DNA from: Kitasatospora phosalacinea
GTDB lineage: Bacteria > Actinomycetota > Actinomycetes > Streptomycetales > Streptomycetaceae
Length of the DNA: 64,000 nucleotides
Direction: 5' to 3'
NCBI RefSeq assembly: GCF_000716545.1
Contig: NZ_JNWZ01000038.1
Span: forward strand, 39,917-103,916
The stretch's first letter is position 1; every line of letters begins with the position of its first letter. Position numbers and translations under genes: made by a program. Positions 1-64,000 of the stretch are shown piece after piece. The notes beneath the pieces are model-generated. The model did not search any database and had not been told where the DNA came from. It was given only the letters and a program-made list of their open reading frames with translations.

Positions 1-739
1 CCCAGTCGGCGGCGAGCCGCCGGGCGGCGTCCTCGCCGCGCAGGGCGGTGCCGAGGACGGGGTAGTACCAGTCCATGGAGTAGCGGCCCTTGTCGAGGAA
101 CCGCTCGGGGTGGCGGGCGATGGCGTGCTGGAGGCGGCCGGCGGCGAGTTCCCAGTCGGGTTGCGGCCGGTCGAGGTGGTCGGCGACGGCCAGCCCGCAG
201 CGCAGCGCGTGCAGGATCGAGCAGGAGCCGGTGAGCAGCGCGTCGGTGGCGGCGGTGCCGTCCTGGTCCTGGCGCCAGGCGATGGCGCCGCCGGGGAGGC
301 TGAGCCCGACGGTGTGGTCGAGGGCGCGGCTGACGGTGGGCCAGATCCGTTCGAGGAAGCCGTCGTCGCCGGTGGCCAGGTGGTGGTGCCAGGCGCCGAC
401 GGCGACGTACGCGCAGAAGTTGGTCTCGCGGGCGAGGTCGGTGGCGGTGCCGTCGGCCGTGCCGGGCTGCCCGTAGGCGTAGGCGGCGTACCAGGAGCCG
501 TCGGGGTTCTGCCGGTCGGCGAGCCAGCCGTAGGCGGCTTCGGCGGCGGCGTGTTCGCCGGCGGTGTCGAGCGCCATGGCGGCCTCGGTGTGGTCCCAGG
601 GGTCGAGGTGGCCGCCGTGGAACCAGGGGACGGCGCCGTCGGGCTGCTGGTGGGCGAGGATCGAGCGGACGGTGTCGGCGGCCTGCGCGGCGTCCAGGAC
701 GCCGTCGAGCAGCAGGGCGGCGGGGACGGCGGCCGTCAC
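1..739 (-). CDS. Toroid (prenyltransferase/squalene-oxidase repeat-like) protein, partial
   Basis: Incomplete gene whose 3' end lies beyond the left edge; about 246 codons are visible. Translation from a GTG at 739 gives repeats such as HQQPDGAVPWFHGGHLDPW and ADRQNPDGSWYAAYAYG. This Q-x-P-D-G-x-W-type pattern is characteristic of alpha/alpha toroids (terpene cyclase, prenyltransferase and glucosidase-like folds). The start overlaps the stop of the upstream methyltransferase by 4 nt (GTGA), so the two are translationally coupled. With the GT4 glycosyltransferase and methyltransferase it forms a minus-strand operon, suggesting a role in modifying a lipid or glycan. The substrate cannot be read from the sequence; catalysis and a purely structural toroid are both possible. 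Confidence 0.7.
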   Translation of the reverse strand, partial: MTAAVPAALLLDGVLDAAQAADTVRSILAHQQPDGAVPWFHGGHLDPWDHTEAAMALDTAGEHAAAEAAYGWLADRQNPDGSWYAAYAYGQPGTADGTATDLARETNFCAYVAVGAWHHHLATGDDGFLERIWPTVSRALDHTVGLSLPGGAIAWRQDQDGTAATDALLTGSCSILHALRCGLAVADHLDRPQPDWELAAGRLQHAIARHPERFLDKGRYSMDWYYPVLGTALRGEDAARRLAADW

Positions 740-1476
740 GCGACGGCTCCGGGCTCGTGCGGCTTGCTGGCGTAGACCACGAAGGACTTGCCGAGGACGG
801 GGTTGAGGGCCTTCTCGGCGGCCCTGGTGAGGGTGGAGACGACGGGGGTGCCGACGATGTCCCAGACCAGCAGCCGGTGGTAGGCGCGCACCGGCAGCGC
901 CTTGTCGTTGTCGACGCCGACCGCGCACTTGATCCACCAGTAGGGGGCGTGCAGGGCGTGCGCGTGGTGGGTGCCGTACGGGGTGAGCCCGGCCGCGCGG
1001 ACCTTCCCGACGAGTTCGTCGCCCTTGTAGATCCGGATGTGGCCGCCCTCGACCTCGTGGTACTCGTCGGACAGCGCCCAGCAGATCTTCTCGGGCAGGT
1101 AGCGGGGCACGGTGACGGCGAGCAGTCCGCCGGGCTTGAGGACGCGGACCATCTCGGCGAGGACGCCCTCGTCGTCGGGGATGTGCTCCATCACCTCGGA
1201 GATGATGATCTTGTCGAAGGTGCCGTCCTCGAAGGGCAGGTTCAGCGCGTCGCCCTCCATCGCGGTGGCACTGGCCCCGGCGGGGGCCTCACCGGCCTGC
1301 TCCATGGCGGCGAACCACTTGCGGACCTCGGCGATCTCCTCGGCGTTCCGGTCGAGGGCGACCACGTTGGCACCGCGCCGGTAGCACTCGAACGCGTGCC
1401 GGCCGCCGCCGCAGCCCAGGTCGAGCACCCGGTCGCCGGGGGCGAGCGGGAAGCGGGAGAAGTCGACGGTCAGCAC
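736..1476 (-). CDS. Class I SAM-dependent methyltransferase
   Basis: A 246-residue Rossmann-fold methyltransferase. The SAM-binding motif I, RVLDLGCGGGRHAFE, lies near the N-terminus, followed by the acidic strand VVALDRN and the post-motif EGDALNLPFEDGTFD and ISEVMEHI segments typical of the Methyltransf_11/25 families. I chose the GTG at 1476 because GGGAG sits 7 nt upstream and the domain begins immediately; an open frame continues upstream to 2355 but reads antisense through the glycosyltransferase. It lies between the GT4 gene and the toroid gene, with a 4-nt stop/start overlap to the latter. The methyl acceptor is unknown, and the operon suggests a glycolipid or isoprenoid-like substrate. 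Confidence 0.88.
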   Translation of the reverse strand: MLTVDFSRFPLAPGDRVLDLGCGGGRHAFECYRRGANVVALDRNAEEIAEVRKWFAAMEQAGEAPAGASATAMEGDALNLPFEDGTFDKIIISEVMEHIPDDEGVLAEMVRVLKPGGLLAVTVPRYLPEKICWALSDEYHEVEGGHIRIYKGDELVGKVRAAGLTPYGTHHAHALHAPYWWIKCAVGVDNDKALPVRAYHRLLVWDIVGTPVVSTLTRAAEKALNPVLGKSFVVYASKPHEPGAVA

Positions 1477-1571
1477 TGCGGGGCTCCCATTCACGAAGGG
1501 GGTGGTACCGAGAGGTTGACAGGTCATCGGCCGGCAGGGCGTCAGCCGACGCGGCGTCAGCCGGTACGGGC

Positions 1572-2891
1572 TCAGCCGACGTAGCGCCAGCCGGGGCCGG
1601 AGCGGGCGGCGGCGCCGGTGCCGGTGGCGATCGCGGCCCGGTAGCGCTCGACGGTGAGTTCGGCGGCCCGGGCCCAGGTGAACCGGGCCAGGACGCGCTC
1701 GCGGCCGGCGGCGCCGAGCCGCTCGCGCAGGGCGGGGTCGTCCAGCAGCCGGCCGAGCGCGGCGGCCAGCGCGCCCGCGTCGCCGGGCGGCACCGCGAGG
1801 CAGGTGACGCCGTCGGGCCCGGCGACCTCGGGGATGGCGCCGCCGGTGGTGGCGACCAGCGGGGTGGCGGTGGCCATCGCCTCGGCGGCGGGCAGCGAGA
1901 AGCCCTCGTACAGCGAGGGGACGCAGGCGGCTTCGGCGGAGCGGTACAGGTCGACGAGTTCGGCGTCGCTCAGGCCGGTGCGGAACTCGATGTGCCCCTC
2001 CAGGCCGAAGCGGCGCACCGCCGCGGTGACCGGCCCGTCCTCCTTCTGCGGCTTGCCGACCACCACCAGGTGCGCGTCGCGCTCGGTGCGGACCTTGGCG
2101 AGCGCCTCGACCAGGTGCACCAGGCCCTTGAGCGGGACGTCGGCGCTGGAGGTGGTGACGATCCGGCCCGGGACGCGGGCGGTGGCGGCGGACGGCGACC
2201 ACAGCCGGGTGTCGGCGCCGATCGGGACGACCGAGACGGCGCCGGGCGCGGTGCCGAGGTGCTCGGCGATCTCGGCCCTGGAGCTCTCCGAGACGGTGAT
2301 GACGTGCGCCAGCCGGGCTGCGACCCGGCGCTGCATCCGGGTGAAGGCGTACCAACGGCGCTTGCCGAGCCGCTCCAGCCGGGTGCGGGCGGCGTCGATC
2401 TCCAGCCGCCGGTCCACGGTGACGGGGTGGTGGACGGTGGTGACCAGCGGGAAGCCGTGCCGGTCCAGGCCGAGCAGGCCGTAGCCGAGCGTCTGGTTGT
2501 CGTGCACGACGTCGTAGCGGCCCCGGTGCCGGGCCAGGAAGGCGCGGGCGCGCAGCGAGAAGGTCAGCGGCTCGGGGAAGCCGCCGGTGCGCATCACCGC
2601 GTACTCCAGCAGGTCGACCGGGCCGCGGAACTCGCCGGGGGCGGGGGTGCGGAACGGGTCGTCGGCGCGGTACAGGTCGAGGCCGGGCAGTTCGACCAGG
2701 CGGACCGAGCCGGGGCCGTCGACCTCGTCGAGCACCGGGTACGGCTGGGCGCCGATCACGTCGACGTGGTGGCCGAGCCGGGCCAGTTCCCGCGACAGGT
2801 GGCGCACGTACACGCCCTGGCCGCCGCAGAACGGGTCGCCGCGGTACGACAGCAGGGCGATCCGCAGCGGCGGCGGCGACACAGCGGTCAT
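1572..2891 (-). CDS. Glycosyltransferase family 4
   Basis: A 439-residue GT-B retaining glycosyltransferase. The N-terminal domain starts with LRIALLSYRGDPFCGGQGVYVRHLSREL, in which the GGQGVY glycine loop is typical of GT4. The C-terminal nucleotide-sugar domain contains VPSLYEGFSLPAAEAMA, the E-x7-E signature. I chose the ATG at 2891 (MTAVSPPPL) because GGGGA lies just upstream; an extension to 2969 would run across the putative operator. It is the first gene of the minus-strand operon with the methyltransferase and toroid genes, and faces the KstR-like regulator across 219 bp. It probably transfers a sugar from a nucleotide donor at the cytoplasmic face of the membrane; donor and acceptor are unknown. 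Confidence 0.9.
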   Translation of the reverse strand: MTAVSPPPLRIALLSYRGDPFCGGQGVYVRHLSRELARLGHHVDVIGAQPYPVLDEVDGPGSVRLVELPGLDLYRADDPFRTPAPGEFRGPVDLLEYAVMRTGGFPEPLTFSLRARAFLARHRGRYDVVHDNQTLGYGLLGLDRHGFPLVTTVHHPVTVDRRLEIDAARTRLERLGKRRWYAFTRMQRRVAARLAHVITVSESSRAEIAEHLGTAPGAVSVVPIGADTRLWSPSAATARVPGRIVTTSSADVPLKGLVHLVEALAKVRTERDAHLVVVGKPQKEDGPVTAAVRRFGLEGHIEFRTGLSDAELVDLYRSAEAACVPSLYEGFSLPAAEAMATATPLVATTGGAIPEVAGPDGVTCLAVPPGDAGALAAALGRLLDDPALRERLGAAGRERVLARFTWARAAELTVERYRAAIATGTGAAARSGPGWRYVG

Positions 2892-2954
2892 CCCCAGTCC
2901 CCTTCTTCGGTGCTCACCGGGACCGGCGACGGAAGCGGCCGCCGACCGGTAAAG

Positions 2955-2968
2955 TAGATCACGTTTCA
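2955..2968. promoter_or_regulatory. Candidate KstR-type operator
   Basis: The 14 bases TAGATCACGTTTCA fit the mycobacterial KstR pattern T-n2-AAC-n2-GTT-n2-A with one mismatch (ATC for AAC). The site lies between the divergent GT4 gene and the KstR-like TetR gene, where it could control both. The link between family and operator is established for mycobacteria; its use here is inferred. Confidence 0.5.
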
Positions 2969-3110
2969 CAGCGGTGCGGGCTCGTCGTTGGAGAAAGTGA
3001 ACAACGAGGGACCTCGAAGATTACCGGCCCGTAGCTTGTCGTCAGGAGCCCCGGCGGGTGATTCGCACCACGCCGTTCCCGCCGCCCGCCGCCCCGCTCC
3101 TGGAGTGCCC

Positions 3111-3776
3111 GTGACCGCCACCGCCGCCGACGGGCCGCTGACGCCCCGCCAGGCCGAGCGCCGCCGGGGCATCCTGCGCGCGGCCACCGCGCTGGCCGCC
3201 CGGGGCGGGTACGAGGCGGTGCAGATGCGCGAGGTCGCGGAGGACGCGCACGTCGCGCTCGGCACCCTGTACCGGTACTTCCCGTCCAAGGTGCACCTGC
3301 TGGTGGCGGTGATGCGCGAGCAGTTGGAGCGCCTGCACGAGCAGGTCCGGCGCCATCCGCCGGCCGGCGCGGACCCGGCGGCCCGGGTCGCCGGGGCGCT
3401 CACCGCCGCCTTCCACGCGCTGCAGCGCGAACCCCGGCTGGCGGAGGCCATGGTGCGGGCGCTGTCCTTCGCGGACCGCTCGGTGGGCTCCGAGGTGGAC
3501 GAGGTCACCCAGGCCACCGGCGCCATCGTGCTGACCGCCGCCCGGCTGCCCGGCCCGCCCACCGCCGACCAGCAGGCGGCGCTGCGGGTGGTCGGCCACA
3601 CCTGGCACGCCACCCTGCTGGCGTGGCTGTCCGGGCGGGCCTCGCTGGCCGAGGTCCGGGCCGACCTGCACACCGCCGCCCGACTGCTGGCCCCCGCCCG
3701 GGCGGGGGCCGACGAACCGTCGGAACTGCAACCGGTTCCACCACCTGCCTCCGGTGCGGTGCCGACCGAGGGCTAG
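3111..3776 (+). CDS. TetR-family regulator, KstR-like
   Basis: A 221-residue TetR regulator. The N-terminal helix-turn-helix (about residues 18-66) reads RGGYEAVQMREVAEDAHVAL followed by GTLYRYFPSKVHLLVAV. From memory this closely matches mycobacterial KstR, the repressor of cholesterol catabolism (same GGYEAVQMR and GTLYRYFPSKVHLLV segments). The C-terminal ligand domain also resembles KstR (LAEAMVRALSFAD, then LLAWLSGRAS). The GTG at 3111 has GGAG 5 nt upstream; the upstream in-frame extension to 2988 is Pro/Arg-rich and unlike the family. No steroid-degradation gene is nearby, so the ligand may be another acyl-CoA or isoprenoid and the target may be the divergent glycosyltransferase operon. 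Confidence 0.85.
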   Translation: MTATAADGPLTPRQAERRRGILRAATALAARGGYEAVQMREVAEDAHVALGTLYRYFPSKVHLLVAVMREQLERLHEQVRRHPPAGADPAARVAGALTAAFHALQREPRLAEAMVRALSFADRSVGSEVDEVTQATGAIVLTAARLPGPPTADQQAALRVVGHTWHATLLAWLSGRASLAEVRADLHTAARLLAPARAGADEPSELQPVPPPASGAVPTEG

Positions 3777-3778
3777 AG

Positions 3779-3950
3779 TCAGGGGGCGCGGTCGGCCCGT
3801 CCGGCCCGCGACAACTTCACATCCGCCTCCGAGGCCGGGGGAAGCCGGTGCGATTCCGGCGCTGACCCGCAACCGTGAGCCGCCCCCGCACCGCCGGGGC
3901 GCGGCGCAGTCGGACTGCCCGGCCGGAGGCGAGCGGCCCTCCTCCGTCGT
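3779..3950 (+). promoter_or_regulatory. Cobalamin (B12) riboswitch
   Basis: The 5' leader of the toroid/ECF operon carries the conserved core of the cobalamin riboswitch: GGGGAAGCCGGTGCGATTCC at 3837-3856, continuing into CGGCGCTGACCCGC and AACCGTGA (about 3871-3878), followed by a B12-box-like CGCAGTCGGACTGCCCGG at 3904-3921. These match the GAAGCCGGTG-AATCCGGC-CTG-CCCGC-ACTGTGA and AGCCAGGA-CTGCC elements. The next start codon is at 4019. By analogy with other actinobacterial B12 leaders, cobalamin binding should switch the downstream genes off. Outer boundaries are approximate. Confidence 0.88.
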
Positions 3951-4018
3951 GGGTCTACGGGCGAAACCGGGGTGTGCCCCGGCCCGCTGCGACCGCTCAC
4001 CGAAAGGCTTCACCCCCC

Positions 4019-5440
4019 ATGCCGACCGCTGCCCGCCTGGGCGCCGCCGCGCTCGCCGGCGCCCTGCTCGCCGGCGCCGCCACCGCGCCCGCGCTCGCCG
4101 ACACCGCCTCCCCCTCGGTTTCCCCTTCGGCCTCCACCACCGCCTCCGCCTCGCCGTCCCCGTCCTCGGGCGTGCCCGCCGGGCTGTACGGCAAGGGCGA
4201 CCCGCAGTACGACGGGGTGTGGCGGCAGTCGCTGGCGCTGATCGCGCTCCACCAGCAGCAGGTCGAACCGGCCGAGGCCGCCGTGCAGTGGCTGCTCGGC
4301 CAGCAGTGCGAGGACGGCGGCTGGCCCTCGTACCGGGCCGAGGGCACCCCGTGCGCCCCCGCCACCGAGGACACCAACGCCACCTCGATGGCCGTCCAGG
4401 CGCTCACCGAGCTCGGCGGCCACCAGCAGCCCGTCACCCGCGCCGCCGACTGGCTGCGCGCCCACCAGAACCCGGACGGCAGCTGGGCGTACAACCCGGG
4501 CGCGCCCGGCGACGCCAACTCCACCGCCGTGGTGCTGAACGGCCTGCTCGCGGCCGGCCTCGACCCGGCGCGGGTCTCCGCCGGCGGCCGCACCGGCTGG
4601 GACGGCCTGGCCTCCTTCCAGCTGGGCTGCGCCACCGCCGCCGACCAGCGCGGCGCCTTCCTCTACCAGCCCGCCGAGGGCGTCCCGGCCGCCGCCGACA
4701 CCCTCGCCTCCGCGCAGGCCCTGCTCGCCGCCGCCGGCGGACACCTCCCGGTCACCACCACCGACCGCAAGGACGCCCCGCCCAAGGCGTTCCCCTGCGA
4801 CGGCGGCCAGGCGGCCGGGCCGGTCGCGCACGCCGACTCCGCCGAGGCCGACGCCGCCTGGCTGACCGCCCGCCTCGCCGCCGACGGCCAGCACCTGGTG
4901 GCCAAGACCCCCGGCGCGGACACCGCCACCCCCGCCTACGACTCCACCGCCTGGACGGTCCTCGGCCTGGTCGCCTCCGGCCACCCCGCCGAGGCCGCCA
5001 GCGCCGCCGACTGGCTGGCCGGCAACGCCTACCCGTGGGCCGCCCAGGGCAAGGACGGCACCAACCCGGCCGCCACCGCCACCCTGGTGCTGACCGCCCG
5101 CGCCGCCAAGCTCGACCCGTACAACTTCGGCGGCGCCAACCTGGTGCAGTTGCTGATCGACTCCGGCCCCGCCCCGAAGTCGGCCCCCGCCGCCGGCGAC
5201 CCGCAGGCCACCCGCGCCCCCGGCGCGGCCATCACCGAGCCCGACGAGAACAGCGGTTTCTCGGCCGGCTGGCTGATCGGCCTCGCCCTCGCCGTCGGCG
5301 TCGTCGTGGTCGTCCTGCTCAGCCTCAACCGCCGCCGCCAGAAGGCGGTCCCCGCCGCCCCCGGCACCGAGGCCCCCGCCCCGGACGCGGCCCCGGCCCC
5401 GGCCTCGTCCTCGGACGACCAGCCGGAGCAGACCCGATGA
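4019..5440 (+). CDS. Secreted, membrane-anchored alpha-toroid protein (transcobalamin-like repeats)
   Basis: A 473-residue protein with an N-terminal signal peptide (about residues 1-30, LAGALLAGAATAPALAD), a Ser/Pro-rich linker, and prenyltransferase/squalene-oxidase-like repeats over about 55-400 (QWLLGQQCEDGGWPSYR, DWLRAHQNPDGSWAYNPG, DSTAWTVLGLVASGHPAEA). A C-terminal membrane helix (SAGWLIGLALAVGVVVVVLL) with a basic tail keeps the toroid outside the cell. The ATG at 4019 follows GAAAGG. It is first in a B12-riboswitch operon with ECF transporter genes. Animal intrinsic factor and transcobalamin use the same alpha6/alpha6 toroid to bind B12, so a corrinoid-binding surface role is plausible but inferred. 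It overlaps the next gene by 4 nt. Confidence 0.85.
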   Translation: MPTAARLGAAALAGALLAGAATAPALADTASPSVSPSASTTASASPSPSSGVPAGLYGKGDPQYDGVWRQSLALIALHQQQVEPAEAAVQWLLGQQCEDGGWPSYRAEGTPCAPATEDTNATSMAVQALTELGGHQQPVTRAADWLRAHQNPDGSWAYNPGAPGDANSTAVVLNGLLAAGLDPARVSAGGRTGWDGLASFQLGCATAADQRGAFLYQPAEGVPAAADTLASAQALLAAAGGHLPVTTTDRKDAPPKAFPCDGGQAAGPVAHADSAEADAAWLTARLAADGQHLVAKTPGADTATPAYDSTAWTVLGLVASGHPAEAASAADWLAGNAYPWAAQGKDGTNPAATATLVLTARAAKLDPYNFGGANLVQLLIDSGPAPKSAPAAGDPQATRAPGAAITEPDENSGFSAGWLIGLALAVGVVVVVLLSLNRRRQKAVPAAPGTEAPAPDAAPAPASSSDDQPEQTR

Positions 5441-6156
5441 CCGGCCCCGCCCCCGGCCCCTCCCGCCGCCCCTCCCCCTCCCCTTCTCCCTCCGGCCCCT
5501 CCTTCGTCTTCCCGCTCCTCCTCGCCCTCCTCACCGCGTGCGCGACGCTCCTCGGCCCGGCCGCCGTCAGCTCCGCCGCCACCGAGTACCGCTACTGGTC
5601 CTTCTGGAAGGGCGGCGCCGACGGCTGGGCCTACCAGCAGGTCGGTCCGGCCGGGAACGTGCCGGCGGACGGGGCGGTGGACGGCTGGCGGTTCGCGCTG
5701 AGCCCGGACGGCGGCCAGGACGCGCCGCGGCCCGGCCCGGCGCCCGACTTCGCGTCGGTCTGCCAGGGCACCGCACCCGGCGGCGGCCACAAGCGGGTCG
5801 CCGTGGTGCTGGACTTCGGCACCGCGCAGGACGCCCCGAACGGCGAACAGCCGCCCGCCGCCCGCTCGGTGTGCGCCTCGGTGCCGGCCTCGGCGAACTC
5901 CGCCGAGGTGCTGGCCGCGGTCGCCGCCCCGCTGCGCTACGACTCCGGCGCGATGCTGTGCGCGATCACCGGCTACCCGCGCGCGGGCTGCGGCGACCAG
6001 GTCGCGGCGGGCGCGGACACCTCGGCCGCGCAAGGCGGTCCGAGCGGTGACGGCGGTGACGGCGGCCCGAGCGTGGGCCTGTTCGCCGGTGCCGGCGCGG
6101 TGCTGCTGCTGGGCGCGGGCGCGGTCTGGCAGGCCCGTCGCCGCCGCGCGCGCTGA
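5437..6156 (+). CDS. SCO2322-family secreted protein
   Basis: A 239-residue protein with a Pro/Ser-rich N-terminus and signal helix (FVFPLLLALLTACATLLGPA). The exported domain starts at ATEYRYWSFWKGGADGWAYQ and contains paired cysteines (SVCQGT, RSVCAS, AMLCAI, RAGCGD). A C-terminal membrane helix follows (VGLFAGAGAVLLLGAGAVW) with an Arg-rich tail. I recognise it as the SCO2322-type protein usually found with CbiQ/ECF genes in Streptomyces; its biochemical role is not known to me. In transcobalamins a small beta domain closes the B12 site formed by the toroid, so this protein could be the partner lid of the preceding toroid. The ATG lies inside the preceding stop (ATGA). Confidence 0.8.
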   Translation: MTGPAPGPSRRPSPSPSPSGPSFVFPLLLALLTACATLLGPAAVSSAATEYRYWSFWKGGADGWAYQQVGPAGNVPADGAVDGWRFALSPDGGQDAPRPGPAPDFASVCQGTAPGGGHKRVAVVLDFGTAQDAPNGEQPPAARSVCASVPASANSAEVLAAVAAPLRYDSGAMLCAITGYPRAGCGDQVAAGADTSAAQGGPSGDGGDGGPSVGLFAGAGAVLLLGAGAVWQARRRRAR

Positions 6157-6158
6157 GC

Positions 6159-7304
6159 ATGTCCACCTCCTACCGCCGGACAGCCGACTCCCGTCCCCCG
6201 CAGGGCCGTTCGGCTGCCGTGCACAGCCGGTCGCTGCCGCGGCAGCTGCACCCGGGGGCGTGGTGGCTGTGGTCGCTGGGCCTGGCCGCGGCGGCCAGCC
6301 GGACCACCAATCCGCTGCTCCTGCTGCTGATCCTGGCGGTGGCGGGTTTCGTGGTCGCGGCCCGGCGCGGCGACGCGCCCTGGTCGCGCTCGTACGCGGC
6401 GTTCCTGCGGCTGGGCCTGCTGGTGCTGGCCGCCCGGATGGTGTTCGCGGTGCTGCTGGGCTCCCCCGTCGGCGGCACCCACGTCCTGTTCACGCTGCCC
6501 CAAGTCCCGTTGCCCGCCTGGGCGCAGGGCGTCCGGCTGGGTGGTGCGGTGACGCTGGAGGGGGTGCTGTTCGCACTGTACGAGGGGTTGCGGCTGGCGG
6601 CGCTGCTGGCGTGCGTGGGCGCGGCGAACGCGCTGGCCTCGCCGTCGCGGCTGCTGCGTTCGCTGCCGGGCGCGCTGTACGAGGCGGGGGTCGCGGCGGT
6701 GGTGGCGCTGACCTTCGCGCCGAACCTGGTCGCGGACGTGCGGCGGCTGCGCGCGGCCCGTCGGCTGCGCGGGCGTTCGGACCGGGGGGTGCGGGCGGTG
6801 CTGTCGGTCGGACTGCCGGTGCTGGAGGGCGCGCTGGAGCGTTCGGTGGCGCTGGCGGCGGCGATGGACACCCGGGGTTTCGGCCGGACGGCCGCCGTCC
6901 CGCGCCGGGTGGTGCGCACGGCGGGGGCACTGACCCTGCTGGGGCTGCTGGCGGTGTGCGCGGCGACGTACGGGCTGCTCGCCGCGGGCAGTCACCCGTG
7001 GGCACCGCCGGTGCTGCTGGCGGGCGCCGCCGCGGCCGGTGCGGGCCTGGTGCTGGGCGGTCGCCGCTCGGTGCGCACCCGCTACCGGCCCGACCCGTGG
7101 GCGCTGCCGGAGTGGCTGACGGCCGCCTCGGGCGCGCTGGTCGCGGCCGCGCTGATCTGGTACTCGGGCCGCTGGCCGGGGGCGCTGACCCCGGGCGTCG
7201 TCCCGCCGACCGCGCCGACCCTGCCGCTGCTGCCCGCACTGGCCGCGCTGCTCGGCCTGCTGCCCGCCTTCGTCACCCCCGAGCCGCCCCGGAGCACCCG
7301 GTGA
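6159..7304 (+). CDS. ECF transporter T component (CbiQ family)
   Basis: A 381-residue integral membrane protein with about six hydrophobic segments (WWLWSLGLAAAASRTTNPLL, LLLLILAVAGFVVAARRGD, and others). It carries the CbiQ/EcfT coupling region with Ala-Arg-Gly-like motifs (RRLRAARRLRGRSDRG and MDTRGFGRTA), which in the family contact the ATPase subunits. It starts 2 nt after the preceding stop and overlaps the ATPase gene by 4 nt. Together with the fused ATPase and the S component it forms an energy-coupling-factor uptake system. Riboswitch control points to cobalamin or a cobalamin precursor. Confidence 0.88.
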   Translation: MSTSYRRTADSRPPQGRSAAVHSRSLPRQLHPGAWWLWSLGLAAAASRTTNPLLLLLILAVAGFVVAARRGDAPWSRSYAAFLRLGLLVLAARMVFAVLLGSPVGGTHVLFTLPQVPLPAWAQGVRLGGAVTLEGVLFALYEGLRLAALLACVGAANALASPSRLLRSLPGALYEAGVAAVVALTFAPNLVADVRRLRAARRLRGRSDRGVRAVLSVGLPVLEGALERSVALAAAMDTRGFGRTAAVPRRVVRTAGALTLLGLLAVCAATYGLLAAGSHPWAPPVLLAGAAAAGAGLVLGGRRSVRTRYRPDPWALPEWLTAASGALVAAALIWYSGRWPGALTPGVVPPTAPTLPLLPALAALLGLLPAFVTPEPPRSTR

Positions 7305-8944
7305 TCACTTTCGAACAGGTCGGCGTGCAGTACGCCGACGCGCCCGCACCGGCCCTGTCCGGTGTCGAACTGACCATCCCGGAAGGCGAGTTGTGCCTGC
7401 TGGTCGGCCCGTCCGGCTCCGGCAAGTCCACTCTCCTCGGCACCGTCTGCGGCCTGGTGCCGCACTTCACCGGCGGCACCCTGACCGGCCGGGTCACGGT
7501 GGCCGGACGGGACACCCGCACGCACCGGCCGCGCGACCTCGCGGACGTGGTCGGCACCGTCGGGCAGGACCCGGCCGCGCACTTCGTCACCGACACCGTC
7601 GAGGAGGAACTCGCCTACGGCATGGAGTCGATGGGCCTGGCCCCGGCGGTGATGCGCCGCCGGGTCGAGGAGATGCTCGACCTGCTGGGCCTGGCCGAGC
7701 TGCGCGGCCGGGCGCTGTCCTCGCTGTCCGGCGGGCAGCGCCAGCGGGTAGCGATCGGCTCGGTGCTGACCGTCCACCCGAAGGTGCTGGTGCTGGACGA
7801 GCCGACCTCGGCGCTCGACCCGGGCGCCGCCGAGGAGGTGCTGGCCGTCCTGCAACGCCTGGTGCACGACCTGGGCACCACCGTGCTGCTGTCCGAGCAC
7901 CGCCTGGAGCGCGTCGTCCAGTACGCCGACCAGGTGCTGCTGCTGACCGGCCCGGGCGAGCCGCCCGTCCTCGGCGACCCGGCCGCGCTGATGGCCCGCT
8001 CCCCGGTCCGGCCGCCGGTGGTCGAGCTCGGGCTGCTGGCGGGCTGGACGCCGCTGCCGCTCACCGTCCGCGACGCCCGCCGCCGAGCGGCGCCGCTGCG
8101 CGAGCAGCTCCCGCCGCCCGCACCGCGGTTGCCGCCCGCCCCGGCCTCCCCCGCCGAACCGGTCGCCACCGTGAGCCGCCTGGTGGTCTCCCGGGGGGCC
8201 GTCCCGGCCCTGCGCGGGGTCGAACTCACCCTCCTGCCGGGGCAGATCACCGCCCTGATGGGGCGCAACGGCGCCGGCAAGTCCACCCTGCTCGGCACCC
8301 TGGTCGGCCTGCACGCCCCCGCCTCCGGCACCGTCCGGGTCGACGGCCGCACCCCGCACAAGACCCGCCCCAAGGAGCTGATCCGCTCCGTCGGGCTCGT
8401 CCCGCAGGACCCGCGCGACCTGCTGTACGCGGAGACCGTCGCCGAGGAGTGCGCCGCGGCCGACCGGGACGCCGGCGCCGCCCCGGGCACCTGCCGCGAC
8501 CTGCTGGCCACCCTGCTGCCCGGCGTCGCCGACGACCGCCACCCCCGCGACCTCTCCGAGGGCCAGCGCCTCACCCTCGCCCTGGCCGTCGTCCTGACCG
8601 CCCGCCCGCCCGTCCTGCTGCTCGACGAGCCCACCCGGGGCCTCGACTACGCGGCCAAGGCCCGCCTGGTCACCGTCCTGCGCGACCTCGCCGCCCGGGG
8701 CCACGCCGTCCTGCTCGCCACCCACGACGTCGAACTCGCCGCCGAACTCGCCCACCGCACCGCCGTGCTGGCCGAGGGCGAGATCGTCGCCGACGGCCCC
8801 ACCCCCGAAGTCGTCCTCGCCTCGCCCACCTTCGCCCCGCAGACCGCGAAGATCCTCCCGCCCCACCTCACCGTCCCCGAGGCCGCCGCCGCCCTCGCGG
8901 CCCTCGACCAGCCCGCCGCGCCCGCCGCGGAGCCGCCGCGATGA
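7301..8944 (+). CDS. ECF transporter double ATPase (fused A and A')
   Basis: A 547-residue protein containing two complete ABC ATPase domains. Domain 1 has Walker A GPSGSGKST (about residue 35), signature LSGGQRQRVAIG and Walker B VLVLDEPTSALD. Domain 2 has Walker A GRNGAGKST, signature LSEGQRLTLALA and Walker B VLLLDEPTRGLD. The domains are joined by a Pro/Ala-rich linker near residues 265-290. Fusion of the two ECF ATPases is common in actinobacteria. The GTG start overlaps the T-component stop, and the gene end overlaps the S-component start (ATGA), so stoichiometry is probably set by translational coupling. It powers the uptake transporter from the cytoplasmic side. Confidence 0.93.
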   Translation: MITFEQVGVQYADAPAPALSGVELTIPEGELCLLVGPSGSGKSTLLGTVCGLVPHFTGGTLTGRVTVAGRDTRTHRPRDLADVVGTVGQDPAAHFVTDTVEEELAYGMESMGLAPAVMRRRVEEMLDLLGLAELRGRALSSLSGGQRQRVAIGSVLTVHPKVLVLDEPTSALDPGAAEEVLAVLQRLVHDLGTTVLLSEHRLERVVQYADQVLLLTGPGEPPVLGDPAALMARSPVRPPVVELGLLAGWTPLPLTVRDARRRAAPLREQLPPPAPRLPPAPASPAEPVATVSRLVVSRGAVPALRGVELTLLPGQITALMGRNGAGKSTLLGTLVGLHAPASGTVRVDGRTPHKTRPKELIRSVGLVPQDPRDLLYAETVAEECAAADRDAGAAPGTCRDLLATLLPGVADDRHPRDLSEGQRLTLALAVVLTARPPVLLLDEPTRGLDYAAKARLVTVLRDLAARGHAVLLATHDVELAAELAHRTAVLAEGEIVADGPTPEVVLASPTFAPQTAKILPPHLTVPEAAAALAALDQPAAPAAEPPR

Positions 8945-9759
8945 AGCCCGCCGCCCCCCTCGACCGCCCCGTCCCGCTCGGCCGCCGCTCCGCCCTCCTG
9001 CTCGTCCTGGTCTCCGCGGTCGGCGCCGCCTCCTTCGGCTGGCCGCTGCTCGCCGCCCGCACCTCCGACCTGGTCGGCCACTCCGCCGACGCGCCCTGGC
9101 TGTTCGCCCTGCTGATGCCGCTGCTGCTGGCCGTCCTGCTCGCCCAGCTCTCCGAGAACCGCGACGCCACCGGCGCCCCCGGCCTGGACGCCAAGGCCGT
9201 CGCCATGCTCGGCGTCCTCGCCGCGGCCGGCGCCGCGCTGCGTCCGCTGGGCGCGGGCACCGCGGGCCTGGAGCCGATGTTCTTCCTGATGGTGCTGGCC
9301 GGCCGCGCCCTCGGCCCCGGCTTCGGCTTCGTGCTGGGCGCGCTCACCATGTTCTCCTCCGCCCTGCTCACCGGCGGCGTCGGCCCCTGGCTGCCGTTCC
9401 AGATGCTCACCATGGGCTGGGTCTGCCTCGGCGCCGGCCTCCTCCCGGGCGCCGCCCGCCTGCGCGGCCGCCCCGAACTGCTCGTGCTCGCCGCCTACGG
9501 CGTCCTCGCCTCCGTCGGCTACGGCACCGTGATGAACCTCCAGGGCTGGCCGTACATCGGCGGCCTGGGCCTGTCGATCTCCTTCGTCCCCGGCGACCCG
9601 CTCCCCGCCAACCTCGCCCGCTTCGTCCTCTACTGCCTCACCACCTCCCTCGGCTGGGACCTCTCCCGCGCCGCCCTCACCGCCGTCCTCTGCCTCACCG
9701 TCGGCGGCCCCCTGCTGCGCACCCTGCGCCGCGCCACCCGCCGCGCCGCCTTCCGCTAG
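8941..9759 (+). CDS. ECF transporter S component, probable corrinoid uptake
   Basis: A 272-residue membrane protein with about six to seven helices: PLLAARTSDLVGHSADAPWL, LFALLMPLLLAVLLAQLSE, FFLMVLAGRALGPGFGFVLG, and the core GALTMFSSALLTGGVGPWLP followed by FQMLTMGW typical of ECF substrate-binding subunits. It is the last gene of the operon, overlapping the ATPase by 4 nt. The B12 riboswitch and the toroid partner point to cobalamin or a corrinoid (compare the CbrT group), rather than cobalt ions, since no cbiM/cbiN is present. Specificity is inferred from context. Confidence 0.82.
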   Translation: MKPAAPLDRPVPLGRRSALLLVLVSAVGAASFGWPLLAARTSDLVGHSADAPWLFALLMPLLLAVLLAQLSENRDATGAPGLDAKAVAMLGVLAAAGAALRPLGAGTAGLEPMFFLMVLAGRALGPGFGFVLGALTMFSSALLTGGVGPWLPFQMLTMGWVCLGAGLLPGAARLRGRPELLVLAAYGVLASVGYGTVMNLQGWPYIGGLGLSISFVPGDPLPANLARFVLYCLTTSLGWDLSRAALTAVLCLTVGGPLLRTLRRATRRAAFR

Positions 9760-9760
9760 C

Positions 9761-9790
9761 ACGGCACGGTGCCCGATCGACCGGTGCCGT
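9761..9790 (+). terminator. Hairpin after the ECF operon
   Basis: An inverted repeat ACGGCAC (9761-9767) and GTGCCGT (9784-9790) starts right after the S-component stop. The GC-rich stem lacks a U-tract, as is usual for Streptomyces terminators. Confidence 0.45.
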
Positions 9791-9817
9791 CGACGCGCCC
9801 GGCGGCATACTGGCGGG

Positions 9818-10507
9818 ATGCGTTCCGAGGTGTGGGCCGGCGAGGGCTGCACGGTGTTCGGGGAGAGGTTGCCGCGGGTGGCGGAGGGCCTCGGGGTCGT
9901 CCTGCCCGAGCAGGACGACCGGGGCGCGTACGTCGCCGCAGGGCTGGACCGGCGGGCGAGTGTGTTTCCGGTCGACGAGCAGCGTCGGACCTTCTGGGTG
10001 TACCTGCGGAGCGGCCACCTCCGCCTGGCCGCCGGGATGACCGCCGATCCGGCCGAGATGGTCAGGGCGGTGGCGGCCTGGGCCGATGGAGCGGGGCTCG
10101 AGGAGACCAAGGAGCGGGCCCCGTTCATCGAGTTCCGCCCCTGGGCGCTCGCGCACGAGCGGGAGCCGCTCGGTGCCGTCGAGTTGGAGTGGTGCCGCAG
10201 GCTCGACGGCGTCCACACCTGGCCGATGAACGGCTTCCCGCGCGTGCACGCGCTGCTGGTGGCGGCGTACGCCCAACCGGTGCTCCGCCGACTGATGCCG
10301 GTGACCAGCCACGACAACCTCTGGTTCTCCACCAGCACCATTCCGAACTGGCATCCGGAAAGGGTCGGGCCGATGATCTGGCCGCACTACGAGCGGACCT
10401 GCGCGGTGCGGGACGGGCACGAGGTGCTCGCGCAGTTCGAGACGCCGGAGGAGACCGTCGCCTTCGTGGTGGCCTGCCTACCGGAGGGCACCGGGCCTAC
10501 GAGTTGA
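9818..10507 (+). CDS. DUF6193-like protein
   Basis: A 229-residue protein. Its C-terminal half reads PVLRRLMPVTSHDNLWFSTS and PMIWPHYERTCAVRDG, then FETPEETVAFVVACLP. I recognise this layout (SH-x-x-L-x-F-S, then a short hydrophobic strand and the ET-x-EE-x-V-A-F-V helix) as that of the DUF6193 family of streptomycete proteins sometimes found near natural-product genes. No catalytic motif or signal peptide is visible. It is monocistronic, lying between the ECF operon and a convergent minus-strand block from which it is separated by a strong hairpin. Molecular function is unknown. Confidence 0.6.
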   Translation: MRSEVWAGEGCTVFGERLPRVAEGLGVVLPEQDDRGAYVAAGLDRRASVFPVDEQRRTFWVYLRSGHLRLAAGMTADPAEMVRAVAAWADGAGLEETKERAPFIEFRPWALAHEREPLGAVELEWCRRLDGVHTWPMNGFPRVHALLVAAYAQPVLRRLMPVTSHDNLWFSTSTIPNWHPERVGPMIWPHYERTCAVRDGHEVLAQFETPEETVAFVVACLPEGTGPTS

Positions 10508-10560
10508 GGCGCCGCCCGAGCGGTACCGGTAGCGATCGCGGCCGCAGCGGCACCCCGACG

Positions 10561-10589
10561 GAGGGCCGGTCCGACCGGGACCGGCCCTC
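10561..10589. terminator. Bidirectional terminator hairpin
   Basis: A perfect 12-bp inverted repeat, GAGGGCCGGTCC (10561-10572) and GGACCGGCCCTC (10578-10589), with a 5-nt loop, lies between convergent genes ending at 10507 and 10606. Confidence 0.75.
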
Positions 10590-10605
10590 GTGCTGCGCTA
10601 CCTCG

Positions 10606-10920
10606 TCACGCCTTCGGGCCGGTCTGCTGCACGACCTCGAACGACCACACCTCCGACCCACTGGCCGCCGGTCGCGGACGGTCACCCCCGCCCTGGTGCG
10701 CGGCCTTCATCGGGCCCTCCATCCACGCCTTGAACGACTCCTCGTCGCGCCACCGCGTGTACACCAGGTACTGGTCCGTTCCCTCCACCGGCCGCAGCAG
10801 CTCGAACCACTCGAACCCGTCCGAGCCCTCCACCGCACCGGCCCGCGAGGCGAACCGCTGCTCCAGCACCTCCCGCTGCTCAGCGGGAACCGTCAGCACG
10901 TTGATCTTCACTACGCTCAT
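10606..10920 (-). CDS. Antibiotic biosynthesis monooxygenase (ABM) family protein
   Basis: A 104-residue ferredoxin-like alpha+beta protein. It begins MSVVKINVLTVPAEQREVLE and continues with EWFELLRPVEGTDQYLVYTR, then W-x-x-EE-x-F-x-x-W and a C-terminal SEVWSFEVVQ strand. This is the classic ABM/Dabb layout, which in the family covers heme-degrading and quinone-forming oxygenases and proteins without enzymatic activity. The ATG at 10920 is chosen because homologues start MSVVKIN; a second in-frame ATG lies 9 nt upstream. Its start lies inside the 3' end of the upstream small gene, so the three minus-strand genes here are probably cotranscribed. Confidence 0.85.
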   Translation of the reverse strand: MSVVKINVLTVPAEQREVLEQRFASRAGAVEGSDGFEWFELLRPVEGTDQYLVYTRWRDEESFKAWMEGPMKAAHQGGGDRPRPAASGSEVWSFEVVQQTGPKA

Positions 10921-11200
10921 GCCGTCCATCCTGCCCCACCTCACACCCGTCCCGGCGGTCCGGCGACCCCGTCGGCAGGAGGTGGTCGAACTCCCCGCCC
11001 AGCAGCAGTTCCCGCAGCCGCGCGAACTCGGCCCGGGTCGCGAACACCACGGCGTTCGGCTGGTCCACGTGCGCGATCGCCACCCCGTCCCGGCCCGACT
11101 CGGCCAGCACCAGGCCGCGCACCTCGCCCTCCCCGTCCACCCGCGTCGCCTCCCAGTGCAGCCCGAACACACCGGCGGGGTAGAACTCGACCACGCTCAT
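10880..11200 (-). CDS. DUF397-like small protein
   Basis: A 106-residue protein starting at 11200 with GAGGAG upstream. The core AIAHVDQPNAVVFATRAEFA and LRELLLGGEFDHL resembles the end of DUF397 domains, whose usual form is VAVRDSKDP-x-GPALLF-x-x-x-x-W-x-x-F-x-x-G. The N-terminal WKSSYS motif is replaced by VEFYPAGVFGLHWEATR, so this is a divergent relative. Its ATG overlaps the upstream stop (ATGA), and its own 3' end overlaps the ABM gene by 41 nt in another frame. DUF397 proteins accompany XRE-DUF5753 regulators, one of which is encoded divergently at 11594. The function is inferred to be regulatory. Confidence 0.6.
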   Translation of the reverse strand: MSVVEFYPAGVFGLHWEATRVDGEGEVRGLVLAESGRDGVAIAHVDQPNAVVFATRAEFARLRELLLGGEFDHLLPTGSPDRRDGCEVGQDGRHERSEDQRADGSR

Positions 11201-11523
11201 CGCCACTCCTCGCCCACCGTCGGCGCCCCGCCGACCTCCAGCCACAGGTACGCCCGGCGCTCCGTCTTCCGGTGCCCGAACCGGTCCCCCCGCCCCAGCA
11301 CGTCCAGCACGGCCCGCGCCAGCGTCTCGTCGTGCCGACCCCGCACCCGCACCGAGACCTTGACCGCCCCGCCCCGCGTCCACGTCACCGAGGGCCGCTC
11401 CCCCGTCAACGCGTACAACTCCCGGGCGTGCCCCCTGGCCGCCGCCCGCTCGGCGTGCCCGCTCACCGTCGTTTCCACCACTTGCCCCGCTCTCACCGGT
11501 TGTCGCTTTCCGTCATCAAGCAT
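11197..11523 (-). CDS. Small conserved-looking protein of unknown function
   Basis: About 108 residues from the ATG at 11523 (an ATG at 11565 is an in-frame alternative that would run through a palindrome). It is Arg- and His-rich, with a central alternating stretch VTWTRGGAVKVSVRVRGRHD and an ending RRAYLWLEVGGAPTVGEEWR. I do not recognise a family. It is translationally coupled to the DUF397-like gene (ATGA) and divergent from the fused XRE regulator, so it is probably controlled by that regulator. Confidence 0.55.
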   Translation of the reverse strand: MLDDGKRQPVRAGQVVETTVSGHAERAAARGHARELYALTGERPSVTWTRGGAVKVSVRVRGRHDETLARAVLDVLGRGDRFGHRKTERRAYLWLEVGGAPTVGEEWR

Positions 11524-11554
11524 CGACCGGCGGTAGTACCGTGACGAGGGGTCA

Positions 11555-11569
11555 GTTCTTGACAAGAAC
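11555..11569. promoter_or_regulatory. Perfect palindrome between XRE regulator and small-protein operon
   Basis: GTTCTTG-A-CAAGAAC is a perfect 7+1+7 inverted repeat and one of the few AT-rich patches in this part. It is centred 25 nt upstream of the XRE start and 32 nt upstream of the minus-strand ATG at 11523. Both position and symmetry suit an operator for the helix-turn-helix regulator. Binding is inferred. Confidence 0.55.
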
Positions 11570-11593
11570 CGGTGTCACCCGGGGAGCCGCACG

Positions 11594-12658
11594 GTGGAAC
11601 GTCGCAAGGGCACACACGGATCGGCGTTCTGCTCGCCGGACTTCTTCGCCTCCGAACTCGTCCGGGCCCGCGAGAGGGCCGGTCTCTCCCAGGGCGACCT
11701 GGCCAACCTGGCCCACTGTGACCGCTCGTTGATCAGCCGCATCGAAGCAGCCGAACGGGTCCCCCAGCAGGACTTCGTCCGGGCCTGCGACAAGTTGCTG
11801 GACGCGGACGGACTGCTGCTGCGGATCTGGGAACGCGTGCCGTGGCGCCAAGGCGTCGAATACCCCGACTGGTTCCGGCGCTTCGCGGAGATGGAGGCGC
11901 GGGCGACCATGCTCCGTGACTACCAAGTCTCGCGCGTCACCGGCTTGTTGCAGACTCCGGAGTACGCCAGGGCGCTGCTCGCCCAGGGCGATGCGGCGGG
12001 CGACGAGCAACTGATCGACGAACGCGTGGCGGCGCGCATGGACCGGCAGCGCCGGTTCTTCGAACTGGACGAGGACGGGCCGCTGCTGATCGTCGTCCTG
12101 CACGAGGCGGCGATCCGTACCGTGGTCGGCGGCCCCGCAGTGATGGCCCGGCAGTTGGAGCGGCTGCTGGAGGTGGCGCGCCACCCGAACATCCTGCTCC
12201 AGATCGCCCCGTTCGACATGGGCGAGCACACGCCCTCCAGCGTGTCACTGACCCTGGTCACGCTGCCGGGCGGCCAGGAGTGCGTCTACTCGCAGAGCCT
12301 CAACAGGGGCCACTTCATCAGCGACAACGCCGAGATCACCCGCCTGGCCCGGCGATATGATCGACTCCGAGCCAACGCCCTGTCAGCACCCGACTCCGCC
12401 CGCCTGATCCGCAGCATCATGGAAGGACTGTTGAACATGCTCCCCCAGCTCGACCTGGCCTCCGCCTCGTGGTCCAAGAGCAGCTACAGCGACGAGAACG
12501 GCGGCCAGTGCGTCGAGGCTTCCCACACCTTCGCCACCACCGCCGGCATCGTCCCGGTCCGCGACAGCAAGGACCCCGAAGGCCCGGCCCTGCTCTTCCC
12601 CACCACCACTTGGCAGACCTTCCTCACCGGCCTCAAATCCGGTGACATCACCACCTGA
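11594..12658 (+). CDS. XRE-DUF5753 regulator fused to DUF397
   Basis: A 354-residue protein from a GTG at 11594. Residues about 15-75 form a Cro/CI helix-turn-helix (ARERAGLSQGDLANLAHCDR followed by SLISRIEAAERVP). Residues about 105-285 are a DUF5753 effector domain (VTGLLQTPEYARALL, PNILLQIAPF, VYSQSL). Residues about 292-352 are a full DUF397 domain (ASASWSKSSYSDENGGQCVE, VPVRDSKDPEGPALLF, WQTFLTGLKSGD). In Streptomyces these are normally two adjacent genes (whiJ/abaA-type systems); here no stop separates them, giving a natural fusion at MEGLLNMLPQLDL. It probably binds the palindrome at 11555-11569 and is likely involved in developmental or antibiotic regulation. Confidence 0.85.
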   Translation: MERRKGTHGSAFCSPDFFASELVRARERAGLSQGDLANLAHCDRSLISRIEAAERVPQQDFVRACDKLLDADGLLLRIWERVPWRQGVEYPDWFRRFAEMEARATMLRDYQVSRVTGLLQTPEYARALLAQGDAAGDEQLIDERVAARMDRQRRFFELDEDGPLLIVVLHEAAIRTVVGGPAVMARQLERLLEVARHPNILLQIAPFDMGEHTPSSVSLTLVTLPGGQECVYSQSLNRGHFISDNAEITRLARRYDRLRANALSAPDSARLIRSIMEGLLNMLPQLDLASASWSKSSYSDENGGQCVEASHTFATTAGIVPVRDSKDPEGPALLFPTTTWQTFLTGLKSGDITT

Positions 12659-12717
12659 CACGCCCTCACCCGTGCCCCCACGGACACCCCCACAACCGCC
12701 GTCCCGGTCAGGGTCGT

Positions 12718-12745
12718 CCGGGCCTTGGTGGCAAGCCAGGCCCGG
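12718..12745. terminator. Possible terminator between convergent genes
   Basis: CCGGGCCT (12718-12725) and AGGCCCGG (12738-12745) form an 8-bp stem with a 12-nt loop, between genes ending at 12658 and 12779. Shorter than the other hairpins here, so modest support. Confidence 0.35.
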
Positions 12746-12778
12746 TTGGACCCCGATGGGTACCGTGCTGCGAGGCGG

Positions 12779-13405
12779 TCACATCGTTCCTACCACCGCG
12801 GTCAACTCGCTGACGAAGGTCTGCCAGGAGGGAAGCAGGGAGACCGGCCCGTACGGATCGAGGCGTTCGAGAAGCTTGTGCCGGTGCTGGGGGAAGCGCT
12901 TCTGGAAGCCCTCCAACCGACGGCCGGAGTATCCGCTGGCCGTGGCCAGCGAGTCCTTGAGCAGCTTCTTGGGGTCGGCGACCTTCTCGACGGACGCTCC
13001 CTTGGGCAGGTTCAGCGGTACCCGGCCCTTCGGGTTCTCTGCGACCTGGCGGATCAACGCCTCGTCGAGCAGCAGCCAAGCCTCCAGCATCCGGACCGGG
13101 ACGACCGCGATGTGCGGACAGTTCGGCCACTCGGACGCGACTGCTTCCGCGATCTCCTCCCGGCGCTCCGACACGCCGGCCCGGTCGGCGTCCCGGTGGA
13201 TCGCGATCAGGTCGTAGTCGTCTCCGAACTTTCTCGCCACCCGCAGCTTGTCCGGTACGGAGTGGGCCGCGACGTTGCTCAGACGGCCGAAGTCCGGCGA
13301 GGTGACGGACGCCGTTCTGCCTGCGCGGGCCACGATCGCCTCGATGTGGCGGACCAGGCCGTCATCGCTGCTTCCCTCACCGGTGAAGAGGACACGGAAC
13401 GTCAC
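12779..13405 (-). CDS. TOPRIM-like (DUF4276/DUF4435-type) protein, putative nuclease partner
   Basis: A 208-residue protein. Its N-terminal strand VLFTGEGSSDDGLVRHIEA carries Glu10, and a second strand YDLIAIHRDADRAG carries Asp72 and Asp74. The E...D-x-D layout is that of TOPRIM folds, as in OLD nucleases and the DUF4276/DUF4435 partners of AAA ATPases. The ATG overlaps the ATPase stop by 4 nt, so the pair is translated together. By analogy with ATPase-TOPRIM pairs (OLD, PARIS, Gabija-like logic) it is a candidate effector nuclease of a defence module. The C-terminal half is Lys/Arg-rich (SGRRLEGFQKRFPQHRHKLL), fitting nucleic-acid contact. Family assignment is tentative. Confidence 0.65.
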   Translation of the reverse strand: MTFRVLFTGEGSSDDGLVRHIEAIVARAGRTASVTSPDFGRLSNVAAHSVPDKLRVARKFGDDYDLIAIHRDADRAGVSERREEIAEAVASEWPNCPHIAVVPVRMLEAWLLLDEALIRQVAENPKGRVPLNLPKGASVEKVADPKKLLKDSLATASGYSGRRLEGFQKRFPQHRHKLLERLDPYGPVSLLPSWQTFVSELTAVVGTM

Positions 13406-14823
13406 ATGTCCCCCAAGTCGAGCGTGGTCTGGGCTCCTGGGGGAGTAGTGAGGTAGGGAAGGATATCGGCCTTCGTCACGTAGGTCCGATGCCCCTCGGG
13501 TACCCGCCAGGTGTCGCGCAGCGGACGCAGTCGCAGGGCTCGTGCGATCGAGCCGTCTTCCAGCGGGTGCAGTGCGGTGTCCGCGAACAGGAGGTCATCG
13601 GGGGAGACCAGTTGAACAACGCCGGGGGAATGGGTATTGATCAGCACTTGCCGGAACGGGTTGTCCGTTCCGGGGGCGGTCATCGGGTCGACGGCGAGGT
13701 CCCGGACGAGATCCACCATGGGGACGAGATTGGCCGGGTGGATTCCGTTCTCCGGTTCCTCCATGCACAGCATGCCCCGAACGGTGGGGTCTTCCAGCAG
13801 GACGCACAGTGCGAGGAAACGCAGGGTGCCCTCGGAGAGGCTTCGAGCGGGCAGCACCATGCCGTCCGACTCGCGTACCTGGACGGTCAGCAGTTGACGG
13901 ACTTCGTCCTGATCCACGGCCAGGTCACTGACCTGCACGCCTGTCAGGTCGGACAGGCGGCCTGCGACCCGGGCGTACACCTGCTCCGGGTCCTCTCCGG
14001 CAACGGTGTGGGCGACGCGGTACAACGCCGCCGGCAGGTGGACACCGTCCACGCCCATCACCTGCGGGTCGATGAAGCGGTCGGCACTGCGCAGGGCCGA
14101 AGGCTCCAGGGCGAGTCGCCGCCAGGACTCCATCTCCCGCCGTGCCGCGAGGATGGTCGGATCATCGCTGGAGGTGATGGTGGAAACCACGGTGGCGGGT
14201 GCCCGGGATGCGGCGGCGGGCTTGGGCTGTCCGCGGCTGCCGCCGTCCTGGTGGATCTTGACGATCGGGCTGCCGGATTCGGCGTCGATGTCGGTCGAGA
14301 TGAACGGAGCGCCACTTCGATGTCCGACGATCACCTTGTCGCGGAACTGGCCGGCACTGTGCGGGAAGCGCAGATGGCGTTTGGCGGCACCCTTCGTGAT
14401 GTGCCGGAGTTCCTCGTGCAGGAGCGTGAGGCGGCCGAAGCGGTCGAGTCCCGAAGGGTCCTGGTAGCCGATTTCGAGTTCGTAGCGGAGGAAGGAAGTG
14501 GTGGGCTTCGTCGCTCGCCCGAAATCGTCCTCGATGGCCAGCGGAACGATCATCTCTGCGGCGAATCGCATCCTCAGCCGCTGGGAACCGAAGCCCTTCC
14601 AGAAGAGGTCGCGAGGGTCACCGTGCCGTTCGCCGTGGACTCCGCGGACCTCCTGGGCCGCCTCCATCATCGACTTGTCAGCGAGCAAGGAGAGGAACTG
14701 GACGGCGTCGAACACATTCGACTTTCCGGTGCCGTTCGCACCCGCGATACAGGTGAACGGACCGAAATCGATTGCGGTGTCCAGCAGGTTCTTGAATCCG
14801 TGGACTTCGAGTCTGGTGAGCAT
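13402..14823 (-). CDS. AAA ATPase (RecF/OLD-like, AAA_21)
   Basis: A 473-residue SMC/RecF-type ATPase. It starts with LTRLEVHGFKNLLDTAIDFG and Walker A GANGTGKSN at residues 28-36. After a long insert come an ABC-type signature (ARSLSEGTLRFLALCVLLED), Walker B (GMLCMEEPENGIHP) and a switch histidine strand (VLINTHSPGVVQLV). This architecture is shared by OLD-family and AAA15/AAA21 defence ATPases. It is first in a two-gene operon with the TOPRIM-like gene. GC content and codon use look slightly lower and more mixed than in neighbouring core genes, consistent with acquisition. The substrate is probably DNA; an anti-phage role is inferred from the pairing, not seen. Confidence 0.85.
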   Translation of the reverse strand: MLTRLEVHGFKNLLDTAIDFGPFTCIAGANGTGKSNVFDAVQFLSLLADKSMMEAAQEVRGVHGERHGDPRDLFWKGFGSQRLRMRFAAEMIVPLAIEDDFGRATKPTTSFLRYELEIGYQDPSGLDRFGRLTLLHEELRHITKGAAKRHLRFPHSAGQFRDKVIVGHRSGAPFISTDIDAESGSPIVKIHQDGGSRGQPKPAAASRAPATVVSTITSSDDPTILAARREMESWRRLALEPSALRSADRFIDPQVMGVDGVHLPAALYRVAHTVAGEDPEQVYARVAGRLSDLTGVQVSDLAVDQDEVRQLLTVQVRESDGMVLPARSLSEGTLRFLALCVLLEDPTVRGMLCMEEPENGIHPANLVPMVDLVRDLAVDPMTAPGTDNPFRQVLINTHSPGVVQLVSPDDLLFADTALHPLEDGSIARALRLRPLRDTWRVPEGHRTYVTKADILPYLTTPPGAQTTLDLGDM

Positions 14824-15168
14824 CAGGGGCTGGCCTCCGAAGGGTCTTCAGACGTGAGGGTACTCGCCCGCGAGGCCGCAGCCTGCGGTCTCGCGGGCGA
14901 CGACTCTCCGGGCCGTGCTCGAGAAGCGTGCGGGAATATGTGGGAATGTGCGGGCCTCTCTCTGGAGGAACTCGGCTGCTGGACGGCCATGTTCGCCATC
15001 AGACCCCAACTCCCAGATGCCTTCCCGCTGGTGGAGCACTACAACGTCGGCTCCTACACCCTGTGACTGCACGATGCGGCCGTCACCTCCTAGCCACGGC
15101 CTCACGGGCGTCGAACGCTTCGGCCTGACCGTCACCCCGAGAGCCGCGCCGTCTGGCCGGACGGCCCG
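14824..15168. other. Intergenic region with long inverted repeat and ORF fragment
   Basis: About 345 bp without a convincing gene, upstream of the ATPase operon. It contains the long hairpin at 14864-14900. It also holds a short plus-strand open stretch ending at 15066 (starts MWECAGLSLEELGCWTA, ends LVEHYNVGSYTL) and an overlapping minus-strand frame; either could be a remnant. I cannot assign a family to either. Base composition is lower in GC than the surroundings. Confidence 0.35.
14864..14900. repeat. 18-bp near-perfect inverted repeat
   Basis: The arms at 14864-14881 and 14883-14900 are complementary at 17 of 18 positions (the odd pair is G-T/U), with a 1-nt centre (in practice a small loop). 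It sits 41 nt upstream of the ATPase start codon. It could be a terminator, a cruciform or a regulatory hairpin for the ATPase/TOPRIM operon. Confidence 0.6.
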
Positions 15169-15660
15169 TCAGGACGCGCGGGTGAGCGCCCCGATGAGGC
15201 AGCCGAAGGCGGCGGTGGAGGTGACGGCCCGGACCAGGTTCCAGCGGACCCAGACGTCCTCGAACGCGGCGCGGACGGCGGCCGGGTCGGTGAGCGTGCC
15301 GGGTTCGCCCGCGGCGGCGAGCCTGTCGTTGAGCGGGACGTTGACCGTGCCGGTGATCACCAGCATGGCCAGGTACAGGACGGCGGCGGCGGCGATCCAC
15401 AGCAGGACGGCGCGGTCGCCCCCGCCGTGCCACTGGCACAGGCCCGCGGCGGCGATCAGCACCAGCGCGCCGAGGAAGCCGAGCATGAACCAGCCGTTCA
15501 GGATGGCCGTGTTGATGCGCTGCATGGTCTCGATGAAGACCCGGTCGTCGACCCTGGCCAGGCCCGGCATCACCGAGCAGGCGTAGGAGTAGAACAGCCC
15601 GGCGCTGAGCCCGGTCAGCAGGACCGCGCCGACCAGCGTCGCCGTACGGAGAACTGCCAT
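15169..15660 (-). CDS. DUF1772 membrane protein (anthrone oxygenase-like family)
   Basis: A 163-residue membrane protein with four hydrophobic segments (ATLVGAVLLTGLSAGLFYSY, WFMLGFLGALVLIAAAGL, VLLWIAAAAVLYLAMLVITG, VRAVTSTAAFGCLIGA). It also has the family hallmarks FYSYACSVMPGL, TVNVPLNDRLA and W-x-R-W-N. DUF1772 includes anthrone oxygenases, but most members are uncharacterised. The ATG at 15660 has GGGGG 8 nt upstream; a second ATG 27 nt upstream is less well placed. It is divergent from the AraC regulator, with 131 bp between starts, and is the likely regulatory target. Confidence 0.85.
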   Translation of the reverse strand: MAVLRTATLVGAVLLTGLSAGLFYSYACSVMPGLARVDDRVFIETMQRINTAILNGWFMLGFLGALVLIAAAGLCQWHGGGDRAVLLWIAAAAVLYLAMLVITGTVNVPLNDRLAAAGEPGTLTDPAAVRAAFEDVWVRWNLVRAVTSTAAFGCLIGALTRAS

Positions 15661-15791
15661 GCCGGGAACCCCCGTTCGTGTCGTCATGCCCCCCAGTCAA
15701 CCCGCCCGGCGGACCATGATCCATGGCTCGGACGCTCGTCGGCATGCGCCTGCGTCCACCGCCCCGGAGGGCCCCGACTACCCTGGCGGCC

Positions 15792-16796
15792 ATGGACGCG
15801 CTCACCGCCCTGCTGACCGGCCCCCGGGCGAGCGGGGCGTTCCTGCTCCGCTCGGTGTTCGACCCGCCGTGGTCGCTGCGGATCGAGGACCGCGCTCCGC
15901 TGACGGTGCTGACCACGGTGCGCGGCACCGGCTGGGTCGTCCCGGACGGCGCGGCGCCGGTGCCCCTGCACCCCGGCGACCTGGTGATCGTCCGCGGCCC
16001 GGAGCCCTACACCGTCGCGGACCTGCCGCAGACCCCGCCGCAGGTGGTGATCCACCCGGGGCAGGTGTCCACCACCGTCGGCGGCGAGCGGATGTGCGAG
16101 GAGCTCGACCAGGGCGTGCGCACCTGGGGCACCGGCCGGGACGCGGCGACGGTGCTGCTCAGCGGCACGTACCAGTTGCACGGCGAGGTGAGCGGACGGC
16201 TGCTGCGGGCGCTGCCGCCGGTGCTGCGGCTGGACGCCGGGGAGTGGGCCTCGGCGCTGCCGGCGCTGCTGGAGGCGGAGATCGGCCGGGACGAGCCGGG
16301 CCAGGACGCGGTGCTCGACCGGCTGCTGGACCTGCTGCTGATCTCCGCGCTGCGCAGCTGGTTCGCCCGGGAGGACGGCCGGGCCCCGGCCTGGTACCGG
16401 GCCCACTCCGATCCGCTGGTGGGCCGCGCCCTGGGCCTGCTGCACGCCGACCCGGCCCGGGCCTGGACGGTGCGGGACCTGGCGGCGGAGTGCGGGGTCT
16501 CCCGGGCCGCGCTGGCCAGGCGCTTCACCGACCTGGTCGGCGAGCCCCCGATGGCCTACCTCACCGGCTGGCGCCTGGCCCGGGCCGCCGACCTGCTGGC
16601 CGAACCGGACGCCACGCTGTCCGCCGTCGCCCGCAAGGTCGGCTACGGCAGCGGTTTCGCCCTCAGCGCCGCGTTCAAGCGGGTCCGCGGGATCAGCCCC
16701 CAGCAGTTCCGCGACCGGTCCGCCGCCGCCGGAGCCGGTGCGGACGGCCGAGACCCGGCGGACTGGAGCCCGGACGGCCGGGGCCCGGGCGGCTGA
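15792..16796 (+). CDS. AraC-family regulator with cupin domain
   Basis: A 334-residue regulator. The N-terminal cupin (AraC_binding_2/cupin_6-like) region includes PLTVLTTVRGTGWVVPDG and PVPLHPGDLVIVRGPEPYTV. The C-terminal double helix-turn-helix covers about residues 220-320: VGRALGLLHADPARAWTVRD, LAAECGVSRAALARRFTDLV and SAVARKVGYGSGFALSAAFK, ending GISPQQFRD. The start MDALTALLTGPRA at 15792 is the family's usual N-terminus. The C-terminus ends in a low-complexity Asp/Gly/Arg tail that merges into repetitive DNA. Divergent from the DUF1772 gene, which it probably controls. Confidence 0.88.
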   Translation: MDALTALLTGPRASGAFLLRSVFDPPWSLRIEDRAPLTVLTTVRGTGWVVPDGAAPVPLHPGDLVIVRGPEPYTVADLPQTPPQVVIHPGQVSTTVGGERMCEELDQGVRTWGTGRDAATVLLSGTYQLHGEVSGRLLRALPPVLRLDAGEWASALPALLEAEIGRDEPGQDAVLDRLLDLLLISALRSWFAREDGRAPAWYRAHSDPLVGRALGLLHADPARAWTVRDLAAECGVSRAALARRFTDLVGEPPMAYLTGWRLARAADLLAEPDATLSAVARKVGYGSGFALSAAFKRVRGISPQQFRDRSAAAGAGADGRDPADWSPDGRGPGG

Positions 16797-17027
16797 GACC
16801 CGACGGTCGAGGCCCGACGGCCGAGGTCCGGCCCCGTCGGCGGAGACGCCCGGCGGGCGGCAAGCGACGGCGGGCGGCAAGCGACGGCAGGCGGCAGGCG
16901 GCGACAACCCGGCGAAACCCCGGCAAACCGGGCGGGAAGCGGGCCCGGGCCCGGCCTTCCCTGTCGCCCCGGGGAATGCTCCTGCATAATCACCCCCGTT
17001 CGATTCCGACCCGAGGAGGACCGGCCC
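16797..17027. repeat. Low-complexity spacer with short tandem repeats
   Basis: Degenerate GACGGYCGAGGCCC units continue from the AraC tail, followed by two exact 17-bp copies of CGGCGGGCGGCAAGCGA (16851-16867 and 16868-16884) and a decayed third. No gene is seen. Confidence 0.6.
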
Positions 17028-18536
17028 ATGCCGGCAGAGCGCTGCCCCCGTTGCGGTACCCCGCGCACGGCCGGCAGTTGCGGGTGCCACGCCGTCTCCC
17101 CGGTCGAGGAGACCGCCGTCCTCCCGCACCTGGAGGGGCCGCCGCTGGTGCGGCCGTACGTGGCCGGGGCGTCCGTGGTGGAGCCCGGGGACCCGGCCCT
17201 CGACCCGTTCGCCACCAGGAGCGCCCCGCCGCCGGTGCAGCCGATCGCCGCGTCCCCGCAGGGCCTGCCGCAGCCGCCCGCCGCCGGACCGCCGGTCGCC
17301 GTGCCGACCACCGCCGCACGGCCGCCCGCCGTGCAGCCGATCACCGCCCCGCCGGCCGCGCCCGCCACCCCGCCCCCGCCCCCGCCGCCGGACCGGGCCC
17401 CGCACGTCCCGCAGGCCGCCAGCCCGTTCGGTCCGCCGCAGCCGGAGCCGGACGCCGCCGCGACCCAACTGCTGCCGCCCGTCCCGCAACAGCAACAGAG
17501 CACGCCGCAGCAGAGCACGCCGCAGCAGACCCCGCCGCAGGGGGCGCCGGGCCGCTTCGTCCCGATCCCGCCGCCCGGCCCGGCGCGGGGCCCGGGCCAG
17601 GTGCCGGCGGCCGAGCAGACCATGCCGCTCACCCTGGGCCCGGTGGTGGCACCGCCGCCGCCCTCGCCGGTCTCGGCCGCGTACCCGCCGGTGGCCCCGG
17701 CGCCGGCCGGCCCCGAGGCGCTCGAAGCGACCCGGGTGCTCAAGCTCGACGGGCACGGTCCGCGGCACGACAGCGGTGACGCGCACGGCGAGGAGGCGTC
17801 GCCCCGGCAGGCCGCCGCGCCCACCGCCGACCTCGGCATGTTCACCTTCCGCGAGGACGGCGCCGAGGGCCCGGTCAGCCGGGCCGACCGCCGGGAGCGG
17901 CGCCGGCAGAGCGCCGACCGCCGCCGGCTGGTGATCGCGGGCGGCGCGGTCGGGGTGACCGCGCTGGGCGCGAGCCTGGCGATGCTGCTGTCCTCCTCGC
18001 CGGCGAAGGTCGACAACGCGCTGCCCGCGCCGACCGGCCCGGCGGTCTCCTCCCCCGCCGAGGTCTCGCCGAGCCCCACCGCCCCCGCCCCGGCCACCGA
18101 GACCTCCGCCCCGGCCCAGCCGACGGGGAGCGCCTCGCCGACCCGCACCACGGCCCGTCCGACCCAGGCCGTCACCAGCAAGGCCGCCGCCGCCCCGACC
18201 GGCGAGGCCCCGCCCGCGCCGAGCACCCCGGCCGCGCCGAGCACCACCGCCCAGCCGTCGGCCTCCGGCAAGGTGCTGAAGTTCGGCGACACCGGCCCGG
18301 AGGTGACGCAGATGCAGCAGGCCCTGATGGCGTACCGGTGCGACCGGATCGGGCCGCTGACCATCGACCGCACCCGCAGCGGCCAGCAGGGCTTCGGCGA
18401 CTGGACGCGGCAGGTCCTGTCCGGCGTGCAGCACGACCTGTTCGGCGACGCCAAGCCCCGGCCGTACCAGGACGGCGTCTACGACGCGGCCACCCAGGCC
18501 GCCCTGGCCCAGACGCCGCGGGGTGCGAGCTGCTGA
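17028..18536 (+). CDS. Membrane protein with zinc ribbon and peptidoglycan-binding domain
   Basis: A 502-residue protein. An N-terminal zinc ribbon (CPRCGTPRTAGSCGC, four Cys) is followed by a long Pro/Ala/Gln-rich disordered region (about 40-280, including repeated QQSTP units). A basic stretch and one transmembrane helix follow (LVIAGGAVGVTALGASLAML, about 305-325), then a Ser/Thr/Pro linker. The C-terminal peptidoglycan-binding_1-like domain contains LKFGDTGPEVTQMQQALMAY and ends in YQDGVYDAATQAALAQ. Topology: zinc ribbon inside, peptidoglycan-binding domain outside. Probably a cell-envelope sensor or scaffold; no enzymatic motif is seen. Start ATG at 17028 with GAGGAGG upstream. Confidence 0.8.
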   Translation: MPAERCPRCGTPRTAGSCGCHAVSPVEETAVLPHLEGPPLVRPYVAGASVVEPGDPALDPFATRSAPPPVQPIAASPQGLPQPPAAGPPVAVPTTAARPPAVQPITAPPAAPATPPPPPPPDRAPHVPQAASPFGPPQPEPDAAATQLLPPVPQQQQSTPQQSTPQQTPPQGAPGRFVPIPPPGPARGPGQVPAAEQTMPLTLGPVVAPPPPSPVSAAYPPVAPAPAGPEALEATRVLKLDGHGPRHDSGDAHGEEASPRQAAAPTADLGMFTFREDGAEGPVSRADRRERRRQSADRRRLVIAGGAVGVTALGASLAMLLSSSPAKVDNALPAPTGPAVSSPAEVSPSPTAPAPATETSAPAQPTGSASPTRTTARPTQAVTSKAAAAPTGEAPPAPSTPAAPSTTAQPSASGKVLKFGDTGPEVTQMQQALMAYRCDRIGPLTIDRTRSGQQGFGDWTRQVLSGVQHDLFGDAKPRPYQDGVYDAATQAALAQTPRGASC

Positions 18537-18584
18537 CCCCGCGCCGCCCGGGCCGGGCCCGCCGACCAGGCGGTCGACGCGCCG

Positions 18585-19172
18585 TCAGCCGGTGACCGCC
18601 CTGAACAGGCTCCAGCCCGCCAGCACGATCATCGCCAGCGCGGCGACCCGCACGATGACCTTCATCGGCACGTGCCGGAGCAGCTTCTGCCCGCCGACGA
18701 CGGCCACGCCGCCGACCGCGCACAGCGCCAGCCACGCGCCGAGGCCGACGGCCGGCGGGTCGGCGTACTTGGCGGCCAGGTTGGCGGTCATGATCTGGGT
18801 GAGGTCGCCGAACTCGGCGACCGCGACGACGGCGAAGCTGGTCCCGGCGACCTTCCAGAAGGAGTCGTTCGCGGGTTCCCTGCCCTCGGCGCCGTCGTCC
18901 TCCTCCTCCTTGTGCCACAGCAGCATGGCCGCGCCGCCCAGGAACAGCAGTCCGGTGACGCCCTCGACCCAGCGGTGCGGCAGCAGGGCCAGCAGGCTGC
19001 CGGCGGCCAGCGCCAGGCCGACCTGGAGGGCGAACGCGGCGGCGATGCCCGCGAAGACGTAGCCGGCCCGGTACTTGGTGCCGAGGACCAGGCTGGCCAG
19101 GGCGGTCTTGTCCGGGAGTTCGGCGAGGAAGATGATGCCGAACGTCAGCGCGGCGATGGTCAGGCTGTTCAT
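18585..19172 (-). CDS. GDT1/TMEM165-family Mn/Ca cation exporter
   Basis: A 195-residue membrane protein with two copies of the family signature: FLAELPDKTALASLVLG near the N-terminus and VAEFGDLTQIMTANLAAK in the second half (E-x-G/P-D-[KRTL]). About six helices are separated by an acidic cytoplasmic loop (HKEEEDDGAEGREP). The family exports Mn2+ (or exchanges Ca2+/H+). Start ATG at 19172 (MNSLTIAALTFG). A yybP-ykoY-type Mn riboswitch occupies the leader at about 19265-19380, which directly supports Mn2+ export. Confidence 0.9.
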   Translation of the reverse strand: MNSLTIAALTFGIIFLAELPDKTALASLVLGTKYRAGYVFAGIAAAFALQVGLALAAGSLLALLPHRWVEGVTGLLFLGGAAMLLWHKEEEDDGAEGREPANDSFWKVAGTSFAVVAVAEFGDLTQIMTANLAAKYADPPAVGLGAWLALCAVGGVAVVGGQKLLRHVPMKVIVRVAALAMIVLAGWSLFRAVTG

Positions 19173-19264
19173 CGGTGGCGGGGTCTCTCGGTCTCGGGCC
19201 GCCGGCCCCGGGGCCACCCGCAGCAGGGGACGCCTCGGCCCGGCAGCACTGGTTCATGGTCACA

Positions 19265-19380
19265 GCACTGCGGCCGAAGGTCTCGCCGACACCCCGCGGG
19301 GTGCCCCGGGCGCCGGGCGGTCCACGAGGGACGGGCCAGTGTGTCGACGGTCCGGTGGAGGGCTACTCCCCTTCAACAAC
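19265..19380 (-). promoter_or_regulatory. yybP-ykoY manganese riboswitch
   Basis: On the minus strand the leader begins GAAGGGGAGTAGCCCTCCAC (from about 19373 down), with the conserved GGGGAGUAGC of the first Mn-binding loop. It closes with TCGGCGAGACCTTCGGCC (about 19290-19273), matching the conserved GGCGAGACCUUUGCC element. The stems between them are GC-rich. These two motifs define the yybP-ykoY class, which senses Mn2+ and turns on Mn exporters; the gene downstream is exactly such an exporter. Confidence 0.85.
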
Positions 19381-19389
19381 GCGCCGAGC

Positions 19390-20184
19390 CTACCGGACGC
19401 CGGCGGGCGCCCCGACCAGCCCCCGGCCGACCAGTTCCAGCACCGCCGTCACCGCGACCGCCTCCACGGCGAGCAGCGCGACCAGCACGAACAGCTGCAC
19501 CGCCCCGGCCTGCACGGGCGTCGCCCCGCCGAGCAGCATGCCGACGAACGCGCCGGGCAGGGTGACCAGTCCGACGGTGCGGGTCTGGTCGAGTGCGGGG
19601 ACCAGCGAGGTCGCGGCGGCGGCGCGGCAGACCTCCAGCCGGGCGTTGCGCTCCTCGAAGCCCAGCGCGAGGGCGGCCTCCACCTCGCCGTGCCGGGACC
19701 GCAACTCGTCCAGGGCCCGCCGGCCGGCCAGCGAGGTCGCGGTGAGCGCCCCGCCGATCAGGATCCCGGCCACCGGGACGACGGTGATGCCCTTGGCGGG
19801 CAGCAGTCCGGTCGCGGCGAGCAGCAGCAGGACGGGCAGCACCCCGGCGGCGATCGGCACCGCCGCCCACGCCCACTCCCACCTCGCGGCGGACCTCCCG
19901 CCCTCGCCGACCCGCCGCCCGGCGGTCCGCACCGCGACGGCGAACATCAGCAGCACGAACAGCGCGGACGTCCACAGCGAGCGCACCACCCAGGCGATCA
20001 CCAGCGCGACCAGCGCCAACTGGACGGCCGCCCGCAGCCCGGCCCGCAGCACCGCCCGGCCGTGCCCGAGCCCGCCCCGCCCGGCGACCAGGGCGGCGAC
20101 GGCCAGCAGCACCGCGCAGGCGGCACCCAGCGCCGGGGTGACCGGCAGCAGTCCGGCGCCGCCCGCGGCGACGAACCCGCTCAT
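19390..20184 (-). CDS. FetB/UPF0014-family membrane permease
   Basis: A 264-residue membrane protein with about seven helices. It carries the UPF0014 (FetB/YbbM/STAR2) core: RAAVQLALVALVIAWVV, PVAGILIGGALTATSLAGRR, ALALGFEERNARLEVCR and GLVTLPGAFVGMLLGGATPV. In E. coli FetB pairs with the ATPase FetA to relieve iron stress; no ATPase gene is adjacent here, so the partner must be encoded elsewhere. Its stop lies just upstream of the Mn riboswitch. The gene runs in the same direction as the Mn exporter and about 7 nt downstream of the mannosyltransferase. Confidence 0.82.
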   Translation of the reverse strand: MSGFVAAGGAGLLPVTPALGAACAVLLAVAALVAGRGGLGHGRAVLRAGLRAAVQLALVALVIAWVVRSLWTSALFVLLMFAVAVRTAGRRVGEGGRSAARWEWAWAAVPIAAGVLPVLLLLAATGLLPAKGITVVPVAGILIGGALTATSLAGRRALDELRSRHGEVEAALALGFEERNARLEVCRAAAATSLVPALDQTRTVGLVTLPGAFVGMLLGGATPVQAGAVQLFVLVALLAVEAVAVTAVLELVGRGLVGAPAGVR

Positions 20185-20191
20185 CGCGGCA

Positions 20192-21736
20192 TCAGATCCA
20201 ACTGATGAACCACATCCGGTCGTGCCAGTCGGACATCGGGATCACCTCCGCCGTGTACAGCGGGTAGAAGAACGCGAAGCACCCGATGACCGCGACCACG
20301 ATCAGCCCGGCCCCGGCCGCGCCCCAGCGCCGCCGGCTCGGCGTGCTGCCGGCCGGGCCGAGCATCGCGCCGAGCATCTGCGCGACGGCCAGGCACAGGA
20401 ACGGCACCAGCACCACCATGTAGAAGGAGAAGACGGTGCGCTCCTGGTACTGGAACCAGGGCAGGTAGACGCCGGCGACGGCGGCCAGGATCGCCCCGGA
20501 GCGCCAGTCCCGCCGGAAGAACCAGCGGTAGAGCGCGTACGCCAGCGCGAAGCAGGCCGCCCACCACAGGACCGGGGTGCCCAGCGCGAGGATCTGGCTG
20601 GCGCAGCCCTCGGACGCGGTGCAGCCCTTCTGCCCGGCCGCCGGCTGCTCCCAGTACATGGAGACCGGGCGGCCCTGCACCAGCCAGCTCCACGGGTTCG
20701 ACTGGTAGGTGTGCGGGTCGTGCAGGTTGGTGTTGAAGTGCCAGATCTCGGAGTGGTAGTGCCACAGGCTGCGCAGCGGCGCGGGCACCCAGTCGAACGC
20801 CCCGGACCGCCCGTCCGCCCAGTGCCGGTCGTAGCCGCCGTCGGTGGCCAACCAGCCCGTCCAGGACAGCAGGTAGGCGGCCAGCGCGGCGAAGGGCATC
20901 GACAGCGCGGCGGGCCACAGGTCGCGCCGGAGCATCGACCGCCAGGGGCGGTGGGCCCCGGCGGCGCGGCGGCCGGCCTGGTCCCAGAGCAGGACGAGGA
21001 CGGTGAAGACCGCGAGCACGGGCGCGCCGGTCCACTTCACCGCGCAGGCCGCGCCGAGCAGCACGCCGGCGGTGAGCCGCCAGGGGCGCGGGCCGAGGCG
21101 GACTTCGTCGGCGGCCCGGCCGCCCTCGGCGCGGGCGGCGCGCAGCAGGCTCCGGGTGCGGTCGCGGTCGACCAGCAGGGCGCCGAACGCGCCGAGCACC
21201 AGGAACGCCGAGACGCCGTCGAGCAGGCCGACCCGGCTCATCACGAACTGCAGGCCGTCGACGGCCAGCAGCAGCCCGGCGACGCAGCCGATCAGGGTGG
21301 AGCGGAACAGCCGGCGCCCGATCCGGGCGACCATCAGCACGCCGAGGGTGCCGAGCAGCGCGACGACGATCCGCCAGCCGAAGGGGTGCAGGCCCCAGAA
21401 GTGGGTGCCCAGGCCGATGATCCACTTGCCGAGCGGCGGGTGGGCGATGAACGCGGCGGCCTTGCCCAGCGGGATGATCTGCGGGTCGCCGAGGATCTGC
21501 TGGTTGGCGTTGTCCGGCCAGGTCGTCTCGTAGCCCTCGTGCCACAACGACCAGGCGTCCTTGGGGTAGTACGTCTCGTCGAAGACGAAGGCGTGCGGGT
21601 ACCCCAGGTTCCACAGCCGCAGCACCCCGGCGAAGACGGCCACCGCCAGCGGCCCCCACCACCGGTACCTGTCCTTCGCCGGCGCGGCGTGCACCGTCTC
21701 CCGTTCCTGCCGCCGCTCCGCTACCGCCAGCGCCAT
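20192..21736 (-). CDS. pmt: Protein O-mannosyltransferase (GT39, Pmt)
   Basis: A 514-residue polytopic membrane glycosyltransferase. The first extracytoplasmic loop has the GT39 signature VFDETYYPKDAWSL (Asp-Glu catalytic pair). Conserved IAHPPLGKWIIGLGTHFWG follows, then FGWRI and SRVGLLDG, with many hydrophobic helices to the C-terminus. The family transfers mannose from polyprenyl-phosphate-mannose to Ser/Thr of secreted proteins during Sec translocation. The ATG at 21736 has GGGGAGGG directly upstream. Homologues are well known in Streptomyces (phage receptor and cell-envelope glycosylation); the gene symbol follows that function. Confidence 0.9.
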   Translation of the reverse strand: MALAVAERRQERETVHAAPAKDRYRWWGPLAVAVFAGVLRLWNLGYPHAFVFDETYYPKDAWSLWHEGYETTWPDNANQQILGDPQIIPLGKAAAFIAHPPLGKWIIGLGTHFWGLHPFGWRIVVALLGTLGVLMVARIGRRLFRSTLIGCVAGLLLAVDGLQFVMSRVGLLDGVSAFLVLGAFGALLVDRDRTRSLLRAARAEGGRAADEVRLGPRPWRLTAGVLLGAACAVKWTGAPVLAVFTVLVLLWDQAGRRAAGAHRPWRSMLRRDLWPAALSMPFAALAAYLLSWTGWLATDGGYDRHWADGRSGAFDWVPAPLRSLWHYHSEIWHFNTNLHDPHTYQSNPWSWLVQGRPVSMYWEQPAAGQKGCTASEGCASQILALGTPVLWWAACFALAYALYRWFFRRDWRSGAILAAVAGVYLPWFQYQERTVFSFYMVVLVPFLCLAVAQMLGAMLGPAGSTPSRRRWGAAGAGLIVVAVIGCFAFFYPLYTAEVIPMSDWHDRMWFISWI

Positions 21737-21865
21737 ACCCTCCCCGTTCGAACGCAGTTGACGACTTGTCCGCAATGTCCGCATCCTAGCCTGCGGCCGC
21801 GCGGCCCCACGGGCATCGGCCCGGGGTGCCCGGAGCATTCTCCCCCGTGCGCGCCGCACGGTTAC

Positions 21866-21903
21866 GGTTGACCCTCGACCAGGTCGAGGGCCCAGGGTCA
21901 ACC
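21866..21903 (+). promoter_or_regulatory. Nested palindromic MerR-type promoter/operator
   Basis: An inner perfect palindrome CCCTCGACC-A-GGTCGAGGG (21872-21890) is nested in an outer inverted repeat GGTTGACCC (21866-21874) and GGGTCAACC (21895-21903). A TTGACC -35-like hexamer (21868-21873) begins the element. The long spacer containing dyad symmetry is typical of MerR-controlled promoters, suggesting autoregulation of the gene at 21918. Confidence 0.6.
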
Positions 21904-21917
21904 CCGTGGAGAGCACC

Positions 21918-22919
21918 ATGCGCAGCATCGGCGAGATGGCCAGGGCCAGCGGCCTCGGCCCCGGCACCCTCCGGTTCTACGACGGCGCGGGCGTCTTCGT
22001 CCCCGCCGAGGTGGACCCGCGCACCGGGTACCGCCGGTACGCGGACGAACAGCTGCGGGACGCCCGGCTGCTGGCCCGGCTCCGCCGGGTCGGGATGCCG
22101 CTGGCCGGGATCACCCGGGTGCTGACCGGCTCCCCGGCCGAGGCCCGGGCCGAACTGGACGCGCACCTGCGCCGCCTGGAGGACGGCCTGACCGACGCCC
22201 GCCGGGAACTCTCCACCGTCCGTGACCTACTCGACTCCCGGGAGTTCCCCGTGCCGCAGACCCGCCTGACCGTAGCCGCCCCCGCACTGGCCGCCGCCCT
22301 GGACGCGGTGCGCTTCGCCGCCCCGGCCGACGCCGCCCTGCCCGCCGTCGCCGGCGTCTTCCTGGACGCGGAGGACGGCGCACTGCACCTGGTCGCCACC
22401 GACCGCTACCGCCTCGCGGTCGCCGACTGCCCGGCCGCGCTGGACGGCCCGCCGGCCTCCGCCCTGCTGCCCACCGCCCTCGCGGACGCCGCCCGGGCCC
22501 TGCTCGCCGACGCCGAGGAAGCCGAACTGACCATCGACGGCGGGCGGTTCACCATCCGCGCGGCCGGCCGAGCCCTCTCCGGCGAGCACGCCGAAGCCGA
22601 CTTCCCCGACTACCGCCGCCTGCTCCGCCTGGAACCCACCCACCGCATCACCCTGACCGCCGCCCAACTGCGCGCCCTCCCCGGGGGCACCGACTCCGGC
22701 GCCCCCACCGCCACCCTCACCGCCACCCCCGCCGACGCCGTCCCCGGCACCCCCGCCCCCGGCGACCTGCTGGTCCACGTCAACCGCGACTTCCTGCTCG
22801 AAGCCGCCGGCGCCGCCGAACAGCTCGTCCTCGAACTCGGCGGCCCGATCGCCCCCCTCGCCATCCGCTTCCCCGCCCGCACGGACACCTTCTCCCTGCT
22901 GATGCCGGTAGCCCCGTAG
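21918..22919 (+). CDS. MerR regulator fused to a DNA polymerase III beta-clamp-like domain
   Basis: A 333-residue protein. Residues 1-70 are a MerR winged helix (MRSIGEMARASGLGPGTLRF, ending TGYRRY), with a dimerisation helix to about 115. The rest is sliding-clamp-like: VFLDAEDGALHLVATDRYRL followed by AVADCPA, then ADFPDYRRLLRLEPTHRITL, LVHVNRDFLLEAAGAA and the terminal TDTFSLLMPV. The order and motifs match DnaN domains (L-x-L-VATDRYRLA, FPDY-x-x-L and the LLMPV C-terminus). The true DnaN has three such domains; here there is room for about two. The ATG at 21918 has GGAGAG upstream; a GTG at 21906 is an in-frame alternative. Probably binds a ligand or protein with the clamp fold; a role in replication is unproven. 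Confidence 0.85.
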   Translation: MRSIGEMARASGLGPGTLRFYDGAGVFVPAEVDPRTGYRRYADEQLRDARLLARLRRVGMPLAGITRVLTGSPAEARAELDAHLRRLEDGLTDARRELSTVRDLLDSREFPVPQTRLTVAAPALAAALDAVRFAAPADAALPAVAGVFLDAEDGALHLVATDRYRLAVADCPAALDGPPASALLPTALADAARALLADAEEAELTIDGGRFTIRAAGRALSGEHAEADFPDYRRLLRLEPTHRITLTAAQLRALPGGTDSGAPTATLTATPADAVPGTPAPGDLLVHVNRDFLLEAAGAAEQLVLELGGPIAPLAIRFPARTDTFSLLMPVAP

Positions 22920-23106
22920 GGACGGGAGGGAACGACCAGGGGCCCGGGGAACGGCGGGACCGTGGCCGTGGCCGTGGCCGCTGACGGTGCACCGCCGTCG
23001 CGCGCACCGGCTTCCGGTTCCGCCACCGCGGTGCGGCAGCACGGAACCTCCGACGGGCTCCGGCCACCGGCGGCAGCGGCTCCCCGCTCCCCGGGCCCGG
23101 TTCCGC

Positions 23107-24393
23107 TCAGGCCGCCGTCTGCAGCTCCCGCGCCGCCCGCGGCTCGCGCTGCGGCACCGCCAGCACCCGGACGTTGTCCTGCGCGGGCGTGAGGTGCCCG
23201 CGCAGGCGGACGGCGAGGGCGACGATCAGCAGCGTGCACAGCGCCATCGCGGCGAGGTACAGCGGCCACGTCCCGGAGCCGACCAGCAGCACGCCGACGG
23301 CGGGGCCGACGGCGACCGCGATCTGCTTCACCAGCGCGTACCCGGCGTTGTAGGTGCCGAGCAGCCGGCTGGGGGCGAGGTCCGCGACGATCGGGCCCAT
23401 GGTGGGCGCGAGCAGCGACTCGCCGACGCCGAACAGGGCGTAGACGGCGACGATCGCCACCGTCGCGGCCACCGTCTCGGTGCGGATCAGCCCGGCGACC
23501 ACGGCCATGCCCCAGGCCGCCAGCCAGACCGCGCCGGCGGCGGCCATCGCGGTGGTGCGGCGGCGGCGCTCGGTGATCCGGACGACGAACATCTGCAGCA
23601 GCACGATGGTCAGCGCGTTGGCGCCGATGGCCAGGCCGAGGGTGGAGGGCGCGGTGCCGACGGTGTCGGTGGCGAACGCGGCGACACCGGACTCGAACTG
23701 CCCGTAGCAGGTGAAGAAGATCAGCCCGGCGAGCGCGCACAGCCGCAGCATCGCCTTGTCGGCGACCATCGCCCGCAGCCCGCCGCCGCTCTTCGCCCGG
23801 CCGCCCGCCGGGTCCGGTTCGACGACGACCGGGGGCGTCTTCGCGGTGCCGGTGACGGCGGCCAGGCCGAGGAAGGTCAGCGCCTCGATGGTGAACAGCC
23901 GGGTGAGGCTGGCCGGGTCGGAGGTGTCGACGATCTGGCCGCCGACCAGGGCGCCGATGCCCATGCCCAGGTTGACCAGGGTGAACTGGAGCGCGAAGGC
24001 GCGCGAGCGCTCGGTGCGCCCGGTGCAGCGGACGATCATCGTGGCCAGCGCGGGCTGGCAGGTGGTGACGCCCGCGCCGAACAGGAAGGAGGAGAGCAGC
24101 AGCCCGGTCGTGCCGGTGGCCTGCCCGAAGGCGAACGCGCCGGCCGCGGCCATCGCGGTGCCGGCCAGCAGCACCGGCCGCGGCCCGTACCGGTCGATGC
24201 CGCGGCCGGTGAACGGCAGCACGGCCAGCGCGGCCAGCGCGAACACGGTGAACACCGCGCCCGCCGCCGCGGCGCCGAGGCCCCGCACCTGGTCCACGTA
24301 CACGAACATGTACGGCAAGGTGAAGCCGCTGCCGAAAGCGCTGAGCGCGTTTCCGATCTGGACGCGGCGCAGTCGGCCGCCCCGCTCCTTCAC
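23107..24393 (-). CDS. MFS transporter (probable drug exporter)
   Basis: A 428-residue major facilitator protein with 12 predicted helices. It has the family A-motif-like loop GRGIDRYGPRPVLLAGTAM and the stretch FLFGAGVTTCQPALATMI. Central loop at about 190-215 (VVVEPDPAGGRAKSGGG). It is divergent from a MarR-family gene, with inverted repeats between the two starts, so it is probably repressed by that MarR protein and induced by a toxic small molecule. Substrate unknown. Confidence 0.87.
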   Translation of the reverse strand: MKERGGRLRRVQIGNALSAFGSGFTLPYMFVYVDQVRGLGAAAAGAVFTVFALAALAVLPFTGRGIDRYGPRPVLLAGTAMAAAGAFAFGQATGTTGLLLSSFLFGAGVTTCQPALATMIVRCTGRTERSRAFALQFTLVNLGMGIGALVGGQIVDTSDPASLTRLFTIEALTFLGLAAVTGTAKTPPVVVEPDPAGGRAKSGGGLRAMVADKAMLRLCALAGLIFFTCYGQFESGVAAFATDTVGTAPSTLGLAIGANALTIVLLQMFVVRITERRRRTTAMAAAGAVWLAAWGMAVVAGLIRTETVAATVAIVAVYALFGVGESLLAPTMGPIVADLAPSRLLGTYNAGYALVKQIAVAVGPAVGVLLVGSGTWPLYLAAMALCTLLIVALAVRLRGHLTPAQDNVRVLAVPQREPRAARELQTAA

Positions 24394-24449
24394 TGCACAC
24401 CCCTCTTCGCATGCGTCGGGCCGCGGCTCCTCGCCCCGGCCTTTACTCC

Positions 24450-24503
24450 GTAAGATTTCAGACCTAAAGTCTTACCATCCGAAGCCTAAGGCGTCAAAGG
24501 CTT
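24450..24503. promoter_or_regulatory. Candidate MarR operators between MFS and MarR genes
   Basis: Two inverted repeats lie in an unusually AT-rich patch: GTAAGA (24450-24455) with TCTTAC (24470-24475), and AAGCCT (24482-24487) with AGGCTT (24498-24503). They occupy the shared divergent promoter region. A related TAAAGTCTTA/CAAAGGCTTA core recurs in both, as expected for tandem operator sites. Confidence 0.5.
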
Positions 24504-24535
24504 AACGGCTGCACCCTGCGTGGGAGGATGGGCGC

Positions 24536-25099
24536 ATGAGCACACGCAGAGCGGAGCCCCAGACCGCCACCGAGCTCGGCATCGCCGAACAGGTGGCCGT
24601 CTACCAGCGGGAATTCCCCACCGTGGACCCGCAGGTGGAGACGATCGTCTCCACCCTCTCCCGGCTGGCCCGCCGGATGAACGTGGCGTACGGCCGCCAG
24701 CTGGCCACCCTCGGCATCACCTCGGCCGAGTGGGAGGTGCTCAAGGCGCTGGTGTTCGCCGGCGCCCCGTACCGGCTGGGCCCGGGCGAGCTGGCCAAGC
24801 GGCTCGGCCTGACCCCGGCCGCGATGACCCACCGGATCGACCGGATGGTCGCCGAGGGCCTGGTCACCCGGGACCGCGACGAGGCCAACCGGGTCCGGGT
24901 GATCATCGAGCTGACCGCCGAGGGCCGCGACAAGTGGCTGGAGCTGATGCGGATGGCCGCCGTCTTCGAGGCCGACCTGCTCCAGGACGTGACCGGCGCG
25001 GCCCGCCCGGAGCTGGCCGCCGCGCTGACCAGGATGCTGCGCCGGATCGAGGAGACCCAGCCGGACGCGCTCGGCCGCACCGACGACCTGACCTGCTGA
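24536..25099 (+). CDS. MarR-family transcriptional regulator
   Basis: A 187-residue MarR regulator. The winged helix covers about residues 60-125: LATLGITSAEWEVLKALVFA, GELAKRLGLTPAAMTHRIDR and LVTRDRDEANRVRVIIELTA. N- and C-terminal helices would form the dimer interface. Start ATG at 24536 with GGGAGGATGGGCGC upstream. Divergent from the MFS exporter; inverted repeats between them are probable operators. A hairpin at 25158-25193 ends the transcript. Confidence 0.9.
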   Translation: MSTRRAEPQTATELGIAEQVAVYQREFPTVDPQVETIVSTLSRLARRMNVAYGRQLATLGITSAEWEVLKALVFAGAPYRLGPGELAKRLGLTPAAMTHRIDRMVAEGLVTRDRDEANRVRVIIELTAEGRDKWLELMRMAAVFEADLLQDVTGAARPELAAALTRMLRRIEETQPDALGRTDDLTC

Positions 25100-25157
25100 C
25101 CGCCCGGACGCGCCGTCCGGACGCACCGCCCGGGCGCACCGTCCGGGAAAAGCGGAC

Positions 25158-25193
25158 GAGGGGCGCGGGGAGATTCCTCTCCTCGCGCCCCTC
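25158..25193. terminator. Bidirectional terminator hairpin
   Basis: GAGGGGCGCGGGGAG pairs with CTCCTCGCGCCCCTC (one mismatch) across a short loop, between convergent genes ending at 25099 and 25221. Confidence 0.75.
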
Positions 25194-25220
25194 GCGGGGT
25201 TCAGCTCAGCCGATCAGCGA

Positions 25221-27044
25221 TCAGCAGGCGCCGTTGTCGGTCCAGACGCCCCACTGGCCGCTCAGGCTCGGGTCCTCGTTGGTGGTCCACCACTTGTTGG
25301 TGTAGTAGTGGCCCTTCCAGGAGACCTTGGTCGGGGTGGCGTACACGGTGGCCGCGCTCCAGCTCGGGGCACCGGCGCAGGCGCCGGTCGAGGCGGAGGA
25401 CGACGCGGAGGCCGAAGCGGACGCCGAGGCCGAGGCGGACGCCGAGGCCGAGGCGGACGCGGACGCGGACGGCGACGGGCTGGCCGACTGCGAGGCGGAG
25501 GCCGAGGCCGAGGGGCTGGCCGAGCCGGTCGGGGCGGCCGGGCAGGAGGCGGCGGAGCCGTTGGTGGCGCTCACCGTCTTGTCGAACAGCGCGGTCTGGG
25601 TGCCCAGGTCGTACATCGAGAACATGAACGAGCCGCCGAGGCCGTTGCAGTGCGCGTAGTCGAGCTTGGCCTGGATGGACTGGGCGTTCTCGCCGGACCA
25701 GAAGGTGGTGCCGTCGTAGAAGTAGGCGGCCTTGGCGGTGTCGTCCCAGTAGGTGTAGCCGGGGTTGTCGACGAAGCCGTTCAGCTCCTTGTACATCTTG
25801 ATGCCGGCGACGCCGCCGGAGTAGGTGCCGCCGGGGGCCGGGGCGGACGCCTTCTGGAACAGGCCGTGGGTGGTGCCGGCGGAGACGCCGGTCCAGCCGC
25901 GGTAGTAGAACGGGACGCCGACGTTGATCTTCTTCGCCGGGAAGCCGCCGGGGATGCCGTACTGCGGGTCGCCCACGGTGTAGGCCTTGACCGCCGCGTC
26001 CACCGAGTACTTGCCGTTGCCACCCGGGACGGGGTTCATCGGGTCGTTCGGGTTGGTGTAGATCGGGGCCTGGTGGTTGGTCGGGCCCTGGGCCTCCCAA
26101 CCGCCGTGCATGTCGTACGTCATGATGTCCAGGAAGGTCAGGTACTGGCCGATCTTGTCGGTCTCGACGTACTTGATCTTGTCCTGGCCGGCGCCGACCG
26201 CGGCCGCGAGGCCGTAGGTCTTGTTGTCGGTCTTGCCCTGGGCGTCCAGCTGGCTGCGGAACTCGGCGAGCAGCGCGGTGAAGTTCTGCTTGTCGTTGGG
26301 CGAGGAGTGGTTGCCGGTGTGGCCGTTGCCACCCGGGTACTCCCAGTCCAGGTCGAAGCCGTCGAAGATGCCGGCGCCGGTGCCCGGGCCGCCGTAGCCG
26401 CCCTCGGAGGGCAGGTTGCCCTTGATGAACATGTCGATGCAGGAGGACACCAGCTTCTTGCGGGAAGCGTCGGTGGCCGCGGCGTCGGAGAAGTACTTGG
26501 AGTACGTCCAGCCGCCGATCGACATCAGGACCTTGAGGTTCGGGTTCTTCGCCTTCAGCTTCTTCAGCTGGTTGAAGTTGCCGACGATCGGCTGGTTCCA
26601 GGTGTCGCCCACGCCGTCGACCGAGATGTCGGCGCCGAAGCTCTTCTGGTAGTCGGCGAACGAGTCGCCCGCGCCGTCACCCGCGTTGGGGTCGTCCTCG
26701 TTCTGCGACGCGGCCTTGTTGGCCTCGAAACAGGAGAGGGTGGTCGGGTTGATGTTCGCGAAGTCGTAGATGATGTAGTCGAGCTTCCCGGCGGCGCCGG
26801 TGTCCTGCATCGTCTTGAGGTAGTACGCGTTCGAGTAGATCGACCACTGGTCGAAGTACGCGACCTTGATGCCGCCGCTGGTGGCGGGGGCACCGGTGGA
26901 GTTGCCCGGCGCGGCCTGGGCGGTGCCGCCGGTCAGCGCCAGGGTGCCGCCGAGCAGCAGGGAGGCCGCGGTGCCGGCCGCGAGCGCGGCCCAGCCCTTC
27001 GGCCGCCGGCGCGAAGGCGCCGGGGAGGAAACGGAACGAAGCAT
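25221..27044 (-). CDS. Secreted GH18 chitinase with C-terminal chitin-binding module
   Basis: A 607-residue secreted endochitinase. A signal peptide covers about residues 1-45 (ends GGTAQAAPG). The GH18 barrel spans about 58-470, with SIGGWTYSKYF and the catalytic motif DGFDLDWEYP (Asp228, Asp231, Asp233, Glu235). A Ser/Ala repeat linker ((SA)n, encoded by near-tandem hexamers) spans about 495-550. A CBM5/12 module at the C-terminus has Trp-rich SWSAATVYATPTKVSWKGHY and NKWWTTNEDP. Start ATG at 27044 with AGGAG upstream. Two DasR-type boxes upstream (27185-27202, 27241-27252) suggest induction by N-acetylglucosamine/chitin signals. Confidence 0.95.
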   Translation of the reverse strand: MLRSVSSPAPSRRRPKGWAALAAGTAASLLLGGTLALTGGTAQAAPGNSTGAPATSGGIKVAYFDQWSIYSNAYYLKTMQDTGAAGKLDYIIYDFANINPTTLSCFEANKAASQNEDDPNAGDGAGDSFADYQKSFGADISVDGVGDTWNQPIVGNFNQLKKLKAKNPNLKVLMSIGGWTYSKYFSDAAATDASRKKLVSSCIDMFIKGNLPSEGGYGGPGTGAGIFDGFDLDWEYPGGNGHTGNHSSPNDKQNFTALLAEFRSQLDAQGKTDNKTYGLAAAVGAGQDKIKYVETDKIGQYLTFLDIMTYDMHGGWEAQGPTNHQAPIYTNPNDPMNPVPGGNGKYSVDAAVKAYTVGDPQYGIPGGFPAKKINVGVPFYYRGWTGVSAGTTHGLFQKASAPAPGGTYSGGVAGIKMYKELNGFVDNPGYTYWDDTAKAAYFYDGTTFWSGENAQSIQAKLDYAHCNGLGGSFMFSMYDLGTQTALFDKTVSATNGSAASCPAAPTGSASPSASASASQSASPSPSASASASASASASASASASASASSSASTGACAGAPSWSAATVYATPTKVSWKGHYYTNKWWTTNEDPSLSGQWGVWTDNGAC

Positions 27045-27184
27045 GGCTGCGTGACTCCTGGTTGTGGGGGTCCTGTCAAGACCGGGCACGAACCGTGCGA
27101 GGTGGGGTCACACGGCCTGGGCATGACAGGGGAATCGAGCTTTGGCCTGCACAAACACCGGATGCGGGTAAGCCGAACCGGCGC

Positions 27185-27202
27185 CGGTGGTGTAGACCAC
27201 CG
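27185..27202. promoter_or_regulatory. DasR-responsive element (dre) 1 of chitinase
   Basis: CGGTGGTGTAGACCACCG is an inverted repeat with 7-bp arms around GTAG and closely fits the DasR consensus ACTGGTCTAGACCACT. It lies about 140 bp upstream of the chitinase start. DasR, the GlcNAc regulator, represses chitinase genes in streptomycetes. Confidence 0.75.
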
Positions 27203-27240
27203 ACGCCGGCCCAGGGGCTCCCTGCACCTGCCAAGTAAAA

Positions 27241-27252
27241 TGGACTAGACCA
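27241..27252. promoter_or_regulatory. DasR-responsive element (dre) 2 of chitinase
   Basis: TGGACTAGACCA, a near-palindrome matching the DasR core TGGTCTAGACCA at 11 of 12 positions, lies 50 bp beyond the first box, between the chitinase and lipoprotein genes. Confidence 0.7.
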
Positions 27253-27310
27253 ACTCGGCCGTCAAGAGCGGGATCTGACGCTTACGCCGCGCTTAAGGTT
27301 CGGTGTCCGG

Positions 27311-27829
27311 TCAGTAGCGCAGCGCGTTGGCCACCACCGGCTTCACATCGCCCTGCAGCGAACGGTTGCTCTCCGCCGTGGCCTGCGCGGACGCCCCCGC
27401 CGCCACCTCCGGCACGTTCACCACCACCGCGTCCAGCAGGTTCCCCGACCCGTCCTCGAAGTTGACTTGAATCGTGTACTTCCCGGACTGGGAACCGTGG
27501 TTGGTGACCGTCAGCGGCACCGAGACCTTTCCGTCCGAACCGGTGGCGGCCGTCCCCACCGCCACGTCGTCCTTCGCGTCCAGCCCGCCCTTGACGCTCG
27601 CCAGCGCCGAGGAGGCGGCGGCCTGCGCCGAGGCGCCCAGCGAGGCGACGGCCGAACCGACCGCCGCCGTGGCCGAGGAGGCCGCCGAGGCCACCGCCGA
27701 CTTGGCGCCCTCCACCGCCGAGGACACCGCGGGGGACGGCGAGCCGTCCGAGGAGCACCCGGCCAGCACCGCACCGCCCAGCAGTGCGGCTGCCGTCCAT
27801 CCGGCGGCGGCCCGCATCGATCGCTTCAT
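27311..27829 (-). CDS. Lipoprotein with FxLYD-like domain
   Basis: A 172-residue lipoprotein. The signal peptide ends in the lipobox LAGC (VLAGCSSDGSPSP), so the Cys is probably lipidated and the protein attached to the outer face of the membrane. An Ala/Ser-rich helical stretch (about 35-85, repeated AVASAASSATAAV-like units) follows. The beta-rich C-terminus (VSVPLTVTNHGSQSGKYTIQ, then VNFEDGSGNLLDAVVVNVP) looks like FxLYD or immunoglobulin-like domains. A GTG 6 nt upstream (27835) has better spacing to GAAGGG and is an alternative start. Role unknown. Confidence 0.75.
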   Translation of the reverse strand: MKRSMRAAAGWTAAALLGGAVLAGCSSDGSPSPAVSSAVEGAKSAVASAASSATAAVGSAVASLGASAQAAASSALASVKGGLDAKDDVAVGTAATGSDGKVSVPLTVTNHGSQSGKYTIQVNFEDGSGNLLDAVVVNVPEVAAGASAQATAESNRSLQGDVKPVVANALRY

Positions 27830-27947
27830 CAGCACAAGATCCCTTCGGTTGCGGACGCCCGGCGGGCGCACGGGGGTTCGTGGCGGGCCCGGGTTCCGAA
27901 CGGGCCCGGCGTCAGGGGCGGGCCCGGGTTCCGGGCGGGCCGGGCGC

Positions 27948-28511
27948 TCAGGAGAGCCCGGTGCCGTCCTCGCGGGCCGCCTCGTCGGCGGCCCGCGCCT
28001 CCCGGCGGCGCACCTCGTCCTGCCGGCGGGCCACCACCGCGGCCGCGCCCAGCGCACTCGCCGCGAACGCCAGCACGCCCATCCACGGGCGGGCCAGCCG
28101 GTGCCCCAGCGCGGCGTCCAGCGAGTAGCGGCCCGCGCCGGCCACGCCCAGGGCCAGGCCGCAGGCCCCCAGCAGGGCCGGGTACTCGTAGCCGCCGCCG
28201 TGCGCGAAGAAGCCCGCCGGGGCGTGCACCGCGACCGCGCCCGCCATCGTCCCGGCGACGACGGAGCCGGCCGCGGGGGTGGCCAGGCCGATCGCCAGCA
28301 GCGCGCCGCCGCCCGCCTCGCCCAGGCCCGCGGCCCGCGCGCTGCGCTCGCCCGGGACGAAGCCCATGTGCTCCATGGCCTGCGCGGTGCCCTCCGGCCC
28401 GGCGCCGCCGAACCAGCCGTACAGCTTCTGCGTCCCGTGCGCGAACAGGACACCCCCGACGGCCGCGCGCAGTGCCAGCAGGCCGAGATCCTTGCGGTGC
28501 AGACTGGTCAT
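27948..28511 (-). CDS. DoxX-family membrane protein
   Basis: A 187-residue protein with four hydrophobic helices and the DoxX layout: LLALRAAVGGVLFAHGTQKL, YGWFGG, MGFVPG, GLGEAGGGALLAIGLATPAA, and AGFFAHGGGYEYPAL. The charged C-terminal tail (RRQDEVRRREARAADEAARE) is cytoplasmic. The ATG at 28511 follows AGGGGCACACC. DoxX proteins are linked to oxidative-stress complexes and quinone-related redox in other actinobacteria; here there is no obvious partner. Confidence 0.88.
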   Translation of the reverse strand: MTSLHRKDLGLLALRAAVGGVLFAHGTQKLYGWFGGAGPEGTAQAMEHMGFVPGERSARAAGLGEAGGGALLAIGLATPAAGSVVAGTMAGAVAVHAPAGFFAHGGGYEYPALLGACGLALGVAGAGRYSLDAALGHRLARPWMGVLAFAASALGAAAVVARRQDEVRRREARAADEAAREDGTGLS

Positions 28512-28627
28512 GGTGTGCCCCTGGTGTGGAAAGAGAAGACTTGGGGCCCATCCCAACGCGCGCGCGGGCCCCGTTCGACCCGGCGAACCCATCCGGGCGA
28601 CGCGCACCGGCAGACAGGAGCCCTCCG

Positions 28628-28945
28628 ATGCCCACCGCACCGAAGCCGCCCGAGTACGCCCTGCACGGCGAACGGGTCACCGACGAGCCCGCGCTCTGGG
28701 CCGAACTGGGCCGCGCCGTCGGGGCCCCCGACGGCTACTACGGCCGGAACCTGGACGCCCTGGCCGACTGCCTGCGCGGCGGTTTCGGCCCCGAGCCGCC
28801 GTTCGTCCTGGTCTGGCGGCGGGCGCTGGTCTCCGCGCAGGTCCTGACCCGCCGGGTGACCGGCCCCGACGAGGAGGAGCGCTCCTACTTCGACGCGGTC
28901 CTCGACGTGCTGCGCCAGGGTGGCGTCACGGTTCGGCTGCGCTGA
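28628..28945 (+). CDS. Barstar-family protein
   Basis: A 105-residue protein with the barstar fold signature: PALWAELGRAVGAPDGYYGR followed by NLDALADCLRG, then FVLVWR and a C-terminal strand. Barstars inhibit extracellular ribonucleases of the barnase type. No barnase gene is next to it in this window, so it is an orphan inhibitor, a common situation in streptomycetes. It lies 17 bp upstream of the MarC gene, possibly in one transcript. Confidence 0.85.
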   Translation: MPTAPKPPEYALHGERVTDEPALWAELGRAVGAPDGYYGRNLDALADCLRGGFGPEPPFVLVWRRALVSAQVLTRRVTGPDEEERSYFDAVLDVLRQGGVTVRLR

Positions 28946-28962
28946 CGGCCCATCATGGGCGC

Positions 28963-29601
28963 ATGTCGGCGATCTCCCTGAGCACCGTCTTCGTCACCTT
29001 CTTCGCCGTGGTCGGCCCGCCCAAGGTGCTGCTCGCGTTCGCCCAGCTCAGCCAGAGGCGCACCCCCGCCGAGCTGCGCAAGCTCACCCTGGTGTCCTCG
29101 CTGGTGGCGGCCGTGGTCGGTCTGGTGCTGGCCTACAGCGCGGACTTCATGGCCGCGCTGTTCCACATCTCCGACCAGTCGCTGCAGCTCGCCGGCGGGG
29201 TGATCTTCTTCATCTACGCGGTGGCCCTGGTCCTGGGCGTCCACCTCGGCGGCGGCAAGGACCAGGGCCACCTGGCCAACCCCCTGGCCGACGGCATCCG
29301 GGAACTGCTGCTGCCGTACGTGGCCAGCCCGCTGGCGATCACCGCGCTGCTGGTCGAGTCGCTGACCCGGGACACCCTGGGCTGGCACTCCACCGTCGCC
29401 GCCATGTACGTGGCGGTGATCGCGGTGGACTGCCTGTGCGTGCTGCTGCTCGCCCCGCTGCTGCGGGCCAGCCGGCGCACCTCGCTGGAGGTGCTGTCCC
29501 GGCTGCTGGGGCTGCTGCTGGCGGCGGTCGGCGTGGAGATGTTCCTGTACGGCCTGGAGAGCCTGGGCGTGCACCTGGCCGAGCCGCGGAACGGCTACTG
29601 A
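28963..29601 (+). CDS. MarC/YhgN-family membrane protein
   Basis: A 212-residue integral membrane protein with six helices and the MarC motifs FVTFFAVVGPPKVLLAFAQL near the N-terminus, GGVIFFIYAVALVLG, and LLPYVASPLAITALL. The P-K-V-x-L-x-F and SPLAI segments correspond to the family's N-P and G-P-x-x-I hallmarks. Function is not firmly established in any organism (the original link to multiple antibiotic resistance was withdrawn). Starts at 28963. Confidence 0.85.
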   Translation: MSAISLSTVFVTFFAVVGPPKVLLAFAQLSQRRTPAELRKLTLVSSLVAAVVGLVLAYSADFMAALFHISDQSLQLAGGVIFFIYAVALVLGVHLGGGKDQGHLANPLADGIRELLLPYVASPLAITALLVESLTRDTLGWHSTVAAMYVAVIAVDCLCVLLLAPLLRASRRTSLEVLSRLLGLLLAAVGVEMFLYGLESLGVHLAEPRNGY

Positions 29602-29625
29602 CCCGGGGCGGCCGCCCGTCCCGGG

Positions 29626-30057
29626 TCAGGGGCTGAGCGGCCGCCACGGCACCGGGCTGGACAGGATCATCGAACTGGTCGGCTGCCCGTAGCCGCCGAG
29701 CCGGTCGGTCAGCCGGGCGAACGCCGGCATGTCCGGCACCCCGACCAGCAGCACGCAGCACGCCCCGCCGGTGACCCGGTGCAGCTGGAACACCTCCGGC
29801 CAGGCGGCCACCTCCGGGTCGCGCAGCAGGCAGCGCACCCCGTAGCACTCCACCGTGACCAGCGCCATCACCGCCGCCCCGGCCTTCTCGGGGGCCAGGT
29901 GCGCGTGGTAGCCGGTGATCACGCCGTCCGCCTCCAGCCGGCGCACCCGCTCCGCCACGGCCGGCGGGGACAGGTTCACCCGGCGCGACAGCTCGTTGTA
30001 CGACAGCCGCGCGTCGGCCTGCAGTTCGGCCAGCAGCAGGCGGTCCACCGCGTCCAC
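29626..30057 (-). CDS. Lrp/AsnC-family regulator
   Basis: A 143-residue Lrp regulator. The helix-turn-helix covers about residues 1-50 (VDAVDRLLLAELQADARLSY, NELSRRVNLSPPAVAERVRR, LEADGVITGYHA). The RAM effector domain follows (MALVTVECYG, VFQLHRVTGGACCVLLVGVP, GGYGQPTSSMIL). GTG at 30057 with AAGGAG 6 nt upstream. Divergent from kynA-kynU (165 bp between starts), it probably senses tryptophan or kynurenine and controls the operon. Confidence 0.9.
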   Translation of the reverse strand: MDAVDRLLLAELQADARLSYNELSRRVNLSPPAVAERVRRLEADGVITGYHAHLAPEKAGAAVMALVTVECYGVRCLLRDPEVAAWPEVFQLHRVTGGACCVLLVGVPDMPAFARLTDRLGGYGQPTSSMILSSPVPWRPLSP

Positions 30058-30222
30058 GGCGGCTCCTTCACGTTCGTCAGGCGATCGGGGCCGAGCGCCT
30101 CGCGAACGAAAGGCCGATGCCCCCATCCGGGCTACGACGCCCATTCAAGAGCAGGGCCCGGCGCCGCACAATGGGTGGCGCCCGCCGCACCCCGAGCGGG
30201 CGGACCCGAGGAGGTACCGGCC

Positions 30223-31065
30223 ATGACCGGCCAGACCCACCGCCCCCACCTGCGGTTCGGCCCCGACCAGGACCCAGGCGACCAGGACCCCGGCGCGTCC
30301 ACCCCCTACGCCCGGTACGTGCGCCTGGCCGAGCTGCACGCGCTCCAGCGGCCGCGCAGCACGGAGCCCGCCGAGTACTCGTTCATCGTCACCACCCAGG
30401 TGATGGAGCTGCTGTTCGACCTGCTGCACCGCGACTGGGACGCCGCCCGCACCGCCCTGCGCGCCGACGACCTGGACGGCGCGCTGGCCGCGCTGCGCCG
30501 CGGGCAGCACACCCAGGACGTGCTGACCGGCTCCTGGGACCTGCTGGCCACCATGACGCCCGCCGAGTTCAGCGCCTTCCGCCCGACCCTGGGCGAGGCC
30601 TCCGGCTTCCAGTCCTCGGCCTTCCTGCTGCTGGAGTTCCTGCTCGGCAACCGCAGCGAGGGCCTGCTGGAGATGTACCGGGACTCCCCCGCCGAGTACG
30701 ACGCGCTGTTCGCCGCGCTGCGCACCCCCAGCCTGTACGCCGAGGCGCTGGCCGTGCTGGCCCGGCGCGGCCTGGAGATACCCGCGCGGCCGGTCACCGC
30801 CCGGCACCACCCCGACCCGGCCGTCGAGGCCGCCTGGCGCGCCGTCTACACCGACCCGGCGCTGGCCGACCTGGTCCCGCTCGGCGAGGCCCTGCTGGAC
30901 ACCGCCGAGCGGGTCACCCGCTGGCGCCAGCGCCACTACTCCACCGTCAAGCGGACCATGGGCGGCAAGCCCGGCACCGGCGGCTCCAGCGGCCTCAGCT
31001 GGCTCAAGCACTCCGCCGACCAGGACGTCTTCCCCGAGCTGTGGTCCGTCCGCGACAACCTCTGA
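30223..31065 (+). CDS. kynA: Tryptophan 2,3-dioxygenase
   Basis: A 280-residue heme enzyme converting L-tryptophan to N-formylkynurenine. Family motifs: PAEYSFIVTTQVMELLFDLL, FSAFRPTLGEASGFQSSAFL, RWRQRHYSTVKRTMGGKPGT and GSSGLSWLK. The proximal heme histidine is in the WRQRHYSTV segment. Start ATG at 30223 after GAGGAGG. It is followed after 20 bp by kynureninase. A kynurenine formamidase is not in the window. Confidence 0.95.
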   Translation: MTGQTHRPHLRFGPDQDPGDQDPGASTPYARYVRLAELHALQRPRSTEPAEYSFIVTTQVMELLFDLLHRDWDAARTALRADDLDGALAALRRGQHTQDVLTGSWDLLATMTPAEFSAFRPTLGEASGFQSSAFLLLEFLLGNRSEGLLEMYRDSPAEYDALFAALRTPSLYAEALAVLARRGLEIPARPVTARHHPDPAVEAAWRAVYTDPALADLVPLGEALLDTAERVTRWRQRHYSTVKRTMGGKPGTGGSSGLSWLKHSADQDVFPELWSVRDNL

Positions 31066-31085
31066 GCACCCCCGGGAGCAACGCC

Positions 31086-32315
31086 GTGACCCCCACCCGC
31101 GAGCAGTGCGCGGCCCTGGACGCCGCCGACCCGCTGCACGCCCTGCGCGCCGAGTTCGACCTGCCCGCCGGGGTGCTCTACCTCGACGGCAACTCGCTGG
31201 GCGCGCTGCCCCGCCGCACCCCCGGCCGGCTGGCGGAGGTGGTGGAGGGCGAGTGGGGAGCCGGCCTGATCAGGTCCTGGAACGACGCCGGCTGGTTCCA
31301 CCAGCCCGGCCGGCTCGGCGACCGGCTCGGCGCGCACCTGCTGGGCGCCGCGCCCGGGCAGGTGGTGGTCTGCGACTCCACCTCCGTCAACCTGTTCAAG
31401 GTGCTCGGCGCGGCCCTGCGGCTGCGCCCCGCCCGCCCGGCGCTGCTCGCCGAGCGGCACGCCTTCCCCACCGACCTGTACGTGGCCGACGGCCTGACCG
31501 CCCTGCACCCGGGCGCCAGGCCGGTGCTGCTGGACTCCGCCGCCGGGTTGGACGCCGCCCTGGACTCCGACGCCGCCGTGGTGCTGCTCTCGCACGTCGA
31601 CTACCGCACCGGCGAACTGCTGGACATGGCGGCCCTCACCGAGCGGATCCACGCCGCCGGGGCGCTGGCCGTCTGGGACCTGTGCCACACCGCGGGCGCG
31701 CTGCCGGTCGAACTGGACGCGGCGGGCGCCGACTTCGCCGTCGGCTGCGGCTACAAGTACCTCAACGGCGGCCCCGGCGCGCCCGCCTTCCTGTACGCCG
31801 CGGCCCGCCACCAGGCGGACGCCAGGCAGCCGCTGACCGGCTGGTTCGGGCACGCCCGGCAGTTCGACTTCGAGCCCGGCTACCGGCCCGCCGAGGGCGT
31901 CACCCGCTTCCTCACCGGCACCCCGCCGATCCTCGGCCTGGCCGCGCTGGAAGCCGGCCTGGAGGTCTGGGAAATGGCCGACCCGGCCGCCGTCCGCGCC
32001 AAGAGCCTCGAACTGACCGACCTCTTCCTGGAGTTGACCGCCGACCTGGACGTCGAACCGGTCACCCCGCGGGAGCACGCCCGGCGCGGCAGCCAGGTCG
32101 CGCTGCAGCACCCCGACGGCTACGCGGTCGTCCAGGCGCTGATCGCCCGCGGCGTGATCGGCGACTTCCGCGCCCCCGACCTGATGCGCTTCGGTTTCAC
32201 CCCGCTCTACCTCTCCCGCACCGACGTGCACGACGCGGCGGCCGCCCTGCGCGAGGTGCTGGCGAGCGGCGAGTGGCGCGCCGAGCGCTTCGCCCGCCGC
32301 GGCGAGGTCACCTGA
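31086..32315 (+). CDS. kynU: Kynureninase
   Basis: A 409-residue PLP enzyme (aspartate-aminotransferase fold) that cleaves kynurenine to anthranilate and alanine. Visible are the N-terminal LYLDGNSLGALP, the PLP-phosphate loop CDSTSVNLFKVL, the cofactor-ring Asp in AVWDLCHTAGA and the Schiff-base lysine in GCGYKYLNGGPG (Lys224). GTG at 31086 with GGGAG upstream. With kynA it makes anthranilate from tryptophan, a route used for actinomycin-, daptomycin- or quinolone-type precursors or for tryptophan catabolism. Confidence 0.95.
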   Translation: MTPTREQCAALDAADPLHALRAEFDLPAGVLYLDGNSLGALPRRTPGRLAEVVEGEWGAGLIRSWNDAGWFHQPGRLGDRLGAHLLGAAPGQVVVCDSTSVNLFKVLGAALRLRPARPALLAERHAFPTDLYVADGLTALHPGARPVLLDSAAGLDAALDSDAAVVLLSHVDYRTGELLDMAALTERIHAAGALAVWDLCHTAGALPVELDAAGADFAVGCGYKYLNGGPGAPAFLYAAARHQADARQPLTGWFGHARQFDFEPGYRPAEGVTRFLTGTPPILGLAALEAGLEVWEMADPAAVRAKSLELTDLFLELTADLDVEPVTPREHARRGSQVALQHPDGYAVVQALIARGVIGDFRAPDLMRFGFTPLYLSRTDVHDAAAALREVLASGEWRAERFARRGEVT

Positions 32316-32335
32316 CGGGCCGCCCGCGCACGGCG

Positions 32336-32365
32336 ACGGCCGGAGCCCGTCCGGGCTCCGGCCGT
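32336..32365. terminator. Bidirectional terminator hairpin
   Basis: Perfect 13-bp stem ACGGCCGGAGCCC / GGGCTCCGGCCGT with loop GTCC, between convergent genes ending at 32315 and 32384. Confidence 0.82.
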
Positions 32366-32383
32366 TCCTCGCTCCGGGCGCTC

Positions 32384-33745
32384 TCAGCTGTGGCGGCCCC
32401 GGGCGCGGCGGGCCAGCGCGATCACGCCGCCGCCCAGGCCCAGCAGCACCGCGGCGGCCCCCGCCGCCGGGGCGACCAGGTCACCGCCGCCGGTGTCCGG
32501 CAGCGGCGGTCCGGCCGGGGTCGAGGTGGAGCCGGTCGGCGGCGGGGTGCTCCGGCTCGGCGACGGCGCGGAGGTGCTCCCGCTCGGCGAGGGCGACGGG
32601 GACGGGGACGGGCTGGTGCTTCCACTCGGCGACGGGCTCGGCGAGGGCGACGGGCTGGGGCTGTCGCCGCACTCCGGCAGGTCGCCGTTGAACGGGTAGT
32701 TGTGGATCTCGGTGCCGGCGCTGCCCTGTTGGAGCAGGCTGCCCGCCAGGTAGACCCGGCCGTTGGTGCCCGGGTTGGAGAGCGTGGTGTTGCTCGCCGG
32801 GTTGCCCGTCATGATCGAGCCCTGCCACTGGGCGTCGCCCTCCACCACCACGTTGGTGGCGGTCGGGAAGTTCCACATCAGGTTCGGGCGCAGGATCGTC
32901 AGCGGGTCGTCGACCGCGCCGGTGCCGCTGCTGGTGTTGACCGTCACGTCGCTGCCGGTCATGTTGACGATCACCGTCGCGCCGGCCGGGATGCCCGCGA
33001 ACACGATGGCCCGGCGGCCGCCGTCGGTGCCGATGTTCTGGCCGTAGTCGAAGACCTGCCGGGCGCTGGTGCCGTCGCCGGTGAAGGTGACGGTGGTGCC
33101 GTCGTCCACCACGGTGCCGGTGGCGGTCTGCCGGGCCATGCAGGCGGAGTGGTTCTCGATGACCGGCCGCAGCGGCTTGAACTTGTCGATCGCGGCCGGG
33201 TCCTGGACGGCCTGGCCGTCGGGGGTGATGTCGTAGGCGCCGGTCAGCGTGGTGCCGTAGACCAGGTTGCCCCACAGGGCCTTCGGCGGCTGGACGAAGA
33301 AGTCGGTGCCGCCGATGAACAGTCTGCTGGGGTTGGCCTGCGAGGCGTCCATGGTGACCGAGCCGCCCACCGTGACGTGGTCCGAGCCGTTCGGCGGGGT
33401 GACCATCGAACCGACGCCCACCACGCCCATGTTGAACGCGCCGCCCATCGCCTTGTCGATGTCGAGGCTGCCGAGGACCGCGATCTCGCCCTCCGCCTCG
33501 GCGGCGTTCTGCCGCACCAGGTAGTCGCCGCCCACGTACACGTTGAGCGAGGCGTCCGCACCGTTGAACGGCCCGGTGTGCGGCGGGTCCCACTGGCTCG
33601 GGCAGTCCGGACCGGAGCACGGACCCAGCGGCGGGAGCATCTGGGCGGCCTCGCCGGACGCGGCCAGGGTGATCAGCGGGGCGGCGAGTGCCGCCACAGC
33701 AGCGAGGCGGAGCAGCGGGTTCTTGCCACGGATGCCGTGTCGCAC
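32384..33745 (-). CDS. Choice-of-anchor-A surface protein with LPXTG sorting signal
   Basis: A 453-residue exported protein. Signal peptide (about 1-35, AAVAALAAPLITLAASGEAA); a choice-of-anchor-A beta-helical domain (about 50-350) rich in short repeats (NVYVGGDYLVRQNAAEAEGE, GAFNMGVVGVGSMV, ITILRPN-like strands, NFPTATNVVVEGDAQWQGSI); a Pro/Ser repeat linker (PSPSPSPSPSGS units); then LPDTGGGDLVAPAAG, a hydrophobic helix and a basic tail. The LPDTG motif with helix and RRARGR tail is a sortase substrate, so the protein is probably linked to peptidoglycan. GTG at 33745. Probably an adhesin or ice-binding-like surface protein; ligand unknown. Confidence 0.87.
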   Translation of the reverse strand: MRHGIRGKNPLLRLAAVAALAAPLITLAASGEAAQMLPPLGPCSGPDCPSQWDPPHTGPFNGADASLNVYVGGDYLVRQNAAEAEGEIAVLGSLDIDKAMGGAFNMGVVGVGSMVTPPNGSDHVTVGGSVTMDASQANPSRLFIGGTDFFVQPPKALWGNLVYGTTLTGAYDITPDGQAVQDPAAIDKFKPLRPVIENHSACMARQTATGTVVDDGTTVTFTGDGTSARQVFDYGQNIGTDGGRRAIVFAGIPAGATVIVNMTGSDVTVNTSSGTGAVDDPLTILRPNLMWNFPTATNVVVEGDAQWQGSIMTGNPASNTTLSNPGTNGRVYLAGSLLQQGSAGTEIHNYPFNGDLPECGDSPSPSPSPSPSPSGSTSPSPSPSPSPSGSTSAPSPSRSTPPPTGSTSTPAGPPLPDTGGGDLVAPAAGAAAVLLGLGGGVIALARRARGRHS

Positions 33746-33926
33746 GGACACCCCTCTCGTTGACGGTGGGTCAGCAGGCAGCAGACCCGGCCAGCGAAGA
33801 GGAGGCCGGCACGGCGTCTCGAACAGCGGGACACCGACTCGCCGGAGAACCATTCGAACGGACTATTTTGATGTCACGTCACTGAATCTCGTCAGCGACC
33901 CCGCCAGTACCCGGAAAGGGAGAACC

Positions 33927-34595
33927 GTGCCGAACCCGCCGTTCGCCATGCTCGCCACCACCGCCGAGGTGCTCGCCCGGCCGGACGCCGACGAGCGGTT
34001 GCTCACCGGGTTCGAACGCGAGCGCCTGCAGCGCTTCCGGCGGCCCGCCGACCGCGACGACTACCTCGCCGCCCACCTCCTGGTCCGCCACTGCGCCGCC
34101 GCGCACCTCGGCACCGACCCGGCCGACATCGCCTTCGGCCAGCACTGCCCCGGCTGCGGCAGCACCGCCCACGGCCGCCCCCACCTCACCGACCGCCCCG
34201 GCACGCACCTGAGCCTCTCCCACACCAGCGGCATCATCGCCGCCGCGGCCGCCCCCGTCCCGGTCGGCGTCGACGTCGAGCACCTCGGCCTGCGCACCAA
34301 CGACCCGGCCACCCTGCAGCACGTCCTCACCCCCGCCGAGGCCGCGCTGGTCCAAGGCCACCCCGACCCCACCGCCGCCTTCCTCCGGCTGTGGGTGCGC
34401 AAGGAGGCGCTGATCAAGCTCGGCCGCACCACCCTCGACGCCCTCACCGGGCTCGACCTCTCGCACCTCCCGCTCGACCCGCCCACCGCCCACCGGGACG
34501 GCGACCTCCACTACCTCGAACTCGCCACCCCCACCGCCGTCTTCACCGCCGCCGCGACGCTCCCCGTCGAACTCGTCCCGCTCGCCGGGTTCTAG
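33927..34595 (+). CDS. 4'-phosphopantetheinyl transferase (Sfp type)
   Basis: A 222-residue PPTase that transfers phosphopantetheine from CoA to carrier-protein serines of polyketide, peptide or fatty-acid synthases. Core motifs: LSLSHTSG (95-102), VGVDVEHL (113-120, Mg ligands Asp116 and Glu118) and FLRLWVRKEALIKLGR (152-167). GTG at 33927 follows AAAGGGAG. Its TAG stop (34593-34595) lies exactly in the CTAG sequence where the mobile island begins; rejoining the flanks restores the same TTC-TAG ending. The gene is therefore intact and abuts an insertion. Confidence 0.92.
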   Translation: MPNPPFAMLATTAEVLARPDADERLLTGFERERLQRFRRPADRDDYLAAHLLVRHCAAAHLGTDPADIAFGQHCPGCGSTAHGRPHLTDRPGTHLSLSHTSGIIAAAAAPVPVGVDVEHLGLRTNDPATLQHVLTPAEAALVQGHPDPTAAFLRLWVRKEALIKLGRTTLDALTGLDLSHLPLDPPTAHRDGDLHYLELATPTAVFTAAATLPVELVPLAGF

Positions 34596-34619
34596 TACTC
34601 CAGTGCGGTTTCGCGATCT
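34592..34619. repeat. Left IS701-type terminal inverted repeat and target CTAG
   Basis: CTAG followed by TACTCCAGTGCGGTTTCGCG and ATCT. It pairs perfectly over 24 nt with the island's right end and with two mismatches in 24 nt to the repeat at 36332-36355. Confidence 0.8.
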
Positions 34620-35934
34620 ACGTGGATGAGGGTGCGGAGAGTCGTCGTCGGTAGTGGCTGCGGCGGGCTGAAGCTTGGTGGCTTCTGCGCCAGTGCGACC
34701 ACTCCAGGAGTCTCCTGAGAGAGCTGGTGGGTGGGGTTCAGCAGAGCGTCGACCAGGCGGCGGATCTCCGGGACGGTCAGGTCGACCGGGTCCTCGCTGC
34801 GGGCGGCGCGATTCGGGTCCGCTGGTCTGCTCGGCCTGGCGTCGTCCACGGCGACGGCGAGGAACGCGAGGGCGAGCATGGCCAAGGTGATGTGCCGGTG
34901 CCAGGCGGTCCAGTTGCGGACCTGATAGTGGTCCAGGCCGACCTGGCCCTTGGCCGCCTGGAAGCACTCCTCGATGCTCCAGCGAGACCCGGCGACCCGC
35001 ACCACCTCCGGAAGGGGCACGTTCCTCGGTGACCAGCAGACGTAGAAGGCGAGCACGCCTGTTGCAGGGTTGCGCCGGATGAGCAGGTGGCGATGTTCCT
35101 CGGTTCCGGTGTGCACCCAGGCCCAGTCGTAGTAGCGCGGGCCCTGGCACCGGTCCCGGCACTGTGCCGATGCCAGGCAGCGACGGGCAGCCGACGGGCG
35201 GCTTCGTCCGCGCGGATCGCGGTGCGGCCTGAGTTGATCCAAACCCTGGTCGCGCAGGAGACCGCCAGCACGTAGCCGACTCCGCGAGCCTCCAGGCCAG
35301 CTCGCAGGCTGGGGTCCTGCCCGTAAGCCTCGTCACCGGTCACCCACGATGCGCCCACTCCCGCGTCCAGGGCCGCCGCGATCATCTGCAGAGCCAGGCG
35401 GGGCTTGGTCGCGAACACGACCTCTGCCGGAACACCAGCCAGGCGGCGCCGCTCAGGATCCTGGCACCAGGTCTGCTCGGGAAGGTAGAGCCGACGGTCG
35501 ATCAATGCCCGGCCCCTGCTGGAGGCGTAGGCGAGGAAGACTCCGACCTGGCTGTTCTCGATCCGCCCGGCGGTGCCGGTGTACTGCCGTTGGACGCCTG
35601 CGGAGGCGCGGCCCTTCTTCAAGAAGCCCGTCTCGTCCACGACCAGGATGCCGTCGTCGGCGCCGAGGTGGTCGACGACGTAGCGGCGGACCTGGTCGCG
35701 CAGCGCGTCCGCGTCCCAGCGAGCGGTGCGAAGCAGTCGCTGCATCGGTCCGGGCCGGGCGTGCCCGGCCAGCCGCCAGCAGTTCTTCCGCTCGGCGCCG
35801 GACAGCAGTCCAAGCAGGTAGGCGCGGGCAGTCGCACGCGGTTCCACCCGCCCGAACAGGCCGGCGATCCGGGCCATGGCCTGGTCGAACAACTCCCGCC
35901 AGCGGACAGGGTCTACGCTATGGCCCACGGCCAC
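34592..35934 (-). pseudogene. IS701-family transposase, frameshifted
   Basis: A DDE transposase of the IS701 family split between two frames. From a GTG at 35934 the first frame gives the N-terminal part with DDGILVVDETGFLKKG and ASWVTGDEAYGQDP (catalytic Asp residues) up to about 35145. The C-terminal part (GPRYYDWAWVHTGTEEHRHL, SRWSIEECFQAAKGQVGLDH with the catalytic Glu region) continues in the frame that ends at 34592. A single-base deletion near 35144 (AGG where AAGG is expected) explains the shift, so this copy is probably inactive. The stop codon TAG is supplied by the CTAG at the insertion junction, not by the element itself. Confidence 0.85.
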
Positions 35935-35972
35935 CGCACGATCTTCAAGAGTCCATACAACCCTTGATCATC

Positions 35973-36326
35973 TCACGGTGGCCGCATCCGTCTGGCGTCG
36001 TAGCACTCGCCGTCGTCGCCTTGGACCCACGCGTCCAGCACTCTCGCCACCTGACACATCTTGGCGAGCAACACGTCGCTCGGATGCTTGGTCGTGATCC
36101 GCCCATCCCACCGGTACAGAGCCCCTCCGGACTCACCACCAACTCGGCGATCCATCGCCCCCCTCCGGGCCAGCCACCGCCAGGAATAACCATCACCAGG
36201 TCGGGATGCAGCGACCGCTGCCTACCACTCGTGCGTGCTGATGTCCCGCCCCTGCTCGTCCCACCAGTTCTCGCGGCACGTGATGTGCACGTCGTACCTA
36301 TGGGCAGGCACGGTAGGCCATGGAAC
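35973..36326 (-). pseudogene. Decayed small passenger gene inside the IS701-type element
   Basis: One reading frame encodes RYDVHITCRENWWDEQGRD followed by ISTHEW, an in-frame TAG at 36222-36224, then a readable continuation ending ITTKHPSDVLLAKMCQVARV and LDAWVQGDDGECYDARRM. The two halves resemble, from memory, a single 115-125-residue hypothetical family (YDVHITR-x-ENW-D at the start, V-VKNPD-x-x-x-x-KM-x-x-IA in the middle, VQGDDGE-Y at the end). The middle is better conserved in a second frame (MVIPGGGWPGGGRWIAEL), so frameshifts as well as a nonsense mutation are present. It lies between the transposase start and the right terminal repeat. Confidence 0.5.
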
Positions 36327-36331
36327 CGACA

Positions 36332-36355
36332 AGATCGCGAAACGGCAGTGGAGTA
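36332..36355. repeat. Internal (right) IS701-type terminal repeat
   Basis: Reverse complement of the left end with two mismatches in 24 nt, followed by CTAA. With 34596 it delimits a 1,760-bp IS whose flanks (CTAG and CTAA) do not match. Confidence 0.75.
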
Positions 36356-36456
36356 CTAAGCGTTTGCCGTGGCTTGTACGGTGGCGATCCGGGTCGGTGC
36401 GTGGTTCGTCTCCACCGAGATGGTTCCATGAGCGCCCACCGCTGTATCTGATCGTT

Positions 36457-37265
36457 TCAGAATGATCGCGAGAGCCGCCGCAGGCAGATGATCGAGCACG
36501 CAAGTTCGAGCAGTCCCTGGTGAAGGTCCGCCCGGCGCTCGTAGCGGATGCGCAGGCGCTTGAACTGATGCAGCCAGGCAAACGCACGCTCCACGACCCA
36601 GCGAACTTTGCCAAGGCCGGAGCCGTGAGCGACTCCGCGTCGGGCGATCATGGGCTTGATGCCAAGCTTCCACAGCTGACGCCGGTACTTGTCGAAGTCG
36701 TAGCCCCGGTCGGCATACAGGCGTCGGGGTTTGCGGCGGGGGCGCCCTCGCAAGCCTCGGATCGGCGGGACTGCGTCCAGCAGCGGTAGAAGCTGGGTGA
36801 CGTCGTGTCGGTTACCGCCGGTGAGCTTGACGGCCAGCGGGGTGCCGTGGCGGTCGACAATCAGGTGGTGCTTGGAGCCAGGCCTGGCGCGGTCGACTGG
36901 CGAGGGGCCGACGTGATCCCCCCTTTGAGGGCCCGGATGTGCGAGCCGTCCACGGCGCAGTCGTCCAGGTCCAGCAGGTCGGCTCGGCGCAGTTCGGTCA
37001 GCAGTGCGGCATGCAGGCGGGGCCAGACGCCCGCCTCGGTCCAGTTCCGCAGCCTGCGCCAGGCCGTCACCCCGGAGCAACCGACGACCTGACTTGGTAC
37101 GTCGCGCCAGGCGACGCCCTTGCGTAGGACGTAGACGATGCCGGCCAGCGCGACCCGGTCGGGCACTGGGAGCCGCCCGGGATGGCGGTGCCGTCGCGCG
37201 GGCTGTGCCGGCAGCAGTGGGGCTATCCGATCCCACAGCTCGTTGGGGACAAGGTTCGCGGTCAC
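36457..37265 (-). CDS. IS5-family transposase, two frames joined by -1 frameshifting
   Basis: The first frame starts at a GTG (37265): VTANLVPNELWDRIAPLLPA, VLRKGVAWRDVPSQVVGCSG and LDLDDCAVDGSHIRALKGG (first Asp of DDE), ending at 36861. The second frame carries RPGSKHHLIVDRHGTPLAVK, RRLYADRGYDFDKYRRQL and VRWVVERAFAWLHQFKRLRI (second Asp and Glu), ending at 36457. The overlap contains AAAGGGGGG (minus strand, 36926-36918), a classic -1 slippage heptamer, at exactly the point where the frames must join (LKGG to GDHVGPSPVDRARPGSKHH). This matches the programmed frameshift seen in many IS5/IS427-group elements, so the enzyme may be functional. Confidence 0.82.
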
Positions 37266-37327
37266 GATGCGGAAGCATGCCAGAGAACCCGGTTGAGCCC
37301 TTCGAGTCCGCTCGACATACTCCCCGA

Positions 37328-37723
37328 ATGACCAACACTGGGACCGAAGACGCAGAGCAGGGATGGGACGGACCCTGGTACCGCGTCCGAACGGATCAGT
37401 TCGAGGCGTCGTTCCTACCCAACGCGGGCGAAGCTCTGGACAGCGTCTGCAACGTCGATGTCGAGGTCCGGCTCACAGCGGACGGCTCACGCTGGAGCGC
37501 GACCGTATTCACGCTTGCCGAGGTAGAACGCATCATGGAGCGGTGGTCCCGCACCGGCGAGGCACTGGGCGGCCGCTACTTCTGGTGCTCCGATGGCCTC
37601 ATCGTCCGAGATCCCGGAATCGACAGTATCACCCAGGTGCTGGCCGGCCTCCTCGACGACGGCGACTTCGCGCAGGTTCTCCAGCAGCTCGACGGCGAAG
37701 GACCGTCCGACGCCTCATTCTGA
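37328..37723 (+). CDS. Passenger protein of unknown function within the IS5-type element
   Basis: A 131-residue soluble protein (MTNTGTEDAEQGWDGPWYRV at the N-terminus, then CNVDVEVRLTADGSRWSATV, GRYFWCSDGLIVRDPGI and an acidic C-terminus). I know similar hypothetical proteins in streptomycetes but no function. No RBS is evident; it is divergent from the transposase and its TGA stop falls inside the IS terminal repeat. Base composition resembles host genes more than the transposase. It may have been captured between an IS end and the transposase. Confidence 0.6.
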   Translation: MTNTGTEDAEQGWDGPWYRVRTDQFEASFLPNAGEALDSVCNVDVEVRLTADGSRWSATVFTLAEVERIMERWSRTGEALGGRYFWCSDGLIVRDPGIDSITQVLAGLLDDGDFAQVLQQLDGEGPSDASF

Positions 37724-37853
37724 AATGATCAGTATGTCATGGTCGCCATAGTCGCGGGGGATAATTTGCTCTCTGGCCTGCGGCGATGATGTGGCGGGCG
37801 GTTACTGACGTCAGTGGGTCCGTCGCGGATTCTTCGAGGACAGGGGAGGCCGG

Positions 37854-39854
37854 ATGCACTCGCTGGGTGCCAGGCTCAGCACTGCCCGGGCACGTGCTTT
37901 CGTGGGTCGTGAGATCGAGCTGGACTGCTTCGGCAAAGCCCTGCGCGGGGACGTCGACGCCCCGTTCGTGTTCTGGCTGGTCGGGCCGGGCGGGATCGGG
38001 AAGTCGGCTTTGCTGCGGCGTCTTGGGGATCGGGCGCGGGCCGAGGGACGGGTTCTGGTCGAGTTGGACGGCCGGTTCCTGGGACGCGACCCGGCGGACT
38101 TCGAGGATGCGGCGGACGCGTTCGTGAGCGTCCCCGGAACAGTGCTGTTCATCGACTCGTTCGAGCACTGTCAGTGGCTGGAGAGCCGTCTGTGGCAGCG
38201 GTTCCTGCCGCGGGCCGCTCCAGGGGCACTGGTGGTGTTGGCCGGGCGGCTCGCTCCGCTGCCGCAGTGGACCGCCGATCCGGCGTGGGCAGGTCTGCTG
38301 CAGGTCCGGGAGCTGCGGCCGCTCAGCGGTGGCGAGGCCGAGGCGTTGCTGGAGGCGGCATCGGTGCGGCCGGAGCGGCGGGACGCGGTGCTGCGTTTTG
38401 CCGGGGGCAATCCCTTGGCGTTGACCCTGGCGGCCGCAGCCGACTCCGCCGGGCGGGTGGGCAGTGAGTGGTCCCCGTCTGCCGAAGTGCTACGCACGTT
38501 GGTGGCCGGACTGGTCGGGGAGGTCCCCTCGGCGGCACATCGTCGAGCACTTGAGGTGGCAGCGCAGGCTCACGCGACGACCGAGGAGTTGCTCACGGCG
38601 GTACTCGCCGAGCAGGACGCGTCGGGGTTGTTCCAGTGGTTGCGTGAGCTGCCGTTCGTCGAATCGACGCCCTTGGGGCTGTATCCGCACGACGCTGCGC
38701 GGGAGACGTTGATGGCCGACCTGCGATGGCGGGCGCCCACTGCGTTCCAGGCGATGCGGCAGCGTCTGGCGGAGGAGTACTTGCGTTTGCTGCGCGAGGC
38801 ACGGCCGGAGCGGGTGCGGGCGGTCACCGACGATCTGTTCTACCTGTTCCGGGACGTCCAGAAGTTGCAGCGGACGAGGGTGTGGGTCAGCACCGAGGAA
38901 GACCTGTACGAGGATGTGCTCGAAATCGAGGACCACGACCTGGTGCTGTCCATGGCCGAGCAGGCTGAGGGGCCGGAATCGGCCGAGTTGGTGCGTTACT
39001 GGCTGACGCGGCAACCGCAGGGCTTCAGCGTCTTCCGGCTGATCTCCAGCGGGCGCATCGTCGCGTTCACCACGCGCCTGGTTCTGCCGGCCCCGCCGGA
39101 CATCACCGACACCGACACCGATCCGGTCGTGGCGGCGGCGTGGCGGTACAGCCAGGAGACCGCGCCGGTGAGGCCGGGCGAGCACATCGCCATGACCCGG
39201 TTCTCGATATATCCCGGGCGCTATCAAGTACCTTCCCGCGTCATCGACTTGAGCAACTCCAGGGTCCAGGCGGAAGCCATGCGGGCGCGCGGACGCGCGC
39301 ACGGGTTCCTCGTCTACCGCGACCACCCGGCGTGGGCGGAGCGGCTGCAGGGAGTCCTGGCCGACTCCGGGGTCCGCTGCGACGTCGGCGGCCGTGAGTA
39401 CGGGCTGTTCACGATCGACTGGCGCAAGGTCCCGGTGGAGCGGTGGCTCCGGCACCTGATCGACGCCACCGAGATGCCGGCTCTGTCCGGGCCGTCGGGT
39501 ACGCCGCGCCCGGCTTTCGACCAGGCCGTCCGCGAGGCGCTGCAGCTGTGGCGCGACCCCGGCGCGTTCGCCGCCTGCGCCCTGCTGCGCACCCGCCTGG
39601 TGGCCGACTGCGACGACCCGGTGCAGGACCTGAAAGACCTGCTGCGACAGGCAGTTGAGGCGCTCGCCGCCGACCCGCGCGGTGTGCGGGCCAAGGAGGC
39701 CCTGGCGACCGCGTTCTTCTCGGGCGCGCCGACGCAGGAGGCTGCGGCGAGGCGCTTGGGCCTTCCCTACGGGACGTTCCGGCGCCACCTGCGGCAAGGT
39801 CTCGACCTGCTGTGCGCGTCCCTGTGGGAGAAGGAGCTGTACGGCACGGACTGA
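37854..39854 (+). CDS. STAND-type ATPase with C-terminal helix-turn-helix
   Basis: A 666-residue protein. Residues 15-260 are an AAA_16/NACHT-like ATPase: FVGREIELD, Walker A VGPGGIGKSALLRR (43-56), Walker B TVLFIDSFEHC (96-106), and GGNPLALTLAAA (sensor/GxP-like). Residues about 260-390 are helical. Residues about 390-540 are a mixed alpha/beta region (SSGRIVAFTTRLVLPAPPDI, MRARGRAHGFLVYRDHPAWA) that could be GNAT-like. The last 50 residues form a sigma-70 region-4-like helix-turn-helix (TQEAAARRLGLPYGTFRRHL, RQGLDLLCASL). This is the architecture of large ATP-dependent regulators. It is the first non-IS gene of the island; target unknown, possibly the downstream cassette. Confidence 0.8.
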   Translation: MHSLGARLSTARARAFVGREIELDCFGKALRGDVDAPFVFWLVGPGGIGKSALLRRLGDRARAEGRVLVELDGRFLGRDPADFEDAADAFVSVPGTVLFIDSFEHCQWLESRLWQRFLPRAAPGALVVLAGRLAPLPQWTADPAWAGLLQVRELRPLSGGEAEALLEAASVRPERRDAVLRFAGGNPLALTLAAAADSAGRVGSEWSPSAEVLRTLVAGLVGEVPSAAHRRALEVAAQAHATTEELLTAVLAEQDASGLFQWLRELPFVESTPLGLYPHDAARETLMADLRWRAPTAFQAMRQRLAEEYLRLLREARPERVRAVTDDLFYLFRDVQKLQRTRVWVSTEEDLYEDVLEIEDHDLVLSMAEQAEGPESAELVRYWLTRQPQGFSVFRLISSGRIVAFTTRLVLPAPPDITDTDTDPVVAAAWRYSQETAPVRPGEHIAMTRFSIYPGRYQVPSRVIDLSNSRVQAEAMRARGRAHGFLVYRDHPAWAERLQGVLADSGVRCDVGGREYGLFTIDWRKVPVERWLRHLIDATEMPALSGPSGTPRPAFDQAVREALQLWRDPGAFAACALLRTRLVADCDDPVQDLKDLLRQAVEALAADPRGVRAKEALATAFFSGAPTQEAAARRLGLPYGTFRRHLRQGLDLLCASLWEKELYGTD

Positions 39855-40063
39855 GCCTCCGGCGTCGGCCGAGTGGACAGGCGTGGACAGCAACGGACAG
39901 CGCCGGGGCTGGGAAGTGGACAGCCGATGGGGCCAGGCTATGAGCCATGAACCCCACCGGCTGCAAGCCACGACGATCCCGCCCCGGCGACCCAGGGCGG
40001 GCACCGCCCGACCGTGAGCCTCACCGGCCGCGGACCCTACAGGTCCGGGTTGACTCCCCAAAG

Positions 40064-40085
40064 TGTGAGTGGTTGAGTACTCACA
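40064..40085. promoter_or_regulatory. TetR operator overlapping the tetR start codon
   Basis: TGTGAGT (40064-40070), 8 nt, ACTCACA (40079-40085) is a perfect inverted repeat whose last base is the A of the tetR ATG. TTGACT (40050-40055) is a plausible -35, which with a 17-18-nt spacer would start transcription at the ATG: a leaderless, self-repressed gene. Its left part, TGTGAGTGGTT, recurs at 40718 before the MFS gene. Confidence 0.65.
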
Positions 40086-40651
40086 TGAAGAGCGAACGAT
40101 CCCGCCAGCTGTCCACCGCCGAGGAGCGCCGCGAGACGGTGCTGCGCACCGCCATCGGGGCCTTTGCCGCCCGCGGTTACTGGGGCACCACCACGACCGA
40201 GGTGGCCAAGGCGGCGGGTATCTCGCAGGCCTATGTGTACCGCCTGTTCCCGAGTAAGGAACTGCTCTTCACCGCGGTGGTCGAGCACTGCTTCGTGCAG
40301 GTGCGGGCCGCCCTGGAGCGGGCGGCCGCCGACGCCAAGGGCAGCTCCTCGGAGGTGGTCCTCGGGGCCATGGGAGAGGCGTACGCCCGCCTGATCAGCG
40401 ACAACGACCTGATGCTGATCCAGCTCCACGCCCAGGCGGCGGCGGTGTCCGAGCCGGCTGTGCGCGAGGCCGTGCGGCAGGGCTACGCCCGGCTGGTGGA
40501 GTACGTGCGCGGCGCCTCCGGCGGCACCGAGCAGCAGATCCAGGAGTTCTTCGCCCTGGGCATGCTGTGCCATCTCATCGTCTCCATGGGGGCCGAAGAG
40601 GTGGACGCCCCCTGGACCAGGACGCTTTCGGCCGGCATCAGGCACTACTGA
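40085..40651 (+). CDS. TetR-family regulator of the MFS/carotenoid-oxygenase cassette
   Basis: A 188-residue TetR regulator. The helix-turn-helix covers about residues 12-58 (ERRETVLRTAIGAFAARGYW, GTTTTEVAKAAGISQAYVYR, LFPSKELLFTAVVEHCF). The C-terminal ligand domain is AcrR-like (FFALGMLCHLIVSMGAEEV). ATG at 40085 inside its own operator; no RBS is visible, suggesting leaderless translation. A hairpin at 40681-40701 follows. The motif shared with the promoter of the MFS gene indicates that it represses itself and the downstream cassette. Confidence 0.88.
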   Translation: MKSERSRQLSTAEERRETVLRTAIGAFAARGYWGTTTTEVAKAAGISQAYVYRLFPSKELLFTAVVEHCFVQVRAALERAAADAKGSSSEVVLGAMGEAYARLISDNDLMLIQLHAQAAAVSEPAVREAVRQGYARLVEYVRGASGGTEQQIQEFFALGMLCHLIVSMGAEEVDAPWTRTLSAGIRHY

Positions 40652-40680
40652 GCCGAGCGCGACGGCGCGACCAGGTCATC

Positions 40681-40701
40681 GGCGGGGCCCGCGGCCCCGC
40701 C
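40681..40701 (+). terminator. Hairpin after tetR
   Basis: GGCGGGGCC (40681-40689), CGC, GGCCCCGCC (40693-40701): a perfect 9-bp stem between tetR and the next promoter. Confidence 0.6.
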
Positions 40702-40717
40702 TTCCTTGGCCAACAAA

Positions 40718-40737
40718 TGTGAGTGGTTAACCACACA
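40718..40737. promoter_or_regulatory. Second TetR-type operator, before the MFS gene
   Basis: TGTGAGTGGTTAACCACACA. The 12-bp core GTGGTTAACCAC is a perfect palindrome and the first 11 bases are identical to the operator at 40064. It ends 12 nt before the MFS start. Confidence 0.65.
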
Positions 40738-40749
40738 GGGAGTGTTCTC

Positions 40750-42198
40750 GTGAAGTCCACCGGCACCACCCGCAGCCCTGGAGCCGCTCTCGCGGCGCTG
40801 GCCGGGGCGCAGTTCACCGTCATGCTGGCCACCTCGATCGTGAACGTGGCGCTGCCGCAGATCCGGTCGGGCGTGGGCCTGTCGGACAGCGCCACCACCT
40901 GGGTGGTCAACGCCTACGGCCTGGCTTTCGGAGCCCTGCTGCTGGCCGGCGGCCGGGCGGCGGACCTGCTGGGCCGACGGCGGCTCCTGCTGGCGGGCCT
41001 GGGGATCTTCGCCGCCTCGTCGCTGGCTGCGGGGCTCGTCTCCTCGTCCGCAGCGCTGATCGCAGCGCGGGCGGCGCAGGGCCTGGGAGCGGCGGCGATC
41101 GCCCCCGCGGCACTGGCCCTGGTGATGGACGTGTTCCCTCCGGGCCCCGGTCGCGGGAAGGCGCTCGGCGTGTGGGGTGCGGTGTCCGGTGCGGGAGGTG
41201 CGGCCGGGGTCCTCCTCGGCGGCGTGCTCACCCAGGCATGGGGCTGGCCGTGGATCTTCTACACGGTCGCGATCGGCGCCGCCCTCGTCCTGGCCGCCAC
41301 GGTCGCCAGCGTGCCACGGGCGCCCGCCCAGGTGAGCGGACGCTTCGACGTCCTCGGTACCGCCACCGTGACCCTCGCCCTCACCGCGCTGGTGTGGGGT
41401 CTGACGACCGCGCGCCGCACCGGGTGGAGTGATCCGTCCGTCCTGGGGAGCTTCGCCATCGCCGCCGCACTGCTGACCGCGTTCGTCCTGGTCGAACGCC
41501 GCCACCCGCACCCGCTGCTGCCGCCCCGCCTGTTGCAAACAGGTCGGGTCGCCACCGGCAACGCGCTGATGGCGCTGCTGGGATCGGTGTGGATCGCCCT
41601 GTTCTTCTTCCTGCCGCTCTACCAGCAACAGGTCCTCGGCGACAGCCCGCTGACCACAGGGCTCGGCCAACTCCCCCTCGCCTTCGCCAACATGCTCGGC
41701 TCCACCCTCGCACCACGGATCTCCCGCCGCATCGGCGCCACCGCCACGATCACCGGCGCGCTGCTGACCGAGGCAGCCGGACTGCTGTGGCTATCCCGGC
41801 TCAGCGCAGACGGCAGCTACGCCGTCGACGTCCTAGGCCCCAGCCTGCTGATCGGCCTCGGCCTGAGCATCGCCTTCGTCCAGCTGACCGCCCTGTCCGT
41901 CGAGGGCGTCCCCGCCCAAGACGCAGGTCTGGCCGGCGGCCTGGTCAACACCACCCGCCAGGTCGGCGGCGCCATCGGTCTGGCCGTCCTGGCCACTCTC
42001 GCCGGCACCGTCACCACCCACGCGGCCACCCACCAACCGCACCTGGAAGCACTGACCGCCGGCTACCGCACCGCCTTCGCCATCAGCTCCGCGGTCCTGG
42101 CCGCCACCGCCGTGCTCGCACTCCTGCTCTCCTGCCGGCACACCACGACCCCGGCGACCGGCCGACGCCTCCCGCAGCCCGCAACCAACCGCCACTGA
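40750..42198 (+). CDS. MFS drug exporter, DHA2 (14-TM) family
   Basis: A 482-residue major facilitator. N-terminal helix AALAGAQFTVMLATSIVNVA with the DHA2 segment NVALPQI and TTWVVNAYGLAFGALLLAGG; motif A GRAADLLGRRRLLLAGLGI; motif C-like GAVSGAGGAAGVLLGGVLTQ. About 14 helices. GTG at 40750 with GGGAG 7 nt upstream. First gene of the cassette, directly behind a TetR-type operator. Probably exports a hydrophobic product or toxicant linked with the following SRPBCC/carotenoid-oxygenase genes. Confidence 0.88.
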   Translation: MKSTGTTRSPGAALAALAGAQFTVMLATSIVNVALPQIRSGVGLSDSATTWVVNAYGLAFGALLLAGGRAADLLGRRRLLLAGLGIFAASSLAAGLVSSSAALIAARAAQGLGAAAIAPAALALVMDVFPPGPGRGKALGVWGAVSGAGGAAGVLLGGVLTQAWGWPWIFYTVAIGAALVLAATVASVPRAPAQVSGRFDVLGTATVTLALTALVWGLTTARRTGWSDPSVLGSFAIAAALLTAFVLVERRHPHPLLPPRLLQTGRVATGNALMALLGSVWIALFFFLPLYQQQVLGDSPLTTGLGQLPLAFANMLGSTLAPRISRRIGATATITGALLTEAAGLLWLSRLSADGSYAVDVLGPSLLIGLGLSIAFVQLTALSVEGVPAQDAGLAGGLVNTTRQVGGAIGLAVLATLAGTVTTHAATHQPHLEALTAGYRTAFAISSAVLAATAVLALLLSCRHTTTPATGRRLPQPATNRH

Positions 42199-42261
42199 CC
42201 AGCCGAACCCCTTCAACTCACCGAACCTGACACCCCGTCAATCGAAAGAGGAACCACCGCC

Positions 42262-42702
42262 ATGTTCACCATCGACGAGACCGCCCCCGTCATCGTCCGC
42301 CTGTCCACCGTCATCGACGCCCCCCTGGAACGCATCTGGGCCCTGCACACCGACATCGACACCTGGGCCGAATGGAACGCCGACGTCGACCAGGCCAAGC
42401 TCGACGGCCCGCTGCTGCCTGGCAACTCCTTCCACTGGAAGACCCACGGACTGGACATCACCTCCACCATCCGCGAGATCGTCCCCGGCGAGCGCCTGGT
42501 GTGGGGCGGCCCCGCCAACGGCATCGACGGCATCCACGTGTGGACCTTCGAGCAGACCGGCAGCCACGTCACCGTCCACACCGAGGAGTCCTGGGCCGGG
42601 GCCCCTGTCGAGGCCGCCGCCGACCAGCTCGGCCAGGCCCTCAAGGAGTCCCTGACCACCTGGCTCGCCAGCCTCAAGACCCGCGCCGAACAGCACGCCT
42701 GA
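42262..42702 (+). CDS. SRPBCC (START-like) ligand-binding protein, cytoplasmic
   Basis: A 146-residue polyketide-cyclase/SRPBCC-fold protein: VIVRLSTVIDAPLERIWALH, WAEWNADVDQAKLDGPLLPG, FHWKTHGLDITSTI, RLVWGGPANGIDGIHVWTF and HTEESWAGAP with a C-terminal amphipathic helix. The fold has a deep hydrophobic pocket; members bind lipids or polyketides or cyclise them. It has no signal peptide, unlike its paralogue at 44178, with which it shares GLDITST, WGGPA-x-GID-x-IHVWTF and TEESW-GAPV. It is 41 bp upstream of the carotenoid oxygenase. Confidence 0.85.
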   Translation: MFTIDETAPVIVRLSTVIDAPLERIWALHTDIDTWAEWNADVDQAKLDGPLLPGNSFHWKTHGLDITSTIREIVPGERLVWGGPANGIDGIHVWTFEQTGSHVTVHTEESWAGAPVEAAADQLGQALKESLTTWLASLKTRAEQHA

Positions 42703-42743
42703 ATCCCCCTCCCATCCCGCCCCATCGAATCGAGGTTCCTGCC

Positions 42744-44099
42744 ATGACCACCGCCAAGCCGTACCTGACCGGCCACTACACGCCCGCCGTCGACGAACTG
42801 ACCGCCACCGAGCTGACCGTCGAGGGCACCCTGCCGCCGGAGCTGACCGGCCGACTGATCCGCAACAGCCACAACCCGAAGGCCGGCGTCACCCCCACCC
42901 ACTGGTTCAAGGGCTCCGGCATGGTCCACGGCGTCCGCCTGCGCGAGGGCCGCGCCGAGTGGTACCGCAACCGCTGGGTCCACACCCCCGCCCTCGACGG
43001 CGCCCCCTACATGACCGAGCGCGGCCCCGACCTGACCGCCAGCACCGCCGGCACCCACGTCATCGAGCACGCCGGCCGCCTGCTGGCCCTGTGCGAGGCC
43101 AACTTCCCCTTCGAGCTCACCCCCGAACTGGAGACCGTCGGCCCCTACGACTTCGACGGCAAGCTGCGCAGCGCGATGACCGCGCACCCGAAGACCGACC
43201 CGGTCACCGGCGAGCTGCACTTCTTCGGCTCCTCCCCGTTCCCGCCCTATCTGATCTACTACGTCGCCGACGCCAAGGGGCAGATCACCCACAGCGCCGA
43301 AATCCCCGGAGCGACCGCTTCCCTCAAGCACGACTTCGCCATCACCCGCCACCACGTGATCTTCGTCGAGGGCACCGTCACCTTCGACCCCACCGAGCAC
43401 TCCGGCATCCCCTACTCCTGGCAGGACGCCCAGCCTGCCCGGATCGGCGTCATGCCGCGCGGAGCGCAGGGCGCCGGGAAGATCCGCTGGTTCTCCATCG
43501 AGCCGGGCAACATGCTGCACGCCGCCAACGCCTACGAGGACGGCCAGGGCCGGATCGTCCTGGAGGGCCCCACCGTCGACCGGGAAGGCTTCCAGCTCTC
43601 CTGGAACTGGTGGGTCGGCGCCCCCGGCCGCGGAACCGAACCCAACACCCGCTCCTACACCCGCCGCTGGATCATCGACCTCAACACCGGCAGCGTCGAC
43701 GAGCAGATCATCGACGACCTCGCCGTCGAATTCCCGACCCTCAACGACGACTTCCTCGGAGCCGAGCACCGCTACCAGTACGCCATCTCCTTCCCCGACC
43801 AGGAAGGCTTCGGCGGCTACGGCGTCGTCAAGTACGACCGCACCACCGGCGCCCGCCGCATCCACCAGGTCGGCGACGCCCGGCTGCCCAGCGAAGCCGT
43901 CTTCGTCCCCGCCACCGGAGCCACCCGCGAAGACGACGGCTACCTGCTCACCGTCGTCTCCGACCTCAAGCAGGACGCCTCCCAACTCCTGGTCCTGGAC
44001 GCCTCCGGCCTCGACACGATCGCCACCGTCCACCTCCCGCGCCGCGTCACCGGCGGCATCCACGGCTCCTGGATCCCCGACAGCGAGCCCAACAACTGA
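42744..44099 (+). CDS. Carotenoid cleavage oxygenase family protein
   Basis: A 451-residue seven-bladed beta-propeller dioxygenase. Conserved features: GRLIRNSHNPKAG at the N-terminus, HWFKGSGMVHGVRL, the iron-binding His segments ASLKHDFAITRHHVIF and GNMLHAANAYED, and the C-terminal GGIHGSWIP. Four His ligands to Fe(II) are expected, and candidates for all are present. The family cleaves C=C bonds in carotenoids, apocarotenoids or stilbenes. The flanking SRPBCC proteins and MFS exporter suggest that the hydrophobic product is bound and shuttled. No carotenoid synthesis genes are in the window, so the substrate may be exogenous. Exact subfamily uncertain. Confidence 0.88.
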   Translation: MTTAKPYLTGHYTPAVDELTATELTVEGTLPPELTGRLIRNSHNPKAGVTPTHWFKGSGMVHGVRLREGRAEWYRNRWVHTPALDGAPYMTERGPDLTASTAGTHVIEHAGRLLALCEANFPFELTPELETVGPYDFDGKLRSAMTAHPKTDPVTGELHFFGSSPFPPYLIYYVADAKGQITHSAEIPGATASLKHDFAITRHHVIFVEGTVTFDPTEHSGIPYSWQDAQPARIGVMPRGAQGAGKIRWFSIEPGNMLHAANAYEDGQGRIVLEGPTVDREGFQLSWNWWVGAPGRGTEPNTRSYTRRWIIDLNTGSVDEQIIDDLAVEFPTLNDDFLGAEHRYQYAISFPDQEGFGGYGVVKYDRTTGARRIHQVGDARLPSEAVFVPATGATREDDGYLLTVVSDLKQDASQLLVLDASGLDTIATVHLPRRVTGGIHGSWIPDSEPNN

Positions 44100-44105
44100 C
44101 CCACC

Positions 44106-44137
44106 CCTGCGGCGGGGCGGGCCCGCCCCGCCGCAGG
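44106..44137. terminator. 32-bp perfect palindrome after the carotenoid oxygenase
   Basis: The arms at 44106-44121 and 44122-44137 (CCTGCGGCGGGGCGGG and its complement) form an uninterrupted palindrome, able to make a very stable hairpin between the oxygenase and the secreted SRPBCC gene. It may terminate or attenuate transcription, or protect the upstream RNA. Confidence 0.7.
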
Positions 44138-44177
44138 CAAGCCCCCGACCAACCCGCCTCCACACAAGGACCTGACC

Positions 44178-44771
44178 ATGCGCATCCTCACCGCCACCAA
44201 GTTCTTCGCCGCCACCACCGGCGCCCTCCTCCTCGCCACCGGCACCGCCTACGCCCTCAGCGACGACCAGCTGGCCGTCTCCTCCAGCCAGTCGCTGACC
44301 TGCGGCGGCGTCCACCCCGACGAGTCCGCACCGGTGATCACCCGCAAGAGCACCGTGATCCACGCGCCGCTGAAGACCGTCTGGAAGGTGCAGACGGACG
44401 TCGAGAACTGGCCTGCCTGGCAGCCCAATGTCACGTCGCTGGTGAAGGACACCCCCGGCGCTCTGCGGTCCGGGTCGGTGTTCCGCTGGGCCACCGAGGG
44501 CCTGGACATCACCTCCACCGTCAAGAAGGTCGAACACGACAAGTGCCTGGCCTGGGGCGGCCCCGCCCAGGGCATCGACGCCATCCACGTGTGGACGTTC
44601 ACCCCGACCGCCGACGGCGTGCTCGTGCGCACCGAGGAGTCGTGGACCGGCGCCCCGGTCGTGGCGAACACCGCCTACCTGCAGGCAGCCCTGGACAACT
44701 CCCTCCAGAACTGGGTCAACAACCTCAAGCACGAGGCCGAGGCCCAGGCCCAGGCCCAGGCCACCAAGTAA
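44178..44771 (+). CDS. Secreted SRPBCC-fold protein
   Basis: A 197-residue protein with a signal peptide (about 1-27, FFAATTGALLLATGTAYAL) and a mature SRPBCC domain: VITRKSTVIHAPLKTVWKVQ, ENWPAWQPNV, EGLDITSTVKK, CLAWGGPAQGIDAIHVWTF, RTEESWTGAPVV, ending in an Ala/Gln-rich tail (EAEAQAQAQATK). Two Cys (TCGG and KCLAW) might pair outside the cell. It is clearly paralogous to the cytoplasmic protein at 42262. Secreted START-like proteins are uncommon, and having both compartments covered around an oxygenase and exporter suggests hand-over of a hydrophobic ligand. Inferred. Confidence 0.85.
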   Translation: MRILTATKFFAATTGALLLATGTAYALSDDQLAVSSSQSLTCGGVHPDESAPVITRKSTVIHAPLKTVWKVQTDVENWPAWQPNVTSLVKDTPGALRSGSVFRWATEGLDITSTVKKVEHDKCLAWGGPAQGIDAIHVWTFTPTADGVLVRTEESWTGAPVVANTAYLQAALDNSLQNWVNNLKHEAEAQAQAQATK

Positions 44772-44782
44772 CCCCCTATCCA

Positions 44783-44812
44783 GCCTCCGGAGCCCTCACC
44801 AGCTCCGGAGGC
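44783..44812 (+). terminator. Hairpin between cassette genes
   Basis: GCCTCCGGAGC (44783-44793) and GCTCCGGAGGC (44802-44812), perfect 11-bp stem with 8-nt loop. Confidence 0.6.
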
Positions 44813-44835
44813 GCCCATTGCCGGAGAGGTCCACC

Positions 44836-45384
44836 ATGCCGCTCGACAGCGCGCTGCTCACGATCCACGTCCTCGCCGCCCTCGTGATGCTCGCCAGCCT
44901 CTCCCTCGACTGGATCGGCGTCCTGCGGCTGCGACGCGCCAGCACGCTTCCCCACGCCCGTGAAGGCGTCACCGCCCTCGAACGGTCGGCCGCTTTCGGC
45001 GCCTGGGCCCGCCTGATCACCCTGGCCGCCGGACTCTGGCTCGCCATCGACACCGGCCACTGGCCCGGCTGGATCATCGCCGCACTCGCCGGATGGACCG
45101 CCCTCGTCCTCCTCGGCGAACCCCTAACCGGCAAAGACCTGCGCACCATGGCCAAAACCGGGCGCAAGAGCGACGGCCTGACCCCCACACTCGCGGCCGA
45201 GATCCACCACCCGCGCCTGTGGTCCTCCCTCCACACCTGCACCGCAGTGGTAGCCGCCGCCCTCACCGACATGCTCGCCAAGCCTGCCCTGGCCCTCGCC
45301 CTCACCCTTCTGGCCGCCGGATACCTCACCGGCACCCTCACCGCACGACTGACCCGCAACCGCCAACCCGAGCCAAGCCCGTGA
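44836..45384 (+). CDS. Four-helix membrane protein
   Basis: A 182-residue protein with four hydrophobic helices (LTIHVLAALVMLASLSLDWI, LITLAAGLWLAIDTGHW, WIIAALAGWTALVLLGEPLT, LALALTLLAAGYLTGTLTA) and conserved-looking His-Asp residues (SLDWIG; EIHHPRLWSSLHT). It resembles small DUF2269/CopD-like membrane proteins but I cannot name the family with certainty. ATG at 44836 following GGAGAGG. Last intact gene of the cassette; a strong hairpin lies downstream at 45461. Confidence 0.65.
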   Translation: MPLDSALLTIHVLAALVMLASLSLDWIGVLRLRRASTLPHAREGVTALERSAAFGAWARLITLAAGLWLAIDTGHWPGWIIAALAGWTALVLLGEPLTGKDLRTMAKTGRKSDGLTPTLAAEIHHPRLWSSLHTCTAVVAAALTDMLAKPALALALTLLAAGYLTGTLTARLTRNRQPEPSP

Positions 45385-45460
45385 GCCGGGCGTAACCGCC
45401 ACAGACTCCCCGCCCGGAGCCCCCGACCGAACGCGCGCCCCCCTACAAGCGACGCGCACC

Positions 45461-45489
45461 GAGCCCCGCCCGCCCTGCGGGCGGGGCTC
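45461..45489 (+). terminator. Terminator hairpin before the truncated tetR
   Basis: GAGCCCCGCCCGC (45461-45473), CCT, GCGGGCGGGGCTC (45477-45489): perfect 13-bp stem. Confidence 0.75.
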
Positions 45490-45509
45490 ACCGACTTGGA
45501 GGACCCGTC

Positions 45510-45698
45510 ATGACCAGCGCCCACAACATTCGCCAGCGCACCCGCGATGACTTCCTGAAAGAAGTCCGAACCGTCGCGCACCAGCACCTCGCGCAGCACG
45601 GCACCCCACGGGCTGGCCCTGCGCGCCGTCGCCCGAGACATAGGAATGGCCCCGTCCGCGCTCCACCGCTTCTTCACCAGTCGCGAGGCTCTCCTGAG
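45510..45698 (+). pseudogene. TetR-family regulator fragment, frameshifted and truncated by the island end
   Basis: Frame one gives MTSAHNIRQRTRDDFLKEVR followed by TVAHQHLAQHGT; frame two continues HGLALRAVARDIGMAPSALH and RFFTSREALLS. Together they make a TetR helix-turn-helix (about 60 residues) with one indel near 45600. Coding then runs straight into the terminal repeat at 45699 and the ligand domain is missing. The insertion or deletion that created the island's right boundary cut this gene. GGAGGA precedes the ATG. Confidence 0.75.
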
Positions 45699-45722
45699 CG
45701 CGAAACCGCACTGGAGTACTAG
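45699..45722. repeat. Right IS701-type terminal inverted repeat of the island
   Basis: Exact inverted copy (24 of 24) of 34592-34615, ending in CTAG. No further IS sequence lies inward; the adjoining DNA is the tetR fragment. Confidence 0.8.
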
Positions 45723-45754
45723 GCGCACCGGCGGCGGGGCCCGGAAGGCGCCGG

Positions 45755-46540
45755 TCACACCTGCCGCAGCAGGGCGACGAGTTCGGCGTGCGCGCCGGGC
45801 GCGGCGGCGAGGAAGGACGGCGCGGCGGGCGTCCAGGGGGCGCCCTGCGCGTCGCTGACGACGGCCCCGGCCTCGGCGGCGAGCAGCGCGCCGGGCAGCA
45901 GGTTGGCGGGGTCGGCGCCGTACTGCCAGAACAGGGTGAGGTGGCCGGAGCCGACCTGGGCGGCCTGCAGGGCGGTGGGGCCGAGGTTGCGCACGGCGGG
46001 GACGTGCGGCAGGACGGCGGCCAGCGAGGCGCCGGCGGCGCGCAGCGCGTCCGGGTCGCGGGCGACGCCCGGCGGCTGGGAGGTGGCGGCGAGGGCGGTG
46101 GCCAGGGTGCGCGGGCGGGGCGCGCGGCGGCGGCCGTTCAGCCGGGCGCCGCCGCCGGCCGCCGCGGTGTAGGTGGCCCCGGCGAGCGGGGCGTGCACCA
46201 CCGCCAGGACGGGGGCGCCGTCGCGCAGCAGCGTCGCGGTGACGGCCCACTGCGGGAGGGCGCTCAGGTACTGGACGGCGCCGTCGGTGGCGTCGCACAG
46301 CCACCACTCGCCGTCCCCGGGCACCTCGCGCGCCCACTCGTCGTCCAGCCAGCCGGCCCGCGGGCGCAGCGCGGTGAGGCGTTCGCGCAGCAGCCCGGCG
46401 GCGGGCCGGTCGAGCGCGTCGAAGGCGGCGCGCGTCTCGGCGGGGGTGGCGGCGGCGAGCGGCTCGGCGCCCTGCCGCCCGGCCAGGTGGCGGCCGACTT
46501 CGCGCACGGCCCGTTCGACGGCGTCCAGCAGTTCCTGCAC
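45755..46540 (-). CDS. Inositol monophosphatase-family phosphatase
   Basis: A 261-residue protein with the IMPase/CysQ layout: a metal-site Asp/Glu pair in GWLDDEWAREV, the central WWLCDATDGAVQYLSALPQW (D-x-x-DG-x-x-x-x, metal- and phosphate-binding), PVLAVVHAPLAGATYTA, and a C-terminal WQYGADPANLLPGALLAAEA in place of the usual W-D-x-A-A. The last Asp is replaced in part (ADPAN), so activity may be altered. It is convergent with the island's right end and divergent from the double-Lrp gene. Confidence 0.82.
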   Translation of the reverse strand: MQELLDAVERAVREVGRHLAGRQGAEPLAAATPAETRAAFDALDRPAAGLLRERLTALRPRAGWLDDEWAREVPGDGEWWLCDATDGAVQYLSALPQWAVTATLLRDGAPVLAVVHAPLAGATYTAAAGGGARLNGRRRAPRPRTLATALAATSQPPGVARDPDALRAAGASLAAVLPHVPAVRNLGPTALQAAQVGSGHLTLFWQYGADPANLLPGALLAAEAGAVVSDAQGAPWTPAAPSFLAAAPGAHAELVALLRQV

Positions 46541-46635
46541 GGCGGGGTCCTCCTTCGTCCGGTGGTGGTCCAGGAGTACCGTCGGGGCGGCGCTCCGGGA
46601 CGTCCCGGAGCCCGGAGCGACGGAGATCGGACACC

Positions 46636-47631
46636 ATGGACACCGAGGCGACGGATCCCGCCACCGTGCTGGACGCGCTGGACCGGCGGCTGGTGCACGC
46701 CCTGCAGGTGGACGGGCGGGCCGAGCCGGGGCGGATCGCCGAGGTGCTGGGAGTGTCGGCGCGGACGGTGACCAGGCGGCTGGGGCGGCTGCTGGGGACG
46801 GGCGCCGTCCGGGTGGTGCGGATGCCGGACGCCCGGGCGGACGCGCTCGGCGCGCTGCTGCTGCGGGTGCGGGTGCTGCGCGGGCGGACGGACGCGATCG
46901 CGCTGGCGCTGGCCGCGCACCCGGAGGTGCCGTTCGTCGACGTGATGCTCGGCGGGCAGGAGGTGTCGGCGGTGGTGCTGGGCGACGCGTCCGCCCGCGA
47001 CCGGCTGCTGTACGGGCGGCTGCCCGCCACCGGCGCGGTGCTGGAGTCGACCGCGCACGCCGCGCTGCACCTGTTCGCGGACGCCTCCGCCTGGCGCTGC
47101 GGCGCGCTGACGGCCGATCAGGAGGCCGCGCTCGCCCCGCCGCCGGCCGCCCCGGCCGACCCGCTGCCCGCCCTGGACGCGCTGGACCCGCTGGACCACC
47201 GGCTGCTGGACGCGCTGGGCGCCGACGCCCGCCGCTCGCACGCGGCGCTGGCCGCCGCTCTGGACGTGTCCGAGTCGACCGTCCGGCGCCGGCTGCACCG
47301 GCTCGGCGCGGGCGGGCTGCTGCGCACCCACGTCAGCGTGGACCCGCGCCTGCTGGGCGTCACGGTCGACGCCAACCTCTGGCTGGACGTGGCTCCCGGC
47401 GACCTCGCGGCGACCGGCGAGGCGCTGGCCCGGCACCCGCAGGTGCACGGGGTGCTGGCCACCAGCGGGCCGAGCAACCTGATGGCCGCCGTGTTCTGCC
47501 CCGACCACGCGGCGCTGTACCGGTTCCAGACCGAGGTGCTGGGCCCGCTGGGCGTGCGGCGGGTGGAGACCGCGATCGTGGCCCGCGCGGTCAAGCGGGC
47601 CGGGGCGCGGCTGCGCCAACTCCCGGGCTGA
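46636..47631 (+). CDS. Tandem Lrp/AsnC-family regulator
   Basis: A 331-residue protein with two complete Lrp-type units. Unit 1: DRRLVHALQVDGRAEPGRIA, EVLGVSARTVTRRL and a RAM-like half. Unit 2: DHRLLDALGADARRSHAALA, AALDVSESTVRRRLHRLGA and RAM-like VHGVLATSGPSNLMAAVFC. Both helix-turn-helices look intact. Such double-length Lrp proteins are frequent in streptomycetes. Divergent from the IMPase-like gene (95 bp between starts), which it may control. Confidence 0.87.
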   Translation: MDTEATDPATVLDALDRRLVHALQVDGRAEPGRIAEVLGVSARTVTRRLGRLLGTGAVRVVRMPDARADALGALLLRVRVLRGRTDAIALALAAHPEVPFVDVMLGGQEVSAVVLGDASARDRLLYGRLPATGAVLESTAHAALHLFADASAWRCGALTADQEAALAPPPAAPADPLPALDALDPLDHRLLDALGADARRSHAALAAALDVSESTVRRRLHRLGAGGLLRTHVSVDPRLLGVTVDANLWLDVAPGDLAATGEALARHPQVHGVLATSGPSNLMAAVFCPDHAALYRFQTEVLGPLGVRRVETAIVARAVKRAGARLRQLPG

Positions 47632-47660
47632 GTGTCAGCGGGGCGCGGCAGACTGGAGGC

Positions 47661-47897
47661 ATGTGCCGAAGCATCAAGACGCTCCGCCCGCCGATGACGC
47701 CCGACGCCACCCCCGAGGACGTGCACGCGGCGGCGCTCCAGTACGTCCGCAAGATCTCCGGGTTCCGGGCGCCGGCCGCGCACAACCGGGAGGCGTTCGA
47801 CGCGGCGGTGGCCGCCGTCGCGGCCGCCACCGCCCAGTTGCTCGCCTCGATCGAGGTGCGCGGGGTCACGCCCCGTTCGTCGACCCCGGCCGGATGA
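47661..47897 (+). CDS. DUF2277 protein
   Basis: A 78-residue protein with the complete DUF2277 signature: MCRSIKTLRPPMTPDATPED near the start, then AALQYVRKISGFRAPAAHNR, ending in a helix. ATG at 47661 directly after GGAGGC. The 3' end overlaps that of the convergent membrane-protein gene by 32 bp. Function unknown across the family. Confidence 0.88.
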   Translation: MCRSIKTLRPPMTPDATPEDVHAAALQYVRKISGFRAPAAHNREAFDAAVAAVAAATAQLLASIEVRGVTPRSSTPAG

Positions 47898-48351
47898 CCA
47901 TCAGCACCAGGACGACCGCCCACAACAGGTTGAACACGCCCGCCGTCATCGGCAGCGTCCGCAACTTGCCGGTGGCGCGGGCCGTTTCGGCGTCCTTGTC
48001 CTCGGTGGCGTCCAGCGCGTCCACGGTCGCCTGCTGACCGGGCAGCACCACCAGCAGCAGCACGCCTGCGGCGACGGCGGTCAGCACGATCGAGGTGACC
48101 AGCCAGGCGTTGCCCAGCACGCCCATCGCCTGGGCGGTGCCGATGCCCAGCACCGGGATGCCGACGCCGATCAGCGCGTACACGTTGCTGATCCGGTGCA
48201 GCAGCCGCACCGAAGCCTGCGCGGCCGGCTGCTCCGGGCCCGCCGCGAGGGCGGCCTTCGCCCTGCGCGGGAACATGCTCACCGCCACCGCGACCGGGCC
48301 GATGCACAGCGCCACCACCAGCAGGTGCAGACTCAGCAGGAACTTGGCCAT
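47866..48351 (-). CDS. Small integral membrane protein (DUF2269-like)
   Basis: A 161-residue protein with four helices (FLLSLHLLVVALCIGPVAVA, VYALIGVGIPVLGIGTAQAM, WLVTSIVLTAVAAGVLLLVV, TAGVFNLLWAVVLVLMVIRP). The N-terminal SLHLLVVALCIGP and the R-LLHRISNVYALIG segment resemble the DUF2269 family. Tail-to-tail overlap (32 bp) with the DUF2277 gene. Role unknown. Confidence 0.72.
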   Translation of the reverse strand: MAKFLLSLHLLVVALCIGPVAVAVSMFPRRAKAALAAGPEQPAAQASVRLLHRISNVYALIGVGIPVLGIGTAQAMGVLGNAWLVTSIVLTAVAAGVLLLVVLPGQQATVDALDATEDKDAETARATGKLRTLPMTAGVFNLLWAVVLVLMVIRPGSTNGA

Positions 48352-48486
48352 CGCCGGCGCGACCCTTCCACCACAACGGAACCTCGACGGCCGCCACGCT
48401 AGCAGCGCTTATCCCGTGGGGTTCCGGGAGCCGGACGGGCGGCGCCGGGGGCCCGGGGAGGTCGCCGCCCCCGGGCCCGGGGCGCG

Positions 48487-49305
48487 CTACGGGCGGGGCA
48501 GCACGCAGCCCGCCCTGGTCAGGTCGAGCACGTTGCCCGGCGCGAAGCAGTTCGGGATGGTGTACGTCTCCTGGGCGTAGCCGATGCCCGGGTGGATGGT
48601 GACGGTGCCGTTCTGGTCGACCTCGCAGGGGTTGTTCAGGGTGCAGGTCTGGCCGTCCTCGTTGATCGTGTTGTTCACCGCGACGACCTGCCCGCTGACC
48701 GCGTCGACCACCGGGGAGCCGGAGGTGCCGCCGATGACGTCGCAGCCGGAGGTGTAGCGGACCGAGTCCTTGAAGGTCCAGCCGCCCTCCTTGAGCCGGT
48801 AGGCGAAGCCGTCGACGCTGCAGGAGTAGGTCTTCTTCCAGTACCCGGAGACCACCTTGATCGAGCTGCCGGCCACCGGGTGGGCGGTGGACATCGTGAG
48901 CGGGGATATCCCGTAGCGGCTCTTGATCGTCGCGTAGCTGGTGCTCAGCCGGTAGAGGGTGACGTCGGTGTCGGTCATCGTCGAGTAGAGGACCCGGTTG
49001 GCGCGCACCGTGCCGAGGCTGCCGCCGGAGGCGCTGAGCAGGGTGAAACCACGCGTGGACGCCTGGTTGGTGACGACCTGTCCGGCGGCGGGCATGCCGC
49101 TCTCCAGGCAGTGGCCGTTGGTGAGGATCAGCCCGGGGTCGCTGTCCACGGAGTTCGGCATCCGCACCAGCGAGCCGGAGCAGTTGCTGAGCGCGACCGT
49201 CCCCGCGAAGGTCACGGTGGCGGCGGAGGCGGGGGCGGCGGTGGCCAGGGCGGTGGCCCCGGCGAGGGCCAGCGCGCAGAGCGCGCCGGTGAGCGGCTTC
49301 TTCAT
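48487..49305 (-). CDS. Secreted trypsin-like serine protease
   Basis: A 272-residue secreted protease. Signal peptide about 1-29 (LCALALAGATALATAAPASA). Chymotrypsin-fold triad: His65 in LILTNGHCLE, Asp in MTDTDVTLYRL (Asp112/114), Ser195 in IGGTSGSPVV. Cys residues at NCSGS, GHCLES, YSCSVDG, SGCDV and TCTLNNPCE probably form disulfides. There is no long propeptide, unlike streptogrisins. ATG at 49305. The C-terminal extension (PGIGYAQETYTIPNCFAPGN, then VLDLTRAGCVLP) is Cys-containing. Monocistronic; probably a nutritional exoenzyme. Confidence 0.9.
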   Translation of the reverse strand: MKKPLTGALCALALAGATALATAAPASAATVTFAGTVALSNCSGSLVRMPNSVDSDPGLILTNGHCLESGMPAAGQVVTNQASTRGFTLLSASGGSLGTVRANRVLYSTMTDTDVTLYRLSTSYATIKSRYGISPLTMSTAHPVAGSSIKVVSGYWKKTYSCSVDGFAYRLKEGGWTFKDSVRYTSGCDVIGGTSGSPVVDAVSGQVVAVNNTINEDGQTCTLNNPCEVDQNGTVTIHPGIGYAQETYTIPNCFAPGNVLDLTRAGCVLPRP

Positions 49306-49453
49306 GAGGGTGCCTCTCGGGGTGTGGGGGTACCACTGGGGTCCTACTGGGGTTCCCCTAAGTTGGCGCGCCCATGACATCGTGTCAAGGGCGCCGCCGC
49401 ACCCGACGCACCGTCAACCCGCTCCCCCCGCGGGGCCACCGGCCGGCCGGCGC

Positions 49454-51235
<1,782 letters not shown>

Positions 51236-51257
51236 CGGCTACTCCTACCGTCGACGC

Positions 51258-51278
51258 TTCTTCCGCGATGCGGAAGAA
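51258..51278. promoter_or_regulatory. AllR/IclR-type palindromic operator of gcl
   Basis: TTCTTCCGC-GAT-GCGGAAGAA, a perfect 9+3+9 inverted repeat 23 nt upstream of the gcl start. TTCCGC/GCGGAA resembles the AllR (allantoin pathway, IclR family) sites of Streptomyces as I remember them. Confidence 0.6.
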
Positions 51279-51509
51279 TAGTTTTGGAATGCGAAAGCAA
51301 GCTAAGGCGGCCGCGCCGGGGCCGTCAAGGTGGGTTTCAACAAAACGTTGCAGAGTCGCCCGCCCGGGCCGCTCTCCCGCGCCGACGGCTGTCCGATTCT
51401 CACCAGGTGCTGTCGGCCCGGCACCTCGCCCACCTGGTCGGCCCGCCCGTACCGTCGAGCTGTCGACGGAAAACGCCAAGCGGCGGACCTACCAGAGGAG
51501 ACAGTCACG

Positions 51510-52160
51510 ATGAGCACCATCACCCTGTACGGCGCCACCGGCACCATCGGCTCCCGCGTGCTGGACGAGGCGCTGCGCCGCGGCCACACGGTGACCGCCG
51601 TGGTCCGCGACCCCGCGAAGCTGCCGGTCGAGCACCCGGCGCTGACCGTCGTGGCCGGCGACGTGCTGAACCCGGCCTCGGTGGCCGACAGCGCCAAGGG
51701 CGCGGACGTGGTGGTCAGCGCGGTCGGCGGCGGCGACGGGCCGGGCCACCAGGCGCTGATCCGGCCGTCCTTCGAGTCGCTGGTGGCCGGGCTGCGCACG
51801 CTGGGCGCCGACGCGCCGCGACTGGTCACGGTGGGCGGGGCGGGCTCGCTGCGCACCCCGGACGGCAAGCGGGTCTGGGACGCCGAGGGCCTGCCGGAGT
51901 TCCTGCTGCAGATCATGCACGCGCACGGCGACGCGCTGGACTACCTGCGCACCGTCACCGACCTGCGCTGGACCAACCTCTCCCCGGCCGGCACCATCGC
52001 CCCCGGCGAGCGCACCGGCACCTACCGCGAGGGCCTGGAGGACCTGCTGATCGGCGCGGACGGCGAGAGCCGGATCTCCACCGAGGACTACGCGGTGGCG
52101 CTGCTGGACGAGGTCGAGGACCCGAAGCACGTGGGCGAGCGCTTCACCGTCGCGTACTGA
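51510..52160 (+). CDS. NAD(P)-binding (NmrA/atypical SDR) protein
   Basis: A 216-residue Rossmann protein: ITLYGATGTIGSRVLDEALR (GxxGxxG), VVRDPAKLP, VVAGDVLNPASVADSAKGAD, then VVVSAVGGG and PRLVTVGGAGSL. The usual YxxxK is absent (MHAHGDALDYLR), fitting the atypical-SDR/NmrA-like group (compare YwnB). GAGGAG precedes the ATG at 51510. Ends in a perfect 19-bp terminator at 52174-52212. Confidence 0.87.
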   Translation: MSTITLYGATGTIGSRVLDEALRRGHTVTAVVRDPAKLPVEHPALTVVAGDVLNPASVADSAKGADVVVSAVGGGDGPGHQALIRPSFESLVAGLRTLGADAPRLVTVGGAGSLRTPDGKRVWDAEGLPEFLLQIMHAHGDALDYLRTVTDLRWTNLSPAGTIAPGERTGTYREGLEDLLIGADGESRISTEDYAVALLDEVEDPKHVGERFTVAY

Positions 52161-52173
52161 CCCGCGAGGACGC

Positions 52174-52212
52174 CGGAGGGCCCCGAACCACCCGGTGGTT
52201 CGGGGCCCTCCG
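52174..52212. terminator. Very strong bidirectional terminator
   Basis: Two perfectly complementary 19-nt arms (52174-52192 and 52194-52212) around one base, between convergent genes ending at 52160 and 52224. Confidence 0.85.
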
Positions 52213-52223
52213 CGCTCCCCGGC

Positions 52224-53783
52224 TCAGTCGGGGATGACCAGGGCGGGGGTGTCCCGGGTGAGCACCTCGCCGCGGAAGAACGCCGGGCTGCGGCGCGTCA
52301 TCACGGCCATCACCACCAGGCCCAGCGCCAGCAGCCCGGCCCCGACCACGAAGACCGAGCCGACGCCGAACACCGAACTGCCGCTGCCGTAGGAGGGGTC
52401 GGCCATGTCGACCAGCGACTTGCCGAAGATCGCGGCCAGGGTGAGCCCGCCGAGCAGCGGGAAGACGCACTTGAGCAGCGCGTCGCGGACCGAGCGGCGC
52501 AGGTCGTGGCGGAAGTACCAGGCGCAGGCGAACGCGGTCAGCGAGTAGTAGAAGCAGATCATCAGCGTCAGCGCGGCGATGGTGTCGGCCAGTACGTGCG
52601 AACTGACCAGCGTCATCACGGTGTAGAACGCGCCGGTGCCGACGCCGGCGGTGACGATCGCCCGGCCGGGGGTCTTGTGGCGCTCGTTGACCTCGGCGAA
52701 GGAGGCCGGCAGCGCCTCGTACACGCTCATCGCCAGCACGGTGCGGCTGACCGGGATGAAGGTGGTCTGCAGGCTCGCCGAGGCGGAGGCCAGCACGGCG
52801 ACGAACAGCAGGACGCCCAGGCCGGTGCCCATCACCGGACCGGCCAGCACCGCCAGCACGTTGGAGGAGGTCTCGGGGTTGCCCAGGCCGGTGCCGGTGG
52901 TGCCGATGCCCGCGTACATCTGCACCGCGACGGCGGTGAACAGGTAGGAGCCGACCAGCACCGCCATCGCCAGCATCGCGGCCCGGCCGGGGGTCTTCTC
53001 GCTGCCGCCGGTCTCCTCGTTGGCGCTCAGGCAGGCGTCCCAGCCCCAGTACATGAACAGCGAGAGCGACAGGCCCGCCACGAAGGAGGTGAAGGAGGTC
53101 GCCCGGAACGGGTCGAGCCAGCTCCAGGAGAAGTGCAGCGAGCCGGCCGCGCCGTGGCCCGACGCCTTGACGATCGCCATCACGCCGAACAGGCCGAGCA
53201 CCGCGAGCTGCAGCCCGACCAGGGCGTACTGGACGCCCTTGGTCGCGGTCATGCCGCGGTAGCTGATCATCGTGGCGACCGCGATCAGCGCCAGGCAGGT
53301 GAGGACGTGGACCAGCCTGTTGTCGTTGAGAGCCGCGACCGAGTCGCTGCGGGTGATCTCGCCGAGCAGCAGGTACAGGTACTCGGTGGCGACGCCCGCC
53401 AGGTTGGACAGCACGATGATCGTCGCGATCACCAGGCCCCAGCCGCACATCCAGCCGACCTTGGGGCCGAACGCCTTGACCGTCCAGGTGAAGGAGGTGC
53501 CGCTGTCGGGGATCGCCTTGTTCAGCTCCCGGTAGGCGAAGGCCACCAGCATCATCGGCAGGAAGCCGGCCAGGAAGAGGGCCGGCATCCGCAGGCCGAC
53601 GGCGGCCACCGTGGTGCCCAGGGTGGTGGTCAGGCAGTACACCGGGGCGACGGTGGACACGCCGATCACCGCGTTGCCGAGCAGGCCCACCGAGCCGCTG
53701 TCGAGGCCCTTGGAACGGACGCCCCCGGGGGCTTGGGCGCCGGGGGCTTCGTTGCCGCCCGGGCGGTTGTGGAGCTGAACCAT
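52224..53783 (-). CDS. APC-superfamily amino-acid permease
   Basis: A 519-residue permease with about 12-14 helices. N-terminal SGSVGLLGNAVIGVSTVAPV and YCLTTTLGTTVAAVGLRMPA; PDSGTSFTWTVKAFGPKVGW, the APC G-x-x-Y/F-x-x-x-x-x-x-FG motif; then MYWGWDACLSANEETGG and ASASASLQTTFIPVSRTV. The cytoplasmic N-terminus is Gly/Pro-rich. A TCACCCT/AGGGTGA repeat lies upstream (53850-53869). Substrate probably an amino acid or amine; no adjacent enzyme helps to specify it. Confidence 0.87.
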   Translation of the reverse strand: MVQLHNRPGGNEAPGAQAPGGVRSKGLDSGSVGLLGNAVIGVSTVAPVYCLTTTLGTTVAAVGLRMPALFLAGFLPMMLVAFAYRELNKAIPDSGTSFTWTVKAFGPKVGWMCGWGLVIATIIVLSNLAGVATEYLYLLLGEITRSDSVAALNDNRLVHVLTCLALIAVATMISYRGMTATKGVQYALVGLQLAVLGLFGVMAIVKASGHGAAGSLHFSWSWLDPFRATSFTSFVAGLSLSLFMYWGWDACLSANEETGGSEKTPGRAAMLAMAVLVGSYLFTAVAVQMYAGIGTTGTGLGNPETSSNVLAVLAGPVMGTGLGVLLFVAVLASASASLQTTFIPVSRTVLAMSVYEALPASFAEVNERHKTPGRAIVTAGVGTGAFYTVMTLVSSHVLADTIAALTLMICFYYSLTAFACAWYFRHDLRRSVRDALLKCVFPLLGGLTLAAIFGKSLVDMADPSYGSGSSVFGVGSVFVVGAGLLALGLVVMAVMTRRSPAFFRGEVLTRDTPALVIPD

Positions 53784-53849
53784 GCCGGAACCGTAACCCC
53801 CACTGTTTCCGCAGCGAGCCGAGGCGGAAGCCGGTCGATCACCTTCACT

Positions 53850-53869
53850 TCACCCTGATGATAGGGTGA
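53850..53869. promoter_or_regulatory. Inverted repeat in the divergent region upstream of the APC permease
   Basis: TCACCCT, GATGAT, AGGGTGA: a perfect 7-bp inverted repeat 67 nt upstream of the permease start, candidate operator. The rest of the 316-bp region (53784-54099) is AT-richer around 53880 but shows no gene. Confidence 0.5.
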
Positions 53870-54099
53870 GTTTCCGTTGATTGCATGATCTTTTGTGGCC
53901 GATTGCCTTCGTTTCGACCTCCCGAGCGGCCGCTCGGCCCGGGACGAAAACCGCACCGCACCCCGTTTCCGCCTTTTCGGGCATGAGTATGAGAAACGCC
54001 ACATACCCTCCCGAACCGGAACCGATCGTTCGGACACCTCTGGTGTCCCCCGCCCGCGGGCCCCTATCGTTCCCCCGTCACTTCAGGGAGGGGACCGGG

Positions 54100-55446
54100 A
54101 TGACCGGCACGCTGACGTCCGACACCGGGATCCGCACCGTCCGGGCCGGCCGCCCGGGCCCGGGCTCCGTCCGCTGCTCCGTCGGCGACCTGCTGCTCGC
54201 CGACCTGCCCGTCTCCGTGGTCTTCTTCCACGACCGCCCGCTCGACCCCGACGCCCTCGCCGCCGGGCTCGCCCGCGCCCTGCGCCGGCTGCCCGAGTTC
54301 GCCGGGCGCCTGCGCACCGACGGCGCCGGCGACCTGTGGATCGACACCGACGACTCCGGCGTCCCCTTCACCGTCGCCGACGCCCCCTACACCCTCACCG
54401 AGGCGTTCGACCGGATGGTGCTGCCCGCCGCCGGCCTGGTCGACCACGTCCGCGCCGCCGAGGCCCGCCGCGAACCGCTGCCGCTGCTCACCGTCCGGCT
54501 CAACCGGCTCACCGACGGCACCTGCGCGCTCGGCGTCTCCTGGCACCACGCCGTCGGCGACATGCAGACCTTCGCCCTGCTGATGCGCGCCTGGTCGGCC
54601 GGCACCGGGGGCACCGACCTCCCCGAACCCGTCCGCGCCCCCGACCGGGACGCCCACCTGGACGCCCACCTCCCCGCCGAGGACTGCGGCACGCCCGCGC
54701 TGCGGCTGCCCGACCCCGCCGAGAGCGCCGAACTGCGCCGCACCGTCGCCGCCGCCGCCCTCGCCAACCGCACCGTCCAGGCCTGGTTCTCCCCCGCCGA
54801 GACCGAACGCCTGCGCGCCGCGTACAGCGCCGAGGCCGGCCGCCGCCTCTCCGCCAACGACGCGCTCTGCGCCCACCTGCTGCACGTGCTGCGCGAGGTC
54901 GACGGCGCCGACGCGGAGGAGCAGACGCTCACCATGCCGGTCAACCTCCGCCGCCCCCTCGGCCTGCCCGACACCACCCTCGGCAACCTGCTCGGCGAGA
55001 TCCGCCTGCCCTACCGGCCCGGCACCGCACCCGCCCGGTACGCCGCCGAACTGCGCACCGCCGTCGAGGAGTTCACCGAGAAGCACCTCAGCGTCCGGAG
55101 CAACCTGCGCTTCCTCGAACAGGTCGGCCGCGACCGCGCCGCCGAGTGCGTCCCGGTCGGCTTCGACCCCGCCCGCCGCACCCTGACCATCTCCAGCTGG
55201 TGCCGCCTCGGCCTCCAGGACCTCCCGCTGGCCGGCCACCGCCCCGTCGCCTTCAGCCCCGCCGCCACCCTCCAACTCCCCTGGACCTCCTGGCTGGTCG
55301 AGGGCCCCCGCGGCGAGGGCCACCTCTACACCCTCGTCCTCCCCACCCGCACCGCCGCCAGGCTCCGCGCCGCCGGCGCCCTCCTCCACCCCCACCGCCA
55401 CCCCGACGACCCCGCCCCCGCCCTGGCCCCGCGCAAGCTCCTGTGA
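54100..55446 (+). CDS. BAHD-like acyltransferase (transferase family)
   Basis: A 448-residue CoA-dependent acyltransferase-like protein. The central catalytic motif is HHAVGD (H-H-x-x-x-D) in CALGVSWHHAVGDMQTFALL. The second half has NDALCAHLLHVLREVDG, TLTMPVNLRRPLGLPDTTLG and NLLGEIRLPY, typical of the condensation/acyltransferase two-lobe fold; the BAHD DFGWG is replaced by ISSWCRLGLQDLPLAG. Divergent from the permease. The ATG at 54100 follows AGGGAGGGG. Acyl donor and acceptor are unknown; it may decorate a secondary metabolite. Confidence 0.82.
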   Translation: MTGTLTSDTGIRTVRAGRPGPGSVRCSVGDLLLADLPVSVVFFHDRPLDPDALAAGLARALRRLPEFAGRLRTDGAGDLWIDTDDSGVPFTVADAPYTLTEAFDRMVLPAAGLVDHVRAAEARREPLPLLTVRLNRLTDGTCALGVSWHHAVGDMQTFALLMRAWSAGTGGTDLPEPVRAPDRDAHLDAHLPAEDCGTPALRLPDPAESAELRRTVAAAALANRTVQAWFSPAETERLRAAYSAEAGRRLSANDALCAHLLHVLREVDGADAEEQTLTMPVNLRRPLGLPDTTLGNLLGEIRLPYRPGTAPARYAAELRTAVEEFTEKHLSVRSNLRFLEQVGRDRAAECVPVGFDPARRTLTISSWCRLGLQDLPLAGHRPVAFSPAATLQLPWTSWLVEGPRGEGHLYTLVLPTRTAARLRAAGALLHPHRHPDDPAPALAPRKLL

Positions 55447-55453
55447 GCCCCGC

Positions 55454-56023
55454 TCACCCGGCGCCCGGCCCGCCGGGCTCCAGTGCCCGGGCGACCGCGT
55501 CCAGGGCCGCCTCCCACGGGTACGGGCCGGCCGCGCCCGGCTCGTTCGGGACGAAGGCCCCCTCCCCGAGCAGGACCTCCACGCCCGCCTCGCGCAGGGC
55601 GGCCACGCTGCGCGGGAACTGCGGGTGCGCGGCCAGGGCGGTGTTCACGCACGGCATCACCAGCACCGGGACGCCCTTGCCCGCCGCCTCCGCCGCGTAG
55701 CCCGCCACCCAGGACGAAGTCAGCCCCAGGGCCAGGCTGTTGACCGAGTTGAAGGTCGCCGGGGCGAACAGCACCGCGTCGGCCGGCGGCAGCACGTCCG
55801 GCTGCCCCGGCCACCGGTACGCGGACTTCACCGGGTGCCCGGTCAGCCCCTCCAGCTCCGGCACCCGCCCCTCCAGCCACCCCCGCGCCGCCGGGGTCAG
55901 CCCCACCGCCACGTCCCACCCCCGGGCCAGTCCCGCCCGCACCGCCCCGTCGATCCCGAGCACCGCGCCCGCCGCCGACCCGAACAGGTACACCACCGGC
56001 CGTCCGGCCCCCGCGTCTGCCAT
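55454..56023 (-). CDS. Flavoprotein (HFCD/Dfp-like)
   Basis: A 189-residue flavin-binding protein of the homo-oligomeric Cys decarboxylase superfamily: VVYLFGSAAGAVLGIDGAVR at the N-terminus, ADAVLFAPATFNSVNSLALG (flavin-binding A-P-A-T-x-N-S motif), and KGVPVLVMPCVNTALAAHPQ (substrate clamp with PCVN instead of PAMN). ATG at 56023. Could be a decarboxylase for peptide or CoA-type substrates, or only a flavoprotein. Convergent with the acyltransferase, 7 bp apart. Confidence 0.83.
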   Translation of the reverse strand: MADAGAGRPVVYLFGSAAGAVLGIDGAVRAGLARGWDVAVGLTPAARGWLEGRVPELEGLTGHPVKSAYRWPGQPDVLPPADAVLFAPATFNSVNSLALGLTSSWVAGYAAEAAGKGVPVLVMPCVNTALAAHPQFPRSVAALREAGVEVLLGEGAFVPNEPGAAGPYPWEAALDAVARALEPGGPGAG

Positions 56024-56136
56024 GCCCCCATGCAACCGGGTCGGCGCCCCGCTCCGCAACGGCCCGGAAAAAGCAGCAGGCCCCGGCCGGGATGCTGCTC
56101 CGACCTGGGCCTTCGGCTGTACTGCGGGGTGCGAAG

Positions 56137-56208
56137 TGGGCGCAGACGGTTTCGAACCGCCGACATCCGCCTTGTAAGGGCGGCGCTCTACCGCTGAGCT
56201 ATGCGCCC
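56137..56208 (-). tRNA. tRNA-Val (anticodon TAC)
   Basis: A complete 72-nt cloverleaf on the minus strand: acceptor GGGCGCA/TGCGCCC, D-arm GCTC-AGCGGTA-GAGC, anticodon stem CCGCC/GGCGG with loop CTTACAA (anticodon TAC), T-arm GGCGG-TTCGAAA-CCGTC, discriminator A. CCA is not encoded. Confidence 0.95.
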
Positions 56209-56386
56209 TCGCCGAAGTGGACCGGCGCGGCCGGTCACACGACGAGTGGACAGACTACCTGGTCCGGGGAGTGCTTCGCCGCCCCCTCCCCCGACGGGGA
56301 CGGGGACGGGGGGTGCCGGGCGGGGCGGGTGATCGGCAAGAATGGCGGGGAGAGCGGCGGGACGGATCCGGAGCAGGGAGCGCGCG

Positions 56387-57634
56387 GTGAGCAGTGGCGG
56401 TGGTCGGGGCGGCTGGTGGGGCGGCGGCCGCCGGGACGGTGTCCGCGCGGACGCCAGGGCGGCCCGGGAGGCCGCCCAGGAGTCGTTCTACGAACTGGAC
56501 TCGGCCCAGCGGGACGCGCTGCTCGCGGTGGAGACGGTGAAGTCCGCGGGCGAGCCCGCCACCGCCCGCCGGGTGGAGCAGGAGTTCGCCGACCTGACCG
56601 CCAGGATCGACCAGGTCACCGTCGCCTACCTGGGCGCGCTGGACTCCGTCGACCTGGAGTCCGCCGAGACCGACCCGGGGACAGTGTCCCGGGCCAGGCA
56701 GCAGCTGGACCAGGCCAAGCGCGAACTGGACGCCAAGCGCGCCGAACTGGGCACCTTCGTCAGCCGCCTGCAGCCGGTCCTCGACCACGCCGAGGCCCAG
56801 CTGATCCGGGTCGCGCCCGCCGTCGAACGGGCCAAGCGGACGCTGCTCGCCGCGACCACCGCCCTGGAGCAGGCGCGCGGCGCCGGCCTGCGCGCGGACG
56901 ACCTGGCGGCCCGGCTGGCCGAGCTCGCGCCCGAGCTGACCAGGCTGAACCAGGGCGTCTCCCAGCACGGCGTCCCCGCCACCCTGCAGCGCGCCGAGGA
57001 CGTCGCCCGGCGGGCCGAGGAAGTTCGCGTCGAGGCCGTGCAACTCCCGGAGCGGGCCGCGGAGATCGACCGCCGGGTGGCCTCGCTGCGCACCCGCATC
57101 GACGCGCTGGAGAACCGGGCCCACACCGTCGACCCGGCGCTCAGCGAGCTGCGCCGCCGCTTCTCGACGGCCTGCTGGCAGGACCTCCAGCAGGTGCCCG
57201 CGCAGACCGCCGACGCCGTCCGCACCGCCCGCACCAGGCTGGCCGAGGCCGGCCGGGCCCGCGACGAGCAGCGCTGGGCGGACGCGACGGCGGCGATCGG
57301 CACCGTGCGCGCCCTGCTGGACACCGCGGGCGGCTCGGTCACCGCGGTCAACGACCGGCTGCGGCAGCTCGACGAAGTCCAGCACGACCCGAACCGGGAG
57401 ATCGAGCGGGCCAGGTTCGCGATCCGCGACGCCCAGCGCCTGGCGATGGCCGGCCGGCAGGCCCCCGACCCGCGCCACGCCGGGCCGCTGGACGCCGCGG
57501 TGGGCCGCCTGGACCGGGCCGTCGCCGCACTGGAGGAGTCCGGCCGGCACCCCGACTACTGGCGCTTCCTGACCGAGCTGGCCGCCGTCCGGGAGACGGC
57601 GGCCGAAGTGGTCTCGATGATCCGCGGCCACTGA
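56387..57634 (+). CDS. Coiled-coil protein of unknown function
   Basis: A 415-residue soluble protein. A Gly/Trp/Arg-rich N-terminus (SSGGGRGGWWGGGRRDGVRA) is followed by long heptad-like helical stretches rich in Ala, Glu, Arg and Leu, such as RARQQLDQAKRELDAKRAEL, RAEEVRVEAVQLPERAAEID and RRVASLRTRIDALENRAHTV. This fits an extended coiled coil over about residues 45-410. No membrane helix or catalytic motif. GTG at 56387 with GGAG 6 nt upstream. A conserved type of Streptomyces hypothetical protein found next to the FmdB zinc-ribbon gene; probably a scaffold or phage-shock-like protein. Inferred. Confidence 0.75.
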   Translation: MSSGGGRGGWWGGGRRDGVRADARAAREAAQESFYELDSAQRDALLAVETVKSAGEPATARRVEQEFADLTARIDQVTVAYLGALDSVDLESAETDPGTVSRARQQLDQAKRELDAKRAELGTFVSRLQPVLDHAEAQLIRVAPAVERAKRTLLAATTALEQARGAGLRADDLAARLAELAPELTRLNQGVSQHGVPATLQRAEDVARRAEEVRVEAVQLPERAAEIDRRVASLRTRIDALENRAHTVDPALSELRRRFSTACWQDLQQVPAQTADAVRTARTRLAEAGRARDEQRWADATAAIGTVRALLDTAGGSVTAVNDRLRQLDEVQHDPNREIERARFAIRDAQRLAMAGRQAPDPRHAGPLDAAVGRLDRAVAALEESGRHPDYWRFLTELAAVRETAAEVVSMIRGH

Positions 57635-57659
57635 ACCGGCTCTCGGTACCCTGCTCGGT

Positions 57660-57878
57660 ATGCCTCGCTACGACTTCCGCTGCCGCTCCTGCGGCACCAC
57701 CTTCGAACTCAACCGGCCGATGGCCCGGGCGAACGACCCGGCCACCTGCCCCGAGGGCCACCCCGACACCGTCAAGCTGCTCTCCACCGTCGCCGTCACC
57801 GGCGCGAAGGCCTCCGCGCCGTCCCCCGCCGGCGGTGGCGGGGGCGGCGGCTGCTGCGGCGGGGGCTGCTGCGGGTAG
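57660..57878 (+). CDS. FmdB-type zinc-ribbon protein
   Basis: A 72-residue protein. N-terminal FmdB zinc ribbon MPRYDFRCRSCGTTFELNRP followed by TCPEGH (C-x2-C and C-x3-H). Unusual C-terminus: a Gly-run then CCGGGCCG, two vicinal cysteine pairs that might bind metal. ATG at 57660, 25 nt after the coiled-coil gene. Role unknown, perhaps regulatory. Confidence 0.85.
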   Translation: MPRYDFRCRSCGTTFELNRPMARANDPATCPEGHPDTVKLLSTVAVTGAKASAPSPAGGGGGGGCCGGGCCG

Positions 57879-57972
57879 CCGCACGCCCGGGGCGCCGGGG
57901 CGGTGTCGGCGCCGCCGCCGGTGACGGTTCCGGCGCGGTGCCGGGGCCGGTTCCGCCGCCGGGGCCGGAACC

Positions 57973-58791
57973 TCAGCTGATGTGCTTGAGCACCTGGCGG
58001 AGGATCTCCTCCCCCGCGCCCACCCCGGTCTCGCTGAGCGCGGTGACGCTCGGCGCCGTCCAGCCGGTCTCGGCGAGTTCGCCGTGCCCCGGCCGCCAGG
58101 CCAGGTCCGCGGCGAGCAGGAGTTCGGCGTCCAGCAGGGAGTCGCCGGCCGCCAGGACCGTCCCGGCGCCGCTGCGCCGCCGCACCTCGTCCAGGGCCGC
58201 GCCCTTGGAGAGCGGCGCGGGCACGGCGTAGACCTTGCGGCCCTGGAGGGAGACCGTCCAGCCGCGCTCGGCGCACCAGGCGGTGAGCTCGCCGATCCAG
58301 CCGGGCGGGAGTTCGGCGCGCTCGACCACCAGGTAGGCGAACAGCTCGTCGGCGACGCGCCGCTTGTGGGTCCACTCCGGGTCGGCGGCCAGGGCGAGGT
58401 GCTCGACGACCTGGGCGAGCGGGGCGCTCTCCGCGTCGAGCCGGGTGCGGACCTGCCGCTGCCAGTCCTGGTCGGGGACGCCGTCGACCAGCAGGTGGCC
58501 GCCGTTGGCGCAGACCGCGTACGGGGGGATCCAGTCCGCGGTGGGGCCGGGGAGGTGGATCCGCTCGTACTGGGCGCGGGTGCGGGTGGTGACCGGGACG
58601 ACCGGGGCGAGGGCCGCGATCTCGGCGAGCAGGGCGGCGGCCTGCTCGGTCATGAAGGAGAGCGCCTTGCCGTCGTGCACCTCCACCGCGAGCAGCCGGG
58701 GGGCGAGCCGGTCGGGCACGTCCAGGCCGAGGGCGCGGTTGGAGTAGACGAGGGTGCGGTCGAGGTCGCTGGCGACCAGGAACTGCGGCAC
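57973..58791 (-). CDS. HAD-family phosphatase of the Ter-associated cluster
   Basis: A 272-residue HAD hydrolase. Motif I VASDLDRTL (Asp9, Asp11), motif II PVTTRTRAQY, a cap domain, the motif III Lys in LSKGAALDEV, and motif IV LAAGDSLLDAELL. This sucrose-phosphate-phosphatase-like HAD is a standard member of the tellurium-resistance-associated biosynthetic cluster. GTG at 58791, 30 nt after the upstream gene's stop. Last gene of a four-gene minus-strand operon; probably dephosphorylates a nucleoside-like intermediate (prediction from comparative genomics of Ter systems). Confidence 0.85.
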   Translation of the reverse strand: MPQFLVASDLDRTLVYSNRALGLDVPDRLAPRLLAVEVHDGKALSFMTEQAAALLAEIAALAPVVPVTTRTRAQYERIHLPGPTADWIPPYAVCANGGHLLVDGVPDQDWQRQVRTRLDAESAPLAQVVEHLALAADPEWTHKRRVADELFAYLVVERAELPPGWIGELTAWCAERGWTVSLQGRKVYAVPAPLSKGAALDEVRRRSGAGTVLAAGDSLLDAELLLAADLAWRPGHGELAETGWTAPSVTALSETGVGAGEEILRQVLKHIS

Positions 58792-58821
58792 GGGCGGGGT
58801 CTCCTTCGTTCGGGGGCGGGG

Positions 58822-60015
58822 TCAGGTCTGGACGGCGGTGCCGTCCGCGCCGGTGGCGCCACGGGTGTAGCGCGGGTGGATCAGGCCGACGCAGGTGTAG
58901 GGCAGGTCGTCGGTCTCCTCGACCGGGACGCCGCGCTGCTCGGCCAGCAGCCGGACGTGGTCGAGGTCGGCTCCGGCGCCGCGGCGGGCGAGGATCCGCC
59001 AGGGGACGCGGCGCAGCAGGACGCGGGTGGTCTCGCCGACGCCGGGCTTGACCAGGTTGACGCTGTCGATGCCGTACTCGGCGCTGATCCGTTCGACGGC
59101 GGCCCAGCCCTCCCAGGTGGGGGTGCGGTCGGCGGTGGCGAGCCGGGCGGTCTCGGCGGCGACGGCCTCGGCGACGGCGGGGAACGCGGCGGCGACGGTG
59201 TCGACGAAGTGGCGGGAGACGTCGGCCCCGGCCAGTTCGCGGTAGAACTTGGCGCCGTGGAACTCGTCCGGCCCGGTCAGGTCGGCGCGCAGCACGGTGC
59301 GGGAGACCAGGCCGGAGACGGTGGAGTTGAGGCAGGCGGAGGGGATCAGGAAGTCGTCCCGGGTGCCGTAGGTGCGCACGCAGCCGCCGGGGTCGGCGAG
59401 GACGGCGAGCTCGGGGTCGAAGCCGGTGCCGGCCAGGGCCTGTTCGAGTTCGCGGGTGATGGCGCCCTTGCCCGTCCAGCCGTCGACGAAGACCACGTCG
59501 GCGGGGCGGTGGTGGGCGGCGAGGTGGCGCAGGGCGACCTGGTCGATGCCGCGGCCGCGGACGATGGAGACGGTGTAGTGCGGCACGTCGAGGCCGTGGG
59601 CGTGGGCGAGCCAGCGGCGGATCAGGATGCCGACGGGGGTGCCGGCCCGGGCGAGCGAGGCGAGCACCAGGTGCGGGCCGCGTTCGCGCAGCAGCGTCTC
59701 GGCGACGGTGCCGACGGCGGTGGCCAGGCGGGTCGCGGAGGCGTCGAGGGCGGTGTGGAAGAGCTGCTGGTAGGCGGCGTCGGGCTGGTACTCGACGGGC
59801 AGCGACTCGGCGTAGTGGGCGCCGCCGGACTGCACGGCCTCCTCGCGCTCCTCGGTGGGCGCTTCGAGGTGGACGTCGGAGAGGTCCTTGAGCAGCCAGG
59901 TGACGTCGGCGGCCGGGTAGCTGGAGAAGGCCGGCCCGTGCAGCGGGCGGGCGGCGGTCGGGGAGGGGGCGGTGTGCGCGGTCATGCTGGGTGCCTTCGA
60001 CGGGGTACGGGTCAT
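58822..60015 (-). CDS. StiP/PELOTA-type protein of the Ter-associated cluster
   Basis: A 397-residue protein. N-terminal part has SSYPAADVTWLLKDLSDVHL and EEREEAVQSGGAHYAESLPV (StiP family, predicted cysteine-protease-like), followed by LVLASLARAGTPVGILIRRW, VDGWTGKGAITRELEQALAG, ADPGGCVRTYGTRDDFLIPS, and a C-terminal segment resembling the PELOTA RNA-binding region (VNLVKPGVGETTRVLLRRVP). The ATG at 60015 overlaps the PRTase stop (ATGA). Always found with PRTase, HAD and HpcH genes in Ter clusters; its reaction is not established. Confidence 0.8.
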   Translation of the reverse strand: MTRTPSKAPSMTAHTAPSPTAARPLHGPAFSSYPAADVTWLLKDLSDVHLEAPTEEREEAVQSGGAHYAESLPVEYQPDAAYQQLFHTALDASATRLATAVGTVAETLLRERGPHLVLASLARAGTPVGILIRRWLAHAHGLDVPHYTVSIVRGRGIDQVALRHLAAHHRPADVVFVDGWTGKGAITRELEQALAGTGFDPELAVLADPGGCVRTYGTRDDFLIPSACLNSTVSGLVSRTVLRADLTGPDEFHGAKFYRELAGADVSRHFVDTVAAAFPAVAEAVAAETARLATADRTPTWEGWAAVERISAEYGIDSVNLVKPGVGETTRVLLRRVPWRILARRGAGADLDHVRLLAEQRGVPVEETDDLPYTCVGLIHPRYTRGATGADGTAVQT

Positions 60016-61340
60016 GCTCGGGCAGCGGGGCGTCGGGCGGGTGGCTCGGGGCGGTACGACGGGAGAACGGCGAGCACCACCCGGTCGGTGGTGGTGCGCA
60101 GGGCGGGCAGCAGGGCGTCGGGGCCGTGGTGCAGGGCGGGGGTGTCCGCGGGGTCGTCGACGACCAGGACGACGGTGTCGAAGCGGCGGGCGGGGTCGGC
60201 GCCGGGGGCGACGTTGTAGGCGTAGCGCTCGGTGGAGCGGTCGGCCGGGTCGTCGTGGGCGGCGAAGGCGAGCCGGGTGCGGATGGCGTAGCCGGGCTCG
60301 TCGAGGGCGAACACCGGGGAGCGGGTGGTGGTGGAGAAGCGCACCTCGGTGTCGGGGCGGGCGTGCTGCAGCGCTTCGGCGAGCCGGAGCGGGGCGTACA
60401 TCAGCTCTTCGCAGCCGAGCACCAGGACCCGGCCGGGGCGGGGGCCGACGGCGGCCGCGAGCGCGGTGCCGAGGGCGGGCAGGGCCGCGTCGAGGCGGCG
60501 TCGGTGGTCGGGGGTGAAGCCGTGCCGGCCGCCGTCGGGCAGGTCGGCGGGCCAGGGCAGGTCGAGCCTGACCAGTTCGCCGGGCGGGCCGGCGGAGGGC
60601 CGCGGGGCGGGGGCGGCCTCGATCAGCTCCCGGGCCCGCTCCAGCACGCCCTCGGGCAGTTCGACGCCGCCGGCGGCGGTGGCGACCAGGTCGAGGCGGG
60701 CGCCGAGCGCGGCGGCCGCGGCGTGCAGCCGCTCGCGGTCGGCGGGGGTGCGCAGGTCGACCAGGGCGACGGCGACGTACCGCTCGCGCGGGTGGGCGGC
60801 GTGCAGGGCGCGGATGGTGTTGATGACGGTGGTGCCGGTGGAGAACTCGTCGTCGACCAGCACCAGCGGGCCGTCGCCGGCCAGCAGCAGCGGGTCCTCG
60901 GGGAGCAACAGGTGGCTGGTGGCGTGCGAGTGCTCCTCCTCGAAGCCGCCGAGCGGGGCGACGCCGGGGACGGGCCGCCGGGTGGAGTGCAGGTAGGGGG
61001 CGTCGAGCCCGTCGGCGACGCTGTGGCCGAGGGCGGTGGCGGTCTCGGCGTACCCGAGCACCACGGCCCGCGCGGCCTCCTCGGGGCCGAGCAGCGCGGC
61101 GACCCGGCGGCCGAGGTCGAGCCCGGTGCCGTGCACCGTCGCGGGCCGCTGCGGGACGTGCTTGCCCAGCACCCGGGAGACCAGCAGGTGGGCGCGCTTG
61201 GGGTTGACCCGCAGGGCGAGGCCGATCAGCCCGGTCAGTTCGGGCCCGCCGGTGAGGCGCAGGCCGAGCCGGTCGGTGACCCACTGGCCCGTCCAGGGCT
61301 CGGCCCCGACGGGCCCGGGGGCGGTGGTGTCGGCGGTCAT
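60012..61340 (-). CDS. Phosphoribosyltransferase of the Ter-associated cluster
   Basis: A 442-residue protein. An N-terminal PRTase domain (VLGKHVPQRP, GYAETATALGHSVADGL and the PRPP-binding loop LVLVDDEFSTGTTVINTIRA at 159-178) is joined to a C-terminal TRSP-like domain (RVLVLGCEELMYAPLRLAEA, VRFSTTTRSPVFALDEPGYA). PRTase-TRSP fusions are diagnostic of the Ter-linked predicted nucleoside-like metabolite pathway. ATG at 61340 with GAGGAG upstream; 4-nt overlap with the StiP gene. Probably uses PRPP to make an N-glycosidic bond; substrate unknown. Confidence 0.87.
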   Translation of the reverse strand: MTADTTAPGPVGAEPWTGQWVTDRLGLRLTGGPELTGLIGLALRVNPKRAHLLVSRVLGKHVPQRPATVHGTGLDLGRRVAALLGPEEAARAVVLGYAETATALGHSVADGLDAPYLHSTRRPVPGVAPLGGFEEEHSHATSHLLLPEDPLLLAGDGPLVLVDDEFSTGTTVINTIRALHAAHPRERYVAVALVDLRTPADRERLHAAAAALGARLDLVATAAGGVELPEGVLERARELIEAAPAPRPSAGPPGELVRLDLPWPADLPDGGRHGFTPDHRRRLDAALPALGTALAAAVGPRPGRVLVLGCEELMYAPLRLAEALQHARPDTEVRFSTTTRSPVFALDEPGYAIRTRLAFAAHDDPADRSTERYAYNVAPGADPARRFDTVVLVVDDPADTPALHHGPDALLPALRTTTDRVVLAVLPSYRPEPPARRPAARA

Positions 61341-61617
61341 CGGGGCTCCTCTCGACGAGCACGGTGGCACGGAAGGCGGTGCGGATGGTGCTGGTGGTGC
61401 TGGTAGTGCTGGTGGTGCCAATGGGACGGACGCGGACGCGCGGGTGTGCGGTTCGGGTTCGAGCGTACGGGGCGCGCCGGGACCCCCGGATCACCCGACC
61501 GGCCGGGAAGCCCGCGCCGACCGGCCGGGAAGCCCGCGCCGACCGGCCGACCCGCCCGTCGTCCGACCGGCTGATGCGGCATCGGCCGAACCGGCCGCGG
61601 CGGGCAGTCCGGCCGGT
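61341..61617. repeat. Spacer with two exact 22-bp direct repeats
   Basis: In the 277-bp gap between the PRTase and HpcH genes, 61497-61518 and 61519-61540 are identical tandem copies (starting GACCGGCCGGGAAGCC), with a partial third copy to 61552. A short GGTGCTGGT-type repeat lies at 61385-61420. No gene is seen. Confidence 0.65.
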
Positions 61618-62790
61618 TCAGCCGATGCAGGCGGACAGCAGCTCCGCGAAGGTGACCTCGGGGCGGGCGACGCCGAACACCTCGGCCCGCAGCAGCACCC
61701 GCTCGGCCCAGGCCCGGTGCGGCTTGGCCTCGTTCATCTTGTTGGTGTACGCGGAGCGGCTGACCCCGCCGCCGCCGCGGTGCTGCTGCAGGATGTCCTG
61801 CGCGTCGCACAGCTCCTCGTGGGTGACCACGGACAGCGCGTGCACGGCGGCGACGTGGCTGGGGTGGATGCAGGTCTTGCCGAGCAGCCCGTTGGCCCGG
61901 TCGAGCTCGATCTCCCGGATCAGCCCGTCCAGGTCGTGCTCGATCAGCCGCTGGCGGACCCGGTCGGCGGGCGGGATGACCTCGGCGAACGGGGTGCGGC
62001 GCAGCTGGGGCTTGAACATCCGCTCCTGGAGCGGGAAGTACTCCCAGACCGGCCCGGTGACGGTGTGCCCGGTGCCGTCGGCCCGGCCGAGCACGTTGAC
62101 CACGTCCCCGATCACGCCGGCCACCAGGGCGACGTCGTAGGCGGTCAGGTCGGGCGAGCGGCGCAGCCCGTACGCGGAGCACAGGTCGGTGACGCCGAGC
62201 CGGACGGCCAGGACGCGTCCGCGGTGCTTGTCGAGCAGCCGGGCGATGCCGTGCAACTGCTCGCGGCGGCTCTCCAGGTGGGCGAGTTCGGGCGATTCGA
62301 GCACCGGCATGACGAACAGCCGCTGCCCGGTGCGCTCCTCGGCGCCGGTCAGCGCCTCCAGGAAGGGCAGCCCGCTGTCCTCGGTGAACTTGGGCACCAC
62401 GAAGCCGCTGAGCAGGCGCAGCGCGGGGCCCAGCCGTCCGGTCAGGTCGGTGATCTGCTCGGGGGTCCGGACCCGGACGAACAGCAGCGGCAGTTCGGCG
62501 TCGGCGCCCTGCTCGGCGAGCGCGGTGAGCTGGTCCACCAGGTTCCGTTCGGCGTCGTCGACCTCGTGGTCGGCGATCGCGTCCTCCAGGCAGAGCACCA
62601 TGGAGACCACGCCGCGGGCGGCCTGCTTGAGGACGTCCCGGGCCAGGGTGGGCCGGGTGGCGGGGCTGTAGAGCGTGGCTCCGAGGGCGGTGGCGAGGAC
62701 GGCCGCCTCGCTGTCGCGGTCGAAGGCGGCGGGCTGCTCGTGAAAGAGCCGGCTGCGGACGTCGTCCGCGAGATGCCCGAAGTGGCGCAA
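61618..62790 (-). CDS. HpcH/HpaI aldolase / citrate-lyase-beta-like protein of the Ter cluster
   Basis: A 390-residue TIM-barrel protein of the C-C-bond lyase family: ATLYSPATRPTLARDVLKQA, GVVSMVLCLEDAIADHEVDD (metal-binding Glu-Asp), LSGFVVPKFTEDSG, VMPVLESPELAHLESR, and GLLGKTCIHPSHVAAVHALS (catalytic-loop region). I propose a TTG start at 62790 (LRHFGHLADD), since GGGAG lies 6 nt upstream and related proteins begin MRHFGH; an ATG at 62856 is the alternative. First gene of the minus-strand Ter-associated operon, divergent from terD. Confidence 0.87.
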   Translation of the reverse strand: MRHFGHLADDVRSRLFHEQPAAFDRDSEAAVLATALGATLYSPATRPTLARDVLKQAARGVVSMVLCLEDAIADHEVDDAERNLVDQLTALAEQGADAELPLLFVRVRTPEQITDLTGRLGPALRLLSGFVVPKFTEDSGLPFLEALTGAEERTGQRLFVMPVLESPELAHLESRREQLHGIARLLDKHRGRVLAVRLGVTDLCSAYGLRRSPDLTAYDVALVAGVIGDVVNVLGRADGTGHTVTGPVWEYFPLQERMFKPQLRRTPFAEVIPPADRVRQRLIEHDLDGLIREIELDRANGLLGKTCIHPSHVAAVHALSVVTHEELCDAQDILQQHRGGGGVSRSAYTNKMNEAKPHRAWAERVLLRAEVFGVARPEVTFAELLSACIG

Positions 62791-63148
62791 GGTGCTCTCC
62801 CGCTGTGGTCTGGTGGGCCCGCCGGCGGCGGGAACGGCTGCCGCCTCTCTGTCCATGGGACGGTCGGCACGGCCGGAAAGTTCGCCGGAGCGCGCACGCC
62901 GTCGCCGGGTGGGGAGCACCGGGGGCCGTTGGCCGCTTATCGTACGGCCGGATGACCTCGACCGAAGAGTTCGAAACATCGAATTCTCGCAAGGTTGTCA
63001 GCGCCGTCACCGAGCCCGCCGGGCACCCCGGCCCGCGGCACCGCCGGCGCCCGCGCCACCGGCACCCGGCGGGGCCTCCCCGACGGGGCGCGCCGATGAC
63101 GCGCCCCGCGTTGTCCCGGGCCCCCGGCAGGCGGCAGGATGGTGCGCT
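62791..63148. other. Divergent promoter region between Ter-cluster genes
   Basis: 358 bp between the HpcH gene and terD. An AT-richer stretch at about 62965-63000 (GAGTTCGAAACATCGAATTC, containing a near-palindromic GAATTC/TTCGAA cluster) could hold promoters. I see no gene or clear riboswitch. Confidence 0.4.
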
Positions 63149-64000
63149 ATGACGCACGTGATGGCGAAGGGCGCCAACATCCCGCTGACGGCGGCCGCCG
63201 TCCGTGCCGTCCTGCGGTGGACGGACAGCCCGGGCACCCCGGACGTGGACGCCTCGGCCCTGCTGGTGACCGCCCACGGCAAGGTCCGCGACGACTCCGA
63301 CTTCGTGTTCTACAACCAGCCCCGGCACCCGTCCGGCCTGGTCCGGCACCTGCCCAAGCAGGTCGCGGACGGGACGGTCCGGGACGGGCTGGAGATCGAC
63401 CTGTCCCAACTGCCCGCCGAGGTCGACCGGGTGGTGCTGGCCGGTTCGGCGGAGGGCGGCGCCTTCCCCGCGGTGCCCGACCTGCGGGTGCTGCTGTTCG
63501 ACGCGGCCGCGCCCGAAGGGTCGCCCGCGCTGGCCGAGTTCGTGGTGGACGAGGGCGAGCAGGTGACCGCGCTGGTCGCCGCCGAGCTCTACCGCCGGGC
63601 CGGCGGCTGGAAGTTCCGCGCGGTCGGCCAGGGCTACGTGGACGGGCTGCTCGCGCTGGCCACCGACTTCGGCATCACGGTCGAGGACGAGGACGCCGCC
63701 CCGGGCGGCTCCGCGGTCGACCTGACCGACCGCGGCGGCGACCCGCGCGTCCCCGCCCAGGCCCCGCAGTCGCAGCCCGCCGCCCAGCCCCAGTCGCAGC
63801 CGCAGTCGCAGGCGCAGTCGCTCCCGGTCGACGAGGACGACTGGACGATCGCCCCGGCGACACCGCTGCCGACCCCGCAGACCGCCCCGCCCGCCCCGGA
63901 GCCCCAGCCGGTCCAGGCCGCCCAGCCGGTCCGGCCCCCCGCCGCCCCCGCCCCGCCCCCCCCGCCCCCCCCCCCGCCGCCGCCGCCCCGCCCACCACCC
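63149..64000 (+). CDS. TerD-domain protein with Pro/Gln-rich tail, partial
   Basis: Open from ATG 63149 to the right edge (284 codons) with no stop. Residues about 1-175 are a TerD/CABP domain: MAKGANIPLTAAAVRAVLRW, DASALLVTAHGKVRDDSDFV, FYNQPRHPSG, IDLSQLPAEVDRVVLAGSAE and RAGGWKFRAVGQGYVDGL. TerD domains bind Ca2+; Asp residues in VRDDSDFVFY fit. The tail is QSQPQSQAQS- and Pro-rich, ending in long C-runs (polyproline). Divergent from the HAD-StiP-PRTase-HpcH operon; together they form a Ter-type stress or membrane-linked sensing system. Confidence 0.88.
   Translation, partial: MTHVMAKGANIPLTAAAVRAVLRWTDSPGTPDVDASALLVTAHGKVRDDSDFVFYNQPRHPSGLVRHLPKQVADGTVRDGLEIDLSQLPAEVDRVVLAGSAEGGAFPAVPDLRVLLFDAAAPEGSPALAEFVVDEGEQVTALVAAELYRRAGGWKFRAVGQGYVDGLLALATDFGITVEDEDAAPGGSAVDLTDRGGDPRVPAQAPQSQPAAQPQSQPQSQAQSLPVDEDDWTIAPATPLPTPQTAPPAPEPQPVQAAQPVRPPAAPAPPPPPPPPPPPPRPPP

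Follow-up and report, generated by a model that had tools for sequence, protein, structure and literature searches.

Composite transposons have the organization typified by Tn5 and Tn10, and the term "transporter IS" (tIS) is used for insertion sequences (IS) with passenger genes. For the IS701 family, the excerpts on which we draw from PMC2266710, the paper that set the family up, give a typical size of 1400 to 1550 bp (its Table 1), name the lack of a YREK motif as a family trait, and know extra DNA between an end and the transposase in IS231 only. No description of IS701 units with cargo was found in open-access PMC text, including the available parts of PMC2266710, PMC8024623, PMC7371123, PMC10322971, and PMC11092175. 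We analyzed a window of 64,000 nucleotides from Kitasatospora phosalacinea (GCF_000716545.1, NZ_JNWZ01000038.1, positions 39,917-103,916) that holds an island bounded by IS701-type ends (Table 1). The island is probably an 11-kb gene block that was brought into the chromosome by a known kind of mobile element that has since worn out. Its GC content is 66.4-70.7%, against 73.7 and 74.6% outside.

Table 1. Features of the island and its flanks, in window positions
Positions	Strand	Feature	Evidence
33543-34595	+	Left flank: ORF of a 4'-phosphopantetheinyl transferase (PPTase), with the true start inside it	Pfam ACPS 1.2e-11
34592-45722		Whole island including target copies, ~11.1 kb	Outer 24-mers as bounds
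34592-34595	.	Target duplication, left copy CTAG
34596-34615	+	Terminal 20-bp inverted repeat, 3' end of left IS701 copy
34596-36355	-	Complete IS701-family element, 1760 bp	End-to-end alignment with 1706-bp relative
34592-35934	-	IS701 transposase, several frame-changing length differences	NF033540 and alignment
35990-36312	-	Degenerate copy of small ORF, limits approximate	Counterpart in 1.7-kb relative
36336-36355	-	Inside end: native 5' inverted repeat of the IS, 2 substitutions
36356-36359	.	Inside flank CTAA, read as donor-site target
36441-37253	-	IS5-family transposase element in two frames	Pfam DUF4096 and DDE_Tnp_1; plasmid IS5 matches
37854-39854	+	ATPase, 666 aa, probable regulator	AAA_16 0.00018, below Pfam cut-off
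39947-40651	+	TetR regulator, true start probably near 40040	TetR_N 9.7e-12
40723-42198	+	DHA2-like MFS exporter	MFS_1 3.5e-51
42262-42702	+	SRPBCC protein	Polyketide_cyc2 2.3e-13
42747-44099	+	Carotenoid-oxygenase (RPE65 family) enzyme	RPE65 1.7e-110 (longer ORF)
44178-44771	+	Second SRPBCC protein	Polyketide_cyc2 1.6e-13
44818-45384	+	Protein without Pfam match	80-85% aa relative in Streptomyces cavernae, same cluster
45510-45702	+	Start of second TetR gene, frame-shifted, ends at terminal repeat	TetR_N
45699-45718	-	Distal 20-bp IS701 stub, bare right end
45719-45722	.	Target duplication, right copy CTAG
45755-46540	-	Right flank: inositol-monophosphatase-family gene	PF00459 3.4e-25

Ends and insertion site

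A reading made from the sequence alone had noted that the outermost repeats are identical and had called them perfect 24-bp ends. The 24-mers at 34592-34615 and 45699-45722 are indeed exact reverse complements, but the identity of the outer pair ends at exactly 20 bp, and each end is better taken as an inverted repeat of 20 bp next to a 4-bp target duplication, CTAG, because 3 of 25 other tabulated units repeat the nonpalindromic CTAA directly on both sides. By the same count, CTAA is a regular target of these elements. The 4-bp duplications of those 25 units match in 19 (16 CTAG and 3 CTAA) and are one base off in 6, a rate biased upward because imperfect second ends were in part listed only beside CTAG, CTAA, TTAG, and TTAA. 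In the island, matching 4-mers stand at the outer ends only; the single IS reads CTAG/CTAA. The same reading placed an inside repeat at 36332-36355, with two mismatches and a CTAA flank. Both differences do fall in the 20-bp core, and CTAA follows it, but the register is shifted: the outer 24-mers hold CTAG, whereas 36332-36355 includes GATC and stops short of CTAA. Counted in the register of the outer pair, the inside end spans 36336-36359 and differs at three positions. It retains ATCT, which is present in most native ends.

The TAG stop codon of the PPTase gene is part of the CTAG target. We compared the phosphatase loci of the 29 best-ranked of 69 other same-genus genomes. The six most similar have the PPTase and phosphatase genes adjacent, without island or repeats and with 64 to 1047 bp between the aligned C-terminal ends; no PPTase was found within the roughly 1.5-kb flank of the other 23, and IR-like sequence is absent from all 29. 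This adjacency, and the restriction of matching 4-mers to the outside, bear out the proposed insertion at CTAG. The exact empty junction that had been predicted for it was found at 0 of 200 loci, none of them from the same species. The nearest sites differ from that junction; one locus has CTAG near the junction in the alignment (L015).

The left IS and the right stub

The left IS is 82.7% identical over 1702 positions to its 1706-bp relative, which is flanked by CTAG on both sides. Five plain relatives measure 1446 to 1458 bp; the left IS lies above the typical IS701 range because of an extra small ORF, which in the 1.7-kb relative encodes about 85 aa upstream of the transposase. The transposase gene is broken: its N part reaches 301.4 bits against NF033540 (cut-off, 150), and the C part alone, as a result of the break, reaches 124.7 bits, below the cut-off. 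With the transposase out of frame, the island is therefore not expected to be autonomous now.

The right end, previously described as a bare repeat, is just that: a 20-bp stub, with no IS sequence beyond it, fused to a truncated TetR gene. An in-frame piece of the gene (45607-45699) matches TetR_N at 9.7e-06 (25.7 bits; cut-off, 24), and 45510-45702 read in the first frame alone gives no Pfam match. At the joint, nine of ten TetR loci from relatives have CGC, and six of those have CGCG; the ten are G340 and the nine top matches to a query already holding the first 4 bases of the repeat, and with loci so chosen in GC-rich DNA, a microhomology of 3 to 4 bp is possibly chance agreement.

Cargo and its relatives

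The island carries seven genes besides its transposases, and at 11.1 kb with this cargo it is not a MITE or short internal-deletion derivative, a class that we ruled out. The MFS exporter scores 225.1 bits against an EmrB-type model, just under the cut-off of 230.2, and the RPE65-family enzyme matches solved carotenoid dioxygenases at 4.8e-59.

The cassette from 37741 to 44883 is 89.5% identical in DNA to a locus of another genus (G340), where the ATPase has a 93% aa match. The TetR gene downstream of the G340 cluster, which carries Pfam TetR_N and TetR_C_33, matches the fragment at the right end at 75% over 92 bp only and was treated as a paralogue. In S. cavernae the cassette matches at 88-91% DNA identity, in pieces, and the similarity leaves the island at 45475; no intact second TetR gene was recognized there, and a full donor TetR gene was not seen beside the cluster. 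A search with the protein at 44818-45384 gave one named locus, that of S. cavernae; in 393 other genomes of the family it gave a single distant relative, at 51%. Long cassette matches within the genus reach 78-81%, and shorter pieces at 84-91% are compatible with a donor inside it. One further genome, G120, was compared by similarity to the island proteins only.

A coverage of 80% is reached by no plasmid record, either for the IS or for the remaining island. Among the matches listed, long plasmid matches to the IS reach 79.4%, and the match to the cluster is 81.8% over 34%; two records with 80-90% IS matches stand outside those listed. No genome with an intact right IS copy or with the same composite elsewhere was found.

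IS701 units with cargo in related genomes

In a family sample of 394 genomes, we found eleven other units, of nine types and 2.1 to 6.5 kb, each combining cargo with a single IS701 body and, at the far end, a short stub or tip. Three of the nine types were met again at unrelated sites, namely L105/L197 (98.1% over 6487 bp; CTAG/CTAG in L197), L107/L108 (90.2%; CTAA/CTAA in L108), and L106/L165/L169 (about 96%). The distal stubs or tips of the recurring units are about 24 to 271 bp long. The recurrence of these three types indicates that, in this clade, IS701 outer ends move cargo. Beside the plain copies, whose flanks span a few kilobases in most cases, no extra distal stub was listed.

The earlier idea that an outer pair can be the working unit thus gains from these single-body types, in which comparison points to movement from the outer ends; this island, whose transposase is now broken, may once have moved likewise.

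Origin of the island

We think it probable that a cargo transposon assembled from copies of an IS701-family element left the island as its remnant, with the following history. A donor actinomycete would have held one IS copy at a CTAA site, upstream of the cluster of regulator, MFS, SRPBCC, and carotenoid-oxygenase genes, and a second copy downstream, in or beyond the second TetR gene. The outer ends would then have been cut together and inserted into CTAG at the PPTase stop codon, with duplication of CTAG. Before or after the jump, the right copy would have been reduced to its last 20 bp by a deletion that took most of the TetR gene with it and whose joint may lie at the shared CGC or CGCG. 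Since then, the left transposase would have been broken and the inside end would have gained its two substitutions. CTAG outside and CTAA inside are as expected if the composite left a CTAA site for a CTAG site, and the decayed composite transposon, which the sequence-only reading offered as its simpler alternative, accounts for this difference between the flanks. L106, L129, L130, L140, and L186 are comparable cases of a stub with cargo.

A variant of this history, with rather less than an even chance in our estimation, has the 20-bp stub already present in the donor, so that the 11.1-kb segment jumped from its outer ends as a single-IS cargo transposon with a weak inside end. It is the outer-pair unit of the sequence-only reading and a sub-case of the decayed composite, compatible with it and different only in the order of events. 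The recurring single-body units described above speak for it. So does the damage at the inside end in L106, L129, L130, and L140, where the match ends short of the tip; such damage was judged by BLAST match ends, and because strict outer repeats served to find the units, ascertainment bias may enter here. Copies flanked by CTAG on both sides whose 5' end lacks the extra ATC, such as L134 and L151, point the same way. Against the variant, the stub of the island is shorter than every other stub or tip found (the smallest is about 23 bp), the inside end is altered at only 2 of 20 positions, and no second copy of the 11.1-kb island turned up in the genomes and plasmids searched.

It is unlikely that one IS first entered CTAG by itself and that recombination or a further insertion afterwards placed the cassette next to it. 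In favor of this stand the completeness of the IS and an inside CTAA that differs from CTAG by one base. However, the distal end, a perfect IS tip that has a CTAG of its own, would go unexplained, and the DNA past the right end is the gene that adjoins the left flank in the closest relatives. We regard as very improbable a one-ended transposition or surrogate end, in which the IS moved neighboring DNA with one true end only. Such one-ended or repeat-only mobilization, raised earlier as the origin, would suit a right end bare past 20 bp, but that stub is a perfect 20/20 IS tip against a matching CTAG, which is not expected from such events, and a decayed composite explains the differing flanks. 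An assembly artefact or chance repeats are scarcely credible: the assembly is a draft (226 contigs, 7.6 Mb, 98.7% complete), but the island lies wholly within one 104-kb contig, the 20-bp core with at most three mismatches occurs three times in the window and 0 times in 100 shuffles, its perfect form has only two copies in the assembled genome, at both island ends, and an outward-facing tip directly against the TetR gene is not what a simple mis-join would produce at an intact right IS.

We put a wider proposal at slightly below an even chance. In IS701 elements, probably of the Streptomycetaceae, composites would repeatedly become cargo transposons with a single transposase, as one copy is cut down to a stub of 20 to ~270 bp and the inside end of the other is lost; the outer pair would then move modules of regulators and enzymes as one unit into CTAG or CTAA. 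If true, the 11.1-kb island is the largest example among the units found, its inside end starting to decay and its stub down to the bare repeat. The graded series of plain IS, stub units, separated-tip units, and island makes the step from composite to unit testable. The island suggests a route by which an ordinary IS family could come to transport sets of metabolic and regulatory genes from one actinomycete genus to another. It also cautions that a seemingly bare repeat can be the sole trace of a mobile unit's second end.

Relation to known systems

The island resembles composite transposons in its cargo within IS outer ends, its matching duplication outside, and its different inside flank. 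Unlike them, it has one IS body, on the left, and the other copy is a 20-bp stub; we therefore call it composite-derived rather than composite. It also shows the features of a single-transposase cargo transposon: one IS701 transposase, an outer repeat pair, cargo inside, and a duplication outside. IS231-type modular elements likewise have a single transposase, with additional genes separating its body from a terminal repeat, but the inside end of the island's IS is still recognizable, and IS231, in the excerpts of PMC2266710 used here, belongs to IS4 with duplications of 10 to 12 bp, as opposed to IS701 and 4 bp in the present case. The transposase family (NF033540), the 4-bp target duplication, and the smallest relatives of 1446 to 1458 bp all agree with the IS701 family; unlike IS701 elements as those excerpts present them, the larger units of this study have genes lying between the transposase and one of the ends. 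The island is ordinary in kind, and the stub-and-cargo pattern within IS701 is a modest novelty.

Origin of the island

The 11.1-kb island is, in itself, ordinary, and it is quite probably an IS701 cargo transposon, now decayed, that most likely derives from a composite. A composite whose IS sat at a CTAA donor site and that then moved to a CTAG site would carry CTAG outside and CTAA inside; the flanks seen are CTAG at the outer ends and CTAA within. In the window sequence the outer repeats are, as the sequence-only reading had proposed, exact reverse complements of each other (34592-34615 and 45699-45722). If up to three mismatches are allowed, the window has three copies of their 20-bp core, whereas 100 shuffles have none. 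Across the assembled 7.6-Mb genome, the perfect core is found only at the island's two ends. Twenty of the 24 bp assigned to each repeat stand as inverted repeat and the remaining four are target, since relatives at CTAA, which is not palindromic, have that 4-mer on either side as a direct repeat (L139, L108, and L180); CTAG only appears to belong to the repeat because it is palindromic.

The left IS, whose transposase matches the IS701 profile NF033540, can be aligned over its full length to a 1706-bp element flanked by CTAG on both sides (L116, genome G009; 82.7% over 1702 positions, small upstream ORF of L116 included), which makes the inner repeat the native inside (5') end of that IS. Relative to L116, its transposase carries several frame-breaking length differences and is therefore not expected to function. 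The broken frame runs to the extreme tip, where the CTAG target supplies the stop codon.

Read inward from its tip, the right end is identical to the left 3' end over exactly 20 bp and then continues as TetR-like sequence, a fragment with a plausible start and a frame shift that terminates at the repeat. For its in-frame piece the TetR_N score narrowly exceeds the Pfam cut-off; the first frame alone gives no Pfam match. Among 10 related TetR loci compared, the joint reads CGC in nine and CGCG in six, although nine were top matches to a query containing four bases of the repeat, which favors the CGC result; the repeat's first bases may thus be shared with the TetR gene. A deletion joint at such short microhomology is a likely cause of the bare right end. 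It is also possible, if short of probable, that the donor already held the 20-bp stub and the segment jumped as a single-IS cargo transposon, a special case of the decayed cargo transposon and not an addition to it. A lone IS inserted at CTAG would be expected to have CTAG on each of its sides, and it leaves the distal tip unexplained.

Coordinates of the island features and of related IS701 units
Feature	Locus	Coordinates	Remark
Left IS	window	34596-36355	
Left tip	window	34592-34654	frame and stop codon
Inside (5') end	window	36336-36355	
TetR in-frame piece	window	45607-45699	
Cargo shared with G340	window	37741-44883	89.5% identity
Cargo shared with Streptomyces cavernae	window	38472-45475	88-91% identity
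6.5-kb unit	L105	2876-9350	
6.5-kb unit	L197	1031-7511	
Passenger-gene IS701 element	L109	61-2533	
Passenger-gene IS701 element	L107	2561-5660	
Passenger-gene IS701 element	L108	2221-5310	
Passenger-gene IS701 element	L135	9316-11715	
FAD_binding_3 unit	L186	4137-7054	flanks CCAG/CTAG
Short derivative	L131	2001-2778	
Short derivative	L170	1039-1810	
Short derivative	L173	1061-1826	
Short derivative	L193	1034-2258	
Additional end	L136	4886-4905	CTAA flank
Stub units	L106, L129, L130, L140, L186		stubs 72-271 bp
Units with only a 5' tip beyond cargo	L105, L197, L107, L108, L109, L135		tips ~23-37 bp

Insertion site and cargo

A search for the phosphatase gene covered 69 other genomes of the genus, and the best 29 loci were compared. 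A phosphopantetheinyl transferase adjoins it in the six most similar, the aligned C-terminal ends lying 64 to 1047 bp apart; it was not found within ~1.5 kb of flank per locus in the other 23, and none of the 29 holds repeat-like sequence. The target CTAG contains the transferase stop codon, which is kept despite the insertion. The exact empty junction that had been predicted appears in 0 of 200 loci.

After an IS5-family element, the cargo encodes an ATPase, a TetR regulator, a DHA2-like exporter, an SRPBCC protein, a carotenoid-oxygenase-family enzyme, a second SRPBCC protein, and a protein without a Pfam match. Judged from these families, the cargo may provide, under regulation, for the turnover of an apocarotenoid-like or stilbene-like compound and for its export. 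The G340 match lies in another genus of the family and that to S. cavernae falls in three pieces (~5.1 of 7.0 kb); long matches within the genus are at 78 to 81%, and shorter pieces reach 84 to 91%. GC content is 66.4 to 70.7% within the island versus 73.7 and 74.6% outside.

Related units across the family

Of 394 family genomes, 49 contain the degenerate end pattern, with 71 matches in all; a control search with the pattern reversed gave none. One further IS701-type end lies on a short contig of the window's own genome (L136, C123), where no transposase similarity was found. The outer 4-mers match in 19 of 25 end-bounded units other than the island (16 CTAG, 3 CTAA), and are one base apart in the remaining six; the match rate is inflated, since the flank was in part the ground for accepting an imperfect second end. 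CCAG recurs in place of the expected CTAG outside an end of L166, L169, L187, L192, L199, L106, and L186. Four internal-deletion derivatives of 766 to 1225 bp, with matching CTAG duplications, were possibly mobilized in trans.

Cargo plus one transposase body makes up 11 of the 25 units, in nine types. The inside-end match falls short of the tip by 102 bp in L106, 9 bp in L129, 16 bp in L130, and 5 bp in L140; in L186, where a 109-bp 3' stub and an FAD-binding oxidoreductase gene accompany one IS body, it begins at reference position 6, the tip having diverged. Passenger genes lie between a 23- to 29-bp 5' tip and the transposase in four elements, encoding a Beta-lactamase2-family protein, an ankyrin/HEAT-repeat protein (two genomes), and a SAM methyltransferase. 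In L105 and L197, one unit in two genomes, a peptidase M9 (collagenase family) gene is inserted close to the IS 5' tip.

Three unit types recur at unrelated sites, and in each the similarity stops no more than ~16 bp from the tips: L105/L197 (98.1% over 6487 bp; flanks TCAG/TTAG and CTAG/CTAG), L107/L108 (90.2%; CTAG/CTAA and CTAA/CTAA), and L106/L165/L169 (about 96%; L165 and L169 without an intact right end, L106 with an extra 72-bp IS fragment just outside its own). This recurrence indicates that, in this clade, cargo is carried by outer ends that include a short stub or tip, so the earlier proposal that the outer pair forms the functional unit is, by analogy, plausible for the 11.1-kb island. 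A ~36-bp outside sequence, which may be one end of a different repeat that served as target, is nearly identical at the L107 left flank and, in opposite orientation, the L197 right flank; the units themselves differ.

We found no description of this recurrent stub-and-cargo IS701 form in the open-access literature searched; in the 2008 family review (PMC2266710), modular elements of such a kind are known only from IS231.
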